Part shown: positions 1 through 64,000 of the stretch, one piece after another | Numbering within the stretch: the stretch's first letter is position 1 | How the letters are laid out: every line of letters starts with the position of its first letter | Source of the DNA: an uncultured bacterium | GTDB taxonomy: Bacteria > Patescibacteriota > Saccharimonadia > Saccharimonadales > Saccharimonadaceae | Direction of reading: 5' to 3' | Length of the DNA stretch: 64,000 bases | Assembly: GCA_902761145.1 (NCBI GenBank) | Contig: CACWJA010000002.1 | Coordinates: 1-64,000 of the forward strand | The notes under the pieces: model-generated | Told to the model about the DNA's origin: nothing | The model's input: only the letters and a program-made list of their open reading frames with translations | The model's database searches: none | Translations under genes and position numbers: made by a program

Positions 1-3000
1 TAACAGTACTATATAAGAAACATAAGAAACAAGGTAAAGTAACCAAACTAGTACGTACTATAGAACAAACCAAGACAATAATAAAAAGTAAGAAACGTAC
101 TACAGCAGCCCTATCTGCTATTGCCCTCCTAGCCTCAGTAGGTACATTAGCAATACTACTAGCAAATAGTAAGAAAACTAACACCAATGCTATGGAAGGG
201 GGTACAGAACTCACAGTAGACGTAAATAGCGAAGACCTCACCATAGAAGTAGGAGATACGCCAGTCTTTGCATATCTACCAGTAAAACTCACTGTAGAAG
301 AAGCAACAACATCTGGTTACATATTATCTGCCTATGCAGAAGATACTAATCTAGTATCTACCACAGATGAATCTAACATCATTCCTATGGTAGCTATTCC
401 AGAACCAATAGAACCAAATGAAGAAGGTGTAGGCAAAGGATGGAGCCCTGTCACTACTCTCACAGACAACACTTGGGGCCTATCACTAGAACAACCACAA
501 GACCAAAATAGTGAAGTATATACAATACTATCTACAGACCAATCTAACCCTACTATCCTAAAATCTATAGACGACTATTCAGAAACAGAAGAGAACGATA
601 CTACCACCATCTACTATGGTTTCTATATTACTCCAGATACTCCTAAAGGTACCTATGAAGGCAGTAATATCACCTACACTGCACTAACCAACCCACCAGT
701 AGCTACAGTTACTTTTGATGGGAATGGACTATACTTCAACGACAACGAAGAACAAACTACTAATACAATAAAATATATCCCAAATGTGCCTACTTCTCAG
801 ACAGTTGCTTATTCTCATACCCCAAACGTAAATGATGAAGGAGAACAGGATGGCATATATGGTAGAGATCTTAATGCTACAGAAGTATATAGATTTGCAG
901 ATACTGCTACTAAAGTTCATGTAAAAATAGTACAGTCTGGTAATGATAGTACCTGTGGTCCAAATTCAGATGATTACTTCACCTTCTGGTCTGGTGCTCA
1001 TTCAGACTATACTGCAAAAGCAAATTATACTTCTGCAGTAAGAGCCTTTGGTAATACAAATGGCCAATACATGTTTGACAATTACAATAATGTAGAAATC
1101 GACCTAGACGGAACCACTGCTGTAACATTTGCCTACACTACTAACGGCTATCAGTACTGCTCTGGTACTGGCTATGGCTACTACGCCATAATCACTGCAC
1201 AAGATGTGGATGGCAATAATGTCCCAGTAATAGCTAACAATAGTGTCGCGGGGAACTATACTGTGCCAACTACTGAGGCAACACATAGATTCCTTGGCTG
1301 GAGCACAGACAAGAATGCACTAATTGGTGCTTACACTAGTGCAGATGATTTTGAGAACTACGTATTTAACTCTCCAGACGAAAAAGTAACAATGTATGCC
1401 ATCTGGGATCCAATCATAGAAATCACCTACAATGGTAATGGTGCAGATGATACTACTGATATGGCAAACGTAAACCAATACACTACAGACTTTACTACAG
1501 CAGGTAGAACAGTAGATCTACTAGCATCTAACTACCAACGTGCAGGCTATGGTTTCATAGGCTGGAGTGAAGACAAAGATGCATATACCAAACTAGTAAA
1601 TGGTGAAGACGTAACTATCTATGGTCCTAATGAAACTCTTACTATAGGCAGGGAAATGCAACAAAGGATGAGCCAGACAGGTAAACTAGAGCTAAACGCC
1701 ATCTGGGCAGAAGTAGCTAAAGACTCACAAGGTAATGACCTTACCTTCCAAACAGACGATCTCCTCACTACAGAACTAGCTGATGGCACCACACTTGCTA
1801 CCAAACCAAATGGCTATGTAACAGCACTAAAAGACAGTAGAGACAATGAAGTATATGCTGTAGCTAAACTAGCAGATGGTAACTACTGGATGATAGAAAA
1901 CTTGAGATTAGACAATAGCTCAGAACTATCACTACAAAACACTAATAACCCATCACTACCACTCACTAACGACTATAATGCAGGTACCACTAGTAACTTC
2001 CTATCTGCTACAAGTGATAGTTGGTGTACAAGCTCCAACGCCCAGTGCAACAACCAGTCTAAGCTAAATACCAATAATACCACTCTTGCTACCACCTCAC
2101 CAGAATTTAGCCAGAACTATACAAATGGTGCCCATAGTAGTGACTTCAATACAAACCTACATTCCTATGGCAACTATTACAACTGGTACTCTGCTACGGC
2201 TGGTAGAGGCACATATGAGACCGACAGCTACGAAGTAGTAGTAGGCGATATCTGCCCAGCTGGTTGGCAACTACCATATGGTGGTAGTGGTGACACAAAC
2301 AATGGTAAAGGCAATACTAGTGGCGGCTTCTATTACCTAAACAATCTACTAGGCAACAGCTCCAATGCTTGGCGTTCCTTCCCGAATAATTTCATCTATT
2401 CTGGATATTGGTATAATTCGCAAACAAGTAGTCGTGGTAACTATGGTTACTATTGGGCTTCTACTACGAGTGGCACAAGTAGCGCCTATAACTTATATTT
2501 CTACAACAGTTATGTGGGCTCCACGAGTAGTAATAGTAAATATTACGGTAGCTCCGTGCGCTGCGTAGCCCCTATCCAAACCACTATTACCTTTGATGGT
2601 AATGGCAGTACAAGTGGAGAGATGGCGAAACAGAAGATAGGTGCTAATAGTGCAGCGCCGCTAAACCAGAATACCTTCACTAAGAATGATTATGCATTTG
2701 CAAGCTGGAACACAGAAAGAGATGGCAGCGGCACAAGCTATGCTGACAGACAAGATTTTACGGCGGGAGAAGGTATTAATAATGTTACTCTGTATGCACA
2801 GTGGGCAGATTGCGTTCCTAATAAAATCTGCTATAAGTCAAACGGTGCCAATAGTCCCACCACTATGGATCCCCAATCCGCCTCATCTAGCACAGACGTA
2901 GAACTCTGGGCCTCCAACTATAAATACGACACCAATAATGATGGTCACAACGACTATGGCTTTGCTGGCTGGAGTGAAGACAAAGATGCTGCCACTAAAC

Positions 3001-5192
3001 TCACAGACAATAATCCAGATAACAACCCAGTAGTCTATGGTCCTAACCAAACTATCACCACTGGAGACCTAAGCCTTGAGGGCATGAAACTCTACGCTGT
3101 CTGGATAGCTCCCAAGGAAAACACTACCTTCCAAGACTTTATTTGTCCTAATAATACAGACATGCCTAAAGGCACTGTCATAGCCCTAAGAGACAACCGA
3201 GATAACGAAGTCTACACTGTAGCCAAACTAGCAGATGGTAACTGCTGGATGACAGAAAACTTAAGACTAGACAACAATGCCACTATTAACGCCACCAATA
3301 CCAATAACCCCATCAGCTCCTTTACTGTCCTCAGCCCTTCTTCTGATAGTTGGTGTACGAGCACCTCATCATCTTGCTTTAACCAAAGCATATTAAATAG
3401 CAACAATATAGCTAACACTGTCTCACCAATGACTGGAACAGATGCTAACATCTATTCCTATAGCAACTACTACAACTGGTACTCTGCTACAGCTGGTAAT
3501 GGTACTAGAAGTATATCCTCCGGTACAGTAGCAGGCGATCTCTGTCCAGCTGGCTGGCACTTACCGTATGGCGGTAATGAAACTAGCGCAAAAGGTGGTA
3601 ACACTAGTGGTGGCTTCTACTATCTAAATCAGCAGATGGGTGCAGCCACTGGTGCTGCAGGCTCCAACAACTGGCGCTCCTTCCCAAATAACTTCGTCTA
3701 TTCCGGCTATTGGTACGGTTCGTCGGCGTACTATCGTGGCAACTACGGCTACTATTGGTCGTCTACCGCGGGCAATACCAGTAGCGCCTACAATCTGTAC
3801 TTCCACAGCGGCTACGTGAATCCGACGAATAGCAGCGATAAGTACTACGGGCATTCGGTGCGGTGTGTGGCTCCAGTAGGGACTACCATCACCTTTGATG
3901 GCAATGGTAGTACCGGCGGAGAGATGTCTAAACAACGTATAGCACAAAACACTACTGCGCCTTTAAATTCTAATAAATTTACTAAAGACGAATATTTCTT
4001 TGGAAGTTGGAACACAGAAAGAGATGGTAGTGGTACAAGCTATGCGGACGGACAAGACTTTACGGCGGGAGAAGGTAATAACAATATTACGCTTTATACT
4101 CAGTGGGTAGAATGTGCGCCAAACTCTATCTGTTACAAACCTAACGGTGCCAATAGTCCTACCACTATTGATCCCCAATCCGCCTCATCTAACACAGACG
4201 TAGAGCTCTGGGCCTCTAACTACAAATATGACACCAATAATGACGGTCACAACGACTATGGCTTTGCTGGCTGGAGTGAAGATAAAGATGCTGCTGCTAA
4301 ACTAGTAGACAATGACTCAACCAACAACCCAGTAGTCTATGGTCCTAACCAAACCATCACCACTGGAGACCTAAGCCTTGAGGGCATGAAACTCTATGCT
4401 GTCTGGATAGCTCCAGAAGAAAACACTTCCTTCCAAGACTTCACTTGTCCTAATAATACAGATATGCCTATAGGCACTGTCATAGCCCTAAGAGATAATA
4501 GGGATAACGAAGTCTACACTGTAGCCAAGCTAGCAGATGGTAACTGCTGGATGACAGAAAACTTAAGATTAGACAATAATGCCACTATTAACGCCACCAA
4601 TACTAATAGCCCCATCAGCACCTTTACTGCCCTCAGCCCTTCTTCTAATAGTTGGTGTGAAGACAATTCAGAATCTTGTATTAACCAAAGCATGTTAAAC
4701 ACCAACAACATAGCTAAATCTGTCTCACCAATGACCGGAACAGATGCCAACATCTATTCCTATGGCAACTACTACAACTGGTACTCTGCTACAGCTGGTA
4801 ATGGTACTTATAGTACTGGCTGGAATGTCACAGTAGCAGGCGATCTCTGTCCAGCTGGCTGGCACTTACCGTATGGCGGTAATGGAACTAGCGCAAAAGG
4901 TGGTAACACTAGTGGTGGCTTCTACTATCTAAATCAGCAGATGGGTGGCGTTACATCTACGCAAGGCTCTAAGAACTGGCGTTCTTTTCCAAATAACTTC
5001 GTCTATTCCGGCGGCTGGTACGGTTCGTCGGCGGGCTATCGCGGCCGCTACGGCTACTATCGGTCGTCTACTGCGCTCAGTACCGGCTACGCGTACCACC
5101 TGAACTTCGGCAGTGACTACGTGGATCAGGGTACGAGTGGCAACCGTATGAGCTACGCGTACTCTGTTCGCTGTGTGGCTCCAGTAGAGTAG
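1..5192 (+). CDS. Giant FISUMP/InlB-repeat surface adhesin A (5' end outside window)
   Basis: The frame is open from base 3 to the TAG at 5190-5192, and about 60 codons are missing upstream judged by the paralogue at 12144. Bases 3-190 encode a Lys/Arg-rich loop, a hydrophobic helix and a T-N-A motif that could be a signal peptidase I site, so the ATG at 192 is internal. The mature part has a beta-rich domain (192-700), InlB-like (Listeria-Bacteroides) repeats beginning ITFDGNG and ending LYAQW/LYTQW (about 2583-2810 and 3883-4107), and three FISUMP (Fib_succ_major) domains at about 1800-2575, 3150-3870 and 4450-5190. Each FISUMP carries WM.ENLRLDN, CPAGW.LPYGG and SVRCVAP. Modules two and three are a recent near-identical duplication. 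The role inferred is adhesion or ligand binding outside the cell. The ends of modules two and three look hypermutated. Confidence 0.88.
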   Translation, partial: TVLYKKHKKQGKVTKLVRTIEQTKTIIKSKKRTTAALSAIALLASVGTLAILLANSKKTNTNAMEGGTELTVDVNSEDLTIEVGDTPVFAYLPVKLTVEEATTSGYILSAYAEDTNLVSTTDESNIIPMVAIPEPIEPNEEGVGKGWSPVTTLTDNTWGLSLEQPQDQNSEVYTILSTDQSNPTILKSIDDYSETEENDTTTIYYGFYITPDTPKGTYEGSNITYTALTNPPVATVTFDGNGLYFNDNEEQTTNTIKYIPNVPTSQTVAYSHTPNVNDEGEQDGIYGRDLNATEVYRFADTATKVHVKIVQSGNDSTCGPNSDDYFTFWSGAHSDYTAKANYTSAVRAFGNTNGQYMFDNYNNVEIDLDGTTAVTFAYTTNGYQYCSGTGYGYYAIITAQDVDGNNVPVIANNSVAGNYTVPTTEATHRFLGWSTDKNALIGAYTSADDFENYVFNSPDEKVTMYAIWDPIIEITYNGNGADDTTDMANVNQYTTDFTTAGRTVDLLASNYQRAGYGFIGWSEDKDAYTKLVNGEDVTIYGPNETLTIGREMQQRMSQTGKLELNAIWAEVAKDSQGNDLTFQTDDLLTTELADGTTLATKPNGYVTALKDSRDNEVYAVAKLADGNYWMIENLRLDNSSELSLQNTNNPSLPLTNDYNAGTTSNFLSATSDSWCTSSNAQCNNQSKLNTNNTTLATTSPEFSQNYTNGAHSSDFNTNLHSYGNYYNWYSATAGRGTYETDSYEVVVGDICPAGWQLPYGGSGDTNNGKGNTSGGFYYLNNLLGNSSNAWRSFPNNFIYSGYWYNSQTSSRGNYGYYWASTTSGTSSAYNLYFYNSYVGSTSSNSKYYGSSVRCVAPIQTTITFDGNGSTSGEMAKQKIGANSAAPLNQNTFTKNDYAFASWNTERDGSGTSYADRQDFTAGEGINNVTLYAQWADCVPNKICYKSNGANSPTTMDPQSASSSTDVELWASNYKYDTNNDGHNDYGFAGWSEDKDAATKLTDNNPDNNPVVYGPNQTITTGDLSLEGMKLYAVWIAPKENTTFQDFICPNNTDMPKGTVIALRDNRDNEVYTVAKLADGNCWMTENLRLDNNATINATNTNNPISSFTVLSPSSDSWCTSTSSSCFNQSILNSNNIANTVSPMTGTDANIYSYSNYYNWYSATAGNGTRSISSGTVAGDLCPAGWHLPYGGNETSAKGGNTSGGFYYLNQQMGAATGAAGSNNWRSFPNNFVYSGYWYGSSAYYRGNYGYYWSSTAGNTSSAYNLYFHSGYVNPTNSSDKYYGHSVRCVAPVGTTITFDGNGSTGGEMSKQRIAQNTTAPLNSNKFTKDEYFFGSWNTERDGSGTSYADGQDFTAGEGNNNITLYTQWVECAPNSICYKPNGANSPTTIDPQSASSNTDVELWASNYKYDTNNDGHNDYGFAGWSEDKDAAAKLVDNDSTNNPVVYGPNQTITTGDLSLEGMKLYAVWIAPEENTSFQDFTCPNNTDMPIGTVIALRDNRDNEVYTVAKLADGNCWMTENLRLDNNATINATNTNSPISTFTALSPSSNSWCEDNSESCINQSMLNTNNIAKSVSPMTGTDANIYSYGNYYNWYSATAGNGTYSTGWNVTVAGDLCPAGWHLPYGGNGTSAKGGNTSGGFYYLNQQMGGVTSTQGSKNWRSFPNNFVYSGGWYGSSAGYRGRYGYYRSSTALSTGYAYHLNFGSDYVDQGTSGNRMSYAYSVRCVAPVE
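3690..3866 (+). other. Second variable-looking FISUMP C-terminal segment in adhesin A
   Basis: This segment aligns codon for codon with the variable regions at 4995-5174 and 61126-61305 over most of its length, with one codon less near the end. It uses CG-rich codons (TCG, GCG) in a gene that otherwise prefers TCT and GCT. Residues at the same sites differ (Y-Y, N-Y, N, S-S and others). It has more third-position changes than the other two copies share, so it is an older copy or came from a different template. Confidence 0.5.
4995..5174 (+). other. Candidate DGR variable region, 3' end of adhesin A
   Basis: These are the last 60 codons before the invariant CVAPVE tail. Hand alignment to the copy at 61126-61305 gives 38 substitutions: 19 at first, 15 at second and 4 at third codon positions. 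Most changed codons are NNC or NNT, as expected if the template codons were AAC or AAT and only adenines were mutated. The flanks on both sides are nearly identical. The fold class (FISUMP, C-terminal SVRC) and the 3'-terminal position fit known DGR targets. No template repeat or reverse transcriptase was seen in the window. Confidence 0.7.
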
Positions 5193-5213
5193 TTTTATTC
5201 CTCTTCTTTATAG

Positions 5214-5297
5214 CCCCGGGAACGCCCCTCACCACTTTCCCAAAGTAGTGAGGGACCAGATTTGTGGGCGCCCATTCAGCGCCCACAAGTCCCGGCC
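5214..5297 (+). ncRNA. Branched hairpin structure at 3' end of adhesin A mRNA
   Basis: An outer stem (CCGGGA with TCCCGG) encloses two strong hairpins. One is a 13-bp stem with a single mismatch (CCCTCACCACTTT with AAAGTAGTGAGGG). The other is a perfect 10-bp stem (TTGTGGGCGC with GCGCCCACAA, 7-nt loop). It is much richer in GC than its surroundings and starts 22 nt after the stop codon. There is no U-tract behind it, so it may be a 3'-end stabiliser or a separate RNA rather than a classical terminator. Confidence 0.55.
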
Positions 5298-5461
5298 AAG
5301 ATTGCCTTAAATTATAGATAAAAAAACAATCAAAAAAGATTTGATAAGCCTTTAAAGAATCTTTTAGTATGAATGAAGAGATTCTAACTTTCGTGCCGAA
5401 GGCCTGAGAGTAAAGTTGTGGAGCTGTATTGATGAGAGAAAAGCTATATAAGAATAAAAAA

Positions 5462-5598
5462 TGGTGGAGCGTATGAGAGACTTAGCTTTGCAAAGCAAAG
5501 CCAATACGTGGGGCGTTAATTCGGAAAATCCAAAATGGATTTTGGATTTTCGCTCTTCTCCTACCATGCGCAAACTCTGCTAGTTCTCGTCTTTACAC
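5462..5598 (-). repeat. M-element copy 2, ends in tRNA-Ala 3' copy
   Basis: Read on the minus strand, this element lies downstream of tRNA-Ala and copy 1. It ends with TCTCATACGCTCCACCA, the same 17 nt that end tRNA-Ala. It carries a perfect 13-bp palindrome at 5524-5551 (GAAAATCC... arms, 2-nt loop), a 7-bp hairpin (GCTTTGC-aaa-GCAAAGC) and a T-arm-like stem (AACT with AGTT). Related copies are at 5649 and 15346. It contains no convincing ORF. Confidence 0.7.
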
Positions 5599-5648
5599 AT
5601 CTCTGATTGATAATAAAAAAAAGGAGCCATGAGCTCTTCTATGATTCT

Positions 5649-5775
5649 TGGTGGAGTGTGCGAGGCAAAAAATCGCAGGGCGTCGCCTCAATAAATCCAA
5701 AATGAATTTTGGATTTATATTTGGACTTCTACTGCGTTCGAACTCTATGAGTTTTCATCTCTTGCGAACTTTATC
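5649..5775 (-). repeat. M-element copy 1, ends in degenerate tRNA-Ala 3' copy
   Basis: This has the same architecture as the copy at 5462: a terminal tRNA 3'-end-like sequence ending CTCCACCA, a GCGA...TCGC hairpin, the GGGCGTCG block, a perfect 13-bp palindrome at 5691-5718 (ATAAATCC... arms) and an AACTC-ata-GAGTT stem that resembles the tRNA-Ala T-arm. It lies between tRNA-Ala and copy 2, so the two copies form a tandem array behind the tRNA. Confidence 0.7.
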
Positions 5776-5781
5776 GTCCAT

Positions 5782-5806
5782 AAAAAATAGCTACCTCTAG
5801 TAGCTT
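5782..5806 (-). terminator. Terminator of tRNA-Ala
   Basis: On the minus strand, AGCTAC and GTAGCT form a 6-bp stem with a short loop, followed by ATTTTTT. It lies 10 nt beyond the CCA end of tRNA-Ala. A-runs and T-runs flank both sides, so it could act in both directions. Confidence 0.7.
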
Positions 5807-5815
5807 TTTCATAAA

Positions 5816-5892
5816 TGGTGGAGCGTATGAGATTCAAACTCATGACCTCTACTATGCCATAGTAGCGCTCTAATCAGCTGAGCTAACGCCCC
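5816..5892 (-). tRNA. tRNA-Ala(GGC)
   Basis: The cloverleaf is complete: 7-bp acceptor (GGGGCGU with ACGCUCC, one G-U pair), GCUC D-stem, CUACU/AGUAG anticodon stem with loop AUGGCAU giving anticodon GGC, T-stem AUGAG/CUCAU and encoded CCA. Two elements ending in copies of its 3' end follow it on the minus strand. Confidence 0.95.
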
Positions 5893-5919
5893 GTGCTATT
5901 ATTTTAACATATGTTGTGA

Positions 5920-5973
5920 TAAAATGAAAGTATGAAGATGTATTATTCTGGATTTGTACCCCACTGGCGTTGA
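5920..5973 (+). promoter_or_regulatory. trpS promoter and leader ORF with a Trp codon
   Basis: A -10 box (TAAAAT, about 5920-5925) lies 6 nt before an ATG at 5932, the spacing seen at many leaderless starts in this window. That ATG opens a 13-codon ORF, MKMYYSGFVPHWR, ending in TGA at 5971-5973, 39 nt before trpS. The only Trp codon is second from the end. A Trp codon in a leader ORF directly before tryptophanyl-tRNA synthetase suggests control by ribosome stalling when charged tRNA-Trp is scarce. I see no clear competing terminator, so the mechanism is open. Confidence 0.45.
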
Positions 5974-6012
5974 CGATAGATTTTTGAAGTAATGTATAAG
6001 AGAAAGGATAAT

Positions 6013-7023
6013 ATGAAAACAATTTTAACAGGAATTCGATCAAATAGTGTGCTTACCCTGGGCAACTATCTAGGAGCGCTACTTCCTATGGTGAGGCTAG
6101 CGAACAAGCATTCCGCGGATTATAATATTAATATTTTTGTACCAGATTTGCATTCTATAATATCGGATATTGATGGCGATTTACGTGAAAATATTGTACG
6201 CACTATAAAGTATTATTTAGCTGCTGGTCTAGAGGCAAATGATAACGTGCATATATATAGACAAAGTTATGTACCAGCGCATTCTGAGCTGTGTTGGATA
6301 TTAAACTGTATTGCTACAATGGGTGAGACTTCTCGTATGATACAGTACAAGGAAAAGTCTAAGGGGCAGGAGAGCTGTAATGTGGGGATATTTGATTATC
6401 CTATATTGATGGCGGCGGATATCTTGCTTTATGACGCAACTTATGTACCTATAGGCGAGGACCAGTTTCAACACATTGAACTTACGCGAAATTTGGCTAT
6501 GAGATTTAACCACAAATTTGGTGAGATATTTACTGTGCCAGCCAAGACAGCTGATCAGATAAAATTTATGGGTGTAAGTGACGGCATAAGAATTCGAGAC
6601 CTTTTAAACCCAGAGAAAAAGATGAGTAAATCTACAAAAGCCGAGAATTCTAAGATTTTGCTAGATGATGATCCGGCGAAGGCAGCAAAGAAGATAATGT
6701 CCGCTACGACGGATTCGCTGGCTAAGGTAAAGTTTGACATGTTTAACCAGCCTGGAGTATCTAATTTGTTGCAAATTAGAGCGCTAGTAAGTGGCACTCC
6801 TCTTCAAGAGGTAATATCTGAGTGGGTAGGAGAGACGAGATATGGTACTCTGAAACGGGCTGTAGCGGATGGTGTGGCTCAGATGTTGAAGGAATTTCAG
6901 GATAGAATGGCGAATATCTCTGATGAGCAGGTGTACGATTTGCTGGAGAAGGGCGAGAAATACGCTAATGAAGTAGCAAATGCAAAGTTATTGGAGGCGC
7001 AAAAGGCATTTCATCTTAGATAG
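6013..7023 (+). CDS. trpS: Tryptophanyl-tRNA synthetase
   Basis: This cytoplasmic class I synthetase charges tRNA-Trp with tryptophan using ATP. The N-terminus has the HIGH-equivalent TLGN within a conserved NYLGAL stretch, and KKMSKST is the KMSKS loop. At 336 aa it has the usual bacterial TrpRS length. I chose the ATG at 6013 because GAAAGGA lies 6 nt before it; a start at 5992 would add seven poorly conserved residues. A short Trp-containing leader ORF precedes it. Its cognate tRNA-Trp(CCA) is at 43999. The next gene starts 43 nt downstream from its own promoter. Confidence 0.97.
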   Translation: MKTILTGIRSNSVLTLGNYLGALLPMVRLANKHSADYNINIFVPDLHSIISDIDGDLRENIVRTIKYYLAAGLEANDNVHIYRQSYVPAHSELCWILNCIATMGETSRMIQYKEKSKGQESCNVGIFDYPILMAADILLYDATYVPIGEDQFQHIELTRNLAMRFNHKFGEIFTVPAKTADQIKFMGVSDGIRIRDLLNPEKKMSKSTKAENSKILLDDDPAKAAKKIMSATTDSLAKVKFDMFNQPGVSNLLQIRALVSGTPLQEVISEWVGETRYGTLKRAVADGVAQMLKEFQDRMANISDEQVYDLLEKGEKYANEVANAKLLEAQKAFHLR

Positions 7024-7028
7024 TAATA

Positions 7029-7057
7029 TTGACTTTTGGACTAAAGTATGGTATAAT
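7029..7057 (+). promoter_or_regulatory. Sigma-70-type promoter of the RluA gene
   Basis: TTGACT (7029-7034), a 17-bp spacer and TATAAT (7052-7057) make a near-consensus promoter. The start codon ATG is only 8 nt after the -10 box, so transcription would begin at or just before the ATG and the mRNA would be leaderless. Confidence 0.8.
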
Positions 7058-7065
7058 ATATAGAT

Positions 7066-7956
7066 ATGATTCGTACGGGGAAAAAATTCAGCAAACCAGA
7101 AATGTCTCGCGTGATAAACGGCGATAAGGTTTTGGCTGAAGAGGTGGAAAAGCCAGAGAAAGTACGACTAGATGTGCTAATGGGGGAGTATTTCAAGAGC
7201 TATAATAGATCGTCTTTACAAAAATTTATAGAGTTTGGGTTTGTTACTGTAGATGGTAATTTGGCAAAAAAGCCAAATCAGAAATTTGAGCGTGGTACGA
7301 AAATCGATCTAAAAATTCCTGATACAATGAAAAATGCTGACTTAATTCCTGATGTGATATATGAAGATAATGACGTAGTGGTACTGGATAAGCCTGCTGG
7401 GCTACTCTCTATGCCTAGAGCACAGTATTGTCCAGAAAAGACTTTGGAGAATTATGGGTTATTGGTGCATAGATTAGATAGAGATACTAGCGGGGTGGTG
7501 ATACTAGCGAAGACTCTTGAGGCGCAGGAGTATCTAAAGAAACAATTCCAGGCGCGTACTACGCATAAAACTTACTATGCCGTGGTGTGTGGGCGGCCAA
7601 AACTGGATAAAGCCAAGATTGATTTGCCTTTAGCGAGGGATTTGAAACGCCCTACTACATTTCGCGTGGATCCTAATGGAAAGGCTTCTGAGACGTATTA
7701 TAAGGTTGTAAAGAGCGATGGAGTGCATTCTTTGGTGGAGTTAAAGCCTGTAACTGGGCGTACGCACCAGCTAAGGGTGCATATGAAGTATATTGGACAT
7801 CCTATATTGGGTGATCCGTTGTATGGAGAAGAAAAGGCAGATAGATTGTACTTGCATGCTGGCAAGCTTGAAATAACGCTGCCGTCTGGAAAACGAAGAG
7901 AATTTGCGGCCAAGGTGCCTGGGGAATTTGAGGATGTTTTTCGACAAGCTAAGTGA
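7066..7956 (+). CDS. RluA-family 23S rRNA pseudouridine synthase
   Basis: This enzyme isomerises specific uridines in structured RNA (23S rRNA for RluC/RluD). An N-terminal S4-like RNA-binding domain (about residues 25-85) precedes the catalytic domain with HRLDRDTSG, whose second Asp is the catalytic residue, then the GRTHQLRVH motif. At 296 aa it is close to the RluD family length. The exact target (RluA, C or D type) cannot be decided from the sequence. It has its own promoter with an 8-nt gap to ATG and overlaps the next gene by 23 nt, which suggests translational coupling. Confidence 0.93.
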   Translation: MIRTGKKFSKPEMSRVINGDKVLAEEVEKPEKVRLDVLMGEYFKSYNRSSLQKFIEFGFVTVDGNLAKKPNQKFERGTKIDLKIPDTMKNADLIPDVIYEDNDVVVLDKPAGLLSMPRAQYCPEKTLENYGLLVHRLDRDTSGVVILAKTLEAQEYLKKQFQARTTHKTYYAVVCGRPKLDKAKIDLPLARDLKRPTTFRVDPNGKASETYYKVVKSDGVHSLVELKPVTGRTHQLRVHMKYIGHPILGDPLYGEEKADRLYLHAGKLEITLPSGKRREFAAKVPGEFEDVFRQAK

Positions 7957-8596
7957 CATAAAAAAGATTGCGCAGAACGTAGGCACAAGTATATTTGTGG
8001 TGCCAGATGGCGAAGAGGTGGAATTAAAGAACTCTTTGTTGTTGCGCCCAGAAGGAAAAAATGTAATTACGATAGAACAAGTGCGAGAAGTAATAAGCAG
8101 GATCAGTACACGGCAGATTGACGATATTTTTGTAGTGATACGACCTGCGGAACAATTAGGTGAGGAGGCGGCGAATGCGCTGCTAAAGCATCTGGAAGAG
8201 CCAGGGGATAGAGCGCATTTTGTACTAGTAACTGATAAAGTATCGCAGATATTGCCAACAATACTTAGTCGTGCGGTGATATATTTTTTACGGACGGAAT
8301 GGCGAGTGGATGGTGCTATAATGGCTAGCGACAAAGACAAAGCACTTGCTAAAAGATTGATGGCTGCAAAAGCGAGTGAATTGGTGGACGTGGCAGAGGA
8401 AATTACAAAAAAGAAAGATGGCGTGAGGGCCTATGCGATGAGTATTTTGGGTATAGCTATTGAAATGGCCTATAAGACTTATCTAATGACGGGGAAGGAT
8501 GCCTTTTTGATAAAAATCCCAAAATTATTGCAGGCTTATGATGGTATAAGTAAGAATGGCAATGTGAAATTGCAAATTGTATCCAACTTGTGTTAA
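7934..8596 (+). CDS. DNA polymerase III delta'-like subunit (clamp-loader type)
   Basis: The protein (220 aa) contains VREVISRIS, then ISTRQIDDIFVVIRPAEQ and EAANALLKHLEEP, the sensor region typical of delta'/HolB. The AAA+ fold is incomplete at the N-terminus: no Walker A is seen, as expected for delta', and the protein is shorter than usual delta' (about 300 aa). It probably helps load the sliding clamp. The start at 7934 follows GGGGAA within the end of the upstream RluA gene; a longer start at 7904 is possible. The pairing with an RluA gene gives no functional hint. Confidence 0.75.
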   Translation: MFFDKLSDIKKIAQNVGTSIFVVPDGEEVELKNSLLLRPEGKNVITIEQVREVISRISTRQIDDIFVVIRPAEQLGEEAANALLKHLEEPGDRAHFVLVTDKVSQILPTILSRAVIYFLRTEWRVDGAIMASDKDKALAKRLMAAKASELVDVAEEITKKKDGVRAYAMSILGIAIEMAYKTYLMTGKDAFLIKIPKLLQAYDGISKNGNVKLQIVSNLC

Positions 8597-8605
8597 AATA
8601 GTGGT

Positions 8606-9382
8606 ATGATTGGTGTACTTGCCATATTGGTTTTTACTATGTATCTTACCTTCTTTTTTCCTGTGGAAGCAAAGAAAGAAAAGACTGAGGAAAAATCTCC
8701 AAAATATACCGCACAAATGAAGAGGCTGTGGCAAATTGCTCAGACTTCTATGAAAGAGCGTAAACCTTCTCGCGCAGAGAAAGCTTTGCTTACTATATTG
8801 AAGTTTGATGAGAAGAATGCAGCGGCTTATAACAGGCTTGGCATATTGTATGCTAAGGGCCAGAAATATGACGAGGCTGTAGAATGTTTCGAAATAGCGC
8901 AATCTTTGGATAATAACCCTGCTTCTATACATAATGCGGGGCTGATATATCTGGAGGTGGGTGCATACGAAAAAGCAGCAATGGCTTTTGAGCAGGCGAT
9001 TGCACTTGAAGGTGATGTTCCGGCGCGGTACATTGCTCTCGCTAAAGCGGAGGAAAAAATGGGCCGCACCAAGAAAGCCATTGAGGCTTTGGAGGATGCT
9101 TATGAACTGGACCCAAAAACGGCTACTCTTAGACAAATTTTGGCGATTTATGAGGCCGCTGGCAACGAAGAAGCGGCAATGGCGACAACAGCGCGCATAG
9201 AGGCGCAGATTATAAAAGAGAATGCGGCAAAAGCCAAACGTGCTACTCAGAAAGGTCGTAAGACAAATACTGCAACAAAGGCTGGCGCAAGAGCCGTAAA
9301 GAAAGTCGTGACCAAGCCGGTAAGGGCTACTAGGGCTACATCAAAGATTATAAAACAACACGTCGGAAGAAAACGTGTATAA
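8606..9382 (+). CDS. Membrane-anchored TPR-repeat protein with basic tail
   Basis: The 258-aa protein has one N-terminal membrane helix (residues 3-19), tetratricopeptide repeats across about residues 60-195 (A..YNRLGILY..QKYDEAVECF and similar), and a C-terminal tail of about 50 residues rich in Lys, Arg, Ala and Thr. TPR domains hold protein partners; the basic tail could bind nucleic acid or acidic polymers. TAAAAT lies 6 nt before the ATG, so the transcript is probably leaderless. The precise function is unknown. Confidence 0.85.
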   Translation: MIGVLAILVFTMYLTFFFPVEAKKEKTEEKSPKYTAQMKRLWQIAQTSMKERKPSRAEKALLTILKFDEKNAAAYNRLGILYAKGQKYDEAVECFEIAQSLDNNPASIHNAGLIYLEVGAYEKAAMAFEQAIALEGDVPARYIALAKAEEKMGRTKKAIEALEDAYELDPKTATLRQILAIYEAAGNEEAAMATTARIEAQIIKENAAKAKRATQKGRKTNTATKAGARAVKKVVTKPVRATRATSKIIKQHVGRKRV

Positions 9383-9417
9383 TAGTATTGTTGTCTTAAT
9401 TTAAAGAGAGGGTAAAA

Positions 9418-10647
9418 ATGAAACATGAGATAAAGTGTCCAAAATGTGGCGAGGTTTTTGCGATTGACGAGTCTAGCTATGCTGAAATACAAAACCAAGT
9501 AAGAAACAATGAATTTGACCTAGAGGTAGAGAGTAGATTACATGCTATAAAAGAATCTAATAGAAAGGATCTTGAGATAGTAAAGCAAAAGACGGCTGGA
9601 CTATATGAGCGAAAGTTAGACGAGAAAAATCAGGAGATGCTCGAAGTCAAGAATCATCTAGAAAATAAGATTCGTGATTTGCAAACAAAACTCGATAATG
9701 CTAAGGTGGAGCAGCAACTGGCGGTAGAGCTTGCGACTAAGCAAGTAGAGAAGAATTTAAATGAGTCAAAATTAAGCCTTAAGACAATGGCTATTGAAAA
9801 ACAGAATGAATTACTGGCGCTGGAGGATAGATATAAATACAAAATAGAGCAGCTTGTTACAGAGCGGGATTTTTATAAGGATTTGAAGCAGCAACTAAGT
9901 ACCAAGATGGTAGGGGAGACTCTAGAACAACATTGCGAAAGAGAGTTTAATAAAATACGTGCGGCTGGGTTTAAGAATGCATATTTTGGTAAGGATAATG
10001 ATGCCAGGAGTGGCAGTAAGGGAGACTTTATTTATCGTGAATGCGATGATGATGGCAATGAAATCATAAGTATAATGTTTGAGATGAAGAATGAAAACGA
10101 GACTACTGCTACTAAGCATAAAAATGAGCATTTTTTTAAGGAGCTAGACAAAGACCGCAATGAAAAAAAGTGTGAGTATGCTGTGCTGGTGTCTTTGCTG
10201 GAGCTAGATAATGATTATTACAATGCGGGCATTGTGGATGTATCGTATCAAAGCGGTTTTAATAAAATGTACGTGGTGAGGCCACAGTGCTTTATTCCTA
10301 TTATCACGATACTACGTAATGCGGCGCTCAATACTATAGAAGCGAAAGCTGAGTTGGCCCAAATAAGAAATCAGAATATTGATATCACTAATTTTGAAGC
10401 AAGATTAAATCAGTTTAAAGAGAAATTTGCCTTGAACTCTGATCGGGCTACGACAAACTTTAAGAAAGCCATAGAAGATATAGATAAGAGTATTAAAAAC
10501 CTGGAAGATACGAAAGAGGCATTGCTCAGAACTATAAAGAATTTTGATGCGGCTAATAACAAACTTGATGATCTAACCATAAAACGTTTGACGCGAGGGA
10601 ATAAGACTATGGCCAAGAAATTTGAGGATCTAAAAACTGGCGTATAA
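9418..10647 (+). CDS. DUF2130 family coiled-coil protein
   Basis: The start MKHEIKCPKCGEVFAIDE has a CxxC knuckle, followed by a long coiled coil (about residues 30-165) and the globular DUF2130 domain with GSKGDFIYRE and IMFEMKNE (about 175-330), then a second helical segment to residue 409. The globular part resembles restriction-endonuclease-like folds, so a DNA-related role has been proposed for the family, but none is proven. A TATAAT at the end of the TPR gene and an SD (GAGAGGG) 5-6 nt before ATG indicate its own led transcript. Confidence 0.85.
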   Translation: MKHEIKCPKCGEVFAIDESSYAEIQNQVRNNEFDLEVESRLHAIKESNRKDLEIVKQKTAGLYERKLDEKNQEMLEVKNHLENKIRDLQTKLDNAKVEQQLAVELATKQVEKNLNESKLSLKTMAIEKQNELLALEDRYKYKIEQLVTERDFYKDLKQQLSTKMVGETLEQHCEREFNKIRAAGFKNAYFGKDNDARSGSKGDFIYRECDDDGNEIISIMFEMKNENETTATKHKNEHFFKELDKDRNEKKCEYAVLVSLLELDNDYYNAGIVDVSYQSGFNKMYVVRPQCFIPIITILRNAALNTIEAKAELAQIRNQNIDITNFEARLNQFKEKFALNSDRATTNFKKAIEDIDKSIKNLEDTKEALLRTIKNFDAANNKLDDLTIKRLTRGNKTMAKKFEDLKTGV

Positions 10648-10649
10648 AA

Positions 10650-10702
10650 TGGTGTTAGGAGCAGAATTAGATCGGTGCTTTCTTTGTGCGCATCGCGTCT
10701 AA
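10650..10702 (-). repeat. Orphan M-element fragment
   Basis: The first 20 bases (TGGTGTTAGGAGCAGAATTA) match about three quarters of the tRNA-Tyr-linked element at 15346. The following GCGCATCGCGTCTAA resembles its GGGCGTCGTCTCAA block. The large palindrome is missing and no tRNA is adjacent, so it looks like a decayed remnant. The rest of this gap, up to 10910, holds only the next promoter and a weak inverted repeat. Confidence 0.35.
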
Positions 10703-10910
10703 TGGATAAGGAAATACTAAAAAAACATCGAGACGGTATCTGTTAATTTGAATTTGTTGTACCCTGGTGATAGAAATCGAAATTATATTGAAACAAGACT
10801 CAATGGACAATTATTATCTATCAAATCTTGTTTTCATTGGAGGGTACTTTTCAAGCCTAGTTTATAGTATGTCTAAAAGGCTGTGCTATAATAATGATGA
10901 AAGGAAAAAT

Positions 10911-11762
10911 ATGTCTAAAGAAAAATTTGGCGGGAACAATACCGATAATATAGCACGTGAAACAGCTTGGGACACGTTAGCTAAATTAAATCAAGAAAAT
11001 CCAAACGAGCCGAGAGAGGTGCCGAAAGGATCATCTGAGGAGTTTAAGAGTGAATCTAAGACGTATCGGAAAATTGGAGAAGAATTATATCCAGAATTAA
11101 CTGAAGGGGCGAAAGAGAAAATGGGAATACGTGATGGGCAGGATTTGGGGGAAGCGATGCAGGAAAAGTCGTCTTGGGATAAACAGGTAAGCGATGCGGC
11201 TGGTGGTATAGATGAGTATGTTTCGGCATTGGATGATAGGTTACGTCGAACTGCAGAAAACGAGATGTGGAATATTGATGGTAGCAGAACGGAGCTTGGA
11301 TTGAATTATGATAGGAGACTTGCGTTTGACGAGAAAAGTTTGGAAGAACGAAGAGAGATTTTCTTTAATTTTCTTGGTAGCTTAATAGAAGTAGATGGTA
11401 ATTCTATATGGAACCCTGCTAAAAAGAAGGAAGTAAGCACTTTAGAAGCTTTAGTGTATATAGCTGCAGACATGGATGTACCAAAGGTGAATTTTATTGG
11501 GCATACACAAGAAGATTTGAAAAATGCCGCTACAGCACAATATATGGACAAGATATTAAAAGATGAGAAGAGCTTTGAAGAAATAAAAAGTGGCCCAACC
11601 TACAGAATGATTCAACGAGCCGTAGAGGTTTGGAAGGATGATAAGGACGGAAGATATAAGCCTGTTGATGACGACTGCGATGGCCGTAAAACGTCATTGT
11701 ATAAAGAAGTAAGTAAATTACTGTCCGATAAAGAAACAGAAAGACCTTTTGGCGAAGAATAA
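10911..11762 (+). CDS. Soluble acidic protein of unknown function
   Basis: I do not recognise this 283-aa protein. It is strongly hydrophilic and charged (many Glu, Asp and Lys), predicted to be helical, with no signal peptide and no membrane segment. It contains a central WNIDGSRTELGLNYDRR stretch and a DDCDG motif near the C-terminus. The ATG at 10911 is preferred because GAAAGGA lies just before it and a TATAAT is 17 nt upstream; an upstream in-frame extension to 10767 would cross this promoter. A perfect 14-bp hairpin follows. Confidence 0.75.
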   Translation: MSKEKFGGNNTDNIARETAWDTLAKLNQENPNEPREVPKGSSEEFKSESKTYRKIGEELYPELTEGAKEKMGIRDGQDLGEAMQEKSSWDKQVSDAAGGIDEYVSALDDRLRRTAENEMWNIDGSRTELGLNYDRRLAFDEKSLEERREIFFNFLGSLIEVDGNSIWNPAKKKEVSTLEALVYIAADMDVPKVNFIGHTQEDLKNAATAQYMDKILKDEKSFEEIKSGPTYRMIQRAVEVWKDDKDGRYKPVDDDCDGRKTSLYKEVSKLLSDKETERPFGEE

Positions 11763-11782
11763 ATTGGGATTGCTATGAGACT

Positions 11783-11819
11783 AATAAATAACTACCAGCT
11801 AAGCAGGTAGTTATTTATT
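11783..11819 (+). terminator. Perfect 14-bp hairpin after the unknown soluble protein
   Basis: AATAAATAACTACC and GGTAGTTATTTATT pair perfectly around a 9-nt loop. The AT-rich base of the stem replaces a separate U-tract. It is probably the terminator of the upstream gene. Confidence 0.7.
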
Positions 11820-11975
11820 GGCGTGGCAAGCCTCTTACTTACCAAAAGTACCCATGGATGCTTACTGACACAAAAGGTTTCTGTCGAGCGTTGGTTCGCG
11901 GATTTAAAATTAATGTTAGTGTTGTGTTTGCTTCCTACAGTGGCGAATCTACAGTCTGTGGCTTATCTGATAATA
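11820..11975 (-). repeat. Degenerate orphan M-element
   Basis: The stretch GCTTCCTACAGTGGCGAATC and the following CTACAGTCTGTGGCTTATC align with the M-element at 15346 (TCTTCTACGATGGGCGAACC, CTACGGTTCGTGACCTACC). The AT palindrome has decayed to GGATTTAAAATTAATGTTAG. No tRNA is next to it. It is either a decayed copy or one whose tRNA was lost. Confidence 0.45.
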
Positions 11976-12050
11976 TTAATGATTAGATAGATAGTAATTA
12001 AAATGTCAAAAAACCATAACAAAATTAGCATAATTTTAATATCACCATGC

Positions 12051-12143
12051 TATAATCATAAGTAATATACAATCTTCATGGGAGTGATTGTTGCATGAAG
12101 TATGGTTATAAAAATAATATAAAAAAAGAGGTTATACATAACT
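12051..12143 (+). promoter_or_regulatory. Promoter and structured 5' leader of adhesin B
   Basis: TATAAT at 12051-12056 implies an mRNA leader of about 80 nt, unusually long for this window. It contains a hairpin (CTTCATG with CATGAAG, 13-nt loop, 12074-12100) and a purine-rich AAGAGG about 12 nt before the ATG. The third adhesin paralogue has a similar distant SD (AGGAGGAG) and the same ATAACTATGGC start context. Confidence 0.55.
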
Positions 12144-14915
12144 ATGGCTACTAATATTAAAATTAATATCGTAGAGCCAGGTACTCCACCTAGCCCTACA
12201 CCAATAGATCCTACCATAGACCCCTCTGTTCCGAACACAGGCTTATTCATTCATGGCATAGGTACTCCAGAAGCTACTGTCATAGTAAGTGTAGCATTAG
12301 TATTAGTCATAGTAAGTATAGTACTAACTGCCTATATGTATAGGCGTCACAAGAAAGCTGGTAAAGTCACTAAGCTAGTCCATATCATAGACCAAACTAA
12401 AGCCGTAATAAAAGCCAAGAAGCGTATTACTGTAGGCCTAGCTGCTATAGCCCTCCTAATATCAGCTGGTACCTTTATGACTCTAACCAAAAATGGCGTA
12501 AATGCAACAGACGCAGACAACCAAATAGAAAATGAAGCTGGCCTTACTGTAAGCACGAGTGACCAAGAATTAACCATAGAAGTAGGTGATGAACCAGTCT
12601 TTGCCGTCCTTCCAGTACAAGTAACTGTAGAAGAAGCAACACAGGCGGGTTATACACTAACTGTCTATACAGACAACACTGACTTGGTATCTACTACTAA
12701 TCCTAATAACAAGATCCCTATGGAAGGAGATGAACTAACTACACTAGAAGACAATACATGGGGACTAGCATTAGATAATGAACCAGAAGCTAAAGATAAC
12801 AAAGTATACACCACCCTATCTACAGACCAAGATAATCCTACACTAATCACGGACAAGGATTATGAAGCTACAGAAGCTAATGATACTACTATTATCTACT
12901 ATGGTTTCTATATTACTCCAGATGTCCCATATGGCACATATACTAGTGCGGAAGTGGAGTATGAAGCAACCCAAATCAGAACAGATTTAGTTACGGTGAT
13001 ATTCGATGGTAATGGCCTGTATTTTAATGGTGACGAGGGTCAGATTAGTAATGTCATGCAATATACCACGAATCCTGCTGATAATATTATTGTTCGTTCA
13101 TCTAACATAGACAGCGAAGGCAACCAAACTGGTAAATATGGTGAGGAGCAGCGCCCGGAAAGCATTACCATACCTGGAGCCAGTACAATAAAAGCAAATA
13201 TAAGATATGGTATTACTGCCAATACGGCTGGGATAATGATAGTTGAGGGAATTTGGGACGATAACTGGGATGTTATTCCTGAAAACATGGTGATGTTTTA
13301 TTCTGAGGAAGAAAACCTATCTGGTACAGAAGAGTATACTTTTAATGGCGATACCGTGACTATATTTTCAGAGATTTGGGACCTTCCAGAAGATGGATAT
13401 GACTACGGCTACTATATAACGGTTACTGGCTATGACGCTGATGGTAATGTTGTTTATCCTACGACTAAAAAACTGGCATCTGGCGTGTATTTAACCCCAA
13501 TTTCTAATTTGCCTTATGTATTTTTAGGTTGGAGTGAGGACAAATATGCTACAGAGCCAACATATACTACAGGAGAAGAGATAGAGGAAGGATCGTATCT
13601 CGCGCCGGGTGATACCGTTACGTTATATGCTATATGGCAAAAAGCTATAGAGTTGTCTTTTGAAGGGAATGGTAATGATGGCGGAGAAGCGATAGCTAAC
13701 ATGATTGTTCCAGTAGGAGAGATCATTACTCTTCCAGGGAATACATATACTAAAGAAGGGTATAGCTTTATGGGCTGGAATACAGAGGTAGATGGTAGCG
13801 GGCAGACCTATGCAAACGAAGCAGATTTCATTGCTTCGGCAGATTCTGAATGTGCTTATGCTACGCTTTATGCTCAGTGGGAATTGCTACCGGAAGATCT
13901 TACTTTTACCGCTGGTAACCATATTGATACTCTAATAGTAGCAGATAGTAGCAATAGCTACAAACCATTTTATATTACTTCTGCTAGCATAAACAGGTCT
14001 ATATCTTTTACTGCTCCAGTGGAAGGCACGAAATACATAATCACTGTAGTTCCAAAGCCAGGCTATGTTCTTAGCTCTGATTCTACCCGTAGTTCTTACG
14101 TAGAAGATTATTCTACTGGTACACTAGCTAGCAAGACTCTCCTAACTACTACCTATACGGTAGGTAATGCCGGAGACAACATTACTATTTCAGCAGCTCA
14201 AGCCGGTAGCGACTCTATTCATCCAGCTTACGCTAGCATGCAAAACCTTGCTATTTCTCAATGCCCGGCCTACACAAGCGCAACACAAGGTATTAATGTC
14301 ACAGATACAAGAGATAATAAATCTTATACCGTAGCTAAATTCGGCAACTATTGTTATATGTTAAGCAATTTAAGATTAGATGGTAGCACTAACGGTAATA
14401 CGGTTATACTAACTTCAGACGCTTCCGAGATAACGTCTGGCGCTAGTTTCACTATGCCCAATCAAAATACTTGGACCAGTAGCCTTCAAAATCACTATTG
14501 TGAAGCCAAAATGCGTTATATTAATGGTGAATACTACTACAACTGGTATGCAGCTAAAGCCAATCCTACTTCGGGTATAACTAGTTCTAACTCATGTGCT
14601 ACACCTGCACGAGACGATGCATCCCTCGGCTCTATTTGTCCAGCGGGGTGGAAATTACCTACTTACCACGACATAGGTGAGACTACTCTTTGGAATAATG
14701 GCACTAACCCAGGTATGCTGTCCACTACCGGCGACTTCGTCTCCGGTTCTCAGTATGGTGTTGGTATTCAGGCGTTCTGGTGGTCTAATAGAAAGTCCAG
14801 TATTTATGGTGACATTTTTAGTGCAAATTATCTTTACTTTAGCGGTGAGTATACCAACATTAGTTTTGTCGAAAAGTATGTTGGGCACTCAGTGCGATGT
14901 ATGCGTAGTAATTAG
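12144..14915 (+). CDS. FISUMP/InlB-repeat surface adhesin B
   Basis: This complete 923-aa paralogue shows the family's full N-terminus: MATNIKINIVEPG, a Pro/Asp-rich stretch, VPNTG (29-33), a hydrophobic helix (43-66), RRHKK, a basic loop, a second helix (96-115) and V-N-A, a plausible signal peptidase I site. The ectodomain has a beta-rich region (about 125-280), InlB-like repeats (VIFDGNGLYFN; LSFEGNGNDGG...LYAQW, about 505-580) and one divergent C-terminal FISUMP domain (VTDTRDNKSYTVAKF, CPAGWKLP, HSVRCM). It probably acts as an adhesin. Its C-terminus is not close to the variable regions of paralogues A and C. Confidence 0.9.
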   Translation: MATNIKINIVEPGTPPSPTPIDPTIDPSVPNTGLFIHGIGTPEATVIVSVALVLVIVSIVLTAYMYRRHKKAGKVTKLVHIIDQTKAVIKAKKRITVGLAAIALLISAGTFMTLTKNGVNATDADNQIENEAGLTVSTSDQELTIEVGDEPVFAVLPVQVTVEEATQAGYTLTVYTDNTDLVSTTNPNNKIPMEGDELTTLEDNTWGLALDNEPEAKDNKVYTTLSTDQDNPTLITDKDYEATEANDTTIIYYGFYITPDVPYGTYTSAEVEYEATQIRTDLVTVIFDGNGLYFNGDEGQISNVMQYTTNPADNIIVRSSNIDSEGNQTGKYGEEQRPESITIPGASTIKANIRYGITANTAGIMIVEGIWDDNWDVIPENMVMFYSEEENLSGTEEYTFNGDTVTIFSEIWDLPEDGYDYGYYITVTGYDADGNVVYPTTKKLASGVYLTPISNLPYVFLGWSEDKYATEPTYTTGEEIEEGSYLAPGDTVTLYAIWQKAIELSFEGNGNDGGEAIANMIVPVGEIITLPGNTYTKEGYSFMGWNTEVDGSGQTYANEADFIASADSECAYATLYAQWELLPEDLTFTAGNHIDTLIVADSSNSYKPFYITSASINRSISFTAPVEGTKYIITVVPKPGYVLSSDSTRSSYVEDYSTGTLASKTLLTTTYTVGNAGDNITISAAQAGSDSIHPAYASMQNLAISQCPAYTSATQGINVTDTRDNKSYTVAKFGNYCYMLSNLRLDGSTNGNTVILTSDASEITSGASFTMPNQNTWTSSLQNHYCEAKMRYINGEYYYNWYAAKANPTSGITSSNSCATPARDDASLGSICPAGWKLPTYHDIGETTLWNNGTNPGMLSTTGDFVSGSQYGVGIQAFWWSNRKSSIYGDIFSANYLYFSGEYTNISFVEKYVGHSVRCMRSN

Positions 14916-15171
14916 TCACTATGTAAGAGAACGTGCCTTGTTTTTGTAAAGGTAGAACACGGCAGAGGATTATGCAAGTGTTGTATAGGCTGGGGCACTT
15001 TTGAAATACAGTCAATAAATAGACCATATAATAGTCGTTTTTTCATCGCTTAATTTATGTCAATAGCTATACTAGATGAGGAATAAGTACTTGGAATTGA
15101 ATTGTGTGTTGTGAAAAAATATTATTACAAATTAGTGTTATTAATAGGATAGCTAGAAGGAAAGAGCAGTT
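14916..15171 (+). other. Non-coding gap after adhesin B
   Basis: I see no gene, tRNA or repeat here. It holds scattered -10-like AT-rich boxes (for example TATAATAG near 15023) and ends with the GAAGGAAAG ribosome-binding site of the small ORF at 15172. Confidence 0.4.
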
Positions 15172-15306
15172 ATGAAAGAATTAAGTAAGGATTTAAGAAT
15201 TGATGGTCGAACTATACAATTTACCCCTATTAAGTATCTTGTTCCTATTGCTGAAACATATCCCGAATTAAAAGAACAATTTGAACTTGCTCGAACTGAC
15301 TCATAA
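15172..15306 (+). CDS. Small hypothetical protein, 44 aa
   Basis: This short ORF starts MKELSKDLRIDGRTIQFTP and ends LARTDS. It has a good SD (GAAGGAAAG) 8 nt before ATG and is followed by a GACCTC/GAGG hairpin. The protein is soluble, with a predicted beta hairpin followed by a helix. It matches no family I recognise. It may be a remnant of a larger gene, since the region around it is full of non-coding elements. Confidence 0.45.
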   Translation: MKELSKDLRIDGRTIQFTPIKYLVPIAETYPELKEQFELARTDS

Positions 15307-15345
15307 CAGATAAAAAAAGACCTCAAAGAGGACTTAAATTCAAGG

Positions 15346-15480
15346 TGGTGCTGGAAGTAGGATTAGACTTTTGCTGGCGCAAAAGCCTTCCATCGGGCGT
15401 CGTCTCAACAAATCTAAAATAAATTTTAGATTTGTGCTCGTCTTCTACGATGGGCGAACCTACGGTTCGTGACCTACCTC
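15346..15480 (-). repeat. M-element copy 3, ends in tRNA-Tyr 3' copy
   Basis: On the minus strand this element follows tRNA-Tyr and ends in TCCTACTTCCAGCACCA, the last 17 nt of that tRNA. It contains a 7-bp hairpin (CTTTTGC-tggc-GCAAAAG), GGGCGTCG, a perfect 13-bp palindrome at 15408-15435 (ACAAATCT... arms) and a CGAACC-gta-GGTTCG hairpin resembling the tRNA-Tyr T-arm. Arm bases differ from copies 1 and 2 in compensating pairs. Confidence 0.72.
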
Positions 15481-15528
15481 GCAATATCAGAAAATAAATA
15501 AAGAGCCTATGGTTCTTTCTTTATTTTC

Positions 15529-15613
15529 TGGTGCTGGAAGTAGGACTCGAACCTACGAAGCCCGAAGGCGAGAGATTTACAGTCTCTTGTCATTGCCACT
15601 AGACGATTCCAGC
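15529..15613 (-). tRNA. tRNA-Tyr(GTA)
   Basis: The acceptor stem GCUGGAA/UUCCAGC, the AGAGA/UCUCU anticodon stem with loop CUGUAAA (anticodon GUA), a long variable arm (GCCUUCGGGC) typical of bacterial tRNA-Tyr, T-arm GUAGG/CCUAC and encoded CCA are all present. An AT-rich inverted repeat (AGAAAATAAA...TTTATTTTCT) directly after it probably terminates transcription. Confidence 0.95.
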
Positions 15614-15699
15614 GCCTAATCTAAGTATATATTATTTACCTTGAAAAATCAACACTTTGGTATTCATTTTTCTGCATAAGTATGATATTATAAGTGTAC

Positions 15700-15775
15700 G
15701 CCGTGATAGCTCAGTTGGTAGAGCGCGTCTATGGTAAAGACGAGGTCACGAGTTCAAATCTCGTTCGCGGCTCCA
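15700..15775 (+). tRNA. tRNA-Thr(GGT)
   Basis: Acceptor GCCGUGA/UCGCGGC, anticodon stem CGUCU/AGACG with loop AUGGUAA (anticodon GGU), T-arm ACGAG/CUCGU and encoded CCA. A -10-like TATTATAAG lies just upstream. A T-run follows CCA directly. No clear 3'-end copy follows, apart from a weak TGCCTCCATTTTGTGG resemblance near 15830. Confidence 0.95.
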
Positions 15776-16073
15776 TTTTTTTGTTTGTGTTTTCTTTTGG
15801 TAAATTGGTTGTTTCGCTCTTTTTTGCCTCCATTTTGTGGTTCTTTTTATATTGTTATTATAGCATAGGCATAGTTTGGTTGAGGTTATGAGCTAATAAT
15901 TGCAGTCAAGAATTACGAACACATTTCCGACCGCAATATTTACTTGGAGAATATCGCTTCTGTGGGCAATAATATTGCTATATAGTCTAGATATATGACA
16001 ATAATAGTAGTGGATATTATGGCGATGTCTCATTATTTTATAGTTTACAAGTCAAAATTTTTACGGTTATCTA
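15776..16073 (+). other. Non-coding gap
   Basis: T-rich sequence directly follows tRNA-Thr and probably terminates it. The stretch TTTTTTGCCTCCATTTTGTGG resembles the tRNA-Thr 3' end plus spacer seen at 24041-24060 and may be a decayed copy. Nothing else is recognisable. Confidence 0.35.
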
Positions 16074-16102
16074 TTGACAATTTTAGCAAAGTGTGCTATA
16101 AT
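16074..16102 (+). promoter_or_regulatory. Consensus promoter of the two-TM small protein
   Basis: TTGACA (16074-16079), a 17-bp spacer and TATAAT (16097-16102) form a near-perfect promoter. The start codon is 32 nt further, with an SD between, so this is an SD-led transcript, unlike most neighbours. Confidence 0.85.
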
Positions 16103-16134
16103 GTAGTTATAAAATTATTACGGAGGTGCAAGTA

Positions 16135-16623
16135 ATGGTACATTTAATTGGCGTTTTGATGATGGTAATAGCAATAATGCTCGTGGCTGCCATTTTGTTT
16201 GTGGTGGTTAGGGCGAAGAAAGGGAAGTCGAAACTATCAAGGGTAGCATTCGGCGTTCTTATAGCGACTTTCGCTGCGTTCTTCGTTGTTATTACAGCGG
16301 TCGTTGTAGCGCACCACTGCGAGGTGGTCGACGTGAATTCGACTACAGAGCATCGCATGGTTCAAACTGACGGCCTGACCGTCGAGACTAAATCTGGTCT
16401 TATCATATTGCAACGAAACGGTGAGGAAATCGGCGAATTTCCTGCCACAGTAGTAAAAAATATGTTCGAGGTCGATGAAGGCGGACGCATCGTCGATCAG
16501 AGTGTGGCCAGAATAAATCTCACCATACGCAAGGCGTCTGTCACCAGGGGTTTTAGGATTTTCGGCGTTTGGGCCGTGGTGGAGTCTTCGGGCTCTTACC
16601 CGGTAGATGTTGTCCTCGATTGA
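16135..16623 (+). CDS. Small membrane protein with C-terminal beta domain, unknown
   Basis: The 162-aa protein has two membrane helices (about residues 3-26 and 36-60) joined by a basic loop, then an extracytoplasmic domain of about 95 residues that looks all-beta (VETKSGLIILQRNGEEIGEF...). The ATG at 16135 is chosen because GGAGG lies 8 nt upstream. A consensus promoter and a perfect terminator make it a single-gene unit. Codon use is richer in C and G third positions than in the flanking genes, which may indicate acquisition. I do not recognise a family. Confidence 0.8.
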   Translation: MVHLIGVLMMVIAIMLVAAILFVVVRAKKGKSKLSRVAFGVLIATFAAFFVVITAVVVAHHCEVVDVNSTTEHRMVQTDGLTVETKSGLIILQRNGEEIGEFPATVVKNMFEVDEGGRIVDQSVARINLTIRKASVTRGFRIFGVWAVVESSGSYPVDVVLD

Positions 16624-16628
16624 CCCTT

Positions 16629-16656
16629 GCCCCTCACTGTACAGTGAGGGGCTTTT
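16629..16656 (+). terminator. Rho-independent terminator
   Basis: GCCCCTCACTGT and ACAGTGAGGGGC form a perfect palindrome followed by TTTT, right after the stop codon of the two-TM protein. Confidence 0.9.
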
Positions 16657-16705
16657 GCATTTGTTGAAGTATTATGTTGTTAATAATTTATAGTATAATA
16701 AATTT

Positions 16706-17338
16706 ATGAAGATTACTAAATTAGAACATTCTGGGATTGCGATAGAAAAAGATGGTAAATTGCTGGTTTTTGATCCAGTAGAATTTACAGGGAAAATTCC
16801 TAAGTTAGATAATGTTGTGGCCATTGTTGTTACGCACAAGCATAGCGATCATTTTCAGCCAGAGGTTTTGGCGAAGATAGTAGGTGATAATCCTGGAGTT
16901 AAGGTATTAACCACAAGTGAGGTTGGTGCATTTGTAAAAAATTCTATTGTTGTGAAGGCAGTTGATCACTATGAGATAGGTGGATTTAATTTTGATTTCT
17001 TTGGTAAAGACCACGCTGCTATAGTGCCTGGACAGATACCCTGTGAGAATATTGGTGCAGTGGTGGACGGGTGTATTGTAAACCCTGGTGATTCTTTTGA
17101 CTTGCCTAATGTCGATACTAAAGTTTTATTTGTGCCAACGGCAGCGCCTTGGCTGAAAATCTCAGAATCAATGGATTTTATTAAGAGAACCGCGCCAGAG
17201 CTAGTGGTGCCAATTCATGATGCGCTTTTGTCTGAGCTTGGCGAAACAATCAGCAATAACTGGGTAATGAAGGCTTGTGATGATATGGGCGCAAAATTCG
17301 CGTATTTAAAACCTGGCGATAACATAGAGCTTGGATGA
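16706..17338 (+). CDS. Metallo-beta-lactamase-fold hydrolase (UlaG-like)
   Basis: The 210-aa protein begins with a beta-strand-rich start and carries THKHSDH (residues 48-54), the HxHxDH zinc-binding motif of the MBL fold, followed by FGKDHA, GAVVDGCIVNPGDS and VPIHDA, which supply the further ligands. Members of this branch hydrolyse phosphoesters, lactones or thioesters; the substrate cannot be told here. TATAAT is 6 nt before the ATG, so it is probably leaderless and monocistronic. Confidence 0.85.
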   Translation: MKITKLEHSGIAIEKDGKLLVFDPVEFTGKIPKLDNVVAIVVTHKHSDHFQPEVLAKIVGDNPGVKVLTTSEVGAFVKNSIVVKAVDHYEIGGFNFDFFGKDHAAIVPGQIPCENIGAVVDGCIVNPGDSFDLPNVDTKVLFVPTAAPWLKISESMDFIKRTAPELVVPIHDALLSELGETISNNWVMKACDDMGAKFAYLKPGDNIELG

Positions 17339-17403
17339 TTTTTTCTCGATGCGAGGTGCACTTTTAGCGTGGTATTCATATTCTTTATGGTACAATCATT
17401 ATT

Positions 17404-17979
17404 GTGAAAGTGCCATTAAGATATCAAAATACAGAATATGACTGTGGAACGACGTCTTTTGTTAATGCTTTGGCATATTTGTATGATAGAGAAAATATTC
17501 CGGTGGAATTGTTAAAGCAAATATATAGATTAACCTTAGATATAAAAGGGCCTGGAGGGATATCGGGTGAGGGAGGCACGTCAAGGAAGCACGCAGAGCT
17601 GCTGGCTGATTGTTTTGTTGAATATGCAAGTAAAAATAGTAATTTTGATATTAATTGTAAAATATTGCGTGGCGCAGATGTGAATATCGAGAATATGAGG
17701 GGCGTGTTTGATGGGTCTGGTGTGGCAATAGCCAGGTGTTGGCAAGGCTCCGAACACTATGTTTTGATTACTAAAGTCGATGACTATTTTGTGTATATTT
17801 TTGATCCATATTATCTAGATAAAGATTATTATATTGATGATGAAGATGTCGCAATGGTTACTCATGAGGACTTTACGCATAATAGATTAGTAAAGATAGA
17901 GCGGTTGTTTGGTGAATCTGGTAAAGATTTTTCATTGCTAGATGGGCCTAATCGTTCGGTTATATTGCTAAACAGATAA
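17404..17979 (+). CDS. C39-like cysteine peptidase family protein
   Basis: The 191-aa protein starts VPLRYQNTEYDCGTTSF: Cys14 fits the C39 nucleophile. The later GSEHYVLITKVDDYFVYIFDPYY supplies the His and the Asp expected of the papain-like site. C39 peptidases cleave double-glycine leader peptides when fused to ABC exporters, but stand-alone soluble members like this one have unknown substrates. The start is GTG, 7 nt after TACAAT, so the transcript is probably leaderless. No signal peptide is present. Confidence 0.8.
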   Translation: MKVPLRYQNTEYDCGTTSFVNALAYLYDRENIPVELLKQIYRLTLDIKGPGGISGEGGTSRKHAELLADCFVEYASKNSNFDINCKILRGADVNIENMRGVFDGSGVAIARCWQGSEHYVLITKVDDYFVYIFDPYYLDKDYYIDDEDVAMVTHEDFTHNRLVKIERLFGESGKDFSLLDGPNRSVILLNR

Positions 17980-18051
17980 GTTGAGTATAGTGCTGCTTGT
18001 TTTTATGCTATATAGAATAGTAGCTTAAACGTGATTTGGTATAATTTAACT

Positions 18052-18603
18052 ATGAACCCTTTGGATTTTGGGAATGGCGTAAATACGTTTTATTTGATAT
18101 CGCAGTTTTTTGCATTGATAGCTACGATATGTAGCTTGATTGCCGTGCAGAAACGCAGGAAGGTGCAGTTGCTAAATTACAATACGTTATCTTCGTTGTG
18201 CGCTATTTTTCATTATGCGTTTTTGGGAGCTTGGTCTGGTATGGTCACTAAGTCTATAGCTACTATACGAAATGGTATAGCTACTTATGAGGCTAGTAAA
18301 AAAAGGACTTCTAAACTAATTCCTGTTTTATTTGTGGTGTTTTATATTATTAGTGGTATTGCTTCGTTCAGCTCTTGGTATTCTCTGCTTCCTACGGTAG
18401 CGGCATCTATTTATACAATAGCGATATATAGGGTGGACGTGTCTAAAATCCGTAAATATGCATTGCTTGGGTCTAGCTTGTGGCTTTTGTATGATATATG
18501 TGTATTTTCTGTAGTGGGGATAATATCTGAAAGCATTTTTATAGTAGACGACCTTACTGCTATCTATCGTTTTCGTAAGAAGAAGAAAAGCAAGAAGGGA
18601 TAG
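18052..18603 (+). CDS. YgjV-family inner-membrane protein
   Basis: The 183-aa protein has about five or six membrane helices and the pattern of the YgjV family (SLIAVQKRRKVQLLNYNTLSS early, ISESIFIVDDLTAIYRF near the end). A Lys-rich tail follows. The family has no established role. The start at 18052 is 6 nt after TATAAT, whereas an upstream in-frame GTG would precede the promoter. Confidence 0.8.
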   Translation: MNPLDFGNGVNTFYLISQFFALIATICSLIAVQKRRKVQLLNYNTLSSLCAIFHYAFLGAWSGMVTKSIATIRNGIATYEASKKRTSKLIPVLFVVFYIISGIASFSSWYSLLPTVAASIYTIAIYRVDVSKIRKYALLGSSLWLLYDICVFSVVGIISESIFIVDDLTAIYRFRKKKKSKKG

Positions 18604-18669
18604 TGCAAACTGTACGGTTACGATTATCCCATGTTTAATAGGCTTAGCTTGTATAGAGTTTGGATAGGT

Positions 18670-18888
18670 TTATTTGCCAAAAATAGATTCCCATAAAGTG
18701 AGTCGTTTGCAGACGGTTTCTACTCTACAAAATGGATCAGGGCTATTTTTGCAGCGATTGTCATCGCATTCGTCTACCACTATGGCGTTAGCGATAAAAT
18801 AAAAAGCTAAGCATATAGCTACGATACCAAGCACGATGCTTAACGCAATAAATGTTTTGCATTTCTTCGATTTGCCTTTAGTTACCAA
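18670..18888 (-). CDS. Small membrane protein with Cys-rich tail, 72 aa
   Basis: It begins MVTKGKSKKCK (TTG start; AGGAG 9 nt upstream), has one membrane helix (about residues 12-36) and an extracytoplasmic tail with four Cys (ECDDNRC, FC, VC) that could form two disulphides. The N-terminal Lys cluster predicts an N-in, C-out topology. I recognise no family. The strong SD and sensible topology support it as real. Confidence 0.65.
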   Translation of the reverse strand: MVTKGKSKKCKTFIALSIVLGIVAICLAFYFIANAIVVDECDDNRCKNSPDPFCRVETVCKRLTLWESIFGK

Positions 18889-19013
18889 AGCCGATATCTC
18901 CTATTTTGATTTTCTAGCGTGAACGTTTGATGACTGAATTTTTAATAGAAATTATTAACTCTTAGCCTAGTGCTCATACCTATATTATAACAAAGTATAG
19001 TATAATTAAGGTC

Positions 19014-19571
19014 ATGAAAAATATAATATTGATTCATGGAATTAACGGAACACCAAAGGTGTTTGAGTGGCTAAAAACTGAACTGGAAAAATCTGGGTAT
19101 GAGGTAATAATGCCATCTTTTCCTATACAAGAGGGTGCAATTTATGAAAAATGGAAAGATGTATTGAATCAGTATAAAGACTCAATTAATAGTGATTCGG
19201 TTGTAGTTTGTCATTCTATTGGCAACGAATTTATAATCAAATATCTGGCGGAGCGTCACCTCAAGATAGATGTATATATAGGATTGGCTGGGTTTGCTGA
19301 AGTATTTTACAATGAAGGTAAGGATGTGTTAAATGCGGCAGTAGAGAGATTCGTAGTGAATGAAGATGAGGAACGTGAGTTTATAAGTTTAACTAACCAT
19401 CGCTATGCAATCTATAGTGACGATGACCATATAGTGCCGTTTGATGTATTAGAACGCTACCCTAGGGAAATTAATGCTAAGGCGATTTTTATGCCAGGCA
19501 TTGGGCATATGGGTAAGAAAAGTGGGCTGGAGAAATTGCCTAAAGTTTTGGACTTGATTGAGATTGACTAG
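19014..19571 (+). CDS. RBBP9/YdeN-type alpha/beta hydrolase
   Basis: The 185-aa serine hydrolase has IHGINGTP at the oxyanion region, CHSIGN with the nucleophile Ser, SDDDHIVPF with the acid, and GIGHMG with the catalytic His. Length and spacing fit the RBBP9/YdeN family (about 180 aa). It is cytoplasmic with unknown substrate. TATAAT lies 7 nt before ATG, so it is probably leaderless. Confidence 0.9.
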   Translation: MKNIILIHGINGTPKVFEWLKTELEKSGYEVIMPSFPIQEGAIYEKWKDVLNQYKDSINSDSVVVCHSIGNEFIIKYLAERHLKIDVYIGLAGFAEVFYNEGKDVLNAAVERFVVNEDEEREFISLTNHRYAIYSDDDHIVPFDVLERYPREINAKAIFMPGIGHMGKKSGLEKLPKVLDLIEID

Positions 19572-19619
19572 TGTCACTGAATTTTCAAAAAGCATAGTAT
19601 GTGCTTAACGCAAAAGTTC

Positions 19620-20306
19620 TCATTGGGTCTGCTTTACTACTATGGCAAATCTCTGAGTTTTGTCTCCACTAGAATATGATGGTAGATTTATACTATCTAC
19701 AGTATTAGCCTTGTAATCAATGATATTTTCTAATAGAATACCAGCTTTTGCTAATTGTGCTTTTGCTGCTTCAGATAAAAGCATATTATCTAATTTGTAT
19801 ATACGATAATTAAGTGCGTAAGGCGAAAAATATATTTTTAGTTTCTTTGGATTGCTGTTAAAAATTTTTGCAAGATATTCAATGAACTTTTTTGGCCCGT
19901 ACTGCTCTATATTTTGTCTACCAGAATGAAGCAAGCCAACTGCACTATGCTCTTCATCAAAAACTACGATTCCTAAACAATCAGCAAGTGGTAATAAGAT
20001 ACCGACATCAGGACATTTAGTAACCAGGCCATCCGAAATAGGAATTTGTTCTTCGGAATTAAGAATAGTGTATTTGGGTAAATTTTTATTTGTAATCTCA
20101 TGGTAGTCTGTAAAAACTTTTCTATCATCATAGATAGTTTTGATTCTTGCAATCTTTTCGCTAGTTAGCTCTAGTATATTTCCTACATTTTTTTGGTTTT
20201 TTATTATCTCAGCCTCATCGCCATTGCCGAAAAAACGCATATTTCCATCGTTAATTTCGGAAATAGCTACTTCAACTTTTCCGCTGAATAAAACCTGCTT
20301 TATCAT
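19620..20306 (-). CDS. PgeF/YfiH-like copper-oxidase/nucleoside phosphorylase family protein
   Basis: The 228-aa protein has the family's DGLVT...LPLADC and LLHSGRQNI (canonical ADC and HAGWRG), so the zinc ligands Cys and His are kept but the HAGWRG loop is altered. Members act on purine nucleosides or help edit peptidoglycan precursors. The divergence makes the activity uncertain. TATAAT lies 7 nt before ATG on the minus strand and is one arm of a palindrome shared with the divergent gene at 20343. Confidence 0.75.
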   Translation of the reverse strand: MIKQVLFSGKVEVAISEINDGNMRFFGNGDEAEIIKNQKNVGNILELTSEKIARIKTIYDDRKVFTDYHEITNKNLPKYTILNSEEQIPISDGLVTKCPDVGILLPLADCLGIVVFDEEHSAVGLLHSGRQNIEQYGPKKFIEYLAKIFNSNPKKLKIYFSPYALNYRIYKLDNMLLSEAAKAQLAKAGILLENIIDYKANTVDSINLPSYSSGDKTQRFAIVVKQTQ

Positions 20307-20313
20307 ATCTCAT

Positions 20314-20336
20314 ATTATACTAAAATATAGTATAAT
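20314..20336. promoter_or_regulatory. Palindromic divergent promoter
   Basis: ATTATACTA and TAGTATAAT form inverted arms around a 5-nt centre. Each arm is a -10 box, one for the gene at 20306 (minus, 7-nt gap to ATG) and one for the gene at 20343 (plus, 6-nt gap). The whole intergenic region is only 36 bp, so both transcripts should be leaderless. Confidence 0.7.
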
Positions 20337-20342
20337 TCGGAT

Positions 20343-20609
20343 ATGGATAATAGGAAAATTGAAACTGAGATTAGAAATATTAAAGCGCGTAATGCCAAGG
20401 TAGAGCTAGATAAGGCCTGGGAGACTTCGTGGACTAGGCGGCTTTGTATTTGCGTGATGACTTATATTGTAGTGTTGATTTATAGCTTCACGATTGAGGC
20501 GGTGTCTAATGTGTTCCTCTCCTCCATAGTACCTGTTATTGGGTTTACTTTGTCTACGTTGTCGCTCGGCTGGGTACGGAAGGTATGGGAGAGTAAGATT
20601 AAGAAATAA
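20343..20609 (+). CDS. Small two-TM membrane protein, 88 aa
   Basis: A charged N-terminus (about residues 1-32) is followed by two membrane helices (about 34-52 and 58-76) and a short basic tail. No motif is recognised. Such short conserved membrane proteins are common in Firmicutes and Patescibacteria without a known role. TATAAT is 6 nt before ATG. Confidence 0.7.
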   Translation: MDNRKIETEIRNIKARNAKVELDKAWETSWTRRLCICVMTYIVVLIYSFTIEAVSNVFLSSIVPVIGFTLSTLSLGWVRKVWESKIKK

Positions 20610-20678
20610 TCTTAATATTAAATAGTAAGAACTCGGTTAGTACTTGGTTGATTCTTTAGGGAAGCAATCAATGGCGAA

Positions 20679-21203
20679 CTATGAATCGTAGAAATCTTGC
20701 CCGTCTTTTGTAACTAGGCGTTCTGCCTTGGGATATTGAAAAATATCGGCATTGTCTGCATTTGACTTAAGATATGTAACAAATTCGTCCGCATACCATT
20801 TTGCCATTTCTAGATTATGCATGCGATAGTTCCCGCAATTTTGAGGTGTAGTGCCGGGTACTTCCTTGACATTTTTTACTGAGCTGAATGCTTTTAATAT
20901 CAGATCGTAAAGTTCATTTGATGATCGATCGCCTTTGAGTATGAGATAAAAGCCAGTGAGGCAGCCCATTGGACCCCAGTAGATAACTTCTTCTTTCCAA
21001 TCTGGATCGTTACGTAGATAAGTCGCAATGATATGCTCTAGGGAGTGCATGGCTAGTACGTCTATGACTGGTTCTCGATTTGGTCGTTTTAATCTAATGT
21101 CGTAAGTTGTAACCGAGTTTTTGCCTAGATGATCTACTCTACTTGTAAAAATACCTGGAACAATGCGAGTGTGATCTACTGAAAAACTTTGTATTAATTT
21201 CAT
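20679..21203 (-). CDS. luxS: S-ribosylhomocysteine lyase (autoinducer-2 synthesis)
   Basis: LuxS cleaves S-ribosylhomocysteine to homocysteine and DPD, the precursor of autoinducer-2. The 174-aa protein has the Fe/Zn site HSLEH (His53, Glu56, His57) and NCGNY (Cys123), plus the catalytic Cys81 in GPMGCLTGFY. All key residues are intact. AAGGAG precedes ATG. No pfs/mtnN or methionine-cycle gene is nearby, so it may draw on substrate elsewhere. LuxS is unexpected in a reduced Patescibacterial genome and suggests transfer. Confidence 0.95.
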   Translation of the reverse strand: MKLIQSFSVDHTRIVPGIFTSRVDHLGKNSVTTYDIRLKRPNREPVIDVLAMHSLEHIIATYLRNDPDWKEEVIYWGPMGCLTGFYLILKGDRSSNELYDLILKAFSSVKNVKEVPGTTPQNCGNYRMHNLEMAKWYADEFVTYLKSNADNADIFQYPKAERLVTKDGQDFYDS

Positions 21204-21319
21204 TTTTTACTCCTTCATGATTATATCTGCACAATAATCGTATCATAGAAGAATATGCGACACAAGTTAGCTCAAAAAGCCTCCAGCTGGTACTGGGGGC
21301 TCTGCATAAATTTTATGAC

Positions 21320-21844
21320 TTAGCTTTTGAGGGCTTTTTTGTTGTATTTTGAGCTACCGAAGCCTAGTATGAGCCAGAAAATGTTAGGGAGAAGAAGCAG
21401 GCCGAAAGTGTAGCCTATGCCATGACCAAAGACCTTGGAAGTGCGATATGCATATGTGATTGCTATGTATATGTCTATTATGCATGACACAACGGTAACA
21501 ATAAGAACGGCTGGATTTGTTAAGAAGTTATAATTAGCTATTTGTTCTGTAGTCATGTTGTATGGATTGAAGCCGTTAAGCGTAAAGGTGAGGCTAGCGC
21601 AGATACTGACGGCGATGCTCCACCAGAACCAACTAGTCATGTTGACGATTTTGAACATGATATATACGTTGTATATTGGGATAATGGCTTTCCAGCCTTT
21701 TTCTCCGGCTTTTTCGAAAATTTTCCATTCAGCTATGACTAGTAGAACATAGAAGAACAGTGCAATTATTGCAAATGTCGCGAAGATGCCACCTGCTATG
21801 CCACCTATAGCTATGGCTTCTTCTGGGGTTAATGTGTTACTCAT
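21320..21844 (-). CDS. DUF5684-type membrane protein
   Basis: The 174-aa protein has four or five membrane helices and the DUF5684-like block EKAGEKGWKAIIPIYN, followed by a C-terminal FGSSKYNKK. Family members occur next to signal peptidases or in small operons and have no known function. AGAGGAG lies 6 nt before ATG. It has its own unit between luxS and the CDF gene. Confidence 0.7.
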   Translation of the reverse strand: MSNTLTPEEAIAIGGIAGGIFATFAIIALFFYVLLVIAEWKIFEKAGEKGWKAIIPIYNVYIMFKIVNMTSWFWWSIAVSICASLTFTLNGFNPYNMTTEQIANYNFLTNPAVLIVTVVSCIIDIYIAITYAYRTSKVFGHGIGYTFGLLLLPNIFWLILGFGSSKYNKKALKS

Positions 21845-21911
21845 TATATCTCCTCTATTGTTAGTTGATTCAATGATACCATAACAATTATGTTTTTTGC
21901 AAGATTAATTA

Positions 21912-22532
21912 TTAGTGGTGATGTTTGGAAAAATGCGGAAATATAAGTTCGAGGCCGTGTTTTATTATAATAATGGCAATAATTATGCTTATGTAAGATT
22001 CGATATTTATGTGCCAAACGAGATATATTAATGCCGATAATAGTACGGCGCTACTGATAATGCTGTCGTTGATAGTTTCGACGCTACTAGCGATAAGAGT
22101 GTCGGAATGGACTTTTTGACCAGTTGATCGTAAAAAACGGCCTAGTATGAATTTACTGATGATGCTAATGATAAGAATAATGATAATCGGTGCAGAGTAT
22201 TCTGGTTGTTCTGGTTCAATGACGCTTTCGATTGATTCGATAAGAAGATGAATACCTACAATTATGATAATAGCTGCAATTAATAATGCACCGTAATGTT
22301 CAATTTTTTCGTGATTTTTCTTGAATTTGTGAGTGGAACCAAGTTTTTCGCTAATAACTATAATGATGCCGGAAAGTGTGTCTATTACGCCGTGGATGGC
22401 GTCTGACATTATTGCTAAGGAATTGGAAATGAGGCCTATTGTTATTTTGAATGCAGCTAGGCATAAGTTGATGGCTATAGCAATGAAACCAGCTTTGTAT
22501 ACATTTTTTCTGTGCGTAAGATTTTCTACCAT
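21912..22532 (-). CDS. Cation diffusion facilitator, short form
   Basis: The 206-aa protein keeps the membrane domain of CDF transporters: SNSLAIMSDAIHGVIDTLS in TM2 and HSDTLIASSVETINDS in TM5 supply the metal-binding His/Asp site. It ends with a His-rich KHHH just after the last helix and lacks the cytoplasmic C-terminal domain of usual 290-300-aa members. It probably exports Zn2+, Mn2+ or Fe2+ against protons. TAAAAT precedes ATG by 9 nt. Confidence 0.85.
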   Translation of the reverse strand: MVENLTHRKNVYKAGFIAIAINLCLAAFKITIGLISNSLAIMSDAIHGVIDTLSGIIIVISEKLGSTHKFKKNHEKIEHYGALLIAAIIIIVGIHLLIESIESVIEPEQPEYSAPIIIILIISIISKFILGRFLRSTGQKVHSDTLIASSVETINDSIISSAVLLSALIYLVWHINIESYISIIIAIIIIKHGLELIFPHFSKHHH

Positions 22533-22593
22533 TAGATATATATTTTAGCATAGAAAAATGGTATAATATGTATTATTAATTGTAAGGAGGAAC

Positions 22594-23355
22594 ATGTTTA
22601 ACTTGAAGGGAAGAGTAGCAGTAGTATCTGGGGCATCTAGTGGGCTTGGGCAACAGATGGCTTTGGCCTTGGCGAGACAAGGTGCGGATTTGCTAATATT
22701 GGCGCGAAGGGTTGAGAGATTGGAAGATTTTAAGCCAAAACTTGAAAAAGCTGGAGCTGGCAAAGTAATTACGGCAAAGTGCGATGTGACTTCTACAGAA
22801 GATATAGATGCGGCGGCTGCTTTGGCTGAAAAAGAATTCGGCAAAGTAGATATACTACTAAATTGTGCTGGGTCCAGTAAGGATAAGGGGGTAGTGGAAA
22901 TGACGGATGAGGAATGGGATTTCACTATTGCTACGGACGAAACCAGTGTATTCAAGATGACGCGCGCATTTGCCAAGATAATGCAGAAGAATAAATATGG
23001 CAGGATTATCAACATTGCTTCGATGTATGGACTAGTAGGCAATACGGAGATCCATACTATAGCGTATCATGCTAGCAAGGGTGCGGTGGTGAACTTTACC
23101 CGTGCAGTGGCAGCGGAGCTTGCCACGGATGGTATTACTTGTAATGCTATTTGCCCGGGGTATTTTGAGACGGAACTTACGAAGGCTGTACTGGATACGC
23201 CTAGGTTTCAAGAATTTGCCAAGACTCATGTGCCTATGGAGCGGTATGGTAAGCCAGGTGAGCTAAACGCGGCAGTGGTGTTTTTGGCGTCAGACGAAGC
23301 ATCTTACGTGACTGGCGCTATACTCCCAGTGGATGGTGGGTATACAGCTATATAG
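22594..23355 (+). CDS. Short-chain dehydrogenase/reductase
   Basis: The 253-aa Rossmann-fold enzyme has SGASSGLG (nucleotide binding), NCAGSS, catalytic Ser in NIASMYG, YHASK (Tyr and Lys), and a C-terminal VDGGYTAI. It resembles FabG and gluconate 5-dehydrogenase. Whether it reduces 3-oxoacyl groups or a sugar cannot be decided. The leader of about 25 nt carries AAGGAGG. Rubrerythrin follows 49 nt later with its own SD. Confidence 0.88.
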   Translation: MFNLKGRVAVVSGASSGLGQQMALALARQGADLLILARRVERLEDFKPKLEKAGAGKVITAKCDVTSTEDIDAAAALAEKEFGKVDILLNCAGSSKDKGVVEMTDEEWDFTIATDETSVFKMTRAFAKIMQKNKYGRIINIASMYGLVGNTEIHTIAYHASKGAVVNFTRAVAAELATDGITCNAICPGYFETELTKAVLDTPRFQEFAKTHVPMERYGKPGELNAAVVFLASDEASYVTGAILPVDGGYTAI

Positions 23356-23404
23356 ATTTTTTGGAAAACTATGTATTAATAATTAAATATTAGAAGGAGA
23401 TATT

Positions 23405-23950
23405 ATGAAAACAAAGTACGATGGCACCAAAACTAAGGAAAATTTGGAGAAGGCTTTTGCTGGTGAGAGCCAGGCACGCAATAAATATGATTTTTTCGCA
23501 TCGAAGGCTAAGAAAGATGGTTATGAGCAGATAGCGGCGATATTTGCCGAGACTGCACTCAATGAAAAAGAACATGCCAAGATGTGGTACAAAGAGTTAC
23601 ATGGTGGCGCTGTGGAGGAGACTGCTATCAATCTAGAAGCAGCGGCAGAGGGTGAGAATTACGAATGGACAGATATGTACGCTGGGTTTGCTGAGACTGC
23701 GCGAGAAGAGGGATTTGAAGAGCTGGCAGTAAAGTTTGAAGAAGTGGCAAAAATTGAGAAATCCCACGAAGAGAGGTATCGCAAGCTGCTTAAAAACGTG
23801 GAGGACAAGAAGGTATTCTCTAAAGATGGCGATGTGATATGGGTGTGTAGGAATTGTGGACACATTGTGGTAGGTAAGGAGGCACCAGAAGTTTGTCCAG
23901 TATGTGCGCATCCACAAGCGTATTTTGAAATAAAGCCAGAAAATTATTAA
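23405..23950 (+). CDS. Rubrerythrin
   Basis: Rubrerythrin reduces hydrogen peroxide in anaerobes, with electrons passing through a rubredoxin-like centre. The 181-aa protein has the ferritin-like diiron domain ([37 protein letters not shown]) and the C-terminal rubredoxin-like CRNCGH...CPVCAHP. Length and order are normal. AGAAGGAG lies before ATG. Confidence 0.95.
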
Positions 23951-23976
23951 CAAGTGTGGTATAATAATAAATGGAT

Positions 23977-24052
23977 GCCGTAATAGCTCAGTTGGTAGAG
24001 CAGCCGCCTTGTAAGCGGCAGGTCGTCGGTTCAAGTCCGACTTGCGGCTCCA
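23977..24052 (+). tRNA. tRNA-Thr(TGT)
   Basis: Acceptor GCCGUAA/UUGCGGC, anticodon stem GCCGC/GCGGC with loop CUUGUAA (anticodon UGU), T-arm GUCGG/CCGAC and encoded CCA. TATAAT lies about 13 nt upstream. Two 84-bp units follow, each ending in a copy of its 3' end. Confidence 0.95.
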
Positions 24053-24220
24053 TTTTTGTGGCTCCAGAGAGCCACAATGAGTTGGGAACCGGAGCGTCCC
24101 AAGGGGCAAACGGTTCAAGTCCGACTTGCGGCTCCATTTTTATGGCTCCAGAGAGCCATAATGAGTTGGGAACCGGAGTGTCCCAAGGGGCAAACGGTTC
24201 AAGTCCGACTTGTGGCTCCA
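24053..24220 (+). repeat. Two tandem 84-bp units ending in tRNA-Thr 3' copies
   Basis: Each unit holds a hairpin (GTGGCTC-caga-GAGCCAC in the first, ATGGCTC-caga-GAGCCAT in the second: a compensating pair change), a second stem (TTGGGA with TCCCAA), GGGGCAAAC and then GGTTCAAGTCCGACTTG.GGCTCCA, the T-arm to CCA of tRNA-Thr(TGT). The unit boundaries are the CCA ends at 24052, 24136 and 24220. Confidence 0.85.
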
Positions 24221-24230
24221 CGAGTAAAAA

Positions 24231-24265
24231 CAATAGAGAGTGCTTACACTCTTGTTTTGTTTTTC
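24231..24265 (+). terminator. Terminator after the tRNA-Thr repeat array
   Basis: AGAGTG-ctta-CACTCT is followed by TGTTTTGTTTTT. It would end transcription running through tRNA-Thr and both 84-bp units, so the 3' copies are probably transcribed with the tRNA. Confidence 0.65.
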
Positions 24266-24404
24266 GAGTGGAGGAAAGGTGTTATTACACTTACGATTTT
24301 CTATGCAAAGCCCTGGGCTTGAAGTTGAAAAAAATGGGATATTTCGGCTAGTGGCCGTGACGCATTTGGTTTATTTTTAATATAGACATGTTATAATATT
24401 GCTC

Positions 24405-25526
24405 ATGGACATAGCGTTTATGGTAATGGGGGTGATAATCATGCTGTTGCTTGGCGTGGTGATCTTTAAGTTAAATCAGCCTAGGGATGAGCGGAATTAT
24501 AAGATATTGGAAGAAAAATTAATTCGGGTGGAAGCGGAACTAGGAAAGATAAACCCCGCTATAGATAGGAATTTTCGCGAGAATCGTAAAGAGATTGCTG
24601 AGAACTTGGAACGGCTACAGTTGGGGAATGAACGTAAATTGGAGGAAATGCGCGAAACTGTGGACGAGAAGCTAAAGGCCAGTGTGGAGAAAAGATTTAA
24701 TGAAAGCTTCCGATCTATATCTACGCAGCTGACACAAGTGTATCATGGGCTAGGTGAAATGCGTAACCTTGCCGCTGGCGTGGGGGATCTAAAAAAAGTG
24801 ATGGAAGGTGTGAAGACACGTGGTATATACGGGGAAGTGCAGCTGGGTGCGATTGTGGAAGATATATTAAATAAATCTCAGTATGTAGAGAACTATGCCA
24901 CTAAGAAAGGAAGCAATGACAGAGTGGAATTTGCTATAAAAATGCCTGGAAAAGATACGGATAGCACAGTATATCTGCCGATAGATAGTAAATTTCCAGT
25001 GGAGAATTATACTAGGCTTCTAAAGGCATATGAGATAGGTAGCAAAGTGGAGATAGAGAAATATGCTAAGGCCCTGGCATCAGATGTAAAAGAACAGGCG
25101 AAGAAAATATCTACAAAATACTTGGATCCGCCTGCAACGACGGATTTTGGGATAATGTTTGTACCGACGGAGTCTCTATATGCGGAAATATTGAGAATAC
25201 CTGGGCTATCTGATGAGATACGACAGAAATATCATGTATCTATCACTAGTCCATCTACGTTGCCAGTGGCATTAAATGGGCTATTAATGGGCTTTAAAAC
25301 TGTGGCTATAGAAAAGCGCTCCGCTGAGGTATGGCAGACACTTGGTGCTGTAAAGACGCAGTTTGGTAAGTTTTCTGTACTGCTAGAAGGTGTACAGAAA
25401 AAACTGCAAGAATCTGCCAATAAGATAGAGAGCGCAAAGACTACATCTAGGCAGATAGAAAGAAAATTGAAGGACGTAGAAGAATTGCCGGAAAGTGAAA
25501 CAGTGAAACTGATTGGTGAAATATAA
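24405..25526 (+). CDS. rmuC: RmuC family protein
   Basis: RmuC limits DNA inversion and rearrangement and is thought to be nuclease-like. The 373-aa protein has an N-terminal membrane helix (about residues 1-20), a coiled coil (about 30-130), then the RmuC core with GEVQLGAIVEDIL, DSKFPVENY, and ATTDFGIMFVPTESLY. Order and length fit. The start at 24405 is 7 nt after TATAAT. It converges on lepB across a repeat element. Confidence 0.9.
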   Translation: MDIAFMVMGVIIMLLLGVVIFKLNQPRDERNYKILEEKLIRVEAELGKINPAIDRNFRENRKEIAENLERLQLGNERKLEEMRETVDEKLKASVEKRFNESFRSISTQLTQVYHGLGEMRNLAAGVGDLKKVMEGVKTRGIYGEVQLGAIVEDILNKSQYVENYATKKGSNDRVEFAIKMPGKDTDSTVYLPIDSKFPVENYTRLLKAYEIGSKVEIEKYAKALASDVKEQAKKISTKYLDPPATTDFGIMFVPTESLYAEILRIPGLSDEIRQKYHVSITSPSTLPVALNGLLMGFKTVAIEKRSAEVWQTLGAVKTQFGKFSVLLEGVQKKLQESANKIESAKTTSRQIERKLKDVEELPESETVKLIGEI

Positions 25527-25582
25527 AACTTATCTGTAATAGGTTTGTTCTATAAAATGTACAGTAATTGCTGTCGCCCTTG

Positions 25583-25750
25583 CATAATTCACCACAATTT
25601 CGGAATCTACGCATGGAATCTAAAGAATTTATCATATTGCTTCGCTCCTGAAGCTCGCTTCGCTTGTGCGTCCCAAGGGGCAGACGGCTGATCAAACTCG
25701 CTAAAGCCAAGTTTGACCTAAATGCTCCTCAATACTAGTGAATTATACAA
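25583..25750. repeat. R2 element copy 1 (conserved ends, variable centre)
   Basis: The left end (CATAATTCACCACAATTTCG) and the right end (CCTCAATACTAGTGAATTAT) are shared with the copy at 60511, while the middle differs. The ends contain inverted ATAATTCAC/GTGAATTAT. The centre of this copy has GCGTCCCAAGGGGCAGACGG, which also occurs in the tRNA-Thr units (one base different). It lies between convergent genes. Confidence 0.65.
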
Positions 25751-25775
25751 TGGCACTTTATCGTATGGGGGCATA

Positions 25776-26444
25776 TTAGAAAGTGCGCATTTTGTCGAAT
25801 GGGAAGAGGCGTAATACTACTGGGCCGATAATACGGCAGTAAGGTATAGTGCCGAGACCATTGCGGGAATCCCAGGAATTAGATCCTTCACGATTGTCGC
25901 CAGATACGAATAGTTCGCCATCTGGAACTACAGTGTCTACTTCGCCTGAGGTTTTTTCTTTGGGGCCATCGGTGTCGGAAGTACGCCAATCTTTGTCGTA
26001 GACATAGCCATCAGGGTGTTCGTCGTTGTATATAGTCATAACGCCGTTTTTGACGGTAACGCGCTCGCCTGGGAAGGCGATGACGCGCTTAATGATGTAC
26101 TGATCGCTGACGTTTGCGGGTAGATTGCAAGTCATGGGGTGCTTTACGCCTTGAGCTTTGTATTCGGCTACTTTAGCTTCGTCTTCATTCATGAAGACGA
26201 TAATTTGACCACGCTCGGGGACATATTCTTGCCCAACGAAGTGGGCCCAGGATACGGCAGCACGATTAACTATGACGCGGTCGTCGCCATGAAGGGTGTT
26301 TTCCATGCTACCGCCTACGACATTGTAAGAACGATATATATATGTATTAAGAAACATCGTGCCAAGTACGATGGCACCAATAAAAATAGCCAGACTAAGT
26401 AGGTCTTTGAATAATGGGTGTTTCTGAAAAAAAGTAGGTTCCAT
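25776..26444 (-). CDS. lepB: Signal peptidase I
   Basis: It removes signal peptides from exported proteins such as the adhesins here. The 222-aa protein has one N-terminal membrane helix (about residues 12-34), the catalytic Ser in GGSMENTL, the catalytic Lys in QYIIKRVIAFPGE and the box SGDNREGSNSWDSRN. Length is normal for a single-helix form. TATAAT is 7 nt before ATG, and the region up to the divergent gene at 26503 is only 58 bp. Confidence 0.95.
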   Translation of the reverse strand: MEPTFFQKHPLFKDLLSLAIFIGAIVLGTMFLNTYIYRSYNVVGGSMENTLHGDDRVIVNRAAVSWAHFVGQEYVPERGQIIVFMNEDEAKVAEYKAQGVKHPMTCNLPANVSDQYIIKRVIAFPGERVTVKNGVMTIYNDEHPDGYVYDKDWRTSDTDGPKEKTSGEVDTVVPDGELFVSGDNREGSNSWDSRNGLGTIPYCRIIGPVVLRLFPFDKMRTF

Positions 26445-26502
26445 GAAAATAATTATAACATTATTTAAGCTTAATTTAAATTATTTGTTATAATATATAA
26501 GT

Positions 26503-27285
26503 ATGGCAGATTATGTATTAGTAAGAAAATCTAGAAATATTGCTAGTAGCATGGTGCATGTATTTTTGAACATCTTGCTAGGTGTGGGTGCTGTGTTGGT
26601 AACAGTGCTATCTGCAAGTCCTGTGCTTGGATTGATATTGGTATTGGTATCAAAGTGGCGGGTCTTTGCTGTGAGGGGGCGATATATATGGTTAAATGTA
26701 AAGTCTAATCTAGTGGACATAATTGTGGGTATAAGTGTGGTGCTGTTGGCTTATTATGCTAATGGATCTTTTATGGTTGTGAATGTCATTCTTGCGATTT
26801 TTTATTGCGTATGGCTTATAGTGATTAAGCCTCTATCATCGGAAAAAGCTGCTTTGGCACAGTCTCTTATTGCGGTGTTTTTGGGCATGAGCGCTTCGGC
26901 GATAATGGCGGCCAATCTTAATTCTATCGTGATAGTATTACTTGCTTTTATGATTGGGTTTGCGGTAAGCCGGCATGTGTTAGTACAAAGCAATGATAAA
27001 AATTATACACTTACTACTCTAGTATGTGGACTTGCTTTTGCTGAGGTAGCTTGGTTGTGCCAGACTTGGTCTATAATATATACTTTTGGCGGTACTGGGA
27101 TAAGAGTTCCACAGGTTTCTATCATTTTGACTATTTTTGCGTTCGTATATAATTATACACGCCAGGCGATGGTGCGCTATCAAGATGATTTTAGATTTAA
27201 GCATATTCTTGGGCCTGTAGTGTTTGGGGCCGTGTTGGTGGGCATAATAGTTTTATGGTTTAGTAATCCAATATTTAATATATAA
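26503..27285 (+). CDS. Polytopic membrane protein, unknown
   Basis: The 260-aa protein has about eight membrane helices and a basic N-terminus (MADYVLVRKSRN). I recognise no family motif. It ends 11 nt before the HtrA gene, whose SD overlaps this gap, so the two are probably co-transcribed and it may support envelope quality control. TATAAT is 8 nt before ATG. Confidence 0.8.
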   Translation: MADYVLVRKSRNIASSMVHVFLNILLGVGAVLVTVLSASPVLGLILVLVSKWRVFAVRGRYIWLNVKSNLVDIIVGISVVLLAYYANGSFMVVNVILAIFYCVWLIVIKPLSSEKAALAQSLIAVFLGMSASAIMAANLNSIVIVLLAFMIGFAVSRHVLVQSNDKNYTLTTLVCGLAFAEVAWLCQTWSIIYTFGGTGIRVPQVSIILTIFAFVYNYTRQAMVRYQDDFRFKHILGPVVFGAVLVGIIVLWFSNPIFNI

Positions 27286-27296
27286 AGGAGGTAAAA

Positions 27297-28598
27297 ATGG
27301 ATGAACAAGATACTAAGTCAGTTTCTGACGAAAAAAATAACGTCGTAGATGCGGGTGCTGAGGTAGAATCTACACCTGATAGCGAGAAGAATGACGCTTC
27401 GGACACTATACAGGCGGAGGCGACCAAGGAAGATACAAATTTTGCAGTATCTACTACAGAAACTGCAAAAAAATGTGGATGTAAATGCAATAATACTACT
27501 GCGATAGCGATATCTGTGGCTGCCCTGCTAATGGGTGGATGCGGATTGGGACTGGGTCTTACTGCTTATAAGAAGACTTCTGAACCGCTAACACTTCTTA
27601 CTAGTGGTCAGGATGGGAATTCTGCGAATTTTGTAGAAGGATCGATAGCGGAAATTGCAAATAAAGTGTCTGTGAGTGTTGTGTCGATAGTTACTTCTAC
27701 GAAAACAACGAATTTCTTTGGGCAAGACTATGAATCCGCTGCTGCTGGTACTGGCATAATCGTAACTGATGATGGATATATTCTTACAAATAAACATGTA
27801 ATAAATGGCGCGACAAATATAACGGTGATTTTGGATGACGGCACTACCTATGAAGATGTGGAACTTGTTGCTGTTGATCCATTAAACGATGTTGCTTTTT
27901 TGAAGGTAAAAGATGTTTCTGGGCTAACTGCTGCCACCTTGGGTGACTCCAAGACGCTAAATGTAGGCCAACAGGTGATGGCAATAGGTAATGCTTTGGG
28001 GCAATATCAAAATACTGTAACTGTGGGCGTGGTTTCGGGGCTTGGCAGGTCAGTGACGGCTTCGGATGAATCTGGATCTAATGTCGAAACTCTTACCGAT
28101 ATGATTCAAACTGATGCTGCTATCAACTCTGGTAATTCTGGTGGGCCGTTAGTAAATGCTGCTGGTCAAGTAATTGGTATAAATACAGCTACTTCGTCTA
28201 CTGCTGAAAACATGGGATTTGCTATACCTATATCTTCTGTTAAGGGTATGCTTGCGCAGTTGCAAGAAACTGGTACGGCTAAGAGGGCTTATTTGGGTGT
28301 GTATACTGCAGAGATTACTCCTGAAGTAGCCAAGGCTTATAATTTGCCAGTGAATTCTGGTGCCTATATATATAGCTCTTCGTCTTATTCTGCTATAGCA
28401 AAAGATAGCCCTGCTGCGAAGGCTGGCCTTAAGGATAAAGATATTGTGGTTGCAGTAAATGGTGTGGAAGTGGGTAAGGCTGGAACGTTGGCAGACCTTA
28501 TTGGGGAATACAAACCTGGTGATACTGTGCAGCTAACCATCAAGCGTGAGGGTAATGATATGGCGGTAAATGTTACTCTTGAGGAATATAAAAAGTAA
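27297..28598 (+). CDS. HtrA/DegP-type serine protease with PDZ domain
   Basis: The protein degrades or refolds misfolded proteins outside the membrane. It has an acidic cytoplasmic N-terminus (1-58), a Cys-rich KKCGCKC, a membrane helix (about 66-90), a trypsin-like domain with His167 (TNKHVIN), Asp198 (LNDVAFL) and Ser281 (GNSGGPL), and one PDZ domain (about 310-430). Length 433 aa is typical for membrane-anchored HtrA with one PDZ. AAAGGAGG precedes ATG. Its terminator lies inside the convergent prmC gene. Confidence 0.95.
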   Translation: MDEQDTKSVSDEKNNVVDAGAEVESTPDSEKNDASDTIQAEATKEDTNFAVSTTETAKKCGCKCNNTTAIAISVAALLMGGCGLGLGLTAYKKTSEPLTLLTSGQDGNSANFVEGSIAEIANKVSVSVVSIVTSTKTTNFFGQDYESAAAGTGIIVTDDGYILTNKHVINGATNITVILDDGTTYEDVELVAVDPLNDVAFLKVKDVSGLTAATLGDSKTLNVGQQVMAIGNALGQYQNTVTVGVVSGLGRSVTASDESGSNVETLTDMIQTDAAINSGNSGGPLVNAAGQVIGINTATSSTAENMGFAIPISSVKGMLAQLQETGTAKRAYLGVYTAEITPEVAKAYNLPVNSGAYIYSSSSYSAIAKDSPAAKAGLKDKDIVVAVNGVEVGKAGTLADLIGEYKPGDTVQLTIKREGNDMAVNVTLEEYKK

Positions 28599-29250
28599 TA
28601 ATAAAACCACGGGCCTCCAGAAATTGGAGGCCTTTTTTTGAGGCGTATTCAATGATCTCGTCGTGCTGGCACGGGTCGGCTTCTAGTACGATATATGGGA
28701 TGTGAAGATTTGCAGATTGATCGATGAGTTTTTTAATAAGGCCAAGACCGTGGTCGTCCGCATAGAGTGCGATGCTCGGCTCAAAGGATAACGCATTTTT
28801 ATCAAGCCATTCCCAATCGGTATCTACATACGGGAGATTTGCTATTACTAGGGTAGGCAGAGGGAGTTCTCTACTATTGACTTTTTCTAAGAGGTGTGAT
28901 ATAATAAAAGGTATGGTGACGCTATGTTTTGTGGCGTTTTTTTGTGCTACTTGCAGGGCTTTTTCAGATATATCACATCCGTAGACTTTTGCTTCTGGAA
29001 GTTCTTTTTTGACGGTGATAGCTATACAACCAGAGCCTGTACCTACATCCAAGATGATAGGATTTGGCGGTAGTATCCTTGGGGTTGGCTTGACTCCTGG
29101 CAAATATGGCTTGCCAGACAGATTAAGCACTGTGTCTATGATCTGCTCTGTTTCTGGGCGGGGAATTAGTACGTCTGGACTAACTATAAAATCTCGCCCG
29201 TAGAAATCTTGGTAGCCGATGTTATATGCTTTCGGTGAGGGCGCGTTCAT
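28573..29250 (-). CDS. prmC: Release-factor glutamine methyltransferase, short form
   Basis: PrmC methylates the Gln of the GGQ motif in release factors. The 225-aa protein has [15 protein letters not shown], the SAM site [10 protein letters not shown] and ANLPYVD where the family has NPPY. It lacks most of the N-terminal helical domain that docks the release factor (usual length about 280 aa). It overlaps prfA by 29 nt, its substrate's gene, which supports the assignment, and overlaps htrA tail to tail by 26 nt. Confidence 0.87.
28612..28639 (+). terminator. htrA terminator embedded in prmC coding sequence
   Basis: GGCCTCC-agaaatt-GGAGGCC followed by TTTTTTT lies 14 nt after the htrA stop on the plus strand. 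On the minus strand the same bases encode [10 protein letters not shown] of PrmC. Confidence 0.85.
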
Positions 29251-30265
29251 TTTTGGTGAGTTCTTTTACTATATCATCGATATCGCCATTCATGACGGCA
29301 GGGATGTTGCTGCGAGAATAATGGATGCGGTGATCTGTGACCCGATCTTGTGGGAAGTTGTATGTGCGGATTTTTTCGCTTCGATCGCCTGTGCCGATGA
29401 GGGATTTGCGCGCTTCGCTGGCGTTTTTACGCTCTTCTTCTTTTTTCTTTTCGAGTAAGCGCGAGCGTAGGATATTCATAGCTTTGATACGATTTTGCTG
29501 TTGACTACGTTCGTCTTGCATGGCAACTACTAGGCCAGTAGGCAAATGGGTGATACGCACGGCAGAATCGGTAGTGTTAACTCCTTGACCTCCGTGACCA
29601 CCAGAACGATATATGTCTATGCGTAAGTCTTCGGGATTGATCTCTAGATCTTCTTCGGCTGCTTCTGGCAATACAGCTACCGTAGCAGTAGACGTGTGGA
29701 TACGGCCTTGAGACTCAGTTACAGGCACGCGTTGTACTCGGTGGACGCCTCCTTCGAATTTGAGCTGGCCGTAGGCGTTGTCGCCAGATACTTTGAAAAT
29801 GACCTCTTTCATGCCACCGGCTTCGTTTTCGTTTTTGGAAATTAACTCAGATTTGAGGTGGTGGGATTCGGAATATTTTAGGTACATGCGGTATAGCTCT
29901 CCAGCGAAGAGACTGGCTTCGTCGCCGCCTGCACCAGCGCGTATTTCAATGATTGCTGGCTTATCGTCAGCTGGGTCACGAGGTATTAGTAGTTCTTCTA
30001 ACCGCTCTTTAGCTGCAGAGATTTTATCTTTTAGAGTTTGGACGTCTTCTTTGGCTATGTCTCCTAGCTCCGGGTCATTGATCAGACTTTCTGCTTCTTT
30101 GAGATTAGCTTCGTCTTGAGCGATAGTGGCATCTAGATCGATAATTTCATGAAGTAGACTGGCGCGTTTTGACTTGGTAGCAAATGTTGGATCGGAGAAT
30201 GCATCGGGGCGAGCCAGAAAAGCCTCTATGTCTTGTAACTCTGTTTTAATTTTTGTTAAATCCAT
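29222..30265 (-). CDS. prfA: Peptide chain release factor 1
   Basis: RF1 ends translation at UAA and UAG. The 347-aa protein has the N-terminal helical domain, the catalytic GGQ in [16 protein letters not shown], and the usual C-terminal domain ([14 protein letters not shown]). It starts 6 nt after TATAAT, in a 22-bp gap shared with divergent tRNA-Val. prmC overlaps its end. Nothing is unusual in length. Confidence 0.97.
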
Positions 30266-30267
30266 GG

Positions 30268-30277
30268 TATAATTATA
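30268..30277. promoter_or_regulatory. Overlapping bidirectional -10 boxes of prfA and tRNA-Val
   Basis: The 10-bp palindrome TATAATTATA contains one TATAAT on each strand, offset by four bases. The minus-strand box is 6 nt from the prfA ATG and the plus-strand box is 14 nt from tRNA-Val, so the two promoters probably exclude each other. Confidence 0.65.
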
Positions 30278-30287
30278 GCATAATTTT

Positions 30288-30364
30288 GGATCCTTAGCTC
30301 AGTTGGCTAGAGCGTACGATTCACATTCGTAAGGTCACAGGTTCGAGCCCTGTAGGATCCACCA
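30288..30364 (+). tRNA. tRNA-Val(CAC)
   Basis: Acceptor GGAUCCU/AGGAUCC, anticodon stem UACGA/UCGUA with loop UUCACAU (anticodon CAC), T-arm ACAGG/CCUGU and encoded CCA. Copies of its 3' end lie at 30365-30421 and 32564-32620. Confidence 0.95.
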
Positions 30365-30421
30365 TTTTATGACAAAAGTTAATGGCTCGGACCTTCGGTG
30401 TGAGCCCTGTAGGATCCACCA
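30365..30421 (+). repeat. tRNA-Val 3'-end copy A
   Basis: TTTATGACAAAAGTTAATGG, then CTCGGACCTTCGGTGTGAG, then CCCTGTAGGATCCACCA, the tRNA-Val T-arm to CCA. It is about 93% identical over 57 bp to copy B at 32564 and forms the left boundary of the islet. Confidence 0.85.
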
Positions 30422-30508
30422 AACGGGTTATAAAATAATATTTAACTATTTCGTAATCTATAAATGCCTGTTAAATCCCTTGGTAAAATAGAGGGCTATT
30501 TTTTGTTA
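30421..30508. repeat. R3 left-end repeat of cassette 1
   Basis: It aligns at roughly 80% with 31400-31486 (shared CGTAATCTATAAAT, CCTGTTAAA and AAAATAGAGGGCTATT). Both copies directly follow a CCACCA-type end and finish with a weak CCCT/AGGG or CCTCT/AGAGG hairpin and a T-rich tail. Confidence 0.75.
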
Positions 30509-30549
30509 CTCTACCATTTCTAAACTGAATAATCTTTGAAAAGAGTGGA

Positions 30550-30574
30550 AAAGGCCCCCGAAACAGGGACCTTT
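30550..30574 (-). terminator. Terminator of the 79-aa membrane protein
   Basis: On the minus strand AAAGG.CCC pairs with GGG..CCTTT, followed by TTCC. It lies about 20 nt beyond the stop codon at 30594. Confidence 0.6.
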
Positions 30575-30593
30575 CGATGAATATCATACCAGA

Positions 30594-30833
30594 TTAATCG
30601 GCGTCGTCGTTATGTTGCTCGTGGCTAGATACATTCTCGTCTCTCGTTTTCTCGCTTCTCATCTTTTTGATGATGGATTTAATGCAGTGAGGGACTTCTC
30701 TGTATACAATGATTTCAATGATGCAATATGCAATGACGAAAAACGCTATGCCAGCCAGAATGGCAGAGATATAGTACCATGCTGAGTGCTGTTCGGTTGG
30801 TTCGTGAAGGAACCACCATGTGATAGTTGGCAT
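30594..30833 (-). CDS. Small single-TM protein, 79 aa (cassette 1)
   Basis: MPTITWWFLHEPTEQHS leads into one or two membrane helices (about residues 19-42), then a basic and finally an acidic/His-rich tail. No family is recognised. It is convincing as a gene because of a near-consensus promoter, an SD (AAAGGGGG, 9 nt before ATG) and a terminator. It sits in the first cassette between the tRNA-Val 3' copies, so it was probably acquired. Confidence 0.65.
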   Translation of the reverse strand: MPTITWWFLHEPTEQHSAWYYISAILAGIAFFVIAYCIIEIIVYREVPHCIKSIIKKMRSEKTRDENVSSHEQHNDDAD

Positions 30834-30879
30834 TATGCACGCCCCCTTTCCAATTGACGCTAGGTTTTGATATTCGCAA

Positions 30880-30923
30880 AGGACAATCCTTTATAATTAT
30901 ACCAATTTTTTGCAAATTGTCAA
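30880..30923 (-). promoter_or_regulatory. Promoter and leader hairpin of the 79-aa gene
   Basis: Minus strand: TTGACA (30918-30923), 16-bp spacer, TATAAT (30896-30901), followed by AAAGGA-ttg-TCCTTT, a perfect 6-bp hairpin near the 5' end of the mRNA. The leader is about 55 nt long. Confidence 0.75.
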
Positions 30924-31098
30924 TATTTAGCCTACATTTATGCTTATTGTGCAATATGCAATATCTACAGACAAATTGCGACTCAGGAATCATAGTTGTG
31001 GTTGTCTAGGTTCTTCTTTACGTCTTCCTTGCAAAGATTGTTGATACTCGTTTAATTCATCCCCACTGGGTTTTATATAATTTGGTATTTTCGCCGGA

Positions 31099-31353
31099 GT
31101 GATAAATCTATCAAAATATTTCATAATTACTTCTGATGAAGATCTCGATAAACCTCAGAGCTATAACGGCATAAATAGAGTGCAGGTAATTTTTGGGTCA
31201 CACCACAATGACAGCAACGACAAAGAAAGAAATGTAGAAATTAAGGAATTTGCCAAGAAATATAATGAGATGATTTACGCCATCCCGGATGAAAGCACTA
31301 TCATAATAGAAGACGACAATCTGAAGGAGGCTGGCAAAATATACCATTTTTAA
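31099..31353 (+). CDS. Hypothetical soluble protein, 84 aa (cassette 1)
   Basis: GTG start; TATATAATTTGG lies about 17 nt upstream and no good SD is present. The protein is charged (YFIITSDEDLDKPQSYNGIN...KIYHF) with a likely alpha/beta fold. I recognise no family. It is the last gene before the R4 end of cassette 1. It could be a truncated gene. Confidence 0.4.
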   Translation: MINLSKYFIITSDEDLDKPQSYNGINRVQVIFGSHHNDSNDKERNVEIKEFAKKYNEMIYAIPDESTIIIEDDNLKEAGKIYHF

Positions 31354-31361
31354 CCGGCCTT

Positions 31362-31400
31362 TTTATAAACTGTTAAAGTCTGGCGAATTAGGCCCCACCA
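31362..31400. repeat. R4 right-end repeat of cassette 1
   Basis: TTTATAAACTGTTAAAGTCT followed by GGCGAATTAGGCCCCACCA matches about 31 of 39 bases at 32521-32559. It directly abuts the R3 repeat of cassette 2. Confidence 0.7.
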
Positions 31401-31486
31401 AACGGTTTATAAAAATATTTTCATCTATTACGTAATCTATAAATTCCTGTTAAACCTCTCAACAAAATAGAGGGCTATTATGTGTC
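31400..31486. repeat. R3 left-end repeat of cassette 2
   Basis: This is the second copy of the repeat at 30421-30508, here preceded by GGCCCCACCA instead of the tRNA-Val copy. Confidence 0.75.
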
Positions 31487-31570
31487 ATTTTTGTGACAAA
31501 AATACGCCAAAAAAATCGTAATTTACCCCTATGATTTTGGCTGTTAGATCCCCAACAATACGGCTGAAGA

Positions 31571-32476
31571 CTAATTGACTTTGTTAATCGGATCGTCTGC
31601 CACGGAGAGTATTGACTGTACCCAAATTTCGAACATTTTTTCAAGAGATTCTTGAGTATAGTAGGCATTGTATGGGGTGACGAAAACATTACCTCTATAT
31701 TCTTTGCTCAAATCATCGCTTTCAAAGGCGACGCCGCCAAGTTTACCATCTTCCACCATTTGCGCCATTCTTAACGCTACGTCTTCAAAACCATTCGCTA
31801 CAATGATTACCTTCGTTTGAGGGCTAAACTTTGACAGATCATTAAACAAAGCGAGACTCTCTGGATTTTTTGAAATTGTAATAAACATATACTCGCTTTT
31901 ATTGAGCATTTTATCGAAATCTAAATAATGATATTCTGGATCATTCTGATTATGTGAATAATAGCAGATTTCATCACGACCAATAATACCATCCAACTTC
32001 TTTGCAAGGGCATGACCAATTGCCCCGAAGCCAATTATATCTGTTGGCTTGCCGTACATGTCTTCGCCAATAAACTCTTTATCCCAGTTCATCTTGCCTT
32101 CTTTTTTAAAAAGAGGAAGCTTCTTCGCAAGGGCTAAAGCCATCATTACACATTTTTCTGCAACAGAATTTGTTGCATAGTGCGGCACGTTAGTGACAGC
32201 AATGCCTTTCTCAGAACAATAAGCACAGTCCACCCATTCGTAACCAGTCGTTTCTAGGCAAATGGCTCTTATATTCGGTGTTTTATCTATGATTTCGTTC
32301 TTAAATTCCCAGCCTACGATATCTGGATCTATGGCGATTACTTTCTCGCTCTCGTCATTAAAAAGAAGCTCATGCTCTGGTTCTTCTAGGATAACGACAT
32401 CCTCAAATTTTTCTTTCAAAAGATCTTTTTGTTCAGCAGTTAAATCATTTTGCCGGCAATAAATATATAGTTTCAT
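31571..32476 (-). CDS. D-2-hydroxyacid dehydrogenase family protein lacking catalytic residues (cassette 2)
   Basis: The 301-aa protein has the NAD-binding IIGFGAIGHALAKKL and the domain order of D-2-hydroxyacid dehydrogenases. The usual catalytic Arg motif (xARGxxVD) reads VANGFEDVAL, and the TPH.AG His motif reads TPYNAYYT. Loss of both Arg and His suggests it does not oxidise or reduce a 2-hydroxyacid in the usual way; it may bind NAD or have drifted. AAGGAG precedes ATG. It lies alone in cassette 2. Confidence 0.8.
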   Translation of the reverse strand: MKLYIYCRQNDLTAEQKDLLKEKFEDVVILEEPEHELLFNDESEKVIAIDPDIVGWEFKNEIIDKTPNIRAICLETTGYEWVDCAYCSEKGIAVTNVPHYATNSVAEKCVMMALALAKKLPLFKKEGKMNWDKEFIGEDMYGKPTDIIGFGAIGHALAKKLDGIIGRDEICYYSHNQNDPEYHYLDFDKMLNKSEYMFITISKNPESLALFNDLSKFSPQTKVIIVANGFEDVALRMAQMVEDGKLGGVAFESDDLSKEYRGNVFVTPYNAYYTQESLEKMFEIWVQSILSVADDPINKVN

Positions 32477-32520
32477 ATAGCTCCTTCCAATAAATTATAC
32501 CATCCTTGATATAAATCTTC

Positions 32521-32559
32521 TTTGTATGCTGTTAATACCTGGCGAATTAAGCCCCAACA
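32521..32559. repeat. R4 right-end repeat of cassette 2
   Basis: This is the second copy of the repeat at 31362-31400 and is followed within a few bases by tRNA-Val 3' copy B. Confidence 0.7.
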
Positions 32560-32563
32560 CTTT

Positions 32564-32620
32564 TTTTATGACAAAAGTTAATGGCTCGGACCTTCGGTGC
32601 GAGTCCTGTAGGATCCATCA
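32564..32620 (+). repeat. tRNA-Val 3'-end copy B
   Basis: It repeats copy A with about four changes (GGTGCGAGTCCTG; the end reads CATCA). It is the right boundary of the 2.2-kb islet that begins at 30365. Confidence 0.85.
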
Positions 32621-32746
32621 CATTGATATTTAAAAGTAAAAGAAGATGTTTTTAAAAATTCTAAACGTCTTAAGTTGTTACAATAGAGTTGACTTGTAGT
32701 TGTATGACTGGTAGAATTACGTCGTAATATAGGTGTGAGGTAAGGA

Positions 32747-32992
32747 ATGAAAAAGTTTGTGCTATATCTTGTGAGGTGGCAACTAAGTTCGCCAATACTT
32801 GCTGTATGTATGGTTTGGATGGGCGGGTGGAATGTAGCTGTAGCTACGATTGTTGCAAATTTAATAGGCGGATGTATTTTCTTTTGGGTAGATAAATGGA
32901 TATTTGGGGATAAGGGCTCTGTTCGCAATGGCAATGTTGCTTCTGATGGTGTAGTAACTATTTTGCCAACTAAGGCGGGTAGTTCTGATTAG
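32747..32992 (+). CDS. Small two-TM membrane protein before nrdD
   Basis: The 81-aa protein (MKKFVLYLVRWQLSSPILA...) has two membrane helices (about residues 12-30 and 33-50) followed by a hydrophilic tail. I know similar short proteins of unknown role from Gram-positive and Patescibacterial genomes. AGGTAAGG precedes ATG. It ends about 190 bp before nrdD and is outside the NrdR-like promoter, so it is probably a separate unit. Confidence 0.75.
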   Translation: MKKFVLYLVRWQLSSPILAVCMVWMGGWNVAVATIVANLIGGCIFFWVDKWIFGDKGSVRNGNVASDGVVTILPTKAGSSD

Positions 32993-33028
32993 CGGTAATT
33001 TTATTTGCAAAATTTATACATTAAAGTC

Positions 33029-33082
33029 TTGAAAATCCATATATAGTGTATTATACTAAGTGATAAGCACTATATGTGGCGT
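33029..33082 (+). promoter_or_regulatory. nrdDG promoter with two NrdR-box-like sites
   Basis: TTGAAA (33029-33034), a 17-bp spacer and TATACT (33052-33057) form the promoter. Two 16-bp sites at 33034-33049 (AATCCATATATAGTGT) and 33067-33082 (GCACTATATGTGGCGT) each match about 12 of 16 bases of the NrdR box and start 33 bp apart, about three helical turns, as NrdR pairs usually do. They overlap the -35/spacer region and the start site. Confidence 0.65.
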
Positions 33083-33185
33083 GAAAAATGCAAAGTATGC
33101 CTATAATAGTATATATGTGAAGAATATATTATGGCACGCGATATATAGGAAGACAGATACACAATTAATTGAACAAGGAGGTAAA

Positions 33186-35381
33186 ATGTTCAAGAGAATA
33201 GTAAAAAGAGATGGCAAAATAGCGAAGTTTGACCCAGAAAAGATTACTGACGCTATCGCTAAGGCAGGTCTTAAAACAGAAGAGTTTAAGTATGATCGTG
33301 CTAAAGCTCTTACAGAGAAGGTGCTTAAAAGGGCTGACGAGGAAATTACTGTCCGGACACCAAATGTAGAGCAAATACAAGACTTAGTGGAAGACGTACT
33401 GATGGAATCTTCGTTCAAGAAAACCGCAAAGGAATACATACAGTATCGTCAGGAGAGATCACGCCGTCGTGAAGCTAAGAGTGATTTGATGCAGATATAT
33501 CGTACAATTTCTCATGCTGATGCCAGTGAAGATTCCGATGTAAAGAGGTCTAATGCTAATGTAGATGGCAACTCAGCTATGGGTAAGATGTTGCAGTTTG
33601 GTGCAGAGGGATCTAAAGTGTTTGCGAAATCATTAATGCTCCGACCAGACATAGTGGCTGCGCATGATAATGGCGATATCCATATTCATGACTTAGATTT
33701 TTATGCTACTGGGACGTTGACTTGCTGCCAGAGTGATCCTTTTGTATTGTTTGAAAAAGGTGGATTTAATACAGGGCATGGACATTTGCGTACTCCAAAT
33801 TCTATCGGTAGTTATGGTGCGCTAGCTGCGATTTTGCTGCAGGCAAACCAAAACGAACAGCACGGTGGACAGTCAATACCAAATTTCGACTATGCGATGG
33901 CTCCAGGAGTAAATAAATCTTTCCGCAAGGCTTTGAAGCGTAATTTGGCTAAATATAATAAATTTACAGGCAAGAAACTTGAGCTAGAGGTCAAGGATAC
34001 ATATGAGTATGGTGATGATAAAAAATTAGAAAAAGCTAAATGGCCAAATGCAGTAGTGGAAGCTTCCAATGACGATGTGGAACGCGAAACTTTCCAGGCG
34101 ATGGAGGGATTTATCCATAATCTTAACACCATGCATAGTCGTGCTGGAGCACAGGTGCCTTTTACGTCTATAAATTTTGGTACAGATACTACTGCTGCGG
34201 GGCGATTGGTGTCTAAATATTTACTTGAAGCTACAGAAAATGGCTTAGGTAAAGGTGAAACGCCAATATTTCCAATTTCTATATTTAAGGTCAAAGAGGG
34301 CGTAAATTATAATCCCGAAGACCCAAACTATGATTTGTTCCAGAAGTCAATGGAAGTATCGGCAAAAAGACTATTCCCGAATTTTTGCTTCATAGACGCT
34401 CCATATAATCTTAAATACTACAAAAAAGGCGATTACCGTACAGAGATTGCTACGATGGGTTGTCGTACTAGAGTATTTGCTTCTGTCTTTCCGGAGAGTG
34501 ATGGTATAGTAACTGGGCGTGGAAACTTATCTTTTACCACTGTAAATCTAGTCCGCATAGGCATAAAACATGGTATCTGTTTGGGGGAACGTAAAGAGGC
34601 GGACTGGGAAGGATTTTATGACGAGCTAGATGAGAAAATGGATCTGGTGAAAGATGAATTGTTGGAGAGGTTTGAGTTTCAGGCAAATCAACATGTAAGG
34701 AATTTCCCGTTTTTGATGGGGCAAGGTAACTGGTTTGGCAGTGAAAAACTGGGCTGGAATGACACGTTAAGAGATGTGATTAAGCACGGCACGTTGTCGA
34801 TAGGTTTCATAGGGTTAGCCGAAACTTTGGTAGCTATGACTGGTAAGCACCATGGCGAGGATGAAGACTCACGTGAGTTGGGCTTAGATATTGTAACTCA
34901 CATGCGTGAGAAATGTGATCAGTATTGTAAAAAATACAAATTAAACTTCTCATTACTGGCTACACCAGCTGAAGGTATCGCTGGAAGATTCACACGTATA
35001 GATCGTAAAGAATACGGCGTGATACCGGGCGTGACGGACAGAGATTTTTATACTAATTCGTTCCATGTGCCGGTTTATTATCCGATTTCTGCTTTTGAAA
35101 AGATAGAAATAGAGGCACCATACCACAATTTATGCAATGCTGGGCATATTACATATATTGAACTTGATGGAGATCCTTCGCAAAATCTGGCTGCGTTTGA
35201 ATCCGTAATACGTAAAATGCACGATGAAGGTATAGGATATGGCTCGGTGAATCATCCAGTAGATCGTGATCCTGTTTGTGGATTCTCTGGAATCATTACC
35301 GGCGAGAGGTGTCCACATTGTGGAAGATTAGAGGGCGACGTACCTTTTGATAAAGTTTGTATTTGCGCTAAAGGAGAGTAA
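33186..35381 (+). CDS. nrdD: Anaerobic ribonucleoside-triphosphate reductase
   Basis: Class III RNR makes dNTPs without oxygen through a glycyl radical. The 731-aa protein has an N-terminal ATP-cone (about 1-95), the barrel with active-site TLTCCQSDPF, GHLRTPNSIGS and TMGCRTRVF, and the zinc region DPVCGFSG...CPHCGR. The protein stops with FDKVCICAKGE where relatives continue into the radical motif R(V/I).GYL; I find no such Gly. AAGGAGG lies 4 nt before ATG at 33186; an upstream extension to 33060 would cross the promoter. Confidence 0.93.
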   Translation: MFKRIVKRDGKIAKFDPEKITDAIAKAGLKTEEFKYDRAKALTEKVLKRADEEITVRTPNVEQIQDLVEDVLMESSFKKTAKEYIQYRQERSRRREAKSDLMQIYRTISHADASEDSDVKRSNANVDGNSAMGKMLQFGAEGSKVFAKSLMLRPDIVAAHDNGDIHIHDLDFYATGTLTCCQSDPFVLFEKGGFNTGHGHLRTPNSIGSYGALAAILLQANQNEQHGGQSIPNFDYAMAPGVNKSFRKALKRNLAKYNKFTGKKLELEVKDTYEYGDDKKLEKAKWPNAVVEASNDDVERETFQAMEGFIHNLNTMHSRAGAQVPFTSINFGTDTTAAGRLVSKYLLEATENGLGKGETPIFPISIFKVKEGVNYNPEDPNYDLFQKSMEVSAKRLFPNFCFIDAPYNLKYYKKGDYRTEIATMGCRTRVFASVFPESDGIVTGRGNLSFTTVNLVRIGIKHGICLGERKEADWEGFYDELDEKMDLVKDELLERFEFQANQHVRNFPFLMGQGNWFGSEKLGWNDTLRDVIKHGTLSIGFIGLAETLVAMTGKHHGEDEDSRELGLDIVTHMREKCDQYCKKYKLNFSLLATPAEGIAGRFTRIDRKEYGVIPGVTDRDFYTNSFHVPVYYPISAFEKIEIEAPYHNLCNAGHITYIELDGDPSQNLAAFESVIRKMHDEGIGYGSVNHPVDRDPVCGFSGIITGERCPHCGRLEGDVPFDKVCICAKGE

Positions 35382-35383
35382 TT

Positions 35384-35941
35384 TTGGGTAAAGTTGATTA
35401 TCATAAACTTTCGTTAGAAAAGTTAGCTAAGCAGGTAGAGGTGCCAGATGGCATGGTCAGGCTATCTGGTCCTCTAGAGCATGATAATATAGTAAACGGT
35501 GATGGACTTCGTGCAGTGGTATGGACACAAGGTTGTCCAAACCACTGCCCTGGTTGTCAAAATCCTGAAACTTGGGAATATTGTTCTGGTATGGTGGTTC
35601 CGATAGATGATATATTGGGGCAGTTGTCAAAATTCAAAGGCCAAGCTGGCTTGACGTTTTGCGGCGGTGAGCCGATGGTGCAGGCCAAGGCATGTAAGAA
35701 GATAGCTGATTACGTACGTAAAGAACTGGGGTGGAATGTATGGAGCTTTTCCGGCTTTACTTATGAAGTGATAAAAGAATACGGTGGCGAACCTTGGGAA
35801 TTTTTAAAATCTCTTGACGCTTTGATTGATGGTCCGTTCATACTTAAACAGCGTGATCTTAGCTTGAAATATCGTGGATCAAGAAATCAAAGGCTATTGC
35901 GGTTGAAACACGGTACTGGCGAAATATTGGCTGTAGAATAA
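35384..35941 (+). CDS. nrdG: NrdD-activating radical SAM enzyme
   Basis: NrdG installs the glycyl radical on NrdD using SAM and a 4Fe-4S cluster. The 185-aa protein has the cluster motif CPNHCPGC (CxxxCxxC) after VWTQG, then FCGGEPM. The start is TTG with GGAG in the last codons of nrdD, so the two are translationally coupled. Its presence implies NrdD should be activated, which conflicts with the missing radical Gly in NrdD. Confidence 0.93.
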   Translation: MGKVDYHKLSLEKLAKQVEVPDGMVRLSGPLEHDNIVNGDGLRAVVWTQGCPNHCPGCQNPETWEYCSGMVVPIDDILGQLSKFKGQAGLTFCGGEPMVQAKACKKIADYVRKELGWNVWSFSGFTYEVIKEYGGEPWEFLKSLDALIDGPFILKQRDLSLKYRGSRNQRLLRLKHGTGEILAVE

Positions 35942-36799
35942 TTACAGTGATGATTTATTTTTGCGACGGCGGGATTTTTTGATGTGGAATATGATAAGGC
36001 TAAGAAGACTTGCGATAAGTACAGCTACAACAATCATGAACCAAATCGGGCAAATAAAGATAGTTTGTGTGTGAGTATAAGTTTGGTCGTTGTATTCGAT
36101 GGTTTGTGTGACATTGATAGGGCCAACTGCTGGCATATCTTTGAACGTATACGATAATTCGCGAGTGGTGTCTGGCATTATAACTTCATTGATGCCAGTA
36201 TCGGATTTGTCATATGGATAAATGGTGCCGCCATTGAATGCATTGGTGATAATGAAGCTAACCATAGCGTCTTCGTGCGTGGTGCCGTGATTTTCTATGG
36301 TGGCGGTTGAAGTAAATTCTGGAGTCGTAATAAAACTCGGGATAGTTTGATTAGTAACTTTGCCGTCGCGTACAACTTCACCGATTACATTTGCATAAAT
36401 AATACTTGCTACTTCGTATATATTGCCTATATTGACACCATTGTCGGTAGTGGTTGGATCTTCTTTTCTGATTTTAATGGCTGCATATTGGCCGCCAGGC
36501 GCAGCATCATTAGGTACTTTGATGGTAAAACTTATATCTACCTTATCATTAGGCGCCAAAGTGCCAGAGGCGCTATGTACCGTAAGCCAATTTACCATCT
36601 CTGTATGACTGTTTTCAGATAGCATATCGACATTGTATTTTGTACCAGTAACTCCATATGGAGAGATTGAGGCCTTGTATGGTAGGTTGCCTGCTGATGA
36701 GCTAGGATTAGCTACGGTGATAGAACCGGTGTATGTTTCGCCGGGAGTAAGAGATATTTCTTGACTCATAGGCATGACGGTAAGGGAATTTGTATCCAT
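35942..36799 (-). CDS. DUF916/WxL-like surface beta-sandwich protein with C-terminal TM
   Basis: The 285-aa protein begins MDTNSLTVMPMSQEISLTPG, typical of the first strand of DUF916-like domains (LTPGETYTGSITVANPS, NDAAPGGQYAAIKI), and ends in a membrane helix (about 252-274) plus KKSRRRKNKSS. No N-terminal signal peptide is visible, so export is unclear unless the true start is elsewhere. Its stop codon touches the nrdG stop with no gap (TAA|TTA). TAAGAT lies 6 nt before ATG. Confidence 0.7.
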   Translation of the reverse strand: MDTNSLTVMPMSQEISLTPGETYTGSITVANPSSSAGNLPYKASISPYGVTGTKYNVDMLSENSHTEMVNWLTVHSASGTLAPNDKVDISFTIKVPNDAAPGGQYAAIKIRKEDPTTTDNGVNIGNIYEVASIIYANVIGEVVRDGKVTNQTIPSFITTPEFTSTATIENHGTTHEDAMVSFIITNAFNGGTIYPYDKSDTGINEVIMPDTTRELSYTFKDMPAVGPINVTQTIEYNDQTYTHTQTIFICPIWFMIVVAVLIASLLSLIIFHIKKSRRRKNKSSL

Positions 36800-36872
36800 A
36801 TGAATATCTTAACATTTTTATATCAATAAACAAGTCTCGCTTAATAGTGCATTGGATGCTATAATTGATTTT

Positions 36873-37658
36873 ATGAAGATTGCAATATTGGGTGCAGGCG
36901 CTTTTGGGACTGCACTTGGAGGAGTACTAGCCGATAAAGGTTGTGATATTGATTATTACGACTCAAGGTTATATAAAGAAAAATTATCGGATGTGATAAA
37001 GGATGCGAAATATATAGTACTATGTGTTCCGTCGAACGCAGCACCATATGTGTTGCCGTATTTACCGAATAACATACCTCTAATAATAGCAACAAAAGGA
37101 ATATTAGGGGATCAGATATTTAGCAAATTTGAAGATTATATGGTACTGAGTGGGCCTGGGTTTGCCAGTGACATAAAACTAAGAAAGCCAGTCAAGCTAA
37201 CTGCTACGGATAAGCGAATTATTAAATTATTTGGTACGGAATACCTCTCCTTTGATACAACCAATGATCGGCGGGGAGTACTAATGTGCGGTGCTTTGAA
37301 GAATGTTTATGCTATACTGGCTGGCTGGCTGGACCTGAAACCTCTTTCGGATGCGCATGAGAGCTATCTGGAAGAGGTAGAAGGAGAGATGCGTGAACTT
37401 TTGTCTTCAAATGGGGCCAGTACTGAGACTGTGGGTCTGGAATGTGGCAAGGGGGACCTGAGGCTTACATGCGCATTGCCTTCACGTAATTATGAATATG
37501 GCCAGAAGCTAAAGAAGAATCCGAATTATGAGCCGGACAACACCGTAGAAGGGCTTTCGACCTTAAGAAGAATTGTTCGCAATGAAATAATCGTGCCTCC
37601 TGGGCTTAAACATTTAACTCGAATTTTGGATATTTATAAGAATGGGGCTAAACGCTAA
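36873..37658 (+). CDS. gpsA: Glycerol-3-phosphate dehydrogenase (NAD(P)+), short form
   Basis: GpsA makes sn-glycerol 3-phosphate for phospholipids. The 261-aa protein has the NAD site ILGAGAFGTALGG, LSGPGFA, the catalytic Lys in GALKNVYAI and the GLGDL-equivalent CGKGDLRLTC. Usual length is 330 aa, so the substrate domain is trimmed. The start at 36873 is 7 nt after TATAAT. It overlaps the helicase gene by 17 nt. Confidence 0.85.
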   Translation: MKIAILGAGAFGTALGGVLADKGCDIDYYDSRLYKEKLSDVIKDAKYIVLCVPSNAAPYVLPYLPNNIPLIIATKGILGDQIFSKFEDYMVLSGPGFASDIKLRKPVKLTATDKRIIKLFGTEYLSFDTTNDRRGVLMCGALKNVYAILAGWLDLKPLSDAHESYLEEVEGEMRELLSSNGASTETVGLECGKGDLRLTCALPSRNYEYGQKLKKNPNYEPDNTVEGLSTLRRIVRNEIIVPPGLKHLTRILDIYKNGAKR

Positions 37659-40600
37659 ACAGAAGGAAGCTGTTGAGTATTTGGATGGACCTCTGCTAGT
37701 GCTTGCGGGGCCAGGAACTGGTAAGACCCAGCTTTTGTCGGAGAAGGTGGCGTTTATTTTGAAGAATACTGATACTAACCCTGAAAATATTCTGTGTCTT
37801 ACTTTTACAGAGACTGGTGCCAGTAATATGCGCGAGCGGCTGAAGACTATTATTGGTAAGGATGGACTGAAAGTAAATATTGGTACGTACCATGCTTTTG
37901 GCATAGACATTTTAGCACAATACAAAAACTATGCGGACAATTACAATCGAAAGCTAGATTCAGCGATAGATGAAGTGACACAGTATAAAATAATTAGCGA
38001 AATCCAGTCGAAGTTACCAGCGCGAGATATACTTCGTGGAGATAATGTAAAAGATATTATTAGCGTAATTTCTTCGGCAAAATCTGCCAGATTATCTGCT
38101 GATGATTTGGCAAAAATTTCCGAGCAAAATATAGCAGATTCTAGTATATTGAGTGAAGCCATATCTCCTTTGCTCCAAAATATAGTACCAAGAAACTATA
38201 AGGCTTCTTTTGATAATGCCTATCAACCTATATATGAGGTATTATCAAAATATGTTAGTGTAGAGCCAATACTCCCTGGGGTGGAGAGGACTATCGCTGG
38301 GTTATCACGAGATCTTAAAAAAGCGATAGTGGAAGCTGAGAGCAGCGGGAAAATTTCACCACTTAGTAAATGGAAAGATACATACTTTGAAAAAAGCGAG
38401 AGCGGAAGTTACCGTCTGAAGGACCGCGTTGCTAATAAAAAGTTGTCAAGTATAGCTAGAATAATGAGCATTTATGACGATTACTTACGAGAGAATGCCC
38501 TTTATGATTTTGATGACATGATACAAGAAGCCGTGAAAATGCTCACGGAGGATAAAGGATTTCGGCTTTCTTTGCAAGAACGTTATCAGTTTATAATGTT
38601 AGATGAATTTCAAGATACTAACCCTTCACAATTTGCGATTATTAAGCAACTAACCGATTATGAAAAGCCGATGATAATGGCAGTGGGGGATGACGATCAG
38701 GCTATTTACGAATTTCAGGGTGCGTTATCGACAAATCTGACGGACTTTCAGGAACATTATGAAGCCAACGTCATACCTCTAGTGGAGAATTATCGGAGTA
38801 CGCAGGAGATATTAGATTTTTCGCGTAATGTTATTAATCAAGCTTCTGATAGGTTTGCCGATAAGGCGTTAATCGCCCACAAACCTGATCCCGATGCGAC
38901 TCAAATTTATAGATATGAATTTTTATCATCTGATATGGAGTATGATTATATTGCAAAAGAGATATCACGTTTGATTAAAGCTGGGGTACATCAGAGCGAT
39001 ATTGCAATAATTTCGTATAAGACAAAATACTTTATGCCATTGTTGCCATATTTGAAGGCTCAGACTAATATTAATATTGCTTACGAGAAGCAAGATAATT
39101 TGCTGGAAGATGAAATAATACACGAAATACTTACTATGGCGCGTTTTGTAAGTGATATAAAAAATGAACGTAGAACAGATGCATCTATGATGGAAATACT
39201 TGCGTATCCTTTTTGGAAACTACCCATGCTTGATATAGTAAAGGCTGCTTCCTTAGCTAAAGCGCAACATAAGGCCTTGATTGAATGCTTAGCTGAATCT
39301 AGCAATCTTGAGATCGCAAAGGCGGCGACGTGGTTAATTGATTTGGCGGGAAAGGCTTTTGTGGAACCTCTGGAAATAATTATTGATTATATAATTGGTG
39401 CACTGGAACTAAATAACTTTACTTCTCCTATGCTGGACTATTATGCTACTGATAACGATTACAAGGCTTTTGTGCTGTATGAGAATTTGGCAGCATTACG
39501 TGGCAAGCTGCGAAGACATTTTGGCGATAAAAATCTAAAATTAGACGATTTGATTAGTATGATAGATGACTATGAGTCTGCAGAAATTCCGATTAATAAA
39601 ACAAGCCCGTATAAAGATGCAGATGATGCCGTGCAGGTGCTATCTGCTCACAAAGCAAAAGGCCTTGAGTTTGAATATGTTTTTATCATCTCTACTGATC
39701 ATATAGCTTGGGGCAAAGGAAAGGGAAATAATAACTTATTAGCTTTGCCGAAAAATTTAATACAGATACGGCATACGGGTACGACTGATGGAGAAAAGCT
39801 GCGCGTATTATATGTAGCATTGACGCGTGCAAAGAGTACGTTATACATAACCAATTCTTTGCATGATTTTAACGGCAAGACTCCGGATAGGCTTGAATAT
39901 CTGGAAGAATATGCCGATGGAGACATACTAAAATCGCCTTTGATCCCAAGCAATATAGTTACATGTTTTTATGATTCGGATGCGTGGTGTGGCTCTGATA
40001 CGGCTGGTGTTGAACGCATAAAACATTGGCTGAAACCTTATGCTGAACTGAATCCAGATATGCAAACTCTGTATCGCGAGCGTATAGATCGTTGGAGGAT
40101 GTCGGCGTCTAGTTTGACTAGCTTTGTTGACATAGCTTATAGCGGTCCGGTAAATTTTTTCAAACGTTATGTCTTGTGTGCACCAGGCGAGCCAGAGACA
40201 GAAGCGATGGCTTTTGGTGATCTTATACACAAAACTTTTGAAGCTGTAACGAATAAAAACATTTCTGACGATGAGGCCGTAGAGTATTTTTTGGCCGAAC
40301 TCGATAAAAAGGAGCTTCCTCAGGATGTATTGCAAAGAATGCGCGAGAAGGGGCCCGGGGATCTGTTTGTTTCTTTGAAAAAATTTGGTAAGATATTGCG
40401 ACAAGGTAAGGCTGAAGTGGATTTTGCTCCAGACAAACTCATAATAGGATCGGTGCCAGTGACCGGAAAGATTGATCATATTTTGGTGGATGAAGATACT
40501 AATACCATTGAGATTTATGATTTTAAAACTGGTGGATACCATAAAGAGAAATGGAGCTCTCATGCTACTCTATACAAATATATGTTACAGCTTGAATTCT

Positions 40601-40890
40601 ATAAATTACTTTTAAATAATTCTGTTAAATATCGTAAATACAAAGTGGAACGTGCACATATTTTATTTGTTACGCCAGATAAAGATAGTGAAGTACATGA
40701 TAAGGTCTACGAATTCAATGAGAAGGACGAAAATGAACTACTACAGATAATGGAGGCTGTATATAACAATGTAAGAAACTTGGATTTCTTGCGCGATGAG
40801 GAAGTATTCCGAGTAGCAGATAATTCTCTTAGTATTAAGGATATTAAAGAATTCATTGGGCTATTGCTTGCAAAAAATTCTACATCATAG
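37642..40890 (+). CDS. UvrD/Rep-type helicase fused to a RecB-family nuclease domain
   Basis: The 1082-aa protein has superfamily 1A motifs: AGPGTGKT (22-29, Walker A), MLDEFQDTNPSQF (Walker B), GDDDQAIYEFQGA, VENYRSTQEI, LSAHKAKGLEFEYVF and VLYVALTRAK. The C-terminal ~230 residues carry a PD-(D/E)xK nuclease (GDLIHKTFEA, DHILVDEDT..IEIYDFKTG, LQLEFYKLLL). The combination suggests DNA end processing and recombinational repair like AddA/RecB. Translation is coupled to gpsA by overlap. Confidence 0.93.
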   Translation: MGLNAKQKEAVEYLDGPLLVLAGPGTGKTQLLSEKVAFILKNTDTNPENILCLTFTETGASNMRERLKTIIGKDGLKVNIGTYHAFGIDILAQYKNYADNYNRKLDSAIDEVTQYKIISEIQSKLPARDILRGDNVKDIISVISSAKSARLSADDLAKISEQNIADSSILSEAISPLLQNIVPRNYKASFDNAYQPIYEVLSKYVSVEPILPGVERTIAGLSRDLKKAIVEAESSGKISPLSKWKDTYFEKSESGSYRLKDRVANKKLSSIARIMSIYDDYLRENALYDFDDMIQEAVKMLTEDKGFRLSLQERYQFIMLDEFQDTNPSQFAIIKQLTDYEKPMIMAVGDDDQAIYEFQGALSTNLTDFQEHYEANVIPLVENYRSTQEILDFSRNVINQASDRFADKALIAHKPDPDATQIYRYEFLSSDMEYDYIAKEISRLIKAGVHQSDIAIISYKTKYFMPLLPYLKAQTNINIAYEKQDNLLEDEIIHEILTMARFVSDIKNERRTDASMMEILAYPFWKLPMLDIVKAASLAKAQHKALIECLAESSNLEIAKAATWLIDLAGKAFVEPLEIIIDYIIGALELNNFTSPMLDYYATDNDYKAFVLYENLAALRGKLRRHFGDKNLKLDDLISMIDDYESAEIPINKTSPYKDADDAVQVLSAHKAKGLEFEYVFIISTDHIAWGKGKGNNNLLALPKNLIQIRHTGTTDGEKLRVLYVALTRAKSTLYITNSLHDFNGKTPDRLEYLEEYADGDILKSPLIPSNIVTCFYDSDAWCGSDTAGVERIKHWLKPYAELNPDMQTLYRERIDRWRMSASSLTSFVDIAYSGPVNFFKRYVLCAPGEPETEAMAFGDLIHKTFEAVTNKNISDDEAVEYFLAELDKKELPQDVLQRMREKGPGDLFVSLKKFGKILRQGKAEVDFAPDKLIIGSVPVTGKIDHILVDEDTNTIEIYDFKTGGYHKEKWSSHATLYKYMLQLEFYKLLLNNSVKYRKYKVERAHILFVTPDKDSEVHDKVYEFNEKDENELLQIMEAVYNNVRNLDFLRDEEVFRVADNSLSIKDIKEFIGLLLAKNSTS

Positions 40891-41010
40891 TATATATTGT
40901 CTGGATAGTCATAGTTTTACTTATTGTGAGACAAATTATTATGCAATATATCTAGTGTGGATGACGTAATAATAAAATTGACATAGCAACTTTGAAAGGC
41001 GGTGAATAAT

Positions 41011-41160
41011 ATGAGCAGAGTCGTAGGAGTAACTTGGAGTTGTCCCAGATGCGGAAAAGTTTTCTTGTCTGAACAGGCAATGTATGTGCACTATCTGTCT
41101 TGTGGGAGCGGCTATAGATACATTGCTTTACGGCATCCTGAAGTATTTTACCACGATTAA
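41011..41160 (+). CDS. Small zinc-finger-like protein, 49 aa
   Basis: MSRVVGVTWSCPRCGKVFLS continues to Y.HYLSCG, giving a C-x2-C...H-x4-C arrangement, like a C2HC zinc finger. GGCGG is 8 nt before ATG, and a strong terminator follows. It may bind nucleic acid. No relative is recognised. Coding potential rests on the zinc motif and the SD. Confidence 0.6.
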   Translation: MSRVVGVTWSCPRCGKVFLSEQAMYVHYLSCGSGYRYIALRHPEVFYHD

Positions 41161-41173
41161 TATTTTATTCACG

Positions 41174-41203
41174 ATTGGCAGGACTTAGGTCTTGCCAATT
41201 TTT
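41174..41203 (+). terminator. Terminator of the small zinc-finger gene
   Basis: TTGGCA.GAC and GTC.TGCCAA form a stem with a short loop, followed by TTTTTC. Confidence 0.8.
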
Positions 41204-41230
41204 CTATTCTGTGGTAAAATTAAGTTAATT

Positions 41231-41440
41231 ATGGCAAAGAAGAATAACACGAAGAGGAAATTAGTTGGCTTAGTCTCAGAAGAGTCCGGTGTAAGGGCTT
41301 ATTACACTAAGAAGAACACAATGAACACTCCTGACAAACTAAGTCTACGCAAATACGATCCTGTGCTTCGCAAACATGTACTTTTCGTCGAGACGAAGAA
41401 GAATTTGGGCAGAAACGAAGTAAAGGAAAAGAAACGTTAA
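41231..41440 (+). CDS. rpmG: Ribosomal protein bL33
   Basis: The 69-aa basic protein of the large subunit has the bL33 pattern (RKLVGLVSEESGVRAYYTKKN, KLSLRKYDPVLRKHVLFVETK). It lacks the zinc-binding Cys pairs, so it is the zinc-free form. The ATG at 41231 is 10 nt after TAAAAT; a longer in-frame start would run into the preceding terminator. It is a single-gene unit. Confidence 0.93.
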   Translation: MAKKNNTKRKLVGLVSEESGVRAYYTKKNTMNTPDKLSLRKYDPVLRKHVLFVETKKNLGRNEVKEKKR

Positions 41441-41471
41441 TTTTGTTGCTTTCTATTTGCATTCGAGAAAT

Positions 41472-41498
41472 AAGTCGCGTGTGGTGCGCGACTTTTTC
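41472..41498 (+). terminator. Terminator of rpmG
   Basis: AAGTCGCG-tgtggtg-CGCGACTT followed by TTTC; an 8-bp perfect stem 31 nt after the stop codon. Confidence 0.85.
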
Positions 41499-41503
41499 TT
41501 GTA

Positions 41504-42715
41504 TTATTGATTGTTTTGACTATATAAATCTAATCGGTAGCTTAGGTCACGTAGGACATTTTCGAAATACATAAAACTTTCGTATGGCGATGCATATGCG
41601 GAAAAATAAGCGTGTACGTCGCCGTCGTTCCAATATTTGGTACACATAGAGTATGGGTGGTCTGAAGTAGTCATGAGACGCCAATTGTGTATGAGATTCT
41701 CGTCTTTTGTGGCTAAGATTTTGTCGCGCATATTAAAGATATCATCCATAGCCGAAGTTTGCATAGAGTTGGAAAGCCATGCGGAGAGGTCGCGTTCTGT
41801 ATCTGCCCAAGTAACTGTTTCTGGCATTGAGATGTCGTCTGCCGGGCTGAACATTTTACATGCTTCGGATACTGTGAGGAATTTATTGTCGTATTCGGAA
41901 AGCCAATTTGGTATAAAATGATTCATGAAGTTGAATATGCCTGTATCTTCCCATTGATGTTCGCCAAATGTTTCAAAGTCCATGAATAGGTTGATGAGAT
42001 TACCACGGAGGCAGTCGTCATTGAGCCATTGCTGGTATTTTGGCACTGTGAGTGGCCATTCGCTCCAGTTGCGGTTAGAAAAACGAAATGCGATATCGTC
42101 GGACAAACGATAGTTCTTGAGTAATAGCTTAATATTTTTGCAGCCAGCAGGACGATACACATAGTTAGGGCTGCGCCAGCCAAGAATCTTGTCCCATCCT
42201 TCAGCCAGTATCCCCTCGTACCCTTGTTGCTCGGCCCATGCAGCGAGAGAATCATTGTATGCGAGTTCGGTATTGCGGAATACTTTAGGCGTAACGCCAA
42301 AAAGGTCTTTAATTTTGTCTGAGTGCTGCTTAACCTGCGCATTGAACTCATCCATATTGTAGAAAAAGGCTAGGGAATGATAGTACGTTTCGCCAACTAG
42401 CTCTACTTGGCCTCTATCAACCATGCGACGAATCTGCGCAATTAATTCTGGTGCCCATTTTTCGGCTTGTTCTAGCCATGTGCCAGTGATGGAGAAGGAT
42501 ACTTTAAACCCTGGATGTTTTTGCATGTTTTGTTCTAGGAGATTAAGCATAGGACGGTAGGATTTGCTTGCTACTTTTTTAAAGATCCGCTCGTTAGACT
42601 GTCGGCCATTATAGTGGTCGTTAAAATAATTGTCGTTGTTGGAAACATCAAAAATCGAATACTCGCGGTAGCGGACAGGCTGATGAATATGCAAATACAG
42701 ACATATTGCACGCAT
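41504..42715 (-). CDS. Glycoside hydrolase family 57 (alpha-amylase/4-alpha-glucanotransferase type)
   Basis: The 403-aa protein starts RAICLYLHIHQPVRYREY, the GH57 motif 1 (HxHQP), and has ITGTWLEQ, VELVGETYYHS, the nucleophile Glu in FRNTELAYND and the acid Asp in LFMDFETFGEHQ. It probably cuts or rearranges alpha-1,4-glucans in the cytoplasm, since no signal peptide is seen. It starts one base after the stop of the GT4 gene and is co-transcribed with it. Confidence 0.92.
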   Translation of the reverse strand: MRAICLYLHIHQPVRYREYSIFDVSNNDNYFNDHYNGRQSNERIFKKVASKSYRPMLNLLEQNMQKHPGFKVSFSITGTWLEQAEKWAPELIAQIRRMVDRGQVELVGETYYHSLAFFYNMDEFNAQVKQHSDKIKDLFGVTPKVFRNTELAYNDSLAAWAEQQGYEGILAEGWDKILGWRSPNYVYRPAGCKNIKLLLKNYRLSDDIAFRFSNRNWSEWPLTVPKYQQWLNDDCLRGNLINLFMDFETFGEHQWEDTGIFNFMNHFIPNWLSEYDNKFLTVSEACKMFSPADDISMPETVTWADTERDLSAWLSNSMQTSAMDDIFNMRDKILATKDENLIHNWRLMTTSDHPYSMCTKYWNDGDVHAYFSAYASPYESFMYFENVLRDLSYRLDLYSQNNQ

Positions 42716-42716
42716 C

Positions 42717-43943
42717 CTAGCGATTCTCCTTATGCTTCATGGCTTTATTATAAATCTTTAAACATTTTTTGGCAACTTGATTCCATGATATTTTGCGGTA
42801 TTCTTTGGCAACATTGCGACGCAATGTTTCTTTTAGTGCTGGATTGGAAGAAATCGCAAGGATTTCGTCGGCTAATTTTTGCTCGTCCCAGAAATCATAT
42901 TTCATTGCGGACCAGATAATCTCAGAAACACCAGATTGCTTAGTGAGGATCAGCACATCTCCATGGTGCGCCGCTTCTAGAGCGGTAAGTCCGAAAGGTT
43001 CGGAGATTGAACTCATAACAAAGATGTCGGAAACTGAGTAAATGTCTCGCAGTCTTTTACCGCGGATAAAGCCAGTAAATATAACGTTTTTGGAAATGCC
43101 TAGGTCTGCTGCCATATTAATAAGTTCATTGCGCTCTTCTCCGTCACCGGCAAATAAGAAAATGAGCTTCGGATTTTTAGAAATGGCCATTGCCGCGGCA
43201 CGCATCATGTTGTGAAGGCCTTTTTGTACGGTAAAACGTCCAACTGTGGATACTACGGTATAACCGGCTGCTTTGAGATTTTTGAGATAATTATATGCGT
43301 TGCTTTCAAAAATATACTTAGATGTGTCGTAATCGCTATCAAGAGAATTATATACTACGTGTATTTTGCTGAGCGGAATGTGATATTTCTCGTGAACAAT
43401 GCGTTTGGTTGCTTCGGATACCGCTATTATTTCGTCGGCAAGCATAAGACTCTCTTGTTCGATCTCGTGGATTAAAGGATTACCCACATGCATACCTGCG
43501 CGATCAAATTCTGTAGCATGAACATGTGCTATGAGTGGCATATGGTATTTGCGTTTGGCTAATACTCCCGCCTCATAGGTGAGCCAGTCGTGTGCGTGTA
43601 TTACGTCTGGCTTGAAGTCCATTAGATAGTTGTCTACAAATTTGCAGTAAGAGCGCTGGATGTCACGGATAGATACTAACCTGGATTCGTCAGATGTAGG
43701 GATGATTTTCTCGAGCAATCTTAGTGACTCGTAGGCGCCTCCTCCATAGCGATAGATAGGATCTAAACGTGTGGCTGATAAGATATTCATGAAATTGATT
43801 TCAGAATGCTCAGCTTCGTATGGGACAACAAAATCTATATCGGCACCTTGGTCAACTAGGGCTCGTGCCATATTAAGGCATGCCACGCCGAGGCCGCCAC
43901 TATTGTGCGGTGGAAGTTCCCAGCCTAACATAAGTATTTTCAT
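42717..43943 (-). CDS. GT4-family glycosyltransferase (glycogen/starch-synthase-like)
   Basis: The 408-aa protein has the N-terminal LGWELPPHNSGGLGVA typical of glycogen-synthase-like GT4/GT5 enzymes, HAHDWLTYEAG, STVGRFTVQKG and SISEPFGLTALEAAHHG for nucleotide-sugar binding. Together with the GH57 downstream it suggests making and trimming a storage alpha-glucan. The second ATG (43943) is preferred: it is 7 nt after TAAAAT, whereas the first ATG lies in the -10 box. Confidence 0.9.
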   Translation of the reverse strand: MKILMLGWELPPHNSGGLGVACLNMARALVDQGADIDFVVPYEAEHSEINFMNILSATRLDPIYRYGGGAYESLRLLEKIIPTSDESRLVSIRDIQRSYCKFVDNYLMDFKPDVIHAHDWLTYEAGVLAKRKYHMPLIAHVHATEFDRAGMHVGNPLIHEIEQESLMLADEIIAVSEATKRIVHEKYHIPLSKIHVVYNSLDSDYDTSKYIFESNAYNYLKNLKAAGYTVVSTVGRFTVQKGLHNMMRAAAMAISKNPKLIFLFAGDGEERNELINMAADLGISKNVIFTGFIRGKRLRDIYSVSDIFVMSSISEPFGLTALEAAHHGDVLILTKQSGVSEIIWSAMKYDFWDEQKLADEILAISSNPALKETLRRNVAKEYRKISWNQVAKKCLKIYNKAMKHKENR

Positions 43944-43998
43944 TACTACCATTTTAACACGTTTTGTGGTAAAATAAAATAGTACTTTGTACTAATGT

Positions 43999-44074
43999 AG
44001 GGGTGTAGCTCAGTTGGTAGAGCAGCGGTCTCCAAAACCGCGTGTCGTGAGTTCAAGTCTTGCCACCCCTGCCA
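43999..44074 (+). tRNA. tRNA-Trp(CCA)
   Basis: Acceptor AGGGGUG/CACCCCU, anticodon stem GCGGU/ACCGC with loop CUCCAAA (anticodon CCA), T-stem GUGAG/CUUGC (imperfect pairing) and encoded CCA. No 3'-end copy follows it. Confidence 0.94.
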
Positions 44075-44131
44075 CATAGTTTGGGATTTCTTTTAAAAAG
44101 AAACCCCAACAAAGAAAAATTAGTTTGAAAA

Positions 44132-44166
44132 AATGAGTTAGAAGTGAATTCTAACTCATTTTTTGT
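44132..44166 (+). terminator. Terminator downstream of tRNA-Trp
   Basis: AATGAGTTAGAA-gtgaa-TTCTAACTCATT followed by TTTTG: a perfect 12-bp stem. It stands about 58 nt after the tRNA, beyond a weaker AT-rich hairpin. Confidence 0.85.
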
Positions 44167-44270
44167 TTATAATAGAGCATCTTAGTTTTTTTATTCGCAA
44201 AAATATGTAATAATGCAGGCTGGAGAGGGTAGATCTAGGTATGACTATTGTTGTGTGATAGAATAAGAAT

Positions 44271-45200
44271 ATGAATTTTGCGGATGTAGAAAAAGCTAGA
44301 GAACAATATAGAGATAAAATTAAAACATTATCTCTTTCTGCCATTGTTCTTGTTCTGTTGTTACTAGTAGTACTGCTTAGTTTGTTTGATAATAGAGCCT
44401 CCTTAATTATTGTTTTGCCTACGTTTTTTATATTTTCTGTATTTTCTTTGGTAATTATTTCCTTAATTGTCATGATGGGAACGAGAAAAGAGTCTGCCAA
44501 CTACAGGAAACTATATAAGGCGTATTTCGTTGAGCAAAATCTAATGTCTATTTTTGATGACATAAAGTATTCACATGATGCTGAACTGGATAAACAGCTG
44601 CTCTGTAATACTCAAATGATAAATGTTGGAGATAGATATTCTTCTAATGATTTAACAATTGGCAAATATAAGGATGTTGCTTTTAGGCAGGCTGATGTGC
44701 ATATAGAGGAAGAATACACGGACTCGGATGGCGATACTTCGTATGTGACTATCTTTCGTGGTAGATTTATGATTTTTGAATTCCCCAAAAAATTTAATTT
44801 TAGATTAGAGGTTATAAGCAAACATTCTAGTATTGGCAAGATTCCGAGTAGTGACTCTGAAACGGGGCGGAAATTTGAAAAGTTTGAAGTAGAGTCCGTG
44901 GACTTCAACAAAATGTTTAATATTTATGCTGAGGATGGGTTTGAAACTTTCTATTTATTAGATCCAGCATTCATCGCTAGTATTGAAAATCTTGGAATCA
45001 AATATGACAAAAAGATGATAATGTGCTTTATCAATAATAGGTTATATGTAGGCATAAACGAAGGTAAGGACGCTTTTGAGCCACCTCGTCCATTTAAGCC
45101 TATTGATGAGAAAATTGAACTAGAAAAAGTCAGCAAAGATATTAGAATAATTACTGATTTTGTCGACGAATTAAGCCTTGATAAAAAAATTTTTGTCTGA
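44271..45200 (+). CDS. DUF3137 membrane protein
   Basis: The 309-aa protein has a short cytoplasmic N-terminus, two membrane helices (about 22-42 and 48-70) and a cytoplasmic domain with DVAFRQADVHIEEEYTD, FRGRFMIFEFPKKF and FVDELSL at the end, the DUF3137 pattern. The family is galanin-receptor-named in some annotations but has no proven role. TAGAAT is 6 nt before ATG. Confidence 0.8.
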   Translation: MNFADVEKAREQYRDKIKTLSLSAIVLVLLLLVVLLSLFDNRASLIIVLPTFFIFSVFSLVIISLIVMMGTRKESANYRKLYKAYFVEQNLMSIFDDIKYSHDAELDKQLLCNTQMINVGDRYSSNDLTIGKYKDVAFRQADVHIEEEYTDSDGDTSYVTIFRGRFMIFEFPKKFNFRLEVISKHSSIGKIPSSDSETGRKFEKFEVESVDFNKMFNIYAEDGFETFYLLDPAFIASIENLGIKYDKKMIMCFINNRLYVGINEGKDAFEPPRPFKPIDEKIELEKVSKDIRIITDFVDELSLDKKIFV

Positions 45201-45230
45201 TCTTTGCAAGTATGATACAATAGAGGTATT

Positions 45231-45722
45231 ATGGAAGGTAATAGAAAGAAGCTTAGAGCGGTGTTGGTGTTTGGAGCTCCTGGTAGCGGGACGACTACTT
45301 TTGCAGAAAAATTTGCCAGGAAGTACAATCTAGCATATTACAATCTTGACGAAATACAAGAAGTATATGGATTTTCTCATGATGCAGTTTTGTCTATACT
45401 CGAGATAATTACCAAGGCAAAGCAATCTATAGTGGTAGAAGGTGGGCTAAAGACGGAAAAAGATCGCACTGAAATACGTAATATCTTGCGTGCGCAGAAT
45501 TTTAAACCTACGCTAGTATGGGTACAAACTGATTTTACTACTATAAAAGTACGGCTTAGGGCTAAGTATAAGACTATAAAAAAAGCTAAAGAAGTGTATG
45601 ATACTGCTGTAGCCGAGGTGGAGGCGCCGGCGGATTTTGAAAAACCAGTGATACTTTCCGGCAAGCATACTTTCGAGACGCAGACAAAGCACGTGCTAGC
45701 TGGGCTCGCAAGAGCGCGCTAA
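45231..45722 (+). CDS. P-loop kinase-like protein with altered Walker A
   Basis: The 163-aa protein resembles small AAA/adenylate-kinase-like NTPases: FGAPGSGTTTF (residues 14-24) in the Walker A place, IVVEGG in the middle and LVWVQTDFTTIKVRLR. The invariant Lys of GxxGxGKT is replaced by Thr, so ATP hydrolysis may be weak or lost. TACAAT is 9 nt before ATG. It ends 4 nt before the YgjP gene. Confidence 0.75.
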   Translation: MEGNRKKLRAVLVFGAPGSGTTTFAEKFARKYNLAYYNLDEIQEVYGFSHDAVLSILEIITKAKQSIVVEGGLKTEKDRTEIRNILRAQNFKPTLVWVQTDFTTIKVRLRAKYKTIKKAKEVYDTAVAEVEAPADFEKPVILSGKHTFETQTKHVLAGLARAR

Positions 45723-45726
45723 TCTT

Positions 45727-46299
45727 ATGGTTATTGTAGATAAAGAATTCGGTGAGGTAATTGTGCGCAAAAATGCGTGGGTTCGTAATATTAGGTTCTC
45801 CGTATCGACGTCTGGGCGGCTAGCGATGAGTGTACCAAAATACACCTCCGAATTTTTAGCTAAGAGATTTCTGAATGCCAATCGCAAAATGATACGAGAG
45901 AAATTACCAGTAAAAGACCCGGCTGAGCAGCGGGCACGGGATTACCAAAAGAAGCAATTGATGAAGAAAGCTCGTGAGTATCTCCCGTATAGATTGGAAT
46001 ACTTTGCTAGATTGCACGGTTATAAATATGATAATTTTCGGCTGTCACACGCAAATACTAGATGGGGATCGTGCACGCATAGGAAACGTACTGGAGGCAA
46101 TACCGATGAGATTACTATCAGCCTAAATATAGGGTTAATGAGCGTGCCGGAAGCACTGCGCGACTATGTGATACTACATGAGCTAGCGCACATCAATCAT
46201 CCAGACCATTCGAAGGATTTCTGGGCGGAAGTGGGGAAGCATGATCATAACTACAAGCTGCATGAGAGAAGACTAAAGGGATTTAGCCCTGGGGTATAG
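45727..46299 (+). CDS. YgjP/SprT-like zinc metallopeptidase
   Basis: The 190-aa protein has RNIRFSVSTSGRLAMSVP at its start, TRWGSC in the middle and the zinc site HELAHINHPDHSKDFW (His151, Glu152, His155, and a third ligand downstream), the pattern of YgjP (M48-like). The substrate is unknown. It follows the kinase-like gene by 4 nt, probably as an operon. Confidence 0.9.
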   Translation: MVIVDKEFGEVIVRKNAWVRNIRFSVSTSGRLAMSVPKYTSEFLAKRFLNANRKMIREKLPVKDPAEQRARDYQKKQLMKKAREYLPYRLEYFARLHGYKYDNFRLSHANTRWGSCTHRKRTGGNTDEITISLNIGLMSVPEALRDYVILHELAHINHPDHSKDFWAEVGKHDHNYKLHERRLKGFSPGV

Positions 46300-46337
46300 G
46301 TACTGTTTTTTGTCATACAATAAAAATACAATAATTT

Positions 46338-46598
46338 CTACTGGATAGTAACTACCCATGGATCTGTGGCGATACCGGATCCAGCAGATGCTGTTATTCC
46401 TGAATTTAACGAAATAACTGGCCGTATACTGCCGATGCCGTTTGTGTACAGTATGGAAAGACGGCCACTTTGTGGTTCTAGATAGAAGTGATATGTTTCT
46501 CTGTTTGAGTTGCGGTTGCATGGCGATAGTAGGTAGAAGCCAGTACTAGTATTCATGTATGATTTAATAGCATAAGTGGAATGACGGAAGAAGTGCAT
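46338..46598 (-). CDS. Orphan C-terminal module of a DUF6273-type surface protein
   Basis: The 86-aa product (MHFFRHSTYAIKSYMNTSTG... to ...PVISLNSGITASAGSGIATDPWVVTIQ) matches the C-terminal end of large pseudopilin-like or phage surface proteins (RPVISLKS...GGDGT..PY.I). The N-terminal part, signal peptide and anchor are missing. The ATG lies one base after the TAA of the GH97 gene, so it could be translated by coupling. It is most simply a remnant; a stand-alone module is possible. Confidence 0.55.
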   Translation of the reverse strand: MHFFRHSTYAIKSYMNTSTGFYLLSPCNRNSNRETYHFYLEPQSGRLSILYTNGIGSIRPVISLNSGITASAGSGIATDPWVVTIQ

Positions 46599-46599
46599 T

Positions 46600-48552
46600 T
46601 TACATTCTTTTGAGCTCGATGGCAAAGCCGCCACCTGGAGCAATGTAAATATCTAGAGAATCGTTACGGCTTACGGTTTTTTCTATGATATTTACCCCAA
46701 ATGGATTATCGCGATAGTGGGCATCGTCGCTATCGGAGTAAACTGTGGCTTTGTATGGGCCTTCATCTAGGAAATCTAGACTAATATGGGCTCTGCGTGG
46801 TGATTCATTGGTGACCCCACCTACATACCAATCTTCCGATTCACGATCTTTGCGTGCAACTATATAGTATTCGCCGATCTCGCCTAGTAATGGGATAGTT
46901 CGTTCGAAATTGGTAGGGACGTCACGAATAAAGTTAAAGACTTTTGGAAAGCGATCTTCGTACATAAATGGGCGGTCGGCCGCCATTTGCATGCCCGAGT
47001 ATATAGTTGCAAAATAAGCAATCTGCCGTGCCAAGGTGGTGGCCATGCGCTTAACGCTATTCATAAGGTCGAAAATGCCGCTAGTGTAATCCATACCACC
47101 TGCAAGTAATCGAGTGTATGGTAGAAAACAAGCATGTGATGGGCTAAGAGCGCCGCCTTCGTATTCTTGGCCACGGGCACCTTCGCGGGATAGCAGGTTT
47201 GGCCAGGTACGTTCTATACCAGTGCCCTTAATGGGCTCGTGAATATCTAGGCAGATATGTTTTTTGGCGGCAAGCTCGACGGTTTTTTGATAGTGACGGA
47301 CGCCCAGCTGAGAATGGTGATATTCGCGACGTCCATTGATGAGCATCATGCTCCCTGCATACCCTGTCTTGATATAATGAATACCGTTGGCTGCGTAGTA
47401 ATTGTACGCTGCTTCTAGTTGCCGTTCGTAATTATCTATAAATCCCACTGTTTCGTGGTGGCCTACTATCTCGATATGATTGCGTCTGGCATAACTCGCT
47501 ACATCTTCTAGGTCGAAATCTGAAGTGGCAATGGTGAATTTGTTATTAACTCCGTTTTCTAACCAATCGCCTTCCCAACCTTCGTTCCATCCTTCTATAA
47601 GTAGTCCGGATATGCCTAATCGTACGGCAGCGTCGATGTATTGCTTGGCGTGCTCGGTGGTGGCACCGTGACGATCACCGGGGGCCCAAGTCCATTCGCC
47701 TACGTACATGGCCCACCAGATACCGATGAACTTGAGGGTATGAACCCAACTGAAATCTTTTATTGGCGGATCGTTGAGCGCATACATAGTGCGGTTGGCA
47801 GTGAGTTCAATGGCGGAGTCTGCCAGCATTATTAAGCGCCACGGCGTCTGAAAAGGTAAGTCTACGTGCGCTTTCGTGCCATCCGATAGTGGCGTAATAT
47901 CAGTAGCTAGGGAATTATTAGCATCGAGCTTGATAGTCATAGAACCATAGTCATATAATGCTGCTTCGTGTATTGCCATATAACAGCCGTTGGGGGTGCG
48001 AATAGTGAGCGGTGTGTGCACGGACTGCTTGAGGTCGTATACGCTAGAGCGTTCGTAATTGTACTCATACCTATCTGGCTGATAGGCAGGAATTTTCCAA
48101 ACTGTAGAATTTACATCAACTTTAAATTCGGTGAGCTCGTCCTTGATTGATATGCGCTGAAATTTTGGCTGTGGTGGAATTTCGTAGCGAAAGGCAACGG
48201 CATTATTAAAAACACGAATGCGGAATGTCATGATGCGCTTAGGCAACTTATCTTCTGTAAGATAGAAGGTTGCTTCGGTATATGTGTTGTCAATGAAATG
48301 ATCCTCACCCCATTGAAGTTCTACCGTTTCGGAATGTCTCTTCATTTGAGTGCGTACAAGCTTGAAATTGTTGACCAGTGCAGCCTCTCCACATACGTTG
48401 AATCCGAGAGATGATTGCTTGATAACGATTTTATCGTTCTTGTATACTACGTATGAAATTCGGCCAGATTTTAATATAAAAATAGCCTTTATATTGCCAT
48501 TCGGTGATAGGACTTCTTTTTCTTTATCGCTTCGCCCAAACCATTTAAACAT
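46600..48552 (-). CDS. Glycoside hydrolase family 97 (SusB-like alpha-glucosidase)
   Basis: The 650-aa protein has the GH97 layout: N-terminal beta-sandwich (about 1-270), barrel with KFIGIWWAMYVGEW, LLIEGWNEGWEGDW, HHETVGFI, VKTGYAG-like IKTGYAG, and DIHEPIKGTGIERTWPNLLSREGARGQE, then a C-terminal beta domain. It should release glucose from alpha-glucans. No signal peptide is seen, unlike Bacteroidetes SusB, so it may act inside. TATAAT is 6 nt before ATG. GH97 is mainly a Bacteroidetes family, so transfer is likely. Confidence 0.92.
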   Translation of the reverse strand: MFKWFGRSDKEKEVLSPNGNIKAIFILKSGRISYVVYKNDKIVIKQSSLGFNVCGEAALVNNFKLVRTQMKRHSETVELQWGEDHFIDNTYTEATFYLTEDKLPKRIMTFRIRVFNNAVAFRYEIPPQPKFQRISIKDELTEFKVDVNSTVWKIPAYQPDRYEYNYERSSVYDLKQSVHTPLTIRTPNGCYMAIHEAALYDYGSMTIKLDANNSLATDITPLSDGTKAHVDLPFQTPWRLIMLADSAIELTANRTMYALNDPPIKDFSWVHTLKFIGIWWAMYVGEWTWAPGDRHGATTEHAKQYIDAAVRLGISGLLIEGWNEGWEGDWLENGVNNKFTIATSDFDLEDVASYARRNHIEIVGHHETVGFIDNYERQLEAAYNYYAANGIHYIKTGYAGSMMLINGRREYHHSQLGVRHYQKTVELAAKKHICLDIHEPIKGTGIERTWPNLLSREGARGQEYEGGALSPSHACFLPYTRLLAGGMDYTSGIFDLMNSVKRMATTLARQIAYFATIYSGMQMAADRPFMYEDRFPKVFNFIRDVPTNFERTIPLLGEIGEYYIVARKDRESEDWYVGGVTNESPRRAHISLDFLDEGPYKATVYSDSDDAHYRDNPFGVNIIEKTVSRNDSLDIYIAPGGGFAIELKRM

Positions 48553-48607
48553 AACTATATTATATCACTTTTGTAAGTAAAATATTGGCCTGTGCTATAA
48601 TGAAACC

Positions 48608-50062
48608 ATGAAGATAAGACGAAGAAATCGGCGCAGAATGATAATCTTTGGCCTTGCTTTGTTTATCGCGGCTTTTGCGCTAGTATATGTTGGAATACGT
48701 TTTTTCACTGGAGCTGGCATTTTTCATAAACCGGGAGTAGTGTACTATGAAGAAGGCCTGGATGAAGATCAATTAGACATTTTACGAGGTATTTTTACTG
48801 ATGAAGTAATATTGAAAAGTGACGTACATATATCTACATACTCTACTGCAGAAAAACCCGAGTTGATGAATGACGAATATATATACAATATTATGGTGCC
48901 AGTGACGGACTACTATGATACTCGGGTTGATAGCAGCGAATTTGATAATGTTGATATTATCCCACTAGATGAATTAGACTTTACTAAGAAATTACTTAGC
49001 CTGAATGGGAAATATTATTTGGACGATTCCAGCAAAGGTGCCTATTTCCAAATAGTTAAATTTGATTCAGAAAGATTTAGTGAAGAGATAGCGCCCCTAG
49101 TAGATAGTAGTTTTAACAGGGATTGGCCTGATTCGACTAATATCTTAACGTTTGCACAGACTGGCGTAACTGCAATGAGCCGAGGAATGTATGCTAAGCT
49201 TAATACTACGGGTGGCGACGCGACATTTTTCTCATCGCAGATTAAAGACTATTTATCCAAATTTGATTTAACCCACACTTCAAATGAAGCTTCGTTTACC
49301 GCTTCTGCCACTGCTGACAATATCTGCTCTGACCCGAGGTTTTTAGATACACTCTTAGATATAGGGTTGGACATTGTTGAACTTACGGGGAACCATAATT
49401 TGGACTGCGGCATAGATGCAGCATTAGATACCATAGATTTATATTATAAGAATAATATCGAAGTAGTGGGTGGAGGGCGAACGGCAGAAGATGCGGCCAT
49501 TCCTCTAAAAATTAACCAAAAGGGTACGAATATTACCTTCTTGGCCTATAATTTGTCTACTGGTGGTGCCACTTACGACGACACTCCTGGGGCTAACCAG
49601 TATTACGAGGAAAATGCAATAGAAGAAATCACTGCAGCCAAAGATCGTGGCGATGTGGTAATTGTAGATATACAGTATTACGAATGTAGCGCCTATGATT
49701 CTACCGCAGAAGACACTACTTGCGATTATGCAGACTCGGCGGCTGGCGATCAAATTGGATTTTTCCACCATTTGATTGATCTTGGTGCGGATGTTGTAGT
49801 GGGCACAAGCGCGCATCAGCCGCAGACATTTGAACTGTATGGTGGTGGCGCCATATACTACGGGTTAGGTAATCTGTTTTTTGACCAATATTGGTGGCCG
49901 GGGACTACACGCAGCCTGATTTTGGAGCATTATTTCTATAATGGTAAGCTACTACAGACGCGCATAACTCCTACGGTCTACGATAGTAATATGCAGCCTA
50001 AGCTAATGGACATAGATGATATGAAGTGGTACATTGGTCGACTGATAAAGGCTAGGCCGTGA
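48608..50062 (+). CDS. CapA/PgsA-type metallophosphoesterase-fold envelope protein
   Basis: The 484-aa protein has a very basic N-terminus and a membrane helix (about 11-34), a family-specific domain (40-190), and the PGA_cap domain with FAQTGVTAMSRG, ELTGNHNLDCG, VVIVDIQYYE, GADVVVGTSAHQPQ and YGLGNLFFD. Relatives help make or anchor poly-glutamate and similar capsules. TATAAT is 6 nt before ATG. It overlaps the next gene by 4 nt (GTGA). Confidence 0.88.
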   Translation: MKIRRRNRRRMIIFGLALFIAAFALVYVGIRFFTGAGIFHKPGVVYYEEGLDEDQLDILRGIFTDEVILKSDVHISTYSTAEKPELMNDEYIYNIMVPVTDYYDTRVDSSEFDNVDIIPLDELDFTKKLLSLNGKYYLDDSSKGAYFQIVKFDSERFSEEIAPLVDSSFNRDWPDSTNILTFAQTGVTAMSRGMYAKLNTTGGDATFFSSQIKDYLSKFDLTHTSNEASFTASATADNICSDPRFLDTLLDIGLDIVELTGNHNLDCGIDAALDTIDLYYKNNIEVVGGGRTAEDAAIPLKINQKGTNITFLAYNLSTGGATYDDTPGANQYYEENAIEEITAAKDRGDVVIVDIQYYECSAYDSTAEDTTCDYADSAAGDQIGFFHHLIDLGADVVVGTSAHQPQTFELYGGGAIYYGLGNLFFDQYWWPGTTRSLILEHYFYNGKLLQTRITPTVYDSNMQPKLMDIDDMKWYIGRLIKARP

Positions 50063-50988
50063 TACTGAATAAGACAAATAGTTGGGTGTTATTTGGTGTA
50101 CTTGTTGTATTATTGACTAGTACTGCGTTGTGTACTTTTGTGGCTTTATTTAGCTACGACGCTGAGCTTAAGGATGAGCAGACCGAGACGGGAAACAATG
50201 CTTTTATCGACGGAAATATCAATATGGAGCATCCGTCCGAAGAGCCTGCTAAGCCTAATAAAATTAGTTTTCAGCCCGTAATAGACGACTGGATAAAATC
50301 TATAGGTGGCGAAAAGAGCGTTATGGTATATGATCTAGATCGTGATGAAATAGGTGGGATATACGATGAACAGGAGAGCTACGCGACTGCTTCCTTATAT
50401 AAGTTGTTTGTCGTATATGAAGGTTATAAGCTTATAGGAACTGGTAAATGGAAAGCCGATGATGGTGCAGGCGTTACTAGCTACAACATAGAAGAATGTC
50501 TGGACTTATCTATAAGGGAATCTAATTCTATTTGCGCCGAGACGTTATGGCATATGATGGGGGAAGATTATCTGGATGACGTCGTGGCGGATGAATATGG
50601 CCTAGGCAATACTACTGTTTCTGATTTTACGTCTACAGCCGAAGATGTCACAATGATGATGAAAAAATACTATTCTCTGTTTAAAACTGATGATGTTTTG
50701 GCTATACGCATGAAGGATTCGTTCTTAAATCAACCTGCTGCGGAATATGATTGGCGACAAGGCTTGCCAAGTGGATTCTCTAGTAATGTAAAAGTTTATA
50801 ACAAGGTGGGGTGGGATTACAATGAGGACGCAGGCTATTGGAACTTGTACCATGACACGGCTGTTGTTGAGTTTACCGACTATGATAGGCATTTCGTAGT
50901 TACAGTACTAACGAGCGGTGTACCATACCAAAGCATACGTAAATTTGGGACGCTTTTTGAAGAATATTTCTATAGCAATGTTCAATAA
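50059..50988 (+). CDS. Class A beta-lactamase-fold serine hydrolase, membrane anchored
   Basis: The 309-aa protein starts at GTG, has a membrane helix (about 10-32), a linker, and a beta-lactamase2-type domain with SLYK (Ser112, Lys115), SNS and NKVG in place of the KTG motif. Such proteins include peptidoglycan peptidases as well as beta-lactamases; the latter is not implied here. The overlap with capA suggests a shared envelope role. It overlaps the convergent CAP gene by 7 nt. Confidence 0.87.
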   Translation: MILNKTNSWVLFGVLVVLLTSTALCTFVALFSYDAELKDEQTETGNNAFIDGNINMEHPSEEPAKPNKISFQPVIDDWIKSIGGEKSVMVYDLDRDEIGGIYDEQESYATASLYKLFVVYEGYKLIGTGKWKADDGAGVTSYNIEECLDLSIRESNSICAETLWHMMGEDYLDDVVADEYGLGNTTVSDFTSTAEDVTMMMKKYYSLFKTDDVLAIRMKDSFLNQPAAEYDWRQGLPSGFSSNVKVYNKVGWDYNEDAGYWNLYHDTAVVEFTDYDRHFVVTVLTSGVPYQSIRKFGTLFEEYFYSNVQ

Positions 50989-51938
50989 GTGCTGAAGAAT
51001 TGAGACCAATAAGTGCGGTATGTAGAGTCATTGTCAAATTTAAATCCAACCGCGAGTTTCGTGTATTCTGGGTTGAGAATATTAGCGCGATGAGATTCTG
51101 ACCCCATCCACAAGGCCACGACAGTTGCTGGGGATACCGCCGCATTACCTATGGCTAGGTTTTCTCCACTAATACCTCCTGAGTCAGGAGCTGGGCATGC
51201 CGTAGACCAGCTACGACCATCTGGGCGCGTATGAGCATACAGCGTCATTGATTCGCTAGCCCTAATATCGGCCGCGTTTTCACACGTGTCACTCCAGGAA
51301 AGTCGGCTGAGATTATTCTTAATACGAATTTTATTGACTAGAGTTAGAACTTCGTGTTCCCATTGATCGGCAGGTGGGTCTATGACGGTGATGGTGATGG
51401 AATCCTTGCGCGAACCATCGTATGTACCAGCCGTGACTGTAGTGGTCCCAGTGCCACTAATTACAGGGTACCGACACGTATCGTTGCTATACCCCAGCCA
51501 GGTACGGGCTGAATCATAAAAACCCGCAATTATTTCTGGATCTGAAGTCTGCCAATACATCTCACCTAGGTTCGTTAGGCCACCACCTATACAGATGTCT
51601 GTGTCTGGAGTAGCGTATATAGTAATGGCGTTTTCGTTCCACAATTCACCAGATGGCACTTCTGAACTATCAAATTCATGGCTTGTAGTAGAAATATAAT
51701 CGTCGTTATTGATGATGTCTATATCTACCGTAGCATCGGAACCTGATGCTGATTCTAGTAGTTCGGCAGCACCAGCTTTGCCATCCACAATGTCAGAGCG
51801 TTCGTCGACGGCACGAAACATAATACCTCCATTAAGCCAGATGGCGCTAGATATCAAAACGCCAGCTACCAGAATCGCGGCGGCGTTTACCGATAGAAGT
51901 ATAGTCATACGGGACTTGTGTGGAGTTTTATCTGCCAT
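50982..51938 (-). CDS. CAP-domain (SCP/PR-1) secreted protein
   Basis: The 318-aa protein has an N-terminal membrane helix (about 12-34), an Ig-like middle domain (about 90-190) and a CAP domain (about 195-318) with LVNKIRIKNNLSRLSW, HTRPDGRSW, GENLAIG and ALWMGSESHRANIL, keeping the two His of the cleft. CAP proteins occur in the bacterial envelope with unclear function. It overlaps the upstream 7TM gene by 11 nt. Confidence 0.9.
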   Translation of the reverse strand: MADKTPHKSRMTILLSVNAAAILVAGVLISSAIWLNGGIMFRAVDERSDIVDGKAGAAELLESASGSDATVDIDIINNDDYISTTSHEFDSSEVPSGELWNENAITIYATPDTDICIGGGLTNLGEMYWQTSDPEIIAGFYDSARTWLGYSNDTCRYPVISGTGTTTVTAGTYDGSRKDSITITVIDPPADQWEHEVLTLVNKIRIKNNLSRLSWSDTCENAADIRASESMTLYAHTRPDGRSWSTACPAPDSGGISGENLAIGNAAVSPATVVALWMGSESHRANILNPEYTKLAVGFKFDNDSTYRTYWSQFFSTY

Positions 51939-52875
51939 TTTTGCCTTTTTTCTTGGTATTGCCTTGTCCTGATATCAATGCTCTAATAGACGTTAGTAAC
52001 TCGCCTATTGCTGGCATAAGTAGAAGGAAAATAACGATCATAATGAAATTTAAGATGATAACCTCCGCAGATGGAGTAGAGCCCCTGAATAATGCTGCAA
52101 AGATAGCGGCAAATATCACCATATATATGATAGCTATCGAGGCAATAATCACAATGTATGAGAATATCTTGAGCCATATAGATGATAGGTTTAGTGAATG
52201 GTAGCGTAGGATTGTGTAATAAAAAGCTATAATGGTTGCTGCAAGCGCCAGAGGGCCAAGCCAAATCATGCTCCAGTTATTGCACAAAGGCAAAATTAGA
52301 TTAGCGACAAGGACAAGCGTGCTGGACAGCCCAAAACTACCCATTATTATTAAGTCGCCATTTTTCTTACGCATAGAACTTGTTTTTCTATACTGTCTGA
52401 ATAGTGTAAAAATCACGACAGGCACGATAGCACAGAAAAATCCAATATACGCATAATACAATAATCCAATGTTCATATTTACGCTGTTACCAGTGCGTGA
52501 TAGTACAACATTATGGTAGAGGAGGCCTGGGGCGCAGAATATTAGTATGCTTAGCGCAAGGCCAGCAAAAAGAAATACGAATGTAATAATTTGGCCGTAT
52601 TTTTGACGCCAGGCAATGTACCCCAAGAAGGAAATATCTATCAAAATTGCACTAACGAATGTCCACTTGACATGCCAGTCTATAATATCTACCCATGTTG
52701 GGCTCGCCGTCAAGAATAGCGAAATAGATGCCATCCATACCGTGGCAAAAATTGCGGCTAGGAAAAACCATGCTGATCGTACCTTGTCTCCTTTACTTGC
52801 CCCAAAATATACTATCACTCCAGATAAGAATGTCAGGATAGAGACAGTAGCAAGCAGAATAATTATTAGTTGCAT
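51928..52875 (-). CDS. 7TM-type sensor-domain membrane protein without kinase domain
   Basis: The 315-aa protein has seven to nine membrane helices in the pattern of the N-terminal 7TM region of histidine kinases (conserved W.. and ILRYHSLNL..., between helices six and seven), but ends in a basic tail (GNTKKKGKNGR) with no kinase domain. Function is unknown; it may sense an envelope signal. AGGAGG lies before ATG. It is the first gene of a pair with the CAP protein. Confidence 0.78.
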   Translation of the reverse strand: MQLIIILLATVSILTFLSGVIVYFGASKGDKVRSAWFFLAAIFATVWMASISLFLTASPTWVDIIDWHVKWTFVSAILIDISFLGYIAWRQKYGQIITFVFLFAGLALSILIFCAPGLLYHNVVLSRTGNSVNMNIGLLYYAYIGFFCAIVPVVIFTLFRQYRKTSSMRKKNGDLIIMGSFGLSSTLVLVANLILPLCNNWSMIWLGPLALAATIIAFYYTILRYHSLNLSSIWLKIFSYIVIIASIAIIYMVIFAAIFAALFRGSTPSAEVIILNFIMIVIFLLLMPAIGELLTSIRALISGQGNTKKKGKNGR

Positions 52876-52928
52876 TTACCTCCTTTTGGATTATTATAAC
52901 ATAAGTTATTTCAAAAATGTAATAATCG

Positions 52929-54419
52929 TCAATTGTGGCCGCCCGGAATAGTGGTATTGTTTTTGGGTTTGTTGACTGTTGTGGTTGAGTTATTTATTGT
53001 AAAGTCCTGATATTTTTCTCCATTGATATATATGTAGTATATTTCGCCAAGTACAAAATCAGCACTAGACACCATTGCATGATTAAAAGGTTTCGCTGAA
53101 GTGTGGCTGATGAGAGTATTACCAGTAGGGTCTTTTATTTCGAATTTTGCTCCAGTGGACTTAATATCTTCAAAGTAGATATCTGCGTTTAGCACAGTCG
53201 AAGCTTCATCGAATTTTTCTATCATATTGCTAGAACTTATCGCCAAAACCGTGCCGCCATTCACGATGATCCCGGAATTCGAGTCTAAGGCACTGTTGTT
53301 ATTGTTGATTGGACCGTCAATCGTTGTTGATCCACCATTAAAATAGATTTGGCCGTTGCTATCTATGCCATCGCCGCTAGCATTAATGTAGATATCCCCG
53401 TCATTTATGATAATTTCGCAATTATCATCTGCGCCCGAAGTACTAGGCGTGGATTTTGATGCCATTTTTTGTTTGTTGCTGGCATTGAGGCCGTCGTCTG
53501 ATGAGGCAATTGAGAGATGACCTCCGTTTATGATTATTTTTTGAGCCTCTAACCCCTCGTGACTTCTAGATATGCTAATCATGCCGGACTGCACTGCCAG
53601 CGTTCTTTCGGCATAAATGCCATCGTCGCCAGACGAAATACGAATATCTCCGCCTTGAATTAAGACAAACCCTTTTTCGGTATCTGTATCATTAGTGGAT
53701 TTGATACCGTCCTGTCGCGTATTAATATTGAATATACCGTCTACAATAGATACAGAATCTTTCCCATGGATGCCGTCATCTGGAGCAGTAATATAATATG
53801 TGCCACTGTTAAACTTCACGTCATCCTTGCCAATAATTGCGTCTTGGTAATTTGCTATAAGATTGAGAGTCCCGTCGCCTTCGAATGTAAGGTCTGCTTT
53901 GGAATAGATTGCGCCAGCTATGTCTTGATCTACCCCGTCGTATGTGGTCGCGTCTTGCAATGTATTATTGCCGATTAGTTCAATTACTAGATCATCACCA
54001 GATACACAAGTAATGGCTGGGCCGAGCGAACTAGAGATCGATACGTTGTCTAAGATTATCTTTACTTCTCCTTTGATACCAGAGTCAATCGTGATCGATC
54101 CGTCATCCAATATACCAGATAAATGGTAGATGCCAGAGTCTGTAATAGTAAGTCTCTCGTCTAGTTCTATGCTCTTAACGTCGTAGCGATTCCAATTGAT
54201 TTTTGAGTCGCCGTTGTCTACATTCATAAGCCCCGCAATTTTAGTCGCGTTATTGTCGTTTGATCTACTATTAGACATGATCCCAATTGCCAATATTGCC
54301 ATAGCGATGACAGCAGTCAGAACCCATCTTTTGTCGAATTTGTTATCATTTTCGCGCCGTACGGGCTTCTGGCTCATTATCTCAATAGGCTCATCCGTAG
54401 ATTTGCTATCGAGTGACAC
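52929..54419 (-). CDS. Cthe_2159-like carbohydrate-binding beta-helix protein
   Basis: The 496-aa protein has a cytoplasmic N-terminus, one membrane helix (about 31-48) and a long right-handed beta-helix of imperfect repeats (for example YNLTI-like ..DGIHGKDSVSIVDGIFNI, GDDGIYAERTLAVQSG, GDGIDSNGQIYFNGG), as in the Cthe_2159 cellulose-binding family. The GTG at 54419 directly follows the stop of the DUF4956 gene (TAGGTG) and uses its GAGGAG as SD. The trio with DUF4956 and VTC recurs in other bacteria. Confidence 0.85.
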   Translation of the reverse strand: MSLDSKSTDEPIEIMSQKPVRRENDNKFDKRWVLTAVIAMAILAIGIMSNSRSNDNNATKIAGLMNVDNGDSKINWNRYDVKSIELDERLTITDSGIYHLSGILDDGSITIDSGIKGEVKIILDNVSISSSLGPAITCVSGDDLVIELIGNNTLQDATTYDGVDQDIAGAIYSKADLTFEGDGTLNLIANYQDAIIGKDDVKFNSGTYYITAPDDGIHGKDSVSIVDGIFNINTRQDGIKSTNDTDTEKGFVLIQGGDIRISSGDDGIYAERTLAVQSGMISISRSHEGLEAQKIIINGGHLSIASSDDGLNASNKQKMASKSTPSTSGADDNCEIIINDGDIYINASGDGIDSNGQIYFNGGSTTIDGPINNNNSALDSNSGIIVNGGTVLAISSSNMIEKFDEASTVLNADIYFEDIKSTGAKFEIKDPTGNTLISHTSAKPFNHAMVSSADFVLGEIYYIYINGEKYQDFTINNSTTTVNKPKNNTTIPGGHN

Positions 54420-55091
54420 CTAGATCTCCTCTTCTAGGCAGGGGTGGGATAAGAGTATTTTGAGATTACAGTTTTTTACTCTTAGCTCATCAAGGAATTC
54501 TTTTTCTTTGATGCCTTGTCTTAGAGTTACATCGTATGTGAGCTTATACAGGCTGCCCATATTTATCGTCTTCATGCGTACGAGTTTTGTTTTGGTGGTA
54601 TATTTGGTAAATATTTCATCAAATACTTCTTCATAATCTAGATCTTCTGGTATGACTATTTTCAACACTCGCTGCTCTTTATTAGGTTCCAACAAATGGG
54701 TATATGAGAATATCAGTATAGCGATAACAGCGACTATTGTAATAGCTGTGGCGAAAAGAATATGCCCCATACCGCAAGCCAGCCCCACAGTCATCGCAAA
54801 AAAGACACTGAGAAGGTCTTTTGCTTCACCCTGAACAGAACGGAAGCGTATCAAAGAAAACGCACCTAGTATAGCAATGGATGTACCAAGGTTGCCATTT
54901 ATCATAATCATAACTGCCATTACTAGCATAGGCAACGTAGCCAGAGTAATTAAAAACCCTTTGGTGGTTTGGGATGTTTTCATATGCGTGACGGCTATTA
55001 CTATGCCAAGCCCAAGTGCTACGGCGGCACAAATCAGACCAGTCGTAATATCTAGCCCTGTTGATGTTGAATCGAATATGCTATTAAACAT
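54420..55091 (-). CDS. DUF4956 membrane protein
   Basis: The 223-aa protein has about four membrane helices, the conserved GAFSLIRFRSVQGEAKDL between helices and a cytoplasmic C-terminal ferredoxin-like domain (KTKLVRMKTINMG...). The family is found next to VTC polyphosphate polymerases. It overlaps the VTC gene by 8 nt and abuts the carbohydrate-binding gene, so it probably links polymer synthesis with the membrane. Confidence 0.88.
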   Translation of the reverse strand: MFNSIFDSTSTGLDITTGLICAAVALGLGIVIAVTHMKTSQTTKGFLITLATLPMLVMAVMIMINGNLGTSIAILGAFSLIRFRSVQGEAKDLLSVFFAMTVGLACGMGHILFATAITIVAVIAILIFSYTHLLEPNKEQRVLKIVIPEDLDYEEVFDEIFTKYTTKTKLVRMKTINMGSLYKLTYDVTLRQGIKEKEFLDELRVKNCNLKILLSHPCLEEEI

Positions 55092-55815
55092 TTTTCCTTT
55101 CCTTACTTTTTAGTTTTGCATAGACTTTTCCGATTTTGGAGAATTGTTGTGGGTAGATTTGCTCTGACGACATAATCTTTACCAGCCAAAGCGGCAATGA
55201 ACCTTGTGCTTTTATTTCCATTATCGTGTTTCTAATGTCCTTAAAATAAATTTTATCACGCTTTCCTTTAATAAAGTCAAGTTTTTTGTCACGAAAACGC
55301 AATTTATCGTCAAATGTAATACGTAGCCCGTCTTTGCCTTTGTAGCTTTCGCGGTTGTAGGTAATAAGTATTTTTGGCTTGAGCGAAAAAAGCTGGAAAA
55401 GATGATCTATTTCTCTAGCTATTTGGATGTTGTTATTATTGTTTTGTGTTCGCTCAGCTAGATCTGTTAATGTGATGTTGTTTTGGATAAATTCAGCAAA
55501 CTCTTGACGAGTAATCATGACGCGGCGCTTATATCCTATATTTCCGTTTTCGTCTTTTAGCTTTGTTTTGATCTCTAAGAAAACTCGATCATATCCACCA
55601 TAGCTTCGGGCGCGCAGCTTTTCCTTGAATACGGGCTTATCGATGGATTGCATAATAAGATCATAATTGTCGTTATCAAAATATAGATTATAGACTTCCG
55701 AACGGTAGTAGGCGTCTTTTTCTGTGTTTTTTTTGATCGTTTTCAGGAGTCTATTTTTCTGTGCTTTTGTGATGAGATATTTTTTCTCTATGCGGTTAAA
55801 TACCTGCTCGTGCAT
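55084..55815 (-). CDS. VTC-domain polyphosphate polymerase-like protein
   Basis: The 243-aa protein has the tunnel-fold VTC domain: EKKYLIT, YRSEVYNLYFDN, KLRARSYG, VFLEIKTK, KRRVMITR, RESYKG and DDKLRFR, which line the catalytic tunnel with Arg/Lys and Glu. It should extend polyphosphate from ATP. The start at 55815 is 6 nt after TATAAT; the longer start at 55842 would lie upstream of the promoter. Confidence 0.88.
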   Translation of the reverse strand: MHEQVFNRIEKKYLITKAQKNRLLKTIKKNTEKDAYYRSEVYNLYFDNDNYDLIMQSIDKPVFKEKLRARSYGGYDRVFLEIKTKLKDENGNIGYKRRVMITRQEFAEFIQNNITLTDLAERTQNNNNNIQIAREIDHLFQLFSLKPKILITYNRESYKGKDGLRITFDDKLRFRDKKLDFIKGKRDKIYFKDIRNTIMEIKAQGSLPLWLVKIMSSEQIYPQQFSKIGKVYAKLKSKERKNV

Positions 55816-55921
55816 ATATTTATTATAATATGATACGCACAAAATGTATAATCTTTTGCTTATAATTAAGTGGCCCAGTGTTCAGAAAAATATTTATCAT
55901 TGTGATATAATTATAAAGATT

Positions 55922-58900
55922 ATGTTAGAGATAAAGGGTGTGAAGAAAGTCTATGAGACTGGTGGCATAAGACGTGTTGTTTTAAATAAAATAGACATAA
56001 ATTTTCGCACTAGTGAATTTGCAGCGATACTTGGACCAAGTGGATCAGGAAAAACTACTCTTCTTAATATCATTGGTGGACTCGACCAGTACACCGCTGG
56101 TGACCTTATTGTAAATGAAAAATCTACAAAAAAATTTCGCGACAAGGACTGGGATAGCTATCGCAACCATAGGATTGGATTTGTATTCCAAAGCTATAAT
56201 CTGATCCCGCACCAAACTGTCCTCAATAATGTAAAATTAGCACTTACTATATCTGGCCTCTCTAAGCGCGAGTCGGTTCGCAAGGCTAAGAAGGCTTTGA
56301 CCGATGTAGGACTAAAGGAGCATATAGATAAATTGCCGAGTCAATTGTCTGGTGGGCAAATGCAGCGAGTGGCAATAGCTAGGGCGCTCGTGAATGATCC
56401 TGATATTATACTAGCAGATGAACCTACCGGTGCTTTGGATTCTGACACCAGTATACAGATAATGAAAATCTTGAAAGATATTTCTAAAGATAAGTTAGTG
56501 ATAATGGTAACACACAATCCAGAACTAGCGGATAAATATGCGACACGCATAATTACGCTAAAGGATGGGAGGATAACTTCAGATTCTAGTCCATATGACG
56601 GCAAGATAAAGACAGACTTGGACTTAGAAAAAGCCAAACACAAAAAGGGAAAAACGAAGATGTCTTTTATTACCGCTCTGGGGCTATCTTTACAAAATTT
56701 GCTCACCAAGAAAGCTCGGACCGTGCTAGTGGCGGCAGCTGGTTCGATAGGTATTATTGGAATAGCATTGATTTCTGCTGTGTCTACTGGATTTCAGAAC
56801 TATATAGACAAGATAGAAGAGGACACTTTAACCTCATATCCATTGTCTTTGCAAAAGGAATCCGCTGACCTCACTGGGATATTGCTAAGTTTAACCGGTA
56901 GCGCTTCTAATAACGAAGACAGCGATAGACTAACAGAAAATCAAATCCTAACATCTACACTGGGTACTGTTTCGAACAATGACTTAACTAGTTTTGCTGA
57001 ATATATGAAAGTACATGAGCCCGAGATAAAAGACGACGTTCGGTTGCTGGAATACGAATACAATGTTGATCCAGTTATATATACCGAGGACGCGACGGGA
57101 GCGATAGCAAAAATGAACCCTAGCACATTATTCACATCACTAGTGGGAGAATCATCACTTCTTAGAAATTATTCTTCTATGACATCTGTCTTTCAACAAT
57201 ACGAACAGAAAAATCTGATTAATGATACCGAGTTACTCGCGGGGCGCTACCCAGAAAAATACGATGAACTACTAGTGGTGCTAAGCAATAAAGGCGAGAT
57301 ATCAGAACTATTGACTTATTCTTTGGGTTTCCATGATACCGATGAGCTAAATAAGATCGTCTCAAAGATAATGAGTGGTGAGAGCGTAGATATTCATAAT
57401 GACCCACTAGAGCTCACATATGAAGACATAATGAATGCTGATTTGAGGTTAGTGCCTGCTACGGAAACTTTTAAATATAATGATAAATATAGTATATATG
57501 AGGACATGAGCGGTGATAAAGATTTTATGCGGGAAGTATATAATAATGCAGAAAGATTAAAAGTTACTGGCGTAGCAGTAATGAGCTCCGAGATGCTTAC
57601 CGGTGGTAGTAGCGTAGCCTATCTGCCTTCTCTTGTGGAGCATATCATAGATGAGTCTGGCCAAACAGATATTGTGAAAAAACAGCTCGAAAACCCGGAT
57701 GTTGATATCTTTTCAAATACTAAGTTTGGAGAGGAAGATAATGAATTTAATTTTGAGTTTTCTGATTTAGTTTCTGTGGACGAAGCCGCTTTGACGCAGG
57801 CTTTTGGCGTAAAAATAGACCAAAATGCCGTCAGCACAAAAACGCAAGAGTATATGGAAGGCATATCCAACGATATAACGAATGAGATAAACAAAATGCC
57901 GGAAGTTCGTAAGGGTCTAGAGGAACATTTTAAAGAGCTAGCTGGTGAATTAAGGCGTGACTTTGAAGACAAAATTATCAAAGGAGAGATAAGCATGATG
58001 GATCTCATGAACCCTGAAACTTCTGAAAGAATTCTGGTGGATTTTGTAGATGAATTTGTAGCTGGAAAAGATTTTGGGGCGCTAGAAGATGCATATCAGA
58101 TTCCTAAAGATAATTCTTCAGCAGCATTTGATGGTATGTTAAAAGGATATCTAGCGAGTTATTTGCAAACAACATCAAAACACGAATCATTCTCTGTGGA
58201 TGATTATCTTAACACGCCTGAAATAACCACTGTTTTTGACAACTTAACTGGTGCCGCCACCAATCTATCTATGCAGAAGGAGGTGCTAGGAAAGCTTGGC
58301 AATCTTACAACATACTTGACCGATAGTTTCACTAACGCATTCCACGTGGACCAGAATGCGATAGTGGGGGCTTTTAGATTGAATTTTTCAGAGGACGAAC
58401 TTTCGCGCGTAGTAACGGCTATGTTTACAAAGAAAAAATCCACGCTGGCTACCAATTTATCTACCTTAGGATATCAAGATTTAGACGATCCCACAAAAAT
58501 GGCATTTTATTTTTGGAGTTTTGACGGCAAAACGCGTTTTCTTGAATTCCTAGACAGCTACAATAATAATATGCGATCATTGGGCATGGATGACAAGGTG
58601 ATAGAATATTCCGATACTACTGGGATGCTTATGTCTTCAGTAAAGATTATTGTCGATGCGGTAAGCTATGTGCTGATAGCATTTGTATCTATTTCTTTGG
58701 TGGTAAGCTCTATTATGATCGGCGTGATCACTTATATATCTGTTTATGAACGTAAAAAGGAAATAGGAATATTGCGAGCGATGGGGGCGAGTAAGCATAA
58801 TATTTCTTCGATATTTAATGCAGAGACATTTATTATCGGATTTCTTTCTGGACTATTCGGTGTAGGTGTGTCTTATGCTCTAATTCCTATTATCAATGCA

Positions 58901-59065
58901 GTATTGCACCATTTTACTGGTGATATACCACTCAATGCTGCCTTGGATCCTAGAACAGCACTGCTCTTGATACTCCTAAGTATAGTGTTGACATTGATAG
59001 GCGGCCTGATCCCGGCACGCGCAGCAAGCAAGAAAGATCCAGTAGAGGCATTGCGCAGCGAATAA
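55922..59065 (+). CDS. MacB/FtsX-type ABC transporter, ATPase-permease fusion
   Basis: The 1047-aa protein joins an ATPase (1-225: GPSGSGKTT at 38-46, LSGGQMQRVAIARAL, IILADEPTGALD) to a permease with one membrane helix near 265-285, a very large extracytoplasmic domain (about 290-880) and the FtsX core (three helices, YERKKEIGILRAMGASK). Such fusions move lipoproteins or resist antimicrobial peptides by mechanotransmission rather than bulk transport. The ATG at 55922 is 10 nt after TATAAT. The ectodomain may sense host molecules. Confidence 0.92.
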   Translation: MLEIKGVKKVYETGGIRRVVLNKIDINFRTSEFAAILGPSGSGKTTLLNIIGGLDQYTAGDLIVNEKSTKKFRDKDWDSYRNHRIGFVFQSYNLIPHQTVLNNVKLALTISGLSKRESVRKAKKALTDVGLKEHIDKLPSQLSGGQMQRVAIARALVNDPDIILADEPTGALDSDTSIQIMKILKDISKDKLVIMVTHNPELADKYATRIITLKDGRITSDSSPYDGKIKTDLDLEKAKHKKGKTKMSFITALGLSLQNLLTKKARTVLVAAAGSIGIIGIALISAVSTGFQNYIDKIEEDTLTSYPLSLQKESADLTGILLSLTGSASNNEDSDRLTENQILTSTLGTVSNNDLTSFAEYMKVHEPEIKDDVRLLEYEYNVDPVIYTEDATGAIAKMNPSTLFTSLVGESSLLRNYSSMTSVFQQYEQKNLINDTELLAGRYPEKYDELLVVLSNKGEISELLTYSLGFHDTDELNKIVSKIMSGESVDIHNDPLELTYEDIMNADLRLVPATETFKYNDKYSIYEDMSGDKDFMREVYNNAERLKVTGVAVMSSEMLTGGSSVAYLPSLVEHIIDESGQTDIVKKQLENPDVDIFSNTKFGEEDNEFNFEFSDLVSVDEAALTQAFGVKIDQNAVSTKTQEYMEGISNDITNEINKMPEVRKGLEEHFKELAGELRRDFEDKIIKGEISMMDLMNPETSERILVDFVDEFVAGKDFGALEDAYQIPKDNSSAAFDGMLKGYLASYLQTTSKHESFSVDDYLNTPEITTVFDNLTGAATNLSMQKEVLGKLGNLTTYLTDSFTNAFHVDQNAIVGAFRLNFSEDELSRVVTAMFTKKKSTLATNLSTLGYQDLDDPTKMAFYFWSFDGKTRFLEFLDSYNNNMRSLGMDDKVIEYSDTTGMLMSSVKIIVDAVSYVLIAFVSISLVVSSIMIGVITYISVYERKKEIGILRAMGASKHNISSIFNAETFIIGFLSGLFGVGVSYALIPIINAVLHHFTGDIPLNAALDPRTALLLILLSIVLTLIGGLIPARAASKKDPVEALRSE

Positions 59066-59103
59066 AATTAGCGGTGGCAGCCAACTGATTTATCACATCG
59101 CAA

Positions 59104-59129
59104 GAAAAACCCGCCAATGATGGCGGGTT
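59104..59129 (-). terminator. Terminator of the hexapeptide-like gene
   Basis: On the minus strand AACCCGCCA-tcat-TGGCGGGTT is followed by TTT. The stem overlaps the stop codon of the gene at 59128, so termination and the end of translation coincide. Confidence 0.8.
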
Positions 59130-59736
59130 AGTTGAAAATAATTTTATCACGAATCCTTCTCCCAACAACATGGGCATCATTGCGGATGGTCGTATCTCCA
59201 CTTATGTCTGAGTCGTGGACAACTGCCATGTCGCATATTCTTGCGTTTTCTCTGATGAGGGAGTTACCCGAGACGATACAGTTACCATAAAGCAAGGCGT
59301 CGCCGTGAACGTAGGCCCTGTCTTTCACTTTTGCATGCTGGCTGACAGATGCTTGACAGTAGATTTCGGCTGAGCCTTTTACTTGCGCATGATCGTACAC
59401 TTTTGCCCTGCCGTAGACTATGGCATTGCCTTTGATCCTGGCGTGGCCGAATACTTCAGCATTACTACGTACGATAGCGTTGCCGCTGACACGCGCCTTG
59501 CCACGCACTATGCCGTGCTCAGCGACCCAGGCATTGCCAAACTGCGAGAGGTTACGGTATCCCTCTACGGATCCGCCGATATCATTCTTGTGTACCCCGT
59601 GTTTAGGAATGTCTCTGAGTGCCATGACGAGGTTTTCGTTTCGCCAGCTGTAGTGACCTGGCAAGGTTATGATGATATACTTTCTTCTGAATATCTTAGA
59701 GAATATCCATTTGAATACGTTTTTGCTACTAGCCAA
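59128..59736 (-). CDS. Left-handed beta-helix (hexapeptide-like) repeat protein
   Basis: The 202-aa protein has about 20 short repeats with alternating G.A.V and N.A.V.G.A.I patterns (for example GNAIVRSNAEVFGHARIKG), predicted to coil into a left-handed beta-helix. There are no acetyltransferase residues I can identify, so it may be structural. The start is TTG with AAGGTGGG just upstream. The N-terminus is basic (KNVFKWIFSKIFRRK). GC at third positions is higher than in neighbours. Confidence 0.7.
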   Translation of the reverse strand: MASSKNVFKWIFSKIFRRKYIIITLPGHYSWRNENLVMALRDIPKHGVHKNDIGGSVEGYRNLSQFGNAWVAEHGIVRGKARVSGNAIVRSNAEVFGHARIKGNAIVYGRAKVYDHAQVKGSAEIYCQASVSQHAKVKDRAYVHGDALLYGNCIVSGNSLIRENARICDMAVVHDSDISGDTTIRNDAHVVGRRIRDKIIFN

Positions 59737-59906
59737 AGCTATCCCACCTTCCGATTTTTTCGTGATAGTTAATGTACTATATCATGTATAATTATAACAT
59801 AAAGTTTATGTATTTGCAATATTTTGCGGTGCATTTAGCACTACGTTTTACTTTTACAAAGATATGTCTCGTTTTTTAAGAAAATATGATATAATTGTAC
59901 TATCGT

Positions 59907-59981
59907 TGGGGATTCGCCAAGTGGTAAGGCAGTGGGTTCTGGTCCCACCATTCGGGGGTTCGAATCCCTCATCCCCAGCCA
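59907..59981 (+). tRNA. tRNA-Gln(CTG)
   Basis: Acceptor UGGGGAU/AUCCCCA, anticodon stem GUGGG/CCCAC with loop UUCUGGU (anticodon CUG), T-arm GGGGG/CCCUC and encoded CCA. TATAAT lies about 12 nt upstream. A terminator and a 3'-end copy follow. Confidence 0.95.
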
Positions 59982-59983
59982 TG

Positions 59984-60003
59984 TCCCATGTAGGGATTTT
60001 TTT
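59984..60003 (+). terminator. Terminator of tRNA-Gln
   Basis: TCCC-atgta-GGGA followed by TTTTTTT. Confidence 0.75.
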
Positions 60004-60007
60004 ATTC

Positions 60008-60046
60008 GGGACTCGGACCTTCGGTGCGAATCCCTCATCCCCAGCC
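60008..60046 (+). repeat. tRNA-Gln 3'-end copy
   Basis: CTCGGACCTTCGGTGCGA precedes ATCCCTCATCCCCAGCCA, the 3' end of tRNA-Gln. The same 18-nt lead sequence precedes the tRNA-Val 3' copy B at 32564. A terminator (CCTC/GAGG plus TTTTTT, about 60049-60070) follows. Confidence 0.8.
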
Positions 60047-60119
60047 ATGTCCTCTATGAGGGGCTTTTTTATTTGGGACTCAAATTATCATTTTTTTGTG
60101 GTATTGTTAAGATATGAGC

Positions 60120-60452
60120 ATGCATAAAATGAATTTACAGCCGAAATATTATGGCTTCATAAAAGACGGGACGAAGCGCATAGAGCTTCGGCTTAATGAC
60201 GAGAAACGTAGGCAGATCCAGCTCGGGGATATAATAGAATTCTCCAAGTCTGAAGACGATATATTTAGAGCCGAAGTGATAGGACTACTCCGCTACAATA
60301 CCTTTGAAGATTTATTTGAGGATTTTGACATATCAATCTTGGCGGATTCCTCTATGACTAAGGGCGAGCTAATGGATGCGCTGAGTGAATTCTATACCCC
60401 CGAGAAGCAAGCCAAATATGGCGTAGTGGGGATCCGCCTGAAATTAATATAG
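60120..60452 (+). CDS. ASCH-domain protein
   Basis: The 110-aa protein has the ASCH beta-barrel signature: MNLQPKYYGFIKDGTKRIELRLNDEKRR (read here in two parts), LGDIIEFSKSED and EVIGLLRYNTFEDLF. ASCH domains bind RNA or hydrolyse modified nucleosides. The ATG at 60120 is 6 nt after TAAGAT; an earlier ATG at 60114 touches the -10 box and a later one lies at 60129, so the start is uncertain. Confidence 0.8.
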   Translation: MHKMNLQPKYYGFIKDGTKRIELRLNDEKRRQIQLGDIIEFSKSEDDIFRAEVIGLLRYNTFEDLFEDFDISILADSSMTKGELMDALSEFYTPEKQAKYGVVGIRLKLI

Positions 60453-60510
60453 CGAGCAAATACTACCTTGTTATGGAGAAGGACTTATAGCTGAATAATG
60501 AGGCGTTTTA

Positions 60511-60646
60511 CATAATTCACCGTATTTCGGAAGCTACGCTTTGATGCAATCAGAGATTATACATCAAAGCTCCGCCCCTTCGGCGAAAAGAATCGCCTTA
60601 CGGCGATTTTTTCTTAATGTTCCTCAATACTAGTGAATTATACAAC
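60511..60646. repeat. R2 element copy 2 (conserved ends, variable centre)
   Basis: CATAATTCACCGTATTTCGG at the left and CCTCAATACTAGTGAATTAT at the right match the copy at 25583. The centre differs and includes AATCGCC-ttac-GGCGATT followed by TTTTTC, a terminator-like hairpin. It lies between convergent genes, as does copy 1. Confidence 0.65.
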
Positions 60647-60682
60647 AATGCTAAATTAAGATAATTTTATGTTAGGCGGTGG

Positions 60683-60940
60683 CTAGGCCTGCTTCCATCT
60701 TTTGAGGGTGGGGAAGATTTTGGTGCAGTATTCTTTCATTTGCTCGTTGGTCATGCCAGCTTGCTCGCCAAACTGGGAACATTTTTCGATGTACTCTTCC
60801 ATCGAACACTGATCGAGAAACTCGCCATCTTTGTAGCACCATTTGCAATAATCCTCGTTTTTGCTGCCGTCTTTTTCGGTGGCATACATGTCTTCTGGAG
60901 TGAGTGGCATTGCGCAGCTTTGACAAATTTTGTTTTCCAT
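60683..60940 (-). CDS. Putative zinc-ribbon protein
   Basis: The 85-aa protein starts MENKICQSCAMPLTPEDMYA and has CxxC pairs at CQSC and CKWC, the pattern of the PF12674-type zinc-ribbon family, followed by a helical tail (MTNEQMKEYCTKIFPTLKRW). AAGGA precedes ATG at 60940, and TATAAT lies 32 nt upstream, giving a short led transcript. A regulatory role through zinc is possible. Confidence 0.85.
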   Translation of the reverse strand: MENKICQSCAMPLTPEDMYATEKDGSKNEDYCKWCYKDGEFLDQCSMEEYIEKCSQFGEQAGMTNEQMKEYCTKIFPTLKRWKQA

Positions 60941-61051
60941 AAGTAATCCTTGTTTAATGGACATATTATAACACTTAAGGTTGTAAATAGGAAGATCGGG
61001 CGTATTTAGCTTTAGCACGTTTATCCCTGACATATCATACATACTCATTAT

Positions 61052-61078
61052 TTTAGCAGCCCACCATGGCGGTGGGCT
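61052..61078 (-). terminator. Hairpin after the broken adhesin C gene
   Basis: AGCCCACC and GGTGGGCT pair perfectly around a 5-nt loop, 30 nt past the stop codon on the minus strand. The following sequence is only weakly U-rich. Confidence 0.55.
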
Positions 61079-61107
61079 ACGCTGGGCCCTGAAATGAAGG
61101 AACTAAA

Positions 61108-63920
61108 CTACTCTACTGGAGCCACACAGCGAACAGAGTACCCGTTGAACTTATAGTTGTTATCCGTACCTGGAGCCACGTAGCCACTGTCGAAGTACAA
61201 GTAGTACGCGACGCTGGTACTACTCGCAGTAGACGACCAATAGTAGCCGACGCTACCACGAGCGCTCGCCGACGAACCGTACCAGTAGCTGGAATAGATG
61301 AAGTTATTTGGGAAAGAGCGCCATTTATTGGAAGCTTCAGTTGAGCCGTAGCTTCCATTTCCACCCATACTAGTGTCTAAGTGGGAGAAGGAACCGTTAG
61401 CTTCTGTTTTGTTACCTATAGGTAGTATCCAGCCAGCTGGGCAGAGGTCACCAGCAACGGTTTCTGCACCTTGTTCGCCAGTACTATAAGCACCTTTACC
61501 AGCAGTAGCAGAGTACCAGTTGTAGTTGTTGCCATATGATTGCCATTGGAAAGCTTTGTTGTCGTCATAGTTACCATTGTAACTAGCTATGGCGCCTTCA
61601 CCGCCTAAGTTAGTGTTGAAAGTATTGAGATAGGATTGGTCGTAGCAGGCAGCACTATTCCAACCTGTACACCAGCTTCTACCATTTGGTGATAGATGGT
61701 TGTAATTGTTGCCGTCATTATTCTTTATAGCTACATTACCGTCTACCGTTAGTGGGTTATTGGTATTGGTGGTGGAGATAGTAGAATCATTATCCAGCCT
61801 CAAGTTTTCTGTCATCCAGCAGTTACCGTCCGCTAGTCTGGCTACTGTGTAGATATTGCCGTCTCTACTGTCTGTAAGTGCAGTGATAGTATTCTTACCT
61901 ACAGTTAGTTGTCCTGTTTCTGTATTGTAGGTAGTAGGAGTGAGAGAGGAACAGCCTTGCCAATCTTGGAGAGAGATAGGGTTACCACTATTGTCTGTTT
62001 CTGCTGGTACCCAGACAGCATAGAGAATGTCTTTTCCTTCTGCTGCTTTTATGACTATATCTTTAGTCATGACGAATGATTGGTTAGGGTCATAGATGAC
62101 TGGGTCATTAGACTCATCATCATCCGTGAGATCTTCCCATGCAGCCTGATCTGTGCTCCAGCCAGCGAAGCCATAGCCAGTCTTTTTGTAGTTAGGAGCA
62201 TAGAGATCTATATTGTCACCTGCTATTACATCTTCATGTGCTAGAGTTACCGTAGTTGGAGTATCGCCATCGTAGGAAGTAGATTCCATACTACCAGCAG
62301 TAGCATTATTGCCGTCGTAGCTAATGTCTACTATTGGTGACCAGATAGCGTAGAGCGTTACTTTTTCGCCTGCGTTTAGAAACATATTGGTTTCTATATC
62401 AGCTGCATCTGCATAGTCAGCACTGGTAGCATTAGGATCTAAGCTCCAGCCGAAGAATTCGTAGTTATCATATTCTGTAGTGGCTGGGGTTTGGTATGCT
62501 CCAGAATATTGAGTGTTGCCCATAGCATAGGCTGGGTTACCATCAGCATCAGTAGCAGTAATGATAGCGTAGTAGCCATAGCCAGAGTTACCGCAGTAGC
62601 TTCCTCTATGATCGCTAGTAGTATAGGCAAGGGTTAGGGTGTTGCCTTGTACTGTTGTGTTCATAGACCAGCTTCGAGACTTACCAAATATATATTTGCC
62701 ATCAGAACCGTCTACTTTTACGCCAGATTCCCAGTTATTTACTGCAGTATAGTCTGGGTGACTGCCTTGCCAGAAGCTAAAATACTGGTCGGCATTAGGT
62801 CCACAGGTACCATCTGCTTCAATCTTGACAATATTCAGATTTACTTCCGTAGCATCTGCAAATTCATAGACGAAAGTATTGTTTAGTCCAATCGGGTACA
62901 TCTCACCCGGAGTTTGTTCGCCTGCATCATTTATGTTGGGGGTGTGAGAGTAGAGTTCAGTCTTTTCTGTTTCAGTTCTCTCGTAGCGTACTACATTGGT
63001 GGTTTTATCGCCATTGAAATTGAGGCCGTTACCATCAAAGGTTACTGTAACTAGATCTGCTCTATTGGCTTCTGCAGAGTAGTTTATCTCACTTCCTTCA
63101 TAGGTACCTTTAGGAACATCTGGAGTGATATAGAAACCATAGTAGATGGTAGTAGTGTCATTTGCATTTGTTTCTGAATAGTCGTCTATAGATTTTAGGA
63201 TAGTAGGGTTAGATTGGTCTGTAGATAGTGTTGTGCATACTTCACTGTTTTGGTCTTGTGGTTATTCTAGTGACAAGCCCCAGGTGTTATCTGTGAGAGA
63301 AGTATACTCTGATAAGTCTTCTTCATTTAAAGCCACCATGGGTATTTTGCTGTCTGGATCTGTAGTAGATACTATGTCTGTACTATCTGTGTAGGCTGTA
63401 AGAGTGTAGCCTGCTTGGGTTGCTTCTTCTACTGTGAGTTCTACTGGTAGGACTGCAAAGACTGGTTCGTCTCCTACTTCTATAGTTAGTTCTTCACTAT
63501 CTACGTCTAGGGTGAGAGAAGATTCGTTTTCTTCTGTGTTTCCTTCTGCTGCATTAGTATTGCTTTACCTACATTTACTAGGAGTGTAGCTAATGTACCT
63601 AATGATACTACTAGTGCTAGTATTGCTAGTGGGATAGATACTTTCTTTTTGGATTTTATGGTAGATATGATATTAGTTAACTTAGATTTGGAGGATGATT
63701 CTGTGGCTTTATTATTATGCTTCTTTTTATAATGTAGTACTGTAGCTACTACTGCTAGTATTACTACTATGCTTATTGTGATGATAGTAGCTTCTGTACC
63801 ACCTATACCATGAGTAAATAGGCCTGTGTCTGGCGCTGAGATGTCTGTAGTAGGGTCTACTGGTGTAGAGCTGCCTGGTTCTACTATGTTAATCTTGATA
63901 TTAGTGGTAGTAGCAGCCAT
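61108..63920 (-). pseudogene. FISUMP/InlB-repeat surface adhesin C, broken
   Basis: The gene starts at 63920 (MAATTTNIKINIVEPG, APDTG, hydrophobic helix, basic loop, second helix) with an AGGAGGAG SD. The frame breaks near 63560: a one-base loss moves VGKA... off the frame that reads NTNAAEGNTEENES. Downstream, the conserved SLEQPQDQNSE has TAA (63262-63264) for CAA. The rest is open to 61108, with an InlB-like domain and one FISUMP domain (WMTENLRLDN, CPAGW.LP, SVRCVAPVE). An internal ATG at 62901 could express the C-terminal part without export signals. The variable region is intact. Confidence 0.85.
61126..61305 (-). other. Candidate DGR variable region in broken adhesin C
   Basis: These 60 codons align without gaps to 4995-5174 on the plus strand. 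The sequence beyond the stop is also similar for a short distance (TAGTTT...TTCC). See the entry at 4995 for the substitution counts. Confidence 0.7.
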
Positions 63921-64000
63921 AGTTATTTAATTCTCCTCCTATTATTATATATATGGTTATATATTATATTGTTGTTATGCTTACAATTATATATATAAGT
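63921..64000 (-). promoter_or_regulatory. Leader and promoter region of adhesin C
   Basis: On the minus strand, AT-rich sequence with TATAAT-like boxes precedes AGGAGGAG and the ATAACTATGGCT start context shared with adhesin B at 12144. The exact -10 box cannot be chosen because several TATA-like boxes overlap. Confidence 0.4.

Follow-up and report, generated by a model that had tools for sequence, protein, structure and literature searches.

The window, by which we mean the whole stretch of DNA analysed here, comprises the first 64 kb of contig 2 in a genome of 872 kb (11 contigs, 98.35% complete) from the genus Nanosyncoccus, which includes Candidatus Nanosyncoccus alces (NZ_PRLM01000005.1; hereafter N. 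alces). The genus belongs to Saccharimonadota, in keeping with the CPR host that the first-pass annotation of this DNA had supposed. Two genes in the window encode proteins that we call adhesin A and adhesin B, a name suggested by their domain content. Adhesin A is a surface protein of gut or rumen Saccharibacteria and combines three tandem FISUMP domains (A1-A2-A3) with Listeria-Bacteroides repeats. The features to which we refer are as follows (coordinates are those of the window unless a contig, C4 or C6, is named):

3-5192, plus strand: reading frame of adhesin A, truncated by the contig start (list of open reading frames; TIGR02145 in three stretches, PF09603, and PF09479)
2388-2579, plus strand: strongly diverged homologous region in internal domain A1 (protein match; weak template-adenine signal, p from 0.19 to 1.6e-5 across pairs)
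3692-3874, plus strand: probable older copy of the variable repeat, in internal domain A2 (resembles the N. alces template; template-adenine excess in pairs with A3, B, C4a, and C6)
4434-5192, plus strand: FISUMP domain A3, bearing the variable repeat (PF09603, E = 3.6e-9; predicted structure)
4997-5193, plus strand: very probable variable repeat of adhesin A, in A3, the third of its FISUMP domains and the C-terminal one (bounds set by similarity to the N. alces template, L061:5311-5507; A3/B differences concentrated at template adenines)
61107-61303, minus strand: very probable variable repeat of adhesin B (resembles the N. alces template; partner of A3 in the alignment)
61108-62901, minus strand: adhesin B, with its C-terminal FISUMP domain at about 61111-61971 (list of open reading frames; TIGR02145, E = 9.5e-14)
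C4:91989-92167: repeat C4a, used in the pairwise template-adenine test
C6:22884-23067: repeat C6, used in the same test

The identity of the domain is demonstrated by profile matches above the respective cut-offs: TIGR02145 gives 129 bits for adhesin A and 52.5 bits for adhesin B (cut-off 41.65), and PF09603 gives 72.2 bits for adhesin A (cut-off 33.9). The C-terminal 65 residues have about 21 matches within the same genome, and in these the glycine, tryptophan, SS(T/V), and (V/I/L)RC positions are mostly fixed, with variable codons between them. The AlphaFold model of A3 (mean pLDDT 89) was compared with known structures by VIA, in which the best match is the C-terminal domain of Legionella Lcl (8q4e; Z 8.0 over 108 residues, 2.5 A), followed among the first 20 matches mostly by C-type-lectin chains (Z 4.3 to 6.2). 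Foldseek returned no significant match to the same model (best, 4eps), nothing in a PDB sequence search matched the domain profile, and the viral contigs searched held no relative of the domain. Going by the predicted structure, A3 likely has a C-type-lectin-like fold.

Both adhesin genes show signs of rearrangement. Domain A2 lies inside adhesin A (window 1740-5192), keeps the template-adenine pattern described below, and has no stop codon behind it; it is apparently a former C-terminal repeat that was enclosed by tandem duplication. Homology between adhesin B and the N-terminus of adhesin A extends upstream of the ATG of B (window 63061-63516; repeats I1 and I3), and the N-terminal part of B lies in a separate open reading frame (63507-63920), so that a frame break in adhesin B is possible. 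Elsewhere in the window, a stretch of 84 bases that takes in the 3' end of a tRNA occurs twice, head to tail, with 96% identity between the copies (24027-24194), a similar duplication of a tRNA 3' end lies at 59957-60069, and a repeated element, to which Rfam gave no match at its gathering thresholds, occurs at 30365-30506, 31389-31485, and 32564-32620 (57 nt at 95% and 97 nt at 81%).

The pattern at issue was seen when window 4995-5174 was aligned over 60 codons with the reverse complement of 61126-61305 (adhesin B being on the minus strand). Both stretches are in-frame C-terminal parts of a FISUMP domain with no stop codon inside, and our recount, in frame in both genes, gave exactly the 38 substitutions of the first-pass annotation, distributed 19/15/4 over codon positions 1/2/3. 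The same annotation described the flanking codons as nearly unchanged. That is true of some ten codons on the upstream side (WRSFPNNF) and, downstream, up to and including the stop codon, but farther upstream 50% of third positions differ (46 of 92 codons between A3 and B, a proportion of 0.50), compared with 4 of 58 (0.07) within the repeat. Between B and C4a, third-position divergence is likewise 47% upstream and 14% within the repeat. Within the A3 and B repeats, therefore, synonymous sites are homogenized and codon positions 1 and 2 are scrambled. The homogenization of third positions is what copying from a single template would produce, and it shows that the two repeats share a source more recent than the divergence of the genes themselves. 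Similarity to the N. alces template sets better limits for the repeats, approximately 4997-5193 and 61107-61303; so defined, the repeat of adhesin A reaches the stop codon at 5192, that is, the 3' end of the target gene. Its scaffold codons are template-like, and the 3' ends of the variable repeat and the template are conserved in sequence.

Because such an internal comparison cannot separate mutagenesis by a retroelement from selection on binding loops, templates were sought in other genomes. Among the loci compared, the N. alces template (L061:5315-5503) is the closest to the repeats of the window; it is non-coding, aligns with A3 and B without gaps, and reads VYSGNWNGSSANNRGNNGNYWSSTANNTNNAYNLNFNNGNVNPGTNNNNKNNGNSVRCLAPAE. 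It adjoins a reverse transcriptase (RT) gene on the opposite strand (5573-6733), and an open reading frame with an HTH domain is also present there. Counted over all codon positions, A3 and B differ at 27 of 60 N. alces template-adenine sites and at 11 of 129 other sites (Fisher p = 2e-8). When only codon positions 1 and 2 are used, which removes the effect of codon position, they differ at 27 of 56 template-adenine sites and at 7 of 62 others (p = 1.2e-5) in one count, and at 27 of 57 and 7 of 69 (p = 5e-6) in another. Among 17 codon shifts, from -8 to +8, the true register gives the strongest contrast (24/47 versus 4/39). An excess at template adenines is found in every pair among A3, B, A2, C4a, and C6 (p from 1e-5 to 1e-10, and from 7e-6 to 1e-10 once A3/B is set aside), and the signal of A1 is weak.

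Eleven further congeneric templates agree (p between 2e-4 and 3e-6 when only codon positions 1 and 2 are counted), although the resulting twelve templates from twelve genomes are related to one another and do not amount to twelve independent tests. A grid of AAY codons is common to the congeneric templates, one of which reads VYSGNWNGSSANNRGNNGNYWSSTANNTNNAYNLNFNNGNVNPGTNNNNKNNGNSVRC. The suggestion that AAC and AAT codons of a template had been mutated at their adenines is borne out: 17 of the 25 codons that differ at position 1 or 2 are AAC or AAT in the N. alces template. At template-adenine sites, A3 has A26 G18 T12 C4 and B has A31 T14 G13 C2. The adenine-directed pattern is hence demonstrated against templates that were found independently; as these come from other species, what is demonstrated is concentration at adenines and not confinement to them. 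Up to 11 differences between A3 and B lie at non-adenine sites, an upper bound, since further adenines may have been present in the local template. This is more than in the intact congeneric pairs described next, which argues that A3 and B were not both re-homed very recently from one template.

Across the genus, RVT_1 matches were found in 60 of 99 congeneric genomes, and many of the RTs carry the motifs IGN(L/Y)(T/S)SQ and YGRYVDDF, which we take to be like those of diversity-generating retroelements (DGRs). A DGR RT profile built from seven congeneric RTs matches 97 of 174 congeners and, among the better assemblies, 62 of 110 (48 of 110 being without a match). In the congeneric cases compared, the template lies directly 3' of the RT gene but on the opposite strand, and this arrangement is met repeatedly in the genus. 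A scan of 30 RT loci recovered an adjacent template/variable pair in 20, and these 20 intact pairs contain a single non-adenine mismatch in 965 sites in 80-base windows, with none in 19 of the 20; the low counts are due in part to selection, as the scan tolerated at most two non-adenine mismatches per window. At template adenines, the variable copies of these pairs read A348 G147 T110 C30. Most of the variable copies translate to ends of the form WSST...(V/I)RC (e.g. WSSTALNSSNAYDLYLNSSSVGPALRNLKYYGFSVRCVAK). Since intact pairs mostly encode FISUMP-like ends, such ends are genuine DGR targets in the genus, and the pairing of FISUMP domains with DGRs is very common in Nanosyncoccus. The earlier proposal that the FISUMP domain is the target in the window is upheld: the domain matches TIGR02145, and most of the congeneric variable copies end in the same domain.

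A related example comes from G045 (RGIG524, a dairy cattle duodenum MAG). At codon positions 1 and 2, its repeats L054 and L060 are unlike each other at 25 sites, every one of which is a template adenine; none of 66 other sites and none of 61 third positions is changed. A search of this assembly (77% complete) with the RT profile found no RT. In N. alces, the local target that belongs to the cassette ends early (L061:8005-8120, minus strand): after SSTAN, its frame enters TAGTTCGGCGT, which stands downstream of the template, as though the remainder of the variable repeat had been removed in a homing event.

For the genome of the window itself, the first-pass annotation had recommended a search for an RT and a template, the lack of both in a complete genome being held to tell against its interpretation. 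The 11-contig assembly yielded no RT, whether searched with RVT_1 or, up to an E-value of 10, with the DGR RT profile, for which the 97 matches among 174 congeners serve as positive control. No template was found either: in this assembly, variable-repeat and N. alces template queries match copies within FISUMP genes and, beyond these, only short chance matches. The accessory HTH gene of N. alces was likewise not found in the assembly, in a search that had no positive control in its run. At the site syntenic to the N. alces cassette, the same flanking genes are followed by more pilin genes and no cassette. Apart from the far end of C5 and from C11, whose 2,893 bases are all N, the contig ends and small contigs showed no cut-off cassette; the contig ends of C2, C3, C7, and C8 fall within FISUMP genes. 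The same assembly (G000) has two near-identical DnaK genes on the separate short contigs C9 and C10 (L179 and L180). Neither RT nor template is seen, but the genome stands in eleven contigs, one of them all N, so that the absence is unproven and goes only half way towards the refutation that the first-pass annotation had named. The variable repeats of the window are therefore orphans, their cassette being either lost or hidden in an assembly gap.

We conclude that the stretch at the 3' end of adhesin A is very probably a DGR variable repeat produced by mutagenic retrohoming. Under the mechanism that we propose, a template RNA rich in AAY codons would serve an error-prone reverse transcriptase, whose misreading of adenines would yield a mutated cDNA, and this cDNA would replace the 3' end of several adhesin genes. 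In this way, about two dozen residues of the C-type-lectin-like FISUMP domain would be randomized, probably on its binding face, while scaffold codons would stay fixed. We infer that a cassette of this type was at work on the adhesin genes of the present lineage, and the domain presumably binds something on a partner cell. Our claim is limited to the variable repeats and does not extend to a complete or active DGR in this genome.

Two explanations would dispense with a retroelement altogether. That A and B reflect ordinary divergence of a duplicated gene, or an artefact of assembly, has next to no probability: contigs do end in this gene family, but ordinary divergence favours third positions, which is true upstream of the repeat (46/92 codons) and untrue inside it (4/58). 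The other is positive selection on binding-loop residues combined with gene conversion among paralogues: gene conversion also homogenizes third positions and selected loop residues would alter positions 1 and 2. Yet selection has no reason to track, nucleotide by nucleotide and in exact register, the template adenines of other species, and gene conversion would not add differences at those sites; moreover, the base spectrum matches that of intact DGRs and the G045 pair differs at template adenines only. Because the A3/B differences follow the template adenines of other species in register, selection and conversion by themselves are rejected, and we consider it very improbable that no retroelement was ever involved.

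The two other explanations keep the DGR origin and differ in the fate of the cassette. It may have been lost from the lineage, leaving fossil variable repeats and a frozen repertoire that evolves by point mutation and recombination, and to this we assign an even chance. In an assembly that is 98.35% complete, no RT, template, or accessory gene was found, the RT profile being one that matches 97 of 174 congeners; 48 of 110 good congeneric assemblies also lack an RT; the syntenic site is empty; and the up to 11 non-adenine A3/B differences, unlike the intact pairs, indicate loss or long inactivity. Against loss stand the eleven contigs, several of them ending inside FISUMP genes, and the 2,893 bases of N that make up C11. 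Alternatively, the cassette may be present in an assembly gap or in C11, from where it would serve A, B, and the C4 gene in trans. Of the 30 congeneric RT loci, 14 have the RT no more than 2.5 kb from a contig end, compared with about 6.2 expected, so that cassettes seem prone to fall into assembly gaps; C2, C3, C7, and C8 end in FISUMP genes; and trans diversification by a remote RT and template is documented in Thiohalocapsa PB-PSB1 (PMC10907252). The non-adenine A3/B differences speak against very recent homing from one template, and we regard a hidden cassette as a serious contender that falls somewhat short of an even chance, loss being placed slightly ahead. More tentatively, and with more doubt than confidence, we suggest that the roughly 20 FISUMP surface domains per Nanosyncoccus genome could be fed in trans by one or a few templates, and that lineages losing the retroelement would keep a frozen adhesin repertoire that still duplicates, as in A1-A2-A3.

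Saccharibacteria are known as very small epibionts reliant on partner cells, and little is understood of the way in which partners are selected or exchanged. In this genus, retroelement RTs are found in over half of the better assemblies, for the most part directed at the ends of large surface proteins, which makes partner recognition by programmed hypermutation a testable proposition. In the genome of the window, the targets are scarred and the machinery is missing or hidden, so that the timing of gain and loss can be studied.

DGRs of candidate phyla and FISUMP targets have both been published, and what is new here is a further variable repeat of that sort. Our literature search found no paper pairing Nanosyncoccus with a retroelement, or DGR with the term ‘FISUMP’; the Pfam name Fib_succ_major does lead to earlier DGR work. 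In human microbiomes, Fib_succ_major and DUF1566 domains have been described as targets of DGRs (Ye 2014, PMC4159848). As here, the variable protein has a domain of this family at its C-terminus; unlike here, those targets come from a metagenome survey whose detailed Fib_succ_major example is a fimbrillin-like Mfa2 lipoprotein and not a Saccharibacteria adhesin with Listeria-Bacteroides repeats (PMC4159848). An enrichment of DGRs in CPR bacteria is on record, and DGR variable regions, where annotated, have C-type-lectin folds at the C-terminus (Roux 2021, PMC8144416). The CPR (Patescibacteria) DGRs of clade 2 of that study resemble the present case in being chromosomal and in having C-terminal targets with a C-type-lectin fold, but their targets are usually without recognizable transmembrane or other conserved domains (PMC8144416), whereas FISUMP domains and Listeria-Bacteroides repeats are present here.

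The likeness of A3 to the C-terminal domain of Legionella Lcl (8q4e) concerns predicted structure only and not binding function. The trans-acting DGRs of Thiohalocapsa PB-PSB1 also have targets that are patterned despite having no neighbouring RT or template; there, the remote RT and template lie in the same genome and diversification in the population was seen (PMC10907252), whereas the window is known from the sequence of one assembly. In N. alces, the target is accompanied by an RT, a template, and the HTH gene, whereas the search of the genome of the window found none of the three; the local target of N. alces, unlike the repeats of the window, is shortened by deletion. In other respects, the cassettes of N. 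alces and other congeners agree with the repeats described here: the FISUMP C-terminus is homologous, the templates align without gaps, AAY codons stand at the same places, and the base spectrum is the same.

Follow-up and report, generated by a model that had tools for sequence, protein, structure and literature searches.

A probable gene-less mobile palindromic element at tRNA 3' flanks and in protein genes of Saccharibacteria

What are the two structured, non-coding stretches that follow a tRNA-Ala gene in the small genome of a parasitic Saccharibacteria member, and how do they come to end in that tRNA's own 3' end? The 3' ends of tRNA genes are usual targets of integrases, and integration leaves a 3'-end repeat. 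The first-pass annotation of this locus accordingly proposed two miniature integrative elements of ~130 bp, whose AT palindromes vary in compensating pairs. The locus is described here on the basis of the window (the whole stretch of 64,000 nucleotides that was analysed), the genome that carries it (872 kb, 98% complete, 44 tRNAs located) and the genomes of its relatives.

The tRNA-Ala(ggc) gene (5816-5892; ARAGORN and Rfam) lies on the minus strand, so the elements at 5462-5815 stand 3' of it. Two non-coding elements are indeed present, and their sizes from CCA to CCA, 167 bp (proximal unit, 5649-5815) and 187 bp (distal unit, 5462-5648), exceed those first given because each unit also takes in the hairpin stretch after the CCA. 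The proximal unit comprises this post-CCA hairpin, a core (5673-5743) made of helix 1, an AGGAG/CGAC internal loop and an AT hairpin (81.3 bits with model R1, whose seed holds this copy as A2), and a degenerate tRNA-Ala tail copy (5649-5668, 13/20). The distal unit holds a second core (5506-5575; 82.3 bits, seed member) and ends in a closer copy of the tRNA-Ala 3' end (5462-5481, 18/20 with the last 17 nt exact), so that both tails had been read correctly. A third palindrome, at 15408, also stands behind a tRNA, a point missed earlier: it belongs to a 183-bp unit (15346-15528) that follows tRNA-Tyr(gta) (15529-15613), starts with a long hairpin directly 3' of the CCA (15490-15528, by folding), contains a core (15390-15459; 93.3 bits, seed member) and has a tRNA-Tyr tail copy at its far end (15346-15365, 18/20). 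All of these features are on the minus strand.

Several unit types occur, the core-bearing units of tRNA-Ala and tRNA-Tyr contrasting with short core-less hairpins found on the plus strand of the window. Two core-less units stand in tandem behind tRNA-Thr(tgt) (24053-24220; tail copies at 24117-24136, 20/20, and 24201-24220, 19/20) and one behind tRNA-Val(cac) (30365-30421; tail copy at 30402-30421, 20/20), both loci with an empty-site match in a relative. Another follows tRNA-Gln(ctg) (59982-60047; tail copy at 60028-60047, 20/20), for which an empty site was looked for in relatives and none was found. The units of the window measure 57-187 bp and none contains a gene. The tandem 84-bp units of tRNA-Thr(tgt) resemble a unit at tRNA-Pro(cgg) elsewhere in the genome.

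The tails are specific to the tRNA that they follow. A copy of the tRNA's own last 20 nt, at 16/20 or better, occurs within 600 nt downstream of 19 of the 44 tRNAs of this genome and within 350 nt of 18, compared with 7 of 1890 mismatched controls (the ends of other tRNAs in the same 350 nt) and 0/44 upstream. The same test gave 2/33 tRNAs in G026, a genus-mate that has no core match, and 3/32 in a genome of another family (G040). Among core copies with a measurable tail, 55/72 match the adjacent tRNA at 15/19 or better, against 19/4673 comparisons with other isotypes. An independent terminator or a chance repeat was rejected on these own-tRNA and mismatched-tRNA counts. The repeat spans approximately tRNA positions 58-76, from the T-loop to the CCA, and occurs at no fewer than 14 isotypes; 14 were counted among the tRNA-linked copies, and Asp and Trp are present in the model set. 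Of 75 tRNA-linked copies, one of them too short for tail measurement, six match at only 9 and one at only 8 of the first 14 tail positions; decay of the tail is therefore real.

Read from the CCA onwards, a full tRNA-linked unit has a long hairpin, then an arm whose sequence complements the 3' strand of the tRNA T-stem, a small GNA-loop hairpin, the core, a second hairpin and the tail copy of tRNA nt ~58-76. Across 66 units the post-CCA hairpin, which starts at the first base after the CCA, is uniformly long (median 17 bp), and the mean folding energy after the CCA is -17.8 in these units versus -8.0 behind the 33 tRNAs of G026 and -9.4 behind the 32 of G040. Beyond the T-stem, the element sequence has decayed in many copies. 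Position relative to the tRNA is strictly polar: in a set of 116 distinct strict-motif copies, part of whose loci were fetched for the presence of a tRNA, 78 have a same-strand tRNA no more than 300 nt upstream (the spacing being 72-90 nt in 63 of these), 37 have no tRNA, one has a tRNA downstream and none has a tRNA on the opposite strand. In loci collected by pattern only (80 of 88 stretches used), 57/82 copies follow a same-strand tRNA at a distance of up to 400 nt, and a contig end cuts several of the remaining 25.

Comparison of tRNA loci with and without the element showed how the units are placed. The DNA that follows the second CCA aligns with the DNA that directly follows the same tRNA in a relative, beginning with the same few bases. 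Identity, counted from the base after the CCA, is 87/96 for Arg(ccg), 76/91 for Tyr, 49/57 for Val(cac) and 41/52 for Thr(tgt), all far above shuffles; Gly(tcc), Asp and Arg(cct) give weaker alignments, and Arg(gcg) aligns too but is ambiguous, as its flank is similar, too, to the DNA that directly follows its own tRNA. For 15 of the 19 tRNAs compared, most of them with few or distant relatives, no convincing empty site was found. The tRNA-Tyr insert illustrates the pattern: its 183 bp are absent in genome G018, whose tRNA is immediately followed by the sequence that here comes after the second CCA. Since these alignments start at the first base after the CCA, the unit includes the hairpin that starts there. 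Judged from the aligned flanks, at four or more tRNAs the unit has been inserted precisely behind the CCA.

The core forms a hairpin arm with a 6-bp helix, the conserved internal loop AGGAG/CGAC and a variable AT-rich hairpin. This one structured core, with strong compensatory pairing, is common to the Tyr unit and both Ala units of the window: in an alignment of seven cores (71 columns), 12 of the 18 pairs change on both sides and 92.7% of cells pair, a result reached by 0/500 shuffles, so that the compensating changes noted in the AT palindromes hold well beyond chance. Across 84 distinct cores from named GTDB genomes, in an alignment fitted to the covariance model itself, 93.6% of cells pair, double changes occur in 407 cells and sliding the partners cuts pairing to at most 53%. 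By eye, tandem G-A pairs seem possible in the internal loop, and the U..C that flanks it may be read as co-varying to A..A. Many copies carry GTAG at the foot of the palindrome; it swaps to CAAG jointly with its partner and is therefore part of the fold. The pairing had been taken as a mark of selected structure, of which the strong covariation stands. Core covariation does not separate RNA hairpins from DNA hairpins: helix 1 holds 8 G-U and 6 A-C cells, and the 199 G-U versus 144 A-C cells of hairpin 3 were set aside, its register being crude (410 'other'). In the closing arm, 7 positions follow the copy only, 8 the tRNA only, 8 both and 5 neither, which is no signal; as the arm follows the copy no better than it follows the tRNA, selection on this helix after insertion is unsupported.

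When the covariance model of the core was searched in this genome and its relatives, 15 distinct core places were obtained here (second-strand matches of the palindrome set aside), a copy number among the highest in the genus sample. Matches occur in 27/60 relatives, all of them inside the genus (36 genomes including this one), and in 111/147 genus members; across the order, 40/294 genomes match, in four genera of one family only. The exact core pattern was found in 88 stretches of GTDB genome contigs; among the 80 listed, 79 are titled Candidatus Saccharibacteria and one 'bacterium', many being ruminant-gut MAGs. Further copies near tRNAs do occur in related genomes. Viral contigs, phages and plasmids were searched for the core and no match was found. 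A scan of the window against Rfam returned tRNAs only, a more permissive scan of 14 loci had no credible match, and a literature search, by listings of titles, found no such elements in Saccharibacteria.

The core is not confined to tRNA flanks. Among tRNA-free strict copies, 12/37 are open for at least 80 aa on both sides, compared with 0/79 tRNA-linked copies, and the ten element-bearing protein stretches that were scanned all match host-gene families, including valine-tRNA ligase (ValRS), RecX (twice), MnmA, TopA, QueA, PheT, TrmD and an isoleucine-type ligase. At the sequence level the core lies in frame within these genes, the reading frame staying open throughout, and gene-borne copies occur in both orientations. 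In RecX, two of 32 orthologues, from two genomes, carry the core in opposite orientations in the same hypervariable linker, which in others of these orthologues has about ten residues. This linker, hypervariable across the genus and often Ser/Arg-rich (loci L303-L332), looks like a possible hot spot of palindromic inserts, both those that have this core and those that lack it.

Other tRNA-free copies lie near promoters. The core stands upstream of heat-shock genes, identified by eye as dnaK (L060, L097) and as a clp ATPase (L064, L096), at the -35 region and in or next to CIRCE-like operators, with GTTGAC or GCACTCTTGAC on both sides. Copies from several genomes occur at L065, L067, L070, L072 and L102, in the last four just 5' of a 23S rRNA start placed by eye. 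Genome G013 contains four dispersed, near-identical copies far from any tRNA (L111, L112, L113, L117; L112 has two cores in tandem), whose outer arms TTTTGGTGCTGGAC / GTCCAGCACCAAAA complement the 3' end of a tRNA-Tyr and some of which are flanked by wider fold-back arms, GAAGTCTACA / TGTAGACTTC.

These results argue for a mobile palindromic element without genes as the probable explanation, one that belongs to a Saccharibacteria lineage and has the tRNA 3' flank as one niche, and the main one. The data show insertion, dispersal across the family, paired structure, tails that match the tRNA, and open frames in genes. Three other explanations were weighed. Strong pairing, strict 3' polarity and an order of parts like that of the RtT repeats of Escherichia coli, with the arm GGGGAAGGATGAGAA ... 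AGGTTCGA ... AATCCTTCCCCCACCACCA, would suit a functional RNA, in which a tRNA read-through transcript is processed at the tail to a small RNA or processing decoy and the four-arm fold is selected. Such an RNA would, however, be patchy at a single tRNA (the unit occurs in only a minority of ~30 tRNA-Tyr loci) and separated from that tRNA by a strong hairpin; the region past the T-stem decays in many copies, gene-internal and promoter copies cannot act in this way, helix 1 shows no G-U excess and the RtT covariance model finds 0/36 genomes over its gathering cut-off (best 19.7 bits versus 45). We regard this account as unlikely; the data do not need selection on an RNA product.

The repeat from T-loop to CCA is what integrases leave at tRNA 3' ends, and the tail copies might be the far attachment sites of decayed islands or phages. 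The tRNA 3' end does recur as a direct repeat at both ends of the unit, and no integrase gene lies in it. Uniform spacing, a core conserved over at least 14 isotypes, tandem units behind one tRNA, cores at non-tRNA sites and the negative searches of viral contigs, phages and plasmids do not resemble random remnants, and such scars are highly improbable. The part of the 'miniature integrative element' proposal that survives is insertion right after the CCA and recurrence of the core at many tRNAs and elsewhere; integrase action finds no support, as the units are gene-less, the ~58-76 repeat occurs at 14 or more isotypes and many tRNA-free copies sit in genes and promoters. Replication template switching, in which fold-back copying at post-tRNA hairpins makes tail, inverted arm and tail with no mobile element, predicts the order tail - hairpin - inverted arm - hairpin - tail as well as tRNA-specific arms, and the Thr, Val and Gln units need no core; but the core common to different tRNAs, genes and promoters must come from elsewhere. 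As a full account it is very unlikely, though it may explain arms and tails added onto a mobile core.

If the element is mobile, what moves it? The genome has no Y1 (HUH) transposase, which was missing in 34/35 relatives searched (1/36 in the genus sample), and REP/RAYT was rejected on that ground. Reverse transcriptase domains exceed the cut-off in 22/36 genomes of the genus sample, with up to four per genome; they do not track the element, and since this genome gave no match despite its high copy number, reverse transcriptase was rejected as mover. Searches for phage carriage among viral contigs, phages and plasmids were all negative. We infer that the mover is an enzyme whose substrate is folded single-stranded nucleic acid, either DNA or RNA.

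Most known protein-coding palindromes come from Rickettsia and Wolbachia, with no moving enzyme known to us, and RPE sequence family models exist in NCBIfam; the ten element-bearing protein stretches matched host-gene families only. RtT repeats are known as an enterobacterial oddity. With RtT (tyrT repeats, RF00391) the element shares tandem structured units 3' of a tRNA, a tail from the tRNA's own 3' 19-20 nt, a 5' arm that pairs with the tail and a T-loop motif GGTTCG parted from AATCC by an inserted hairpin region. In the E. coli tyrT/tyrV repeats, tail copies score 19/20 and the arm GGGGAAGGAT pairs with ATCCTTCCCC; the Saccharibacteria unit likewise stands 3' of a tRNA with a ~19-nt 3'-end tail and a pairing 5' arm. 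RtT differs in its core and in having been seen here only behind E. coli tRNA-Tyr, whereas the Saccharibacteria element follows 14 isotypes or more and also enters genes and promoters; RtT had no match at E<=10 in 14 tRNA loci of this genome.

With RPE and in-frame REPs, as the available passages describe them, the element shares palindromic form, a length of ~100-250 bp and both intergenic and in-frame positions in conserved protein genes; open in-frame insertions of this kind are read here from the sequence. In the same passages RPE are reported also in RNA genes (tmRNA, RNase P RNA; PMC2229807) and REPs inside tRNA synthetase genes (PMC3733652). RPE differ in their unrelated sequence and lineage, and the RPE passages mention no tRNA-end copies. 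The passage on RPE/CGTC repeats places CGTC beside an 8-9 bp stem with a CCA-like tail (PMC3733652), whereas GACG of the Saccharibacteria element sits inside the internal loop. REP/RAYT elements have in common with it a short palindrome and, in many copies, GTAG at its foot; here GTAG is part of the fold and the genome lacks a RAYT-type (Y1) gene. With regard to the terminal inverted repeats and target site duplications of MITEs, G013 has long fold-back arms and only some non-tRNA sites carry short duplications (such as GCACTCTTGAC, AACTTCGA and GTTGAC), while the ends vary from site to site. The element may be read as having an RPE-like lifestyle and an RtT-like tRNA architecture while being a recognised member of neither.

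In the mobile element that we favour, the core would land after the CCA of a tRNA and the unit would end in a fresh copy of tRNA nt ~58-76; the tRNA would stay whole on insertion, because T-loop-to-CCA sequence stands on both sides of the unit. The same core would enter protein genes in frame and sites next to promoters. Persistence would come through tolerance at tRNA 3' flanks and in protein loops, and not through host need. The match of arm to tRNA is beyond ordinary target duplication, and we tentatively suggest, as a possibility short of an even chance, that the element rebuilds its ends from the target, tail and complementary arm being copied forwards and backwards (target-templated palindromes). 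If so, the E. coli RtT repeats would have arisen in the same way, and there would be a transposition route that is driven by none of the known enzymes (Y1, reverse transcriptase, integrase). The family described here, independent and from a distant phylum, is present in 111/147 genus-mates and joins RPE-like and RtT-like features; its filled and empty sites allow a comparative search for the insertion rule and for the missing enzyme. Elsewhere in the window, Fib_succ_major domains and List_Bact_rpt repeats occur in a 1666-aa protein encoded at 192-5192, which is probably a surface protein.

Follow-up and report, generated by a model that had tools for sequence, protein, structure and literature searches.

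The tRNA-Tyr locus and related units in the window

The window, the whole 64,000-nt stretch of DNA that was analyzed, carries a tRNA-Tyr(GTA) gene on the minus strand at positions 15529 to 15613 (ARAGORN; Rfam RF00005, 57.6 bits), and on its 3' side, on the same strand and without a gap, lies a 183-nt type A unit (15346 to 15528) that starts directly after the CCA of the tRNA and ends in a second CCA. Read along the minus strand, on which all of its parts lie, the unit opens with a terminator-like hairpin that it supplies itself (15490 to 15528); the sequence GCTCTTTATTTATTTTCTGA of this hairpin is also found in Ala, Val, and Tyr units of other genomes. There follow an antisense copy of the tRNA-Tyr T-arm, GAGGTAGG-TCAC-GAACC (15464 to 15480), identified from the fold and from statistics over 75 copies, and arm 1 (15455 to 15468), GAACC-GTA-GGTTCG, in which the GTA turn gives a C(GNA)G DNA triloop and the 3' side is the beginning of a direct copy of the T-arm. 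Arm 2 (15390 to 15453) comprises a 6-bp stem, a conserved internal loop (GTAGAAG/CGACGCCC), a 12-bp palindromic stem, and a TTTA loop, as defined by RNA model R1 and by covariation over 94 sequences; R1 matches positions 15388 to 15468 with an E value of 7.8e-27, the Tyr copy itself being in the training set. After arm 3 (15366 to 15387), a hairpin of the form GGCTTTTGC-GCCA-GCAAAAGTC recognized by its fold and loop type, the unit is closed by TCCTACTTCCAGCACCA (15346 to 15362), whose sequence is that of the last 17 nt of tRNA-Tyr.

The core splits the direct T-arm copy, with GGTTCG standing before arm 2 and the remainder, within TCCTACTTCCAGCACCA, after arm 3, and the body of the unit is nested within inverted and direct copies of the local T-arm. 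Beside the junction, the linker departs from an exact antisense sequence, TC being replaced by GA, AA, and similar dinucleotides, so the antisense part has been either edited or retained by selection for pairing. An earlier note, made from the sequence of the window alone, had described the block order as a hairpin, GGGCGTCG, a 13-bp palindrome, CTTCTAC, and a T-arm-like hairpin. We find the same order, after which an AT-rich hairpin follows; the palindrome is genuine, but its size is not 13 bp, as it consists of a 12-bp stem with a TTTA loop. Within the T-arm-like hairpin, GGTTCG is derived from the tRNA, but the GTA that precedes it is not: it is the loop of the element, found behind other tRNAs too. 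The match that the note had reported between the end of this copy and tRNA-Tyr is exact over all 17 nt, including the CCA.

A congener (G018) has an identical 85-nt tRNA-Tyr gene without the unit, and the 105 nt downstream are 85% identical to the sequence that lies beyond the unit in the window; the unit is therefore an insertion exactly after the CCA. The resident terminator-like sequence has been retained on the far side of the unit, and the tRNA 3' end forms a direct repeat at the two borders. Among 30 tRNA-Tyr loci of congeners, the majority have no unit and the others carry different unit types, so that presence is sporadic.

Further units lie in the window. Behind tRNA-Ala(GGC), on the minus strand, there are two tandem type A units, the first (5649 to 5815; model match, 5671 to 5752) with a diverged end, CTCGCACACTCCACCA, and the second (5462 to 5648; model match, 5504 to 5584) with an end, TCTCATACGCTCCACCA, that is the end of the same tRNA. 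On the plus strand, tRNA-Thr(TGT) is followed by a short type D unit without arm 2 (24053 to 24136), which carries an exact copy of the tRNA-Thr end, and by a second such unit in tandem (24137 to 24220). Short type E units lie, also on the plus strand, behind tRNA-Val(CAC) (30365 to 30421, with an exact copy of the tRNA-Val end), at a second copy 2.2 kb away (32564 to 32620), and behind tRNA-Gln(CTG) (59982 to 60047). In the genome as a whole, type A units, which have arm 2, are found behind tRNA-Tyr, tRNA-Ala(GGC) (twice), tRNA-Arg(CCT), tRNA-Arg(TCG), tRNA-Ile(TAT), and tRNA-Leu(GAG), in addition to remnants; type B units have no arm 2, and types C, D, and E are shorter and also have none. 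Units may form tandem arrays, in which the distal units are degraded. For 18 of the 43 tRNAs of this genome whose flanks were retrieved, the last 16 nt of the tRNA recur, with no more than 2 mismatches, in the next 400 nt, where 0.05 would be expected as computed from the ends of other tRNAs; in a sample from other genera of the order, such copies were found for 2 of 38 tRNAs.

Two other features of the window may be recorded. Between 30288 and 32620, the two type E units behind tRNA-Val(CAC) enclose a 2-hydroxyacid-dehydrogenase-like open reading frame (31571 to 32476, minus strand) and a 97-nt direct repeat (30410 to 30506 and 31389 to 31485); the segment may be a small island that has tRNA ends as its borders. 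There are also three paralogous large open reading frames resembling surface proteins (192 to 5192, 12144 to 14915, and, on the opposite strand, 61108 to 62901), the first of which has internal repeats of about 1.3 kb, with motifs such as GNCWMTENLRLD and YWSSTA.

Distribution in the genus and relation to the local tRNA

Of 90 genomes from the genus, 73 had the body according to a covariance model built from its arms 1 and 2; outside the genus the model gave a match, a weak one, in 1 of 59 genomes. Named genomes with the body pattern were mostly those of uncultured "Candidatus Saccharibacteria," many from the guts of sheep, goats, and other ruminants; a few matching contigs of high-G+C actinobacterial or other origin were taken to be chance matches and were not checked. 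Of 102 matches analyzed, 77 lay within 450 nt behind a recognized tRNA, most at about 60 nt, and these tRNAs belonged to 25 species. The orientation of the body relative to the tRNA was constant (84 versus 0).

The earlier note had proposed that the body of the element is shared while its ends track the host tRNA, and a survey that it had named beforehand upheld the proposal across the 25 tRNA species: 51 of the 77 copies carried the last 18 nt of the local tRNA with at most 3 mismatches, whereas the ends of tRNAs for other amino acids differed from the copy ends by a median of about 8 mismatches. The terminal match thus follows the adjacent tRNA in other copies as well, and the copies that do not match mostly have truncated or degraded local ends, not foreign ones. 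Tracking extends beyond what the note had described. The hairpin before the body likewise follows the local T-arm, down to the T-loop base after TTC (G-G, 66; A-A, 6; A-G, 2; G-A, 1), a base that is unpaired in the fold. The antisense segment formed at least 7 of 8 Watson-Crick pairs with the local T-stem in 43 of 75 copies, compared with 4% for other tRNAs; against the acceptor strand there was no tracking (4.28 of 7 pairs for the local tRNA versus 4.27 for other tRNAs). For 27 of 77 bodies (4 expected), the closest relative in another genome was at the same tRNA, and for 50 it was at a different one; the terminator and linker are also common to units at different tRNAs. As judged from these sequence relationships, bodies have been shown to switch between tRNAs.

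Behind the tRNA-Tyr genes of three congeners (L338, L341, and L352), arm 2 has the variants CAACGAAGCGAG/CGAGCGAGG or TTTCAAGGAAGCG in place of GTAGGAG/CGACGCCC; by their sequence, these represent at least one more subfamily.

The matches without a recognized upstream tRNA contain arm 2 and arm 3 at other kinds of site. In several genomes this core begins right at the CCA of a tRNA and ACCA or GACCA follows arm 3; the CCA then makes up part of the arm 2 stem. Other cores sit at a -35 box with TTGAC on both flanks, and three of these are inside CIRCE-type operators, as in G028, where AGCACTATTGAC-core-TTGACACACGAGTGCTA lies upstream of a dnaK-like gene; the uninterrupted CIRCE-type operator is present in 66 of 99 congeners and reads exactly AGCACTATTGACACACGAGTGCTA in G040. 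Two further matches interrupt the T-loop of apparently broken tRNA-Gln genes (L090 and L120), each beside an intact tRNA-Gln copy. The presence of the core at CCA ends, at -35 boxes, and in tRNA-Gln shows that it is a mobile module and is not formed anew behind each tRNA. Where the core interrupts heat-shock operators of the CIRCE type (L151, L094, and L134), at the -35 boxes of another gene and of dnaK-like genes, it should alter HrcA control in the strains concerned.

Folding, mobility, and alternative explanations

The Tyr unit folds better than shuffled sequences, with z scores of -5.6 as RNA and -6.8 as DNA, and the predicted fold is a three-arm junction closed by the antisense and direct copies. 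In 94 sequences, all 18 pairs of arm 2 have changed on both sides and 98.2% of cells are paired; double changes numbered 405, compared with 95 in shuffles and 56 to 80 in slid-partner controls. Because the alignment was fitted to the structure, these counts lean towards it, and covariation by itself fits RNA or single-stranded DNA and cannot tell them apart.

The loops are more informative. C(GNA)G, C(GNNA)G, and TTTA loops are in general especially stable in DNA. In arms 1 and 3 they made up 52%, 11%, and 13% of the loops, respectively, GNA triloops being present in 50 of 72 copies of arm 1 and in 24 of 72 copies of arm 3, which had TTTA in 16; arm 2 loops were mostly TTTA or CTTG. Of the classic RNA loops, GNRA was present once and TTCG not at all among 211 arm loops. 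Among background hairpins, the DNA-type loop classes were seen in none of the 30 from the window and in 1 of the 23 from other loci of congeners. Some short DNA hairpins, of which GCGAAGC is a named example, are extraordinarily stable (PMC10527192). The hairpin loops, as read from the sequences, thus speak for single-stranded DNA over RNA; the preference could partly reflect common ancestry rather than selection.

No gene that would account for movement was identified. The 183-nt unit is too small for a gene and encodes no integrase, and a longer autonomous relative with a gene between two tRNA ends was not found within the 0.6 to 1.5 kb of flank of most truncated copies. Mobilization of the REP or IS200/IS605 kind was rejected because the Y1 transposase (PF01797) is absent from this genome and nearly so from the genus (3 of 99 congeners match). 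The resemblance of the antisense part to a primer binding site led us to consider a tRNA-primed retroelement, which was excluded by the absence of a reverse transcriptase (PF00078) from the genome, and a casposon or CRISPR-like adaptation was excluded by the absence of Cas1 (PF01867). A mimic of the acceptor-stem minihelix was also rejected, since the acceptor strand is unpaired in type A. The whole genome has one match to tyrosine recombinases (PF00589), on another contig, and this is probably the housekeeping Xer protein.

Several explanations have to be weighed against these data. The units could be RNA genes, tRNA-like and CCA-ended, that are read through from the tRNA promoter and have been selected to regulate, or to compete for, the cognate tRNA, the synthetase that charges it, or the enzymes that process it. 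The RNA fold z score of -5.6, the strong covariation, the co-orientation with tRNAs, and the annotation of E. coli rtT, which has the same layout, as a small RNA would all be accommodated, but whether a unit is found at a particular tRNA varies sporadically from congener to congener, hardly any of the loops are of the RNA type, and the core also lies upstream of -35 boxes, outside the transcript of that promoter. Moreover, the antisense part pairs with the T-stem and not with the acceptor strand, so that there would be no full acceptor stem; we consider this explanation unlikely. Satellites of a site-specific recombinase, with the tRNA 3' end as the attachment core and the second tRNA end as the other attachment site, would behave as tRNA-targeted islands usually do, inserting exactly at the tRNA 3' end, repeating that end, and forming tandem arrays. 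However, an integrase normally uses one site, whereas one body family is found here at 25 tRNA species, and this genome has only one tyrosine recombinase. A separate lineage for each tRNA would favor such satellites, yet the nearest neighbor belongs to the same tRNA in only 27 of 77 cases, and the account leaves unexplained both the antisense T-arm and those cores at TTGAC and at CCA that lack a long repeat; we regard it as improbable.

It can also be envisioned that no mobile element exists and that slippage during replication, together with template switching by fold-back at tRNA terminators, produces the tRNA-end copies, both inverted and direct, locally and in place. The order of sense end, terminator, antisense T-arm, and sense T-arm is what two strand switches would produce, types C, D, and E do without arm 2 behind other tRNAs, and the distal units of tandem arrays are degraded. 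Arm 2 with its conserved loop cannot, however, arise anew behind 25 tRNAs, units at different tRNAs have the terminator and linker in common, and the core also occurs away from tRNAs. The shared core refutes this account as a full explanation, and as such it has little credence with us, but slippage and template switching could yet account for the writing of the tRNA copies.

We have shown that the unit is an insertion exactly after the CCA, that units are found behind 25 tRNA species, that parts of them match the local tRNA, and that their hairpins are kept by compensatory change. The reading that we prefer, to which we assign a probability of about one-half, is that they form a genus-wide family of short nonautonomous mobile elements that act as folded single-stranded DNA and whose tRNA parts are copied at each new site. 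There is good support for mobility and for templating by the tRNA; the route of copying and any enzyme are inferred. The mobile core would consist of the arm 2 hairpin, whose conserved loop is GTAGGAG/CGACGCCC, together with the arm 3 hairpin, and behind tRNAs it is carried in a unit made up of the terminator-like hairpin, the antisense T-arm, the split direct T-arm, and the 3' end with its CCA. We infer that entry of the core into single-stranded DNA takes place at the 3' end of the tRNA or close to it, and that strand-switching or hairpin-primed synthesis then copies the local tRNA end from both strands, so that the ends would be written at each new site. The same copying process may afterwards keep the tRNA copies alike, and selection for pairing may contribute, given the inexact antisense linker. 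Saccharibacteria are naturally competent, and their ComFC protein binds incoming single-stranded DNA (PMC10633639); such DNA is therefore a plausible substrate. Since the tRNA in front of the unit stays intact and the unit itself terminates in another complete 3' end, the insertion is tolerated and should be harmless to the tRNA.

Relation to rtT and other repeat families

To our knowledge, the rtT repeats behind E. coli tRNA-Tyr have so far been treated as an isolated oddity. Like the units described here, rtT (tyrT/tyrV; RF00391, RttR) consists of tandem units, 178 nt in length, that lie directly behind tRNA-Tyr and each end in the tRNA 3' end. Behind tyrV, the antisense T-stem GGGGAAGGAT is followed by a GA linker, a hairpin ending in GGTTCG, inserted hairpins, and then ATCCTTCCCCCACCACCA, and there are several C(GNA)G hairpins. 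The sequence of the insert differs, and only one E. coli tRNA locus was examined. RF00391 found no match in the window or in four other loci (L046, L070, L072, and L080), whereas E. coli gives three, and an Rfam search of the region at a low threshold gave only the tRNA above chance. On present sequence evidence, the Saccharibacteria units work like rtT and have its layout; common descent has not been shown. Given the same layout, the puzzling rtT repeat is apparently an instance of a broader type of mobile repeat.

In 379 Patescibacteria genomes the consensus GGAYRAGAACCNNNGGTTCG was matched three times, each time behind a tRNA (Ser-TGA, Asp, or Thr-TGT). The Asp and Thr-TGT units (L378 and L379), from a genome of another genus of the order (G103), have a common, different insert in the same layout. 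Of 17 matches in viral contigs, two have this layout, one behind tRNA-Arg with a complete end (L374) and the other cut off by the end of the contig (L365); the rest look like chance matches in coding sequence. The rtT layout is here that of a mobile family across a genus, at 25 tRNA species, with single cases in other Saccharibacteria and in metagenomic contigs, and the origin of rtT thereby becomes a testable question. The units are also a naturally occurring example of an element that acquires new target-specific parts wherever it inserts; each genome offers numerous sites, empty sites are available for comparison, and the host group is naturally competent and genetically manipulable. No description of such units was found in the literature on rtT, tRNA-flanking repeats, and Saccharibacteria, a search that did not cover most subscription papers, among them the original rtT work. 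We raise, as no more than a tentative possibility, a bacterial class of mobile elements that would include rtT, would move in the form of folded single-stranded DNA, would need no dedicated transposase, and would have ends written from both strands of the local tRNA end.

Among known systems, REP/BIME elements with TnpA_REP (RAYT) and the ends of IS200/IS605 elements have strand-specific hairpins with a 5' GTAG, repeat the adjoining target at the right end, and in one REP system have a TTTA loop (PMC8266576; PMC6006769). The units resemble REP elements in having strand-specific hairpins, a target repeat at the right end, and a TTTA loop. GTAG may be a further point of resemblance: GTAG(G/A)AG is conserved 5' of the palindromic stem, but it lies about 13 nt before the stem, inside the internal loop, whereas in REP elements GTAG is at the 5' foot. 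Unlike REP elements, the units occur without TnpA_REP/Y1 in the genome, in few copies, mostly behind tRNAs, and with tRNA-specific ends. With integrative elements and islands they share insertion exactly at a tRNA 3' end and repetition of that end at the far side, but a unit has only 183 nt, no integrase gene, and an antisense T-arm copy, and a single family is present at 25 tRNA species. MITEs and bacterial palindromic repeats, such as ERIC and the Rickettsia palindromic elements, are likewise short, noncoding, hairpin-forming, and dispersed within one taxon; the units differ from them in their tRNA-tracking ends, in a core with a conserved internal loop, and in their strong preference for tRNA 3' ends. 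In conclusion, the units are a mobile, multi-tRNA form of the rtT-type tRNA-end repeat, with REP-like single-stranded DNA features and without the enzyme of REP elements.
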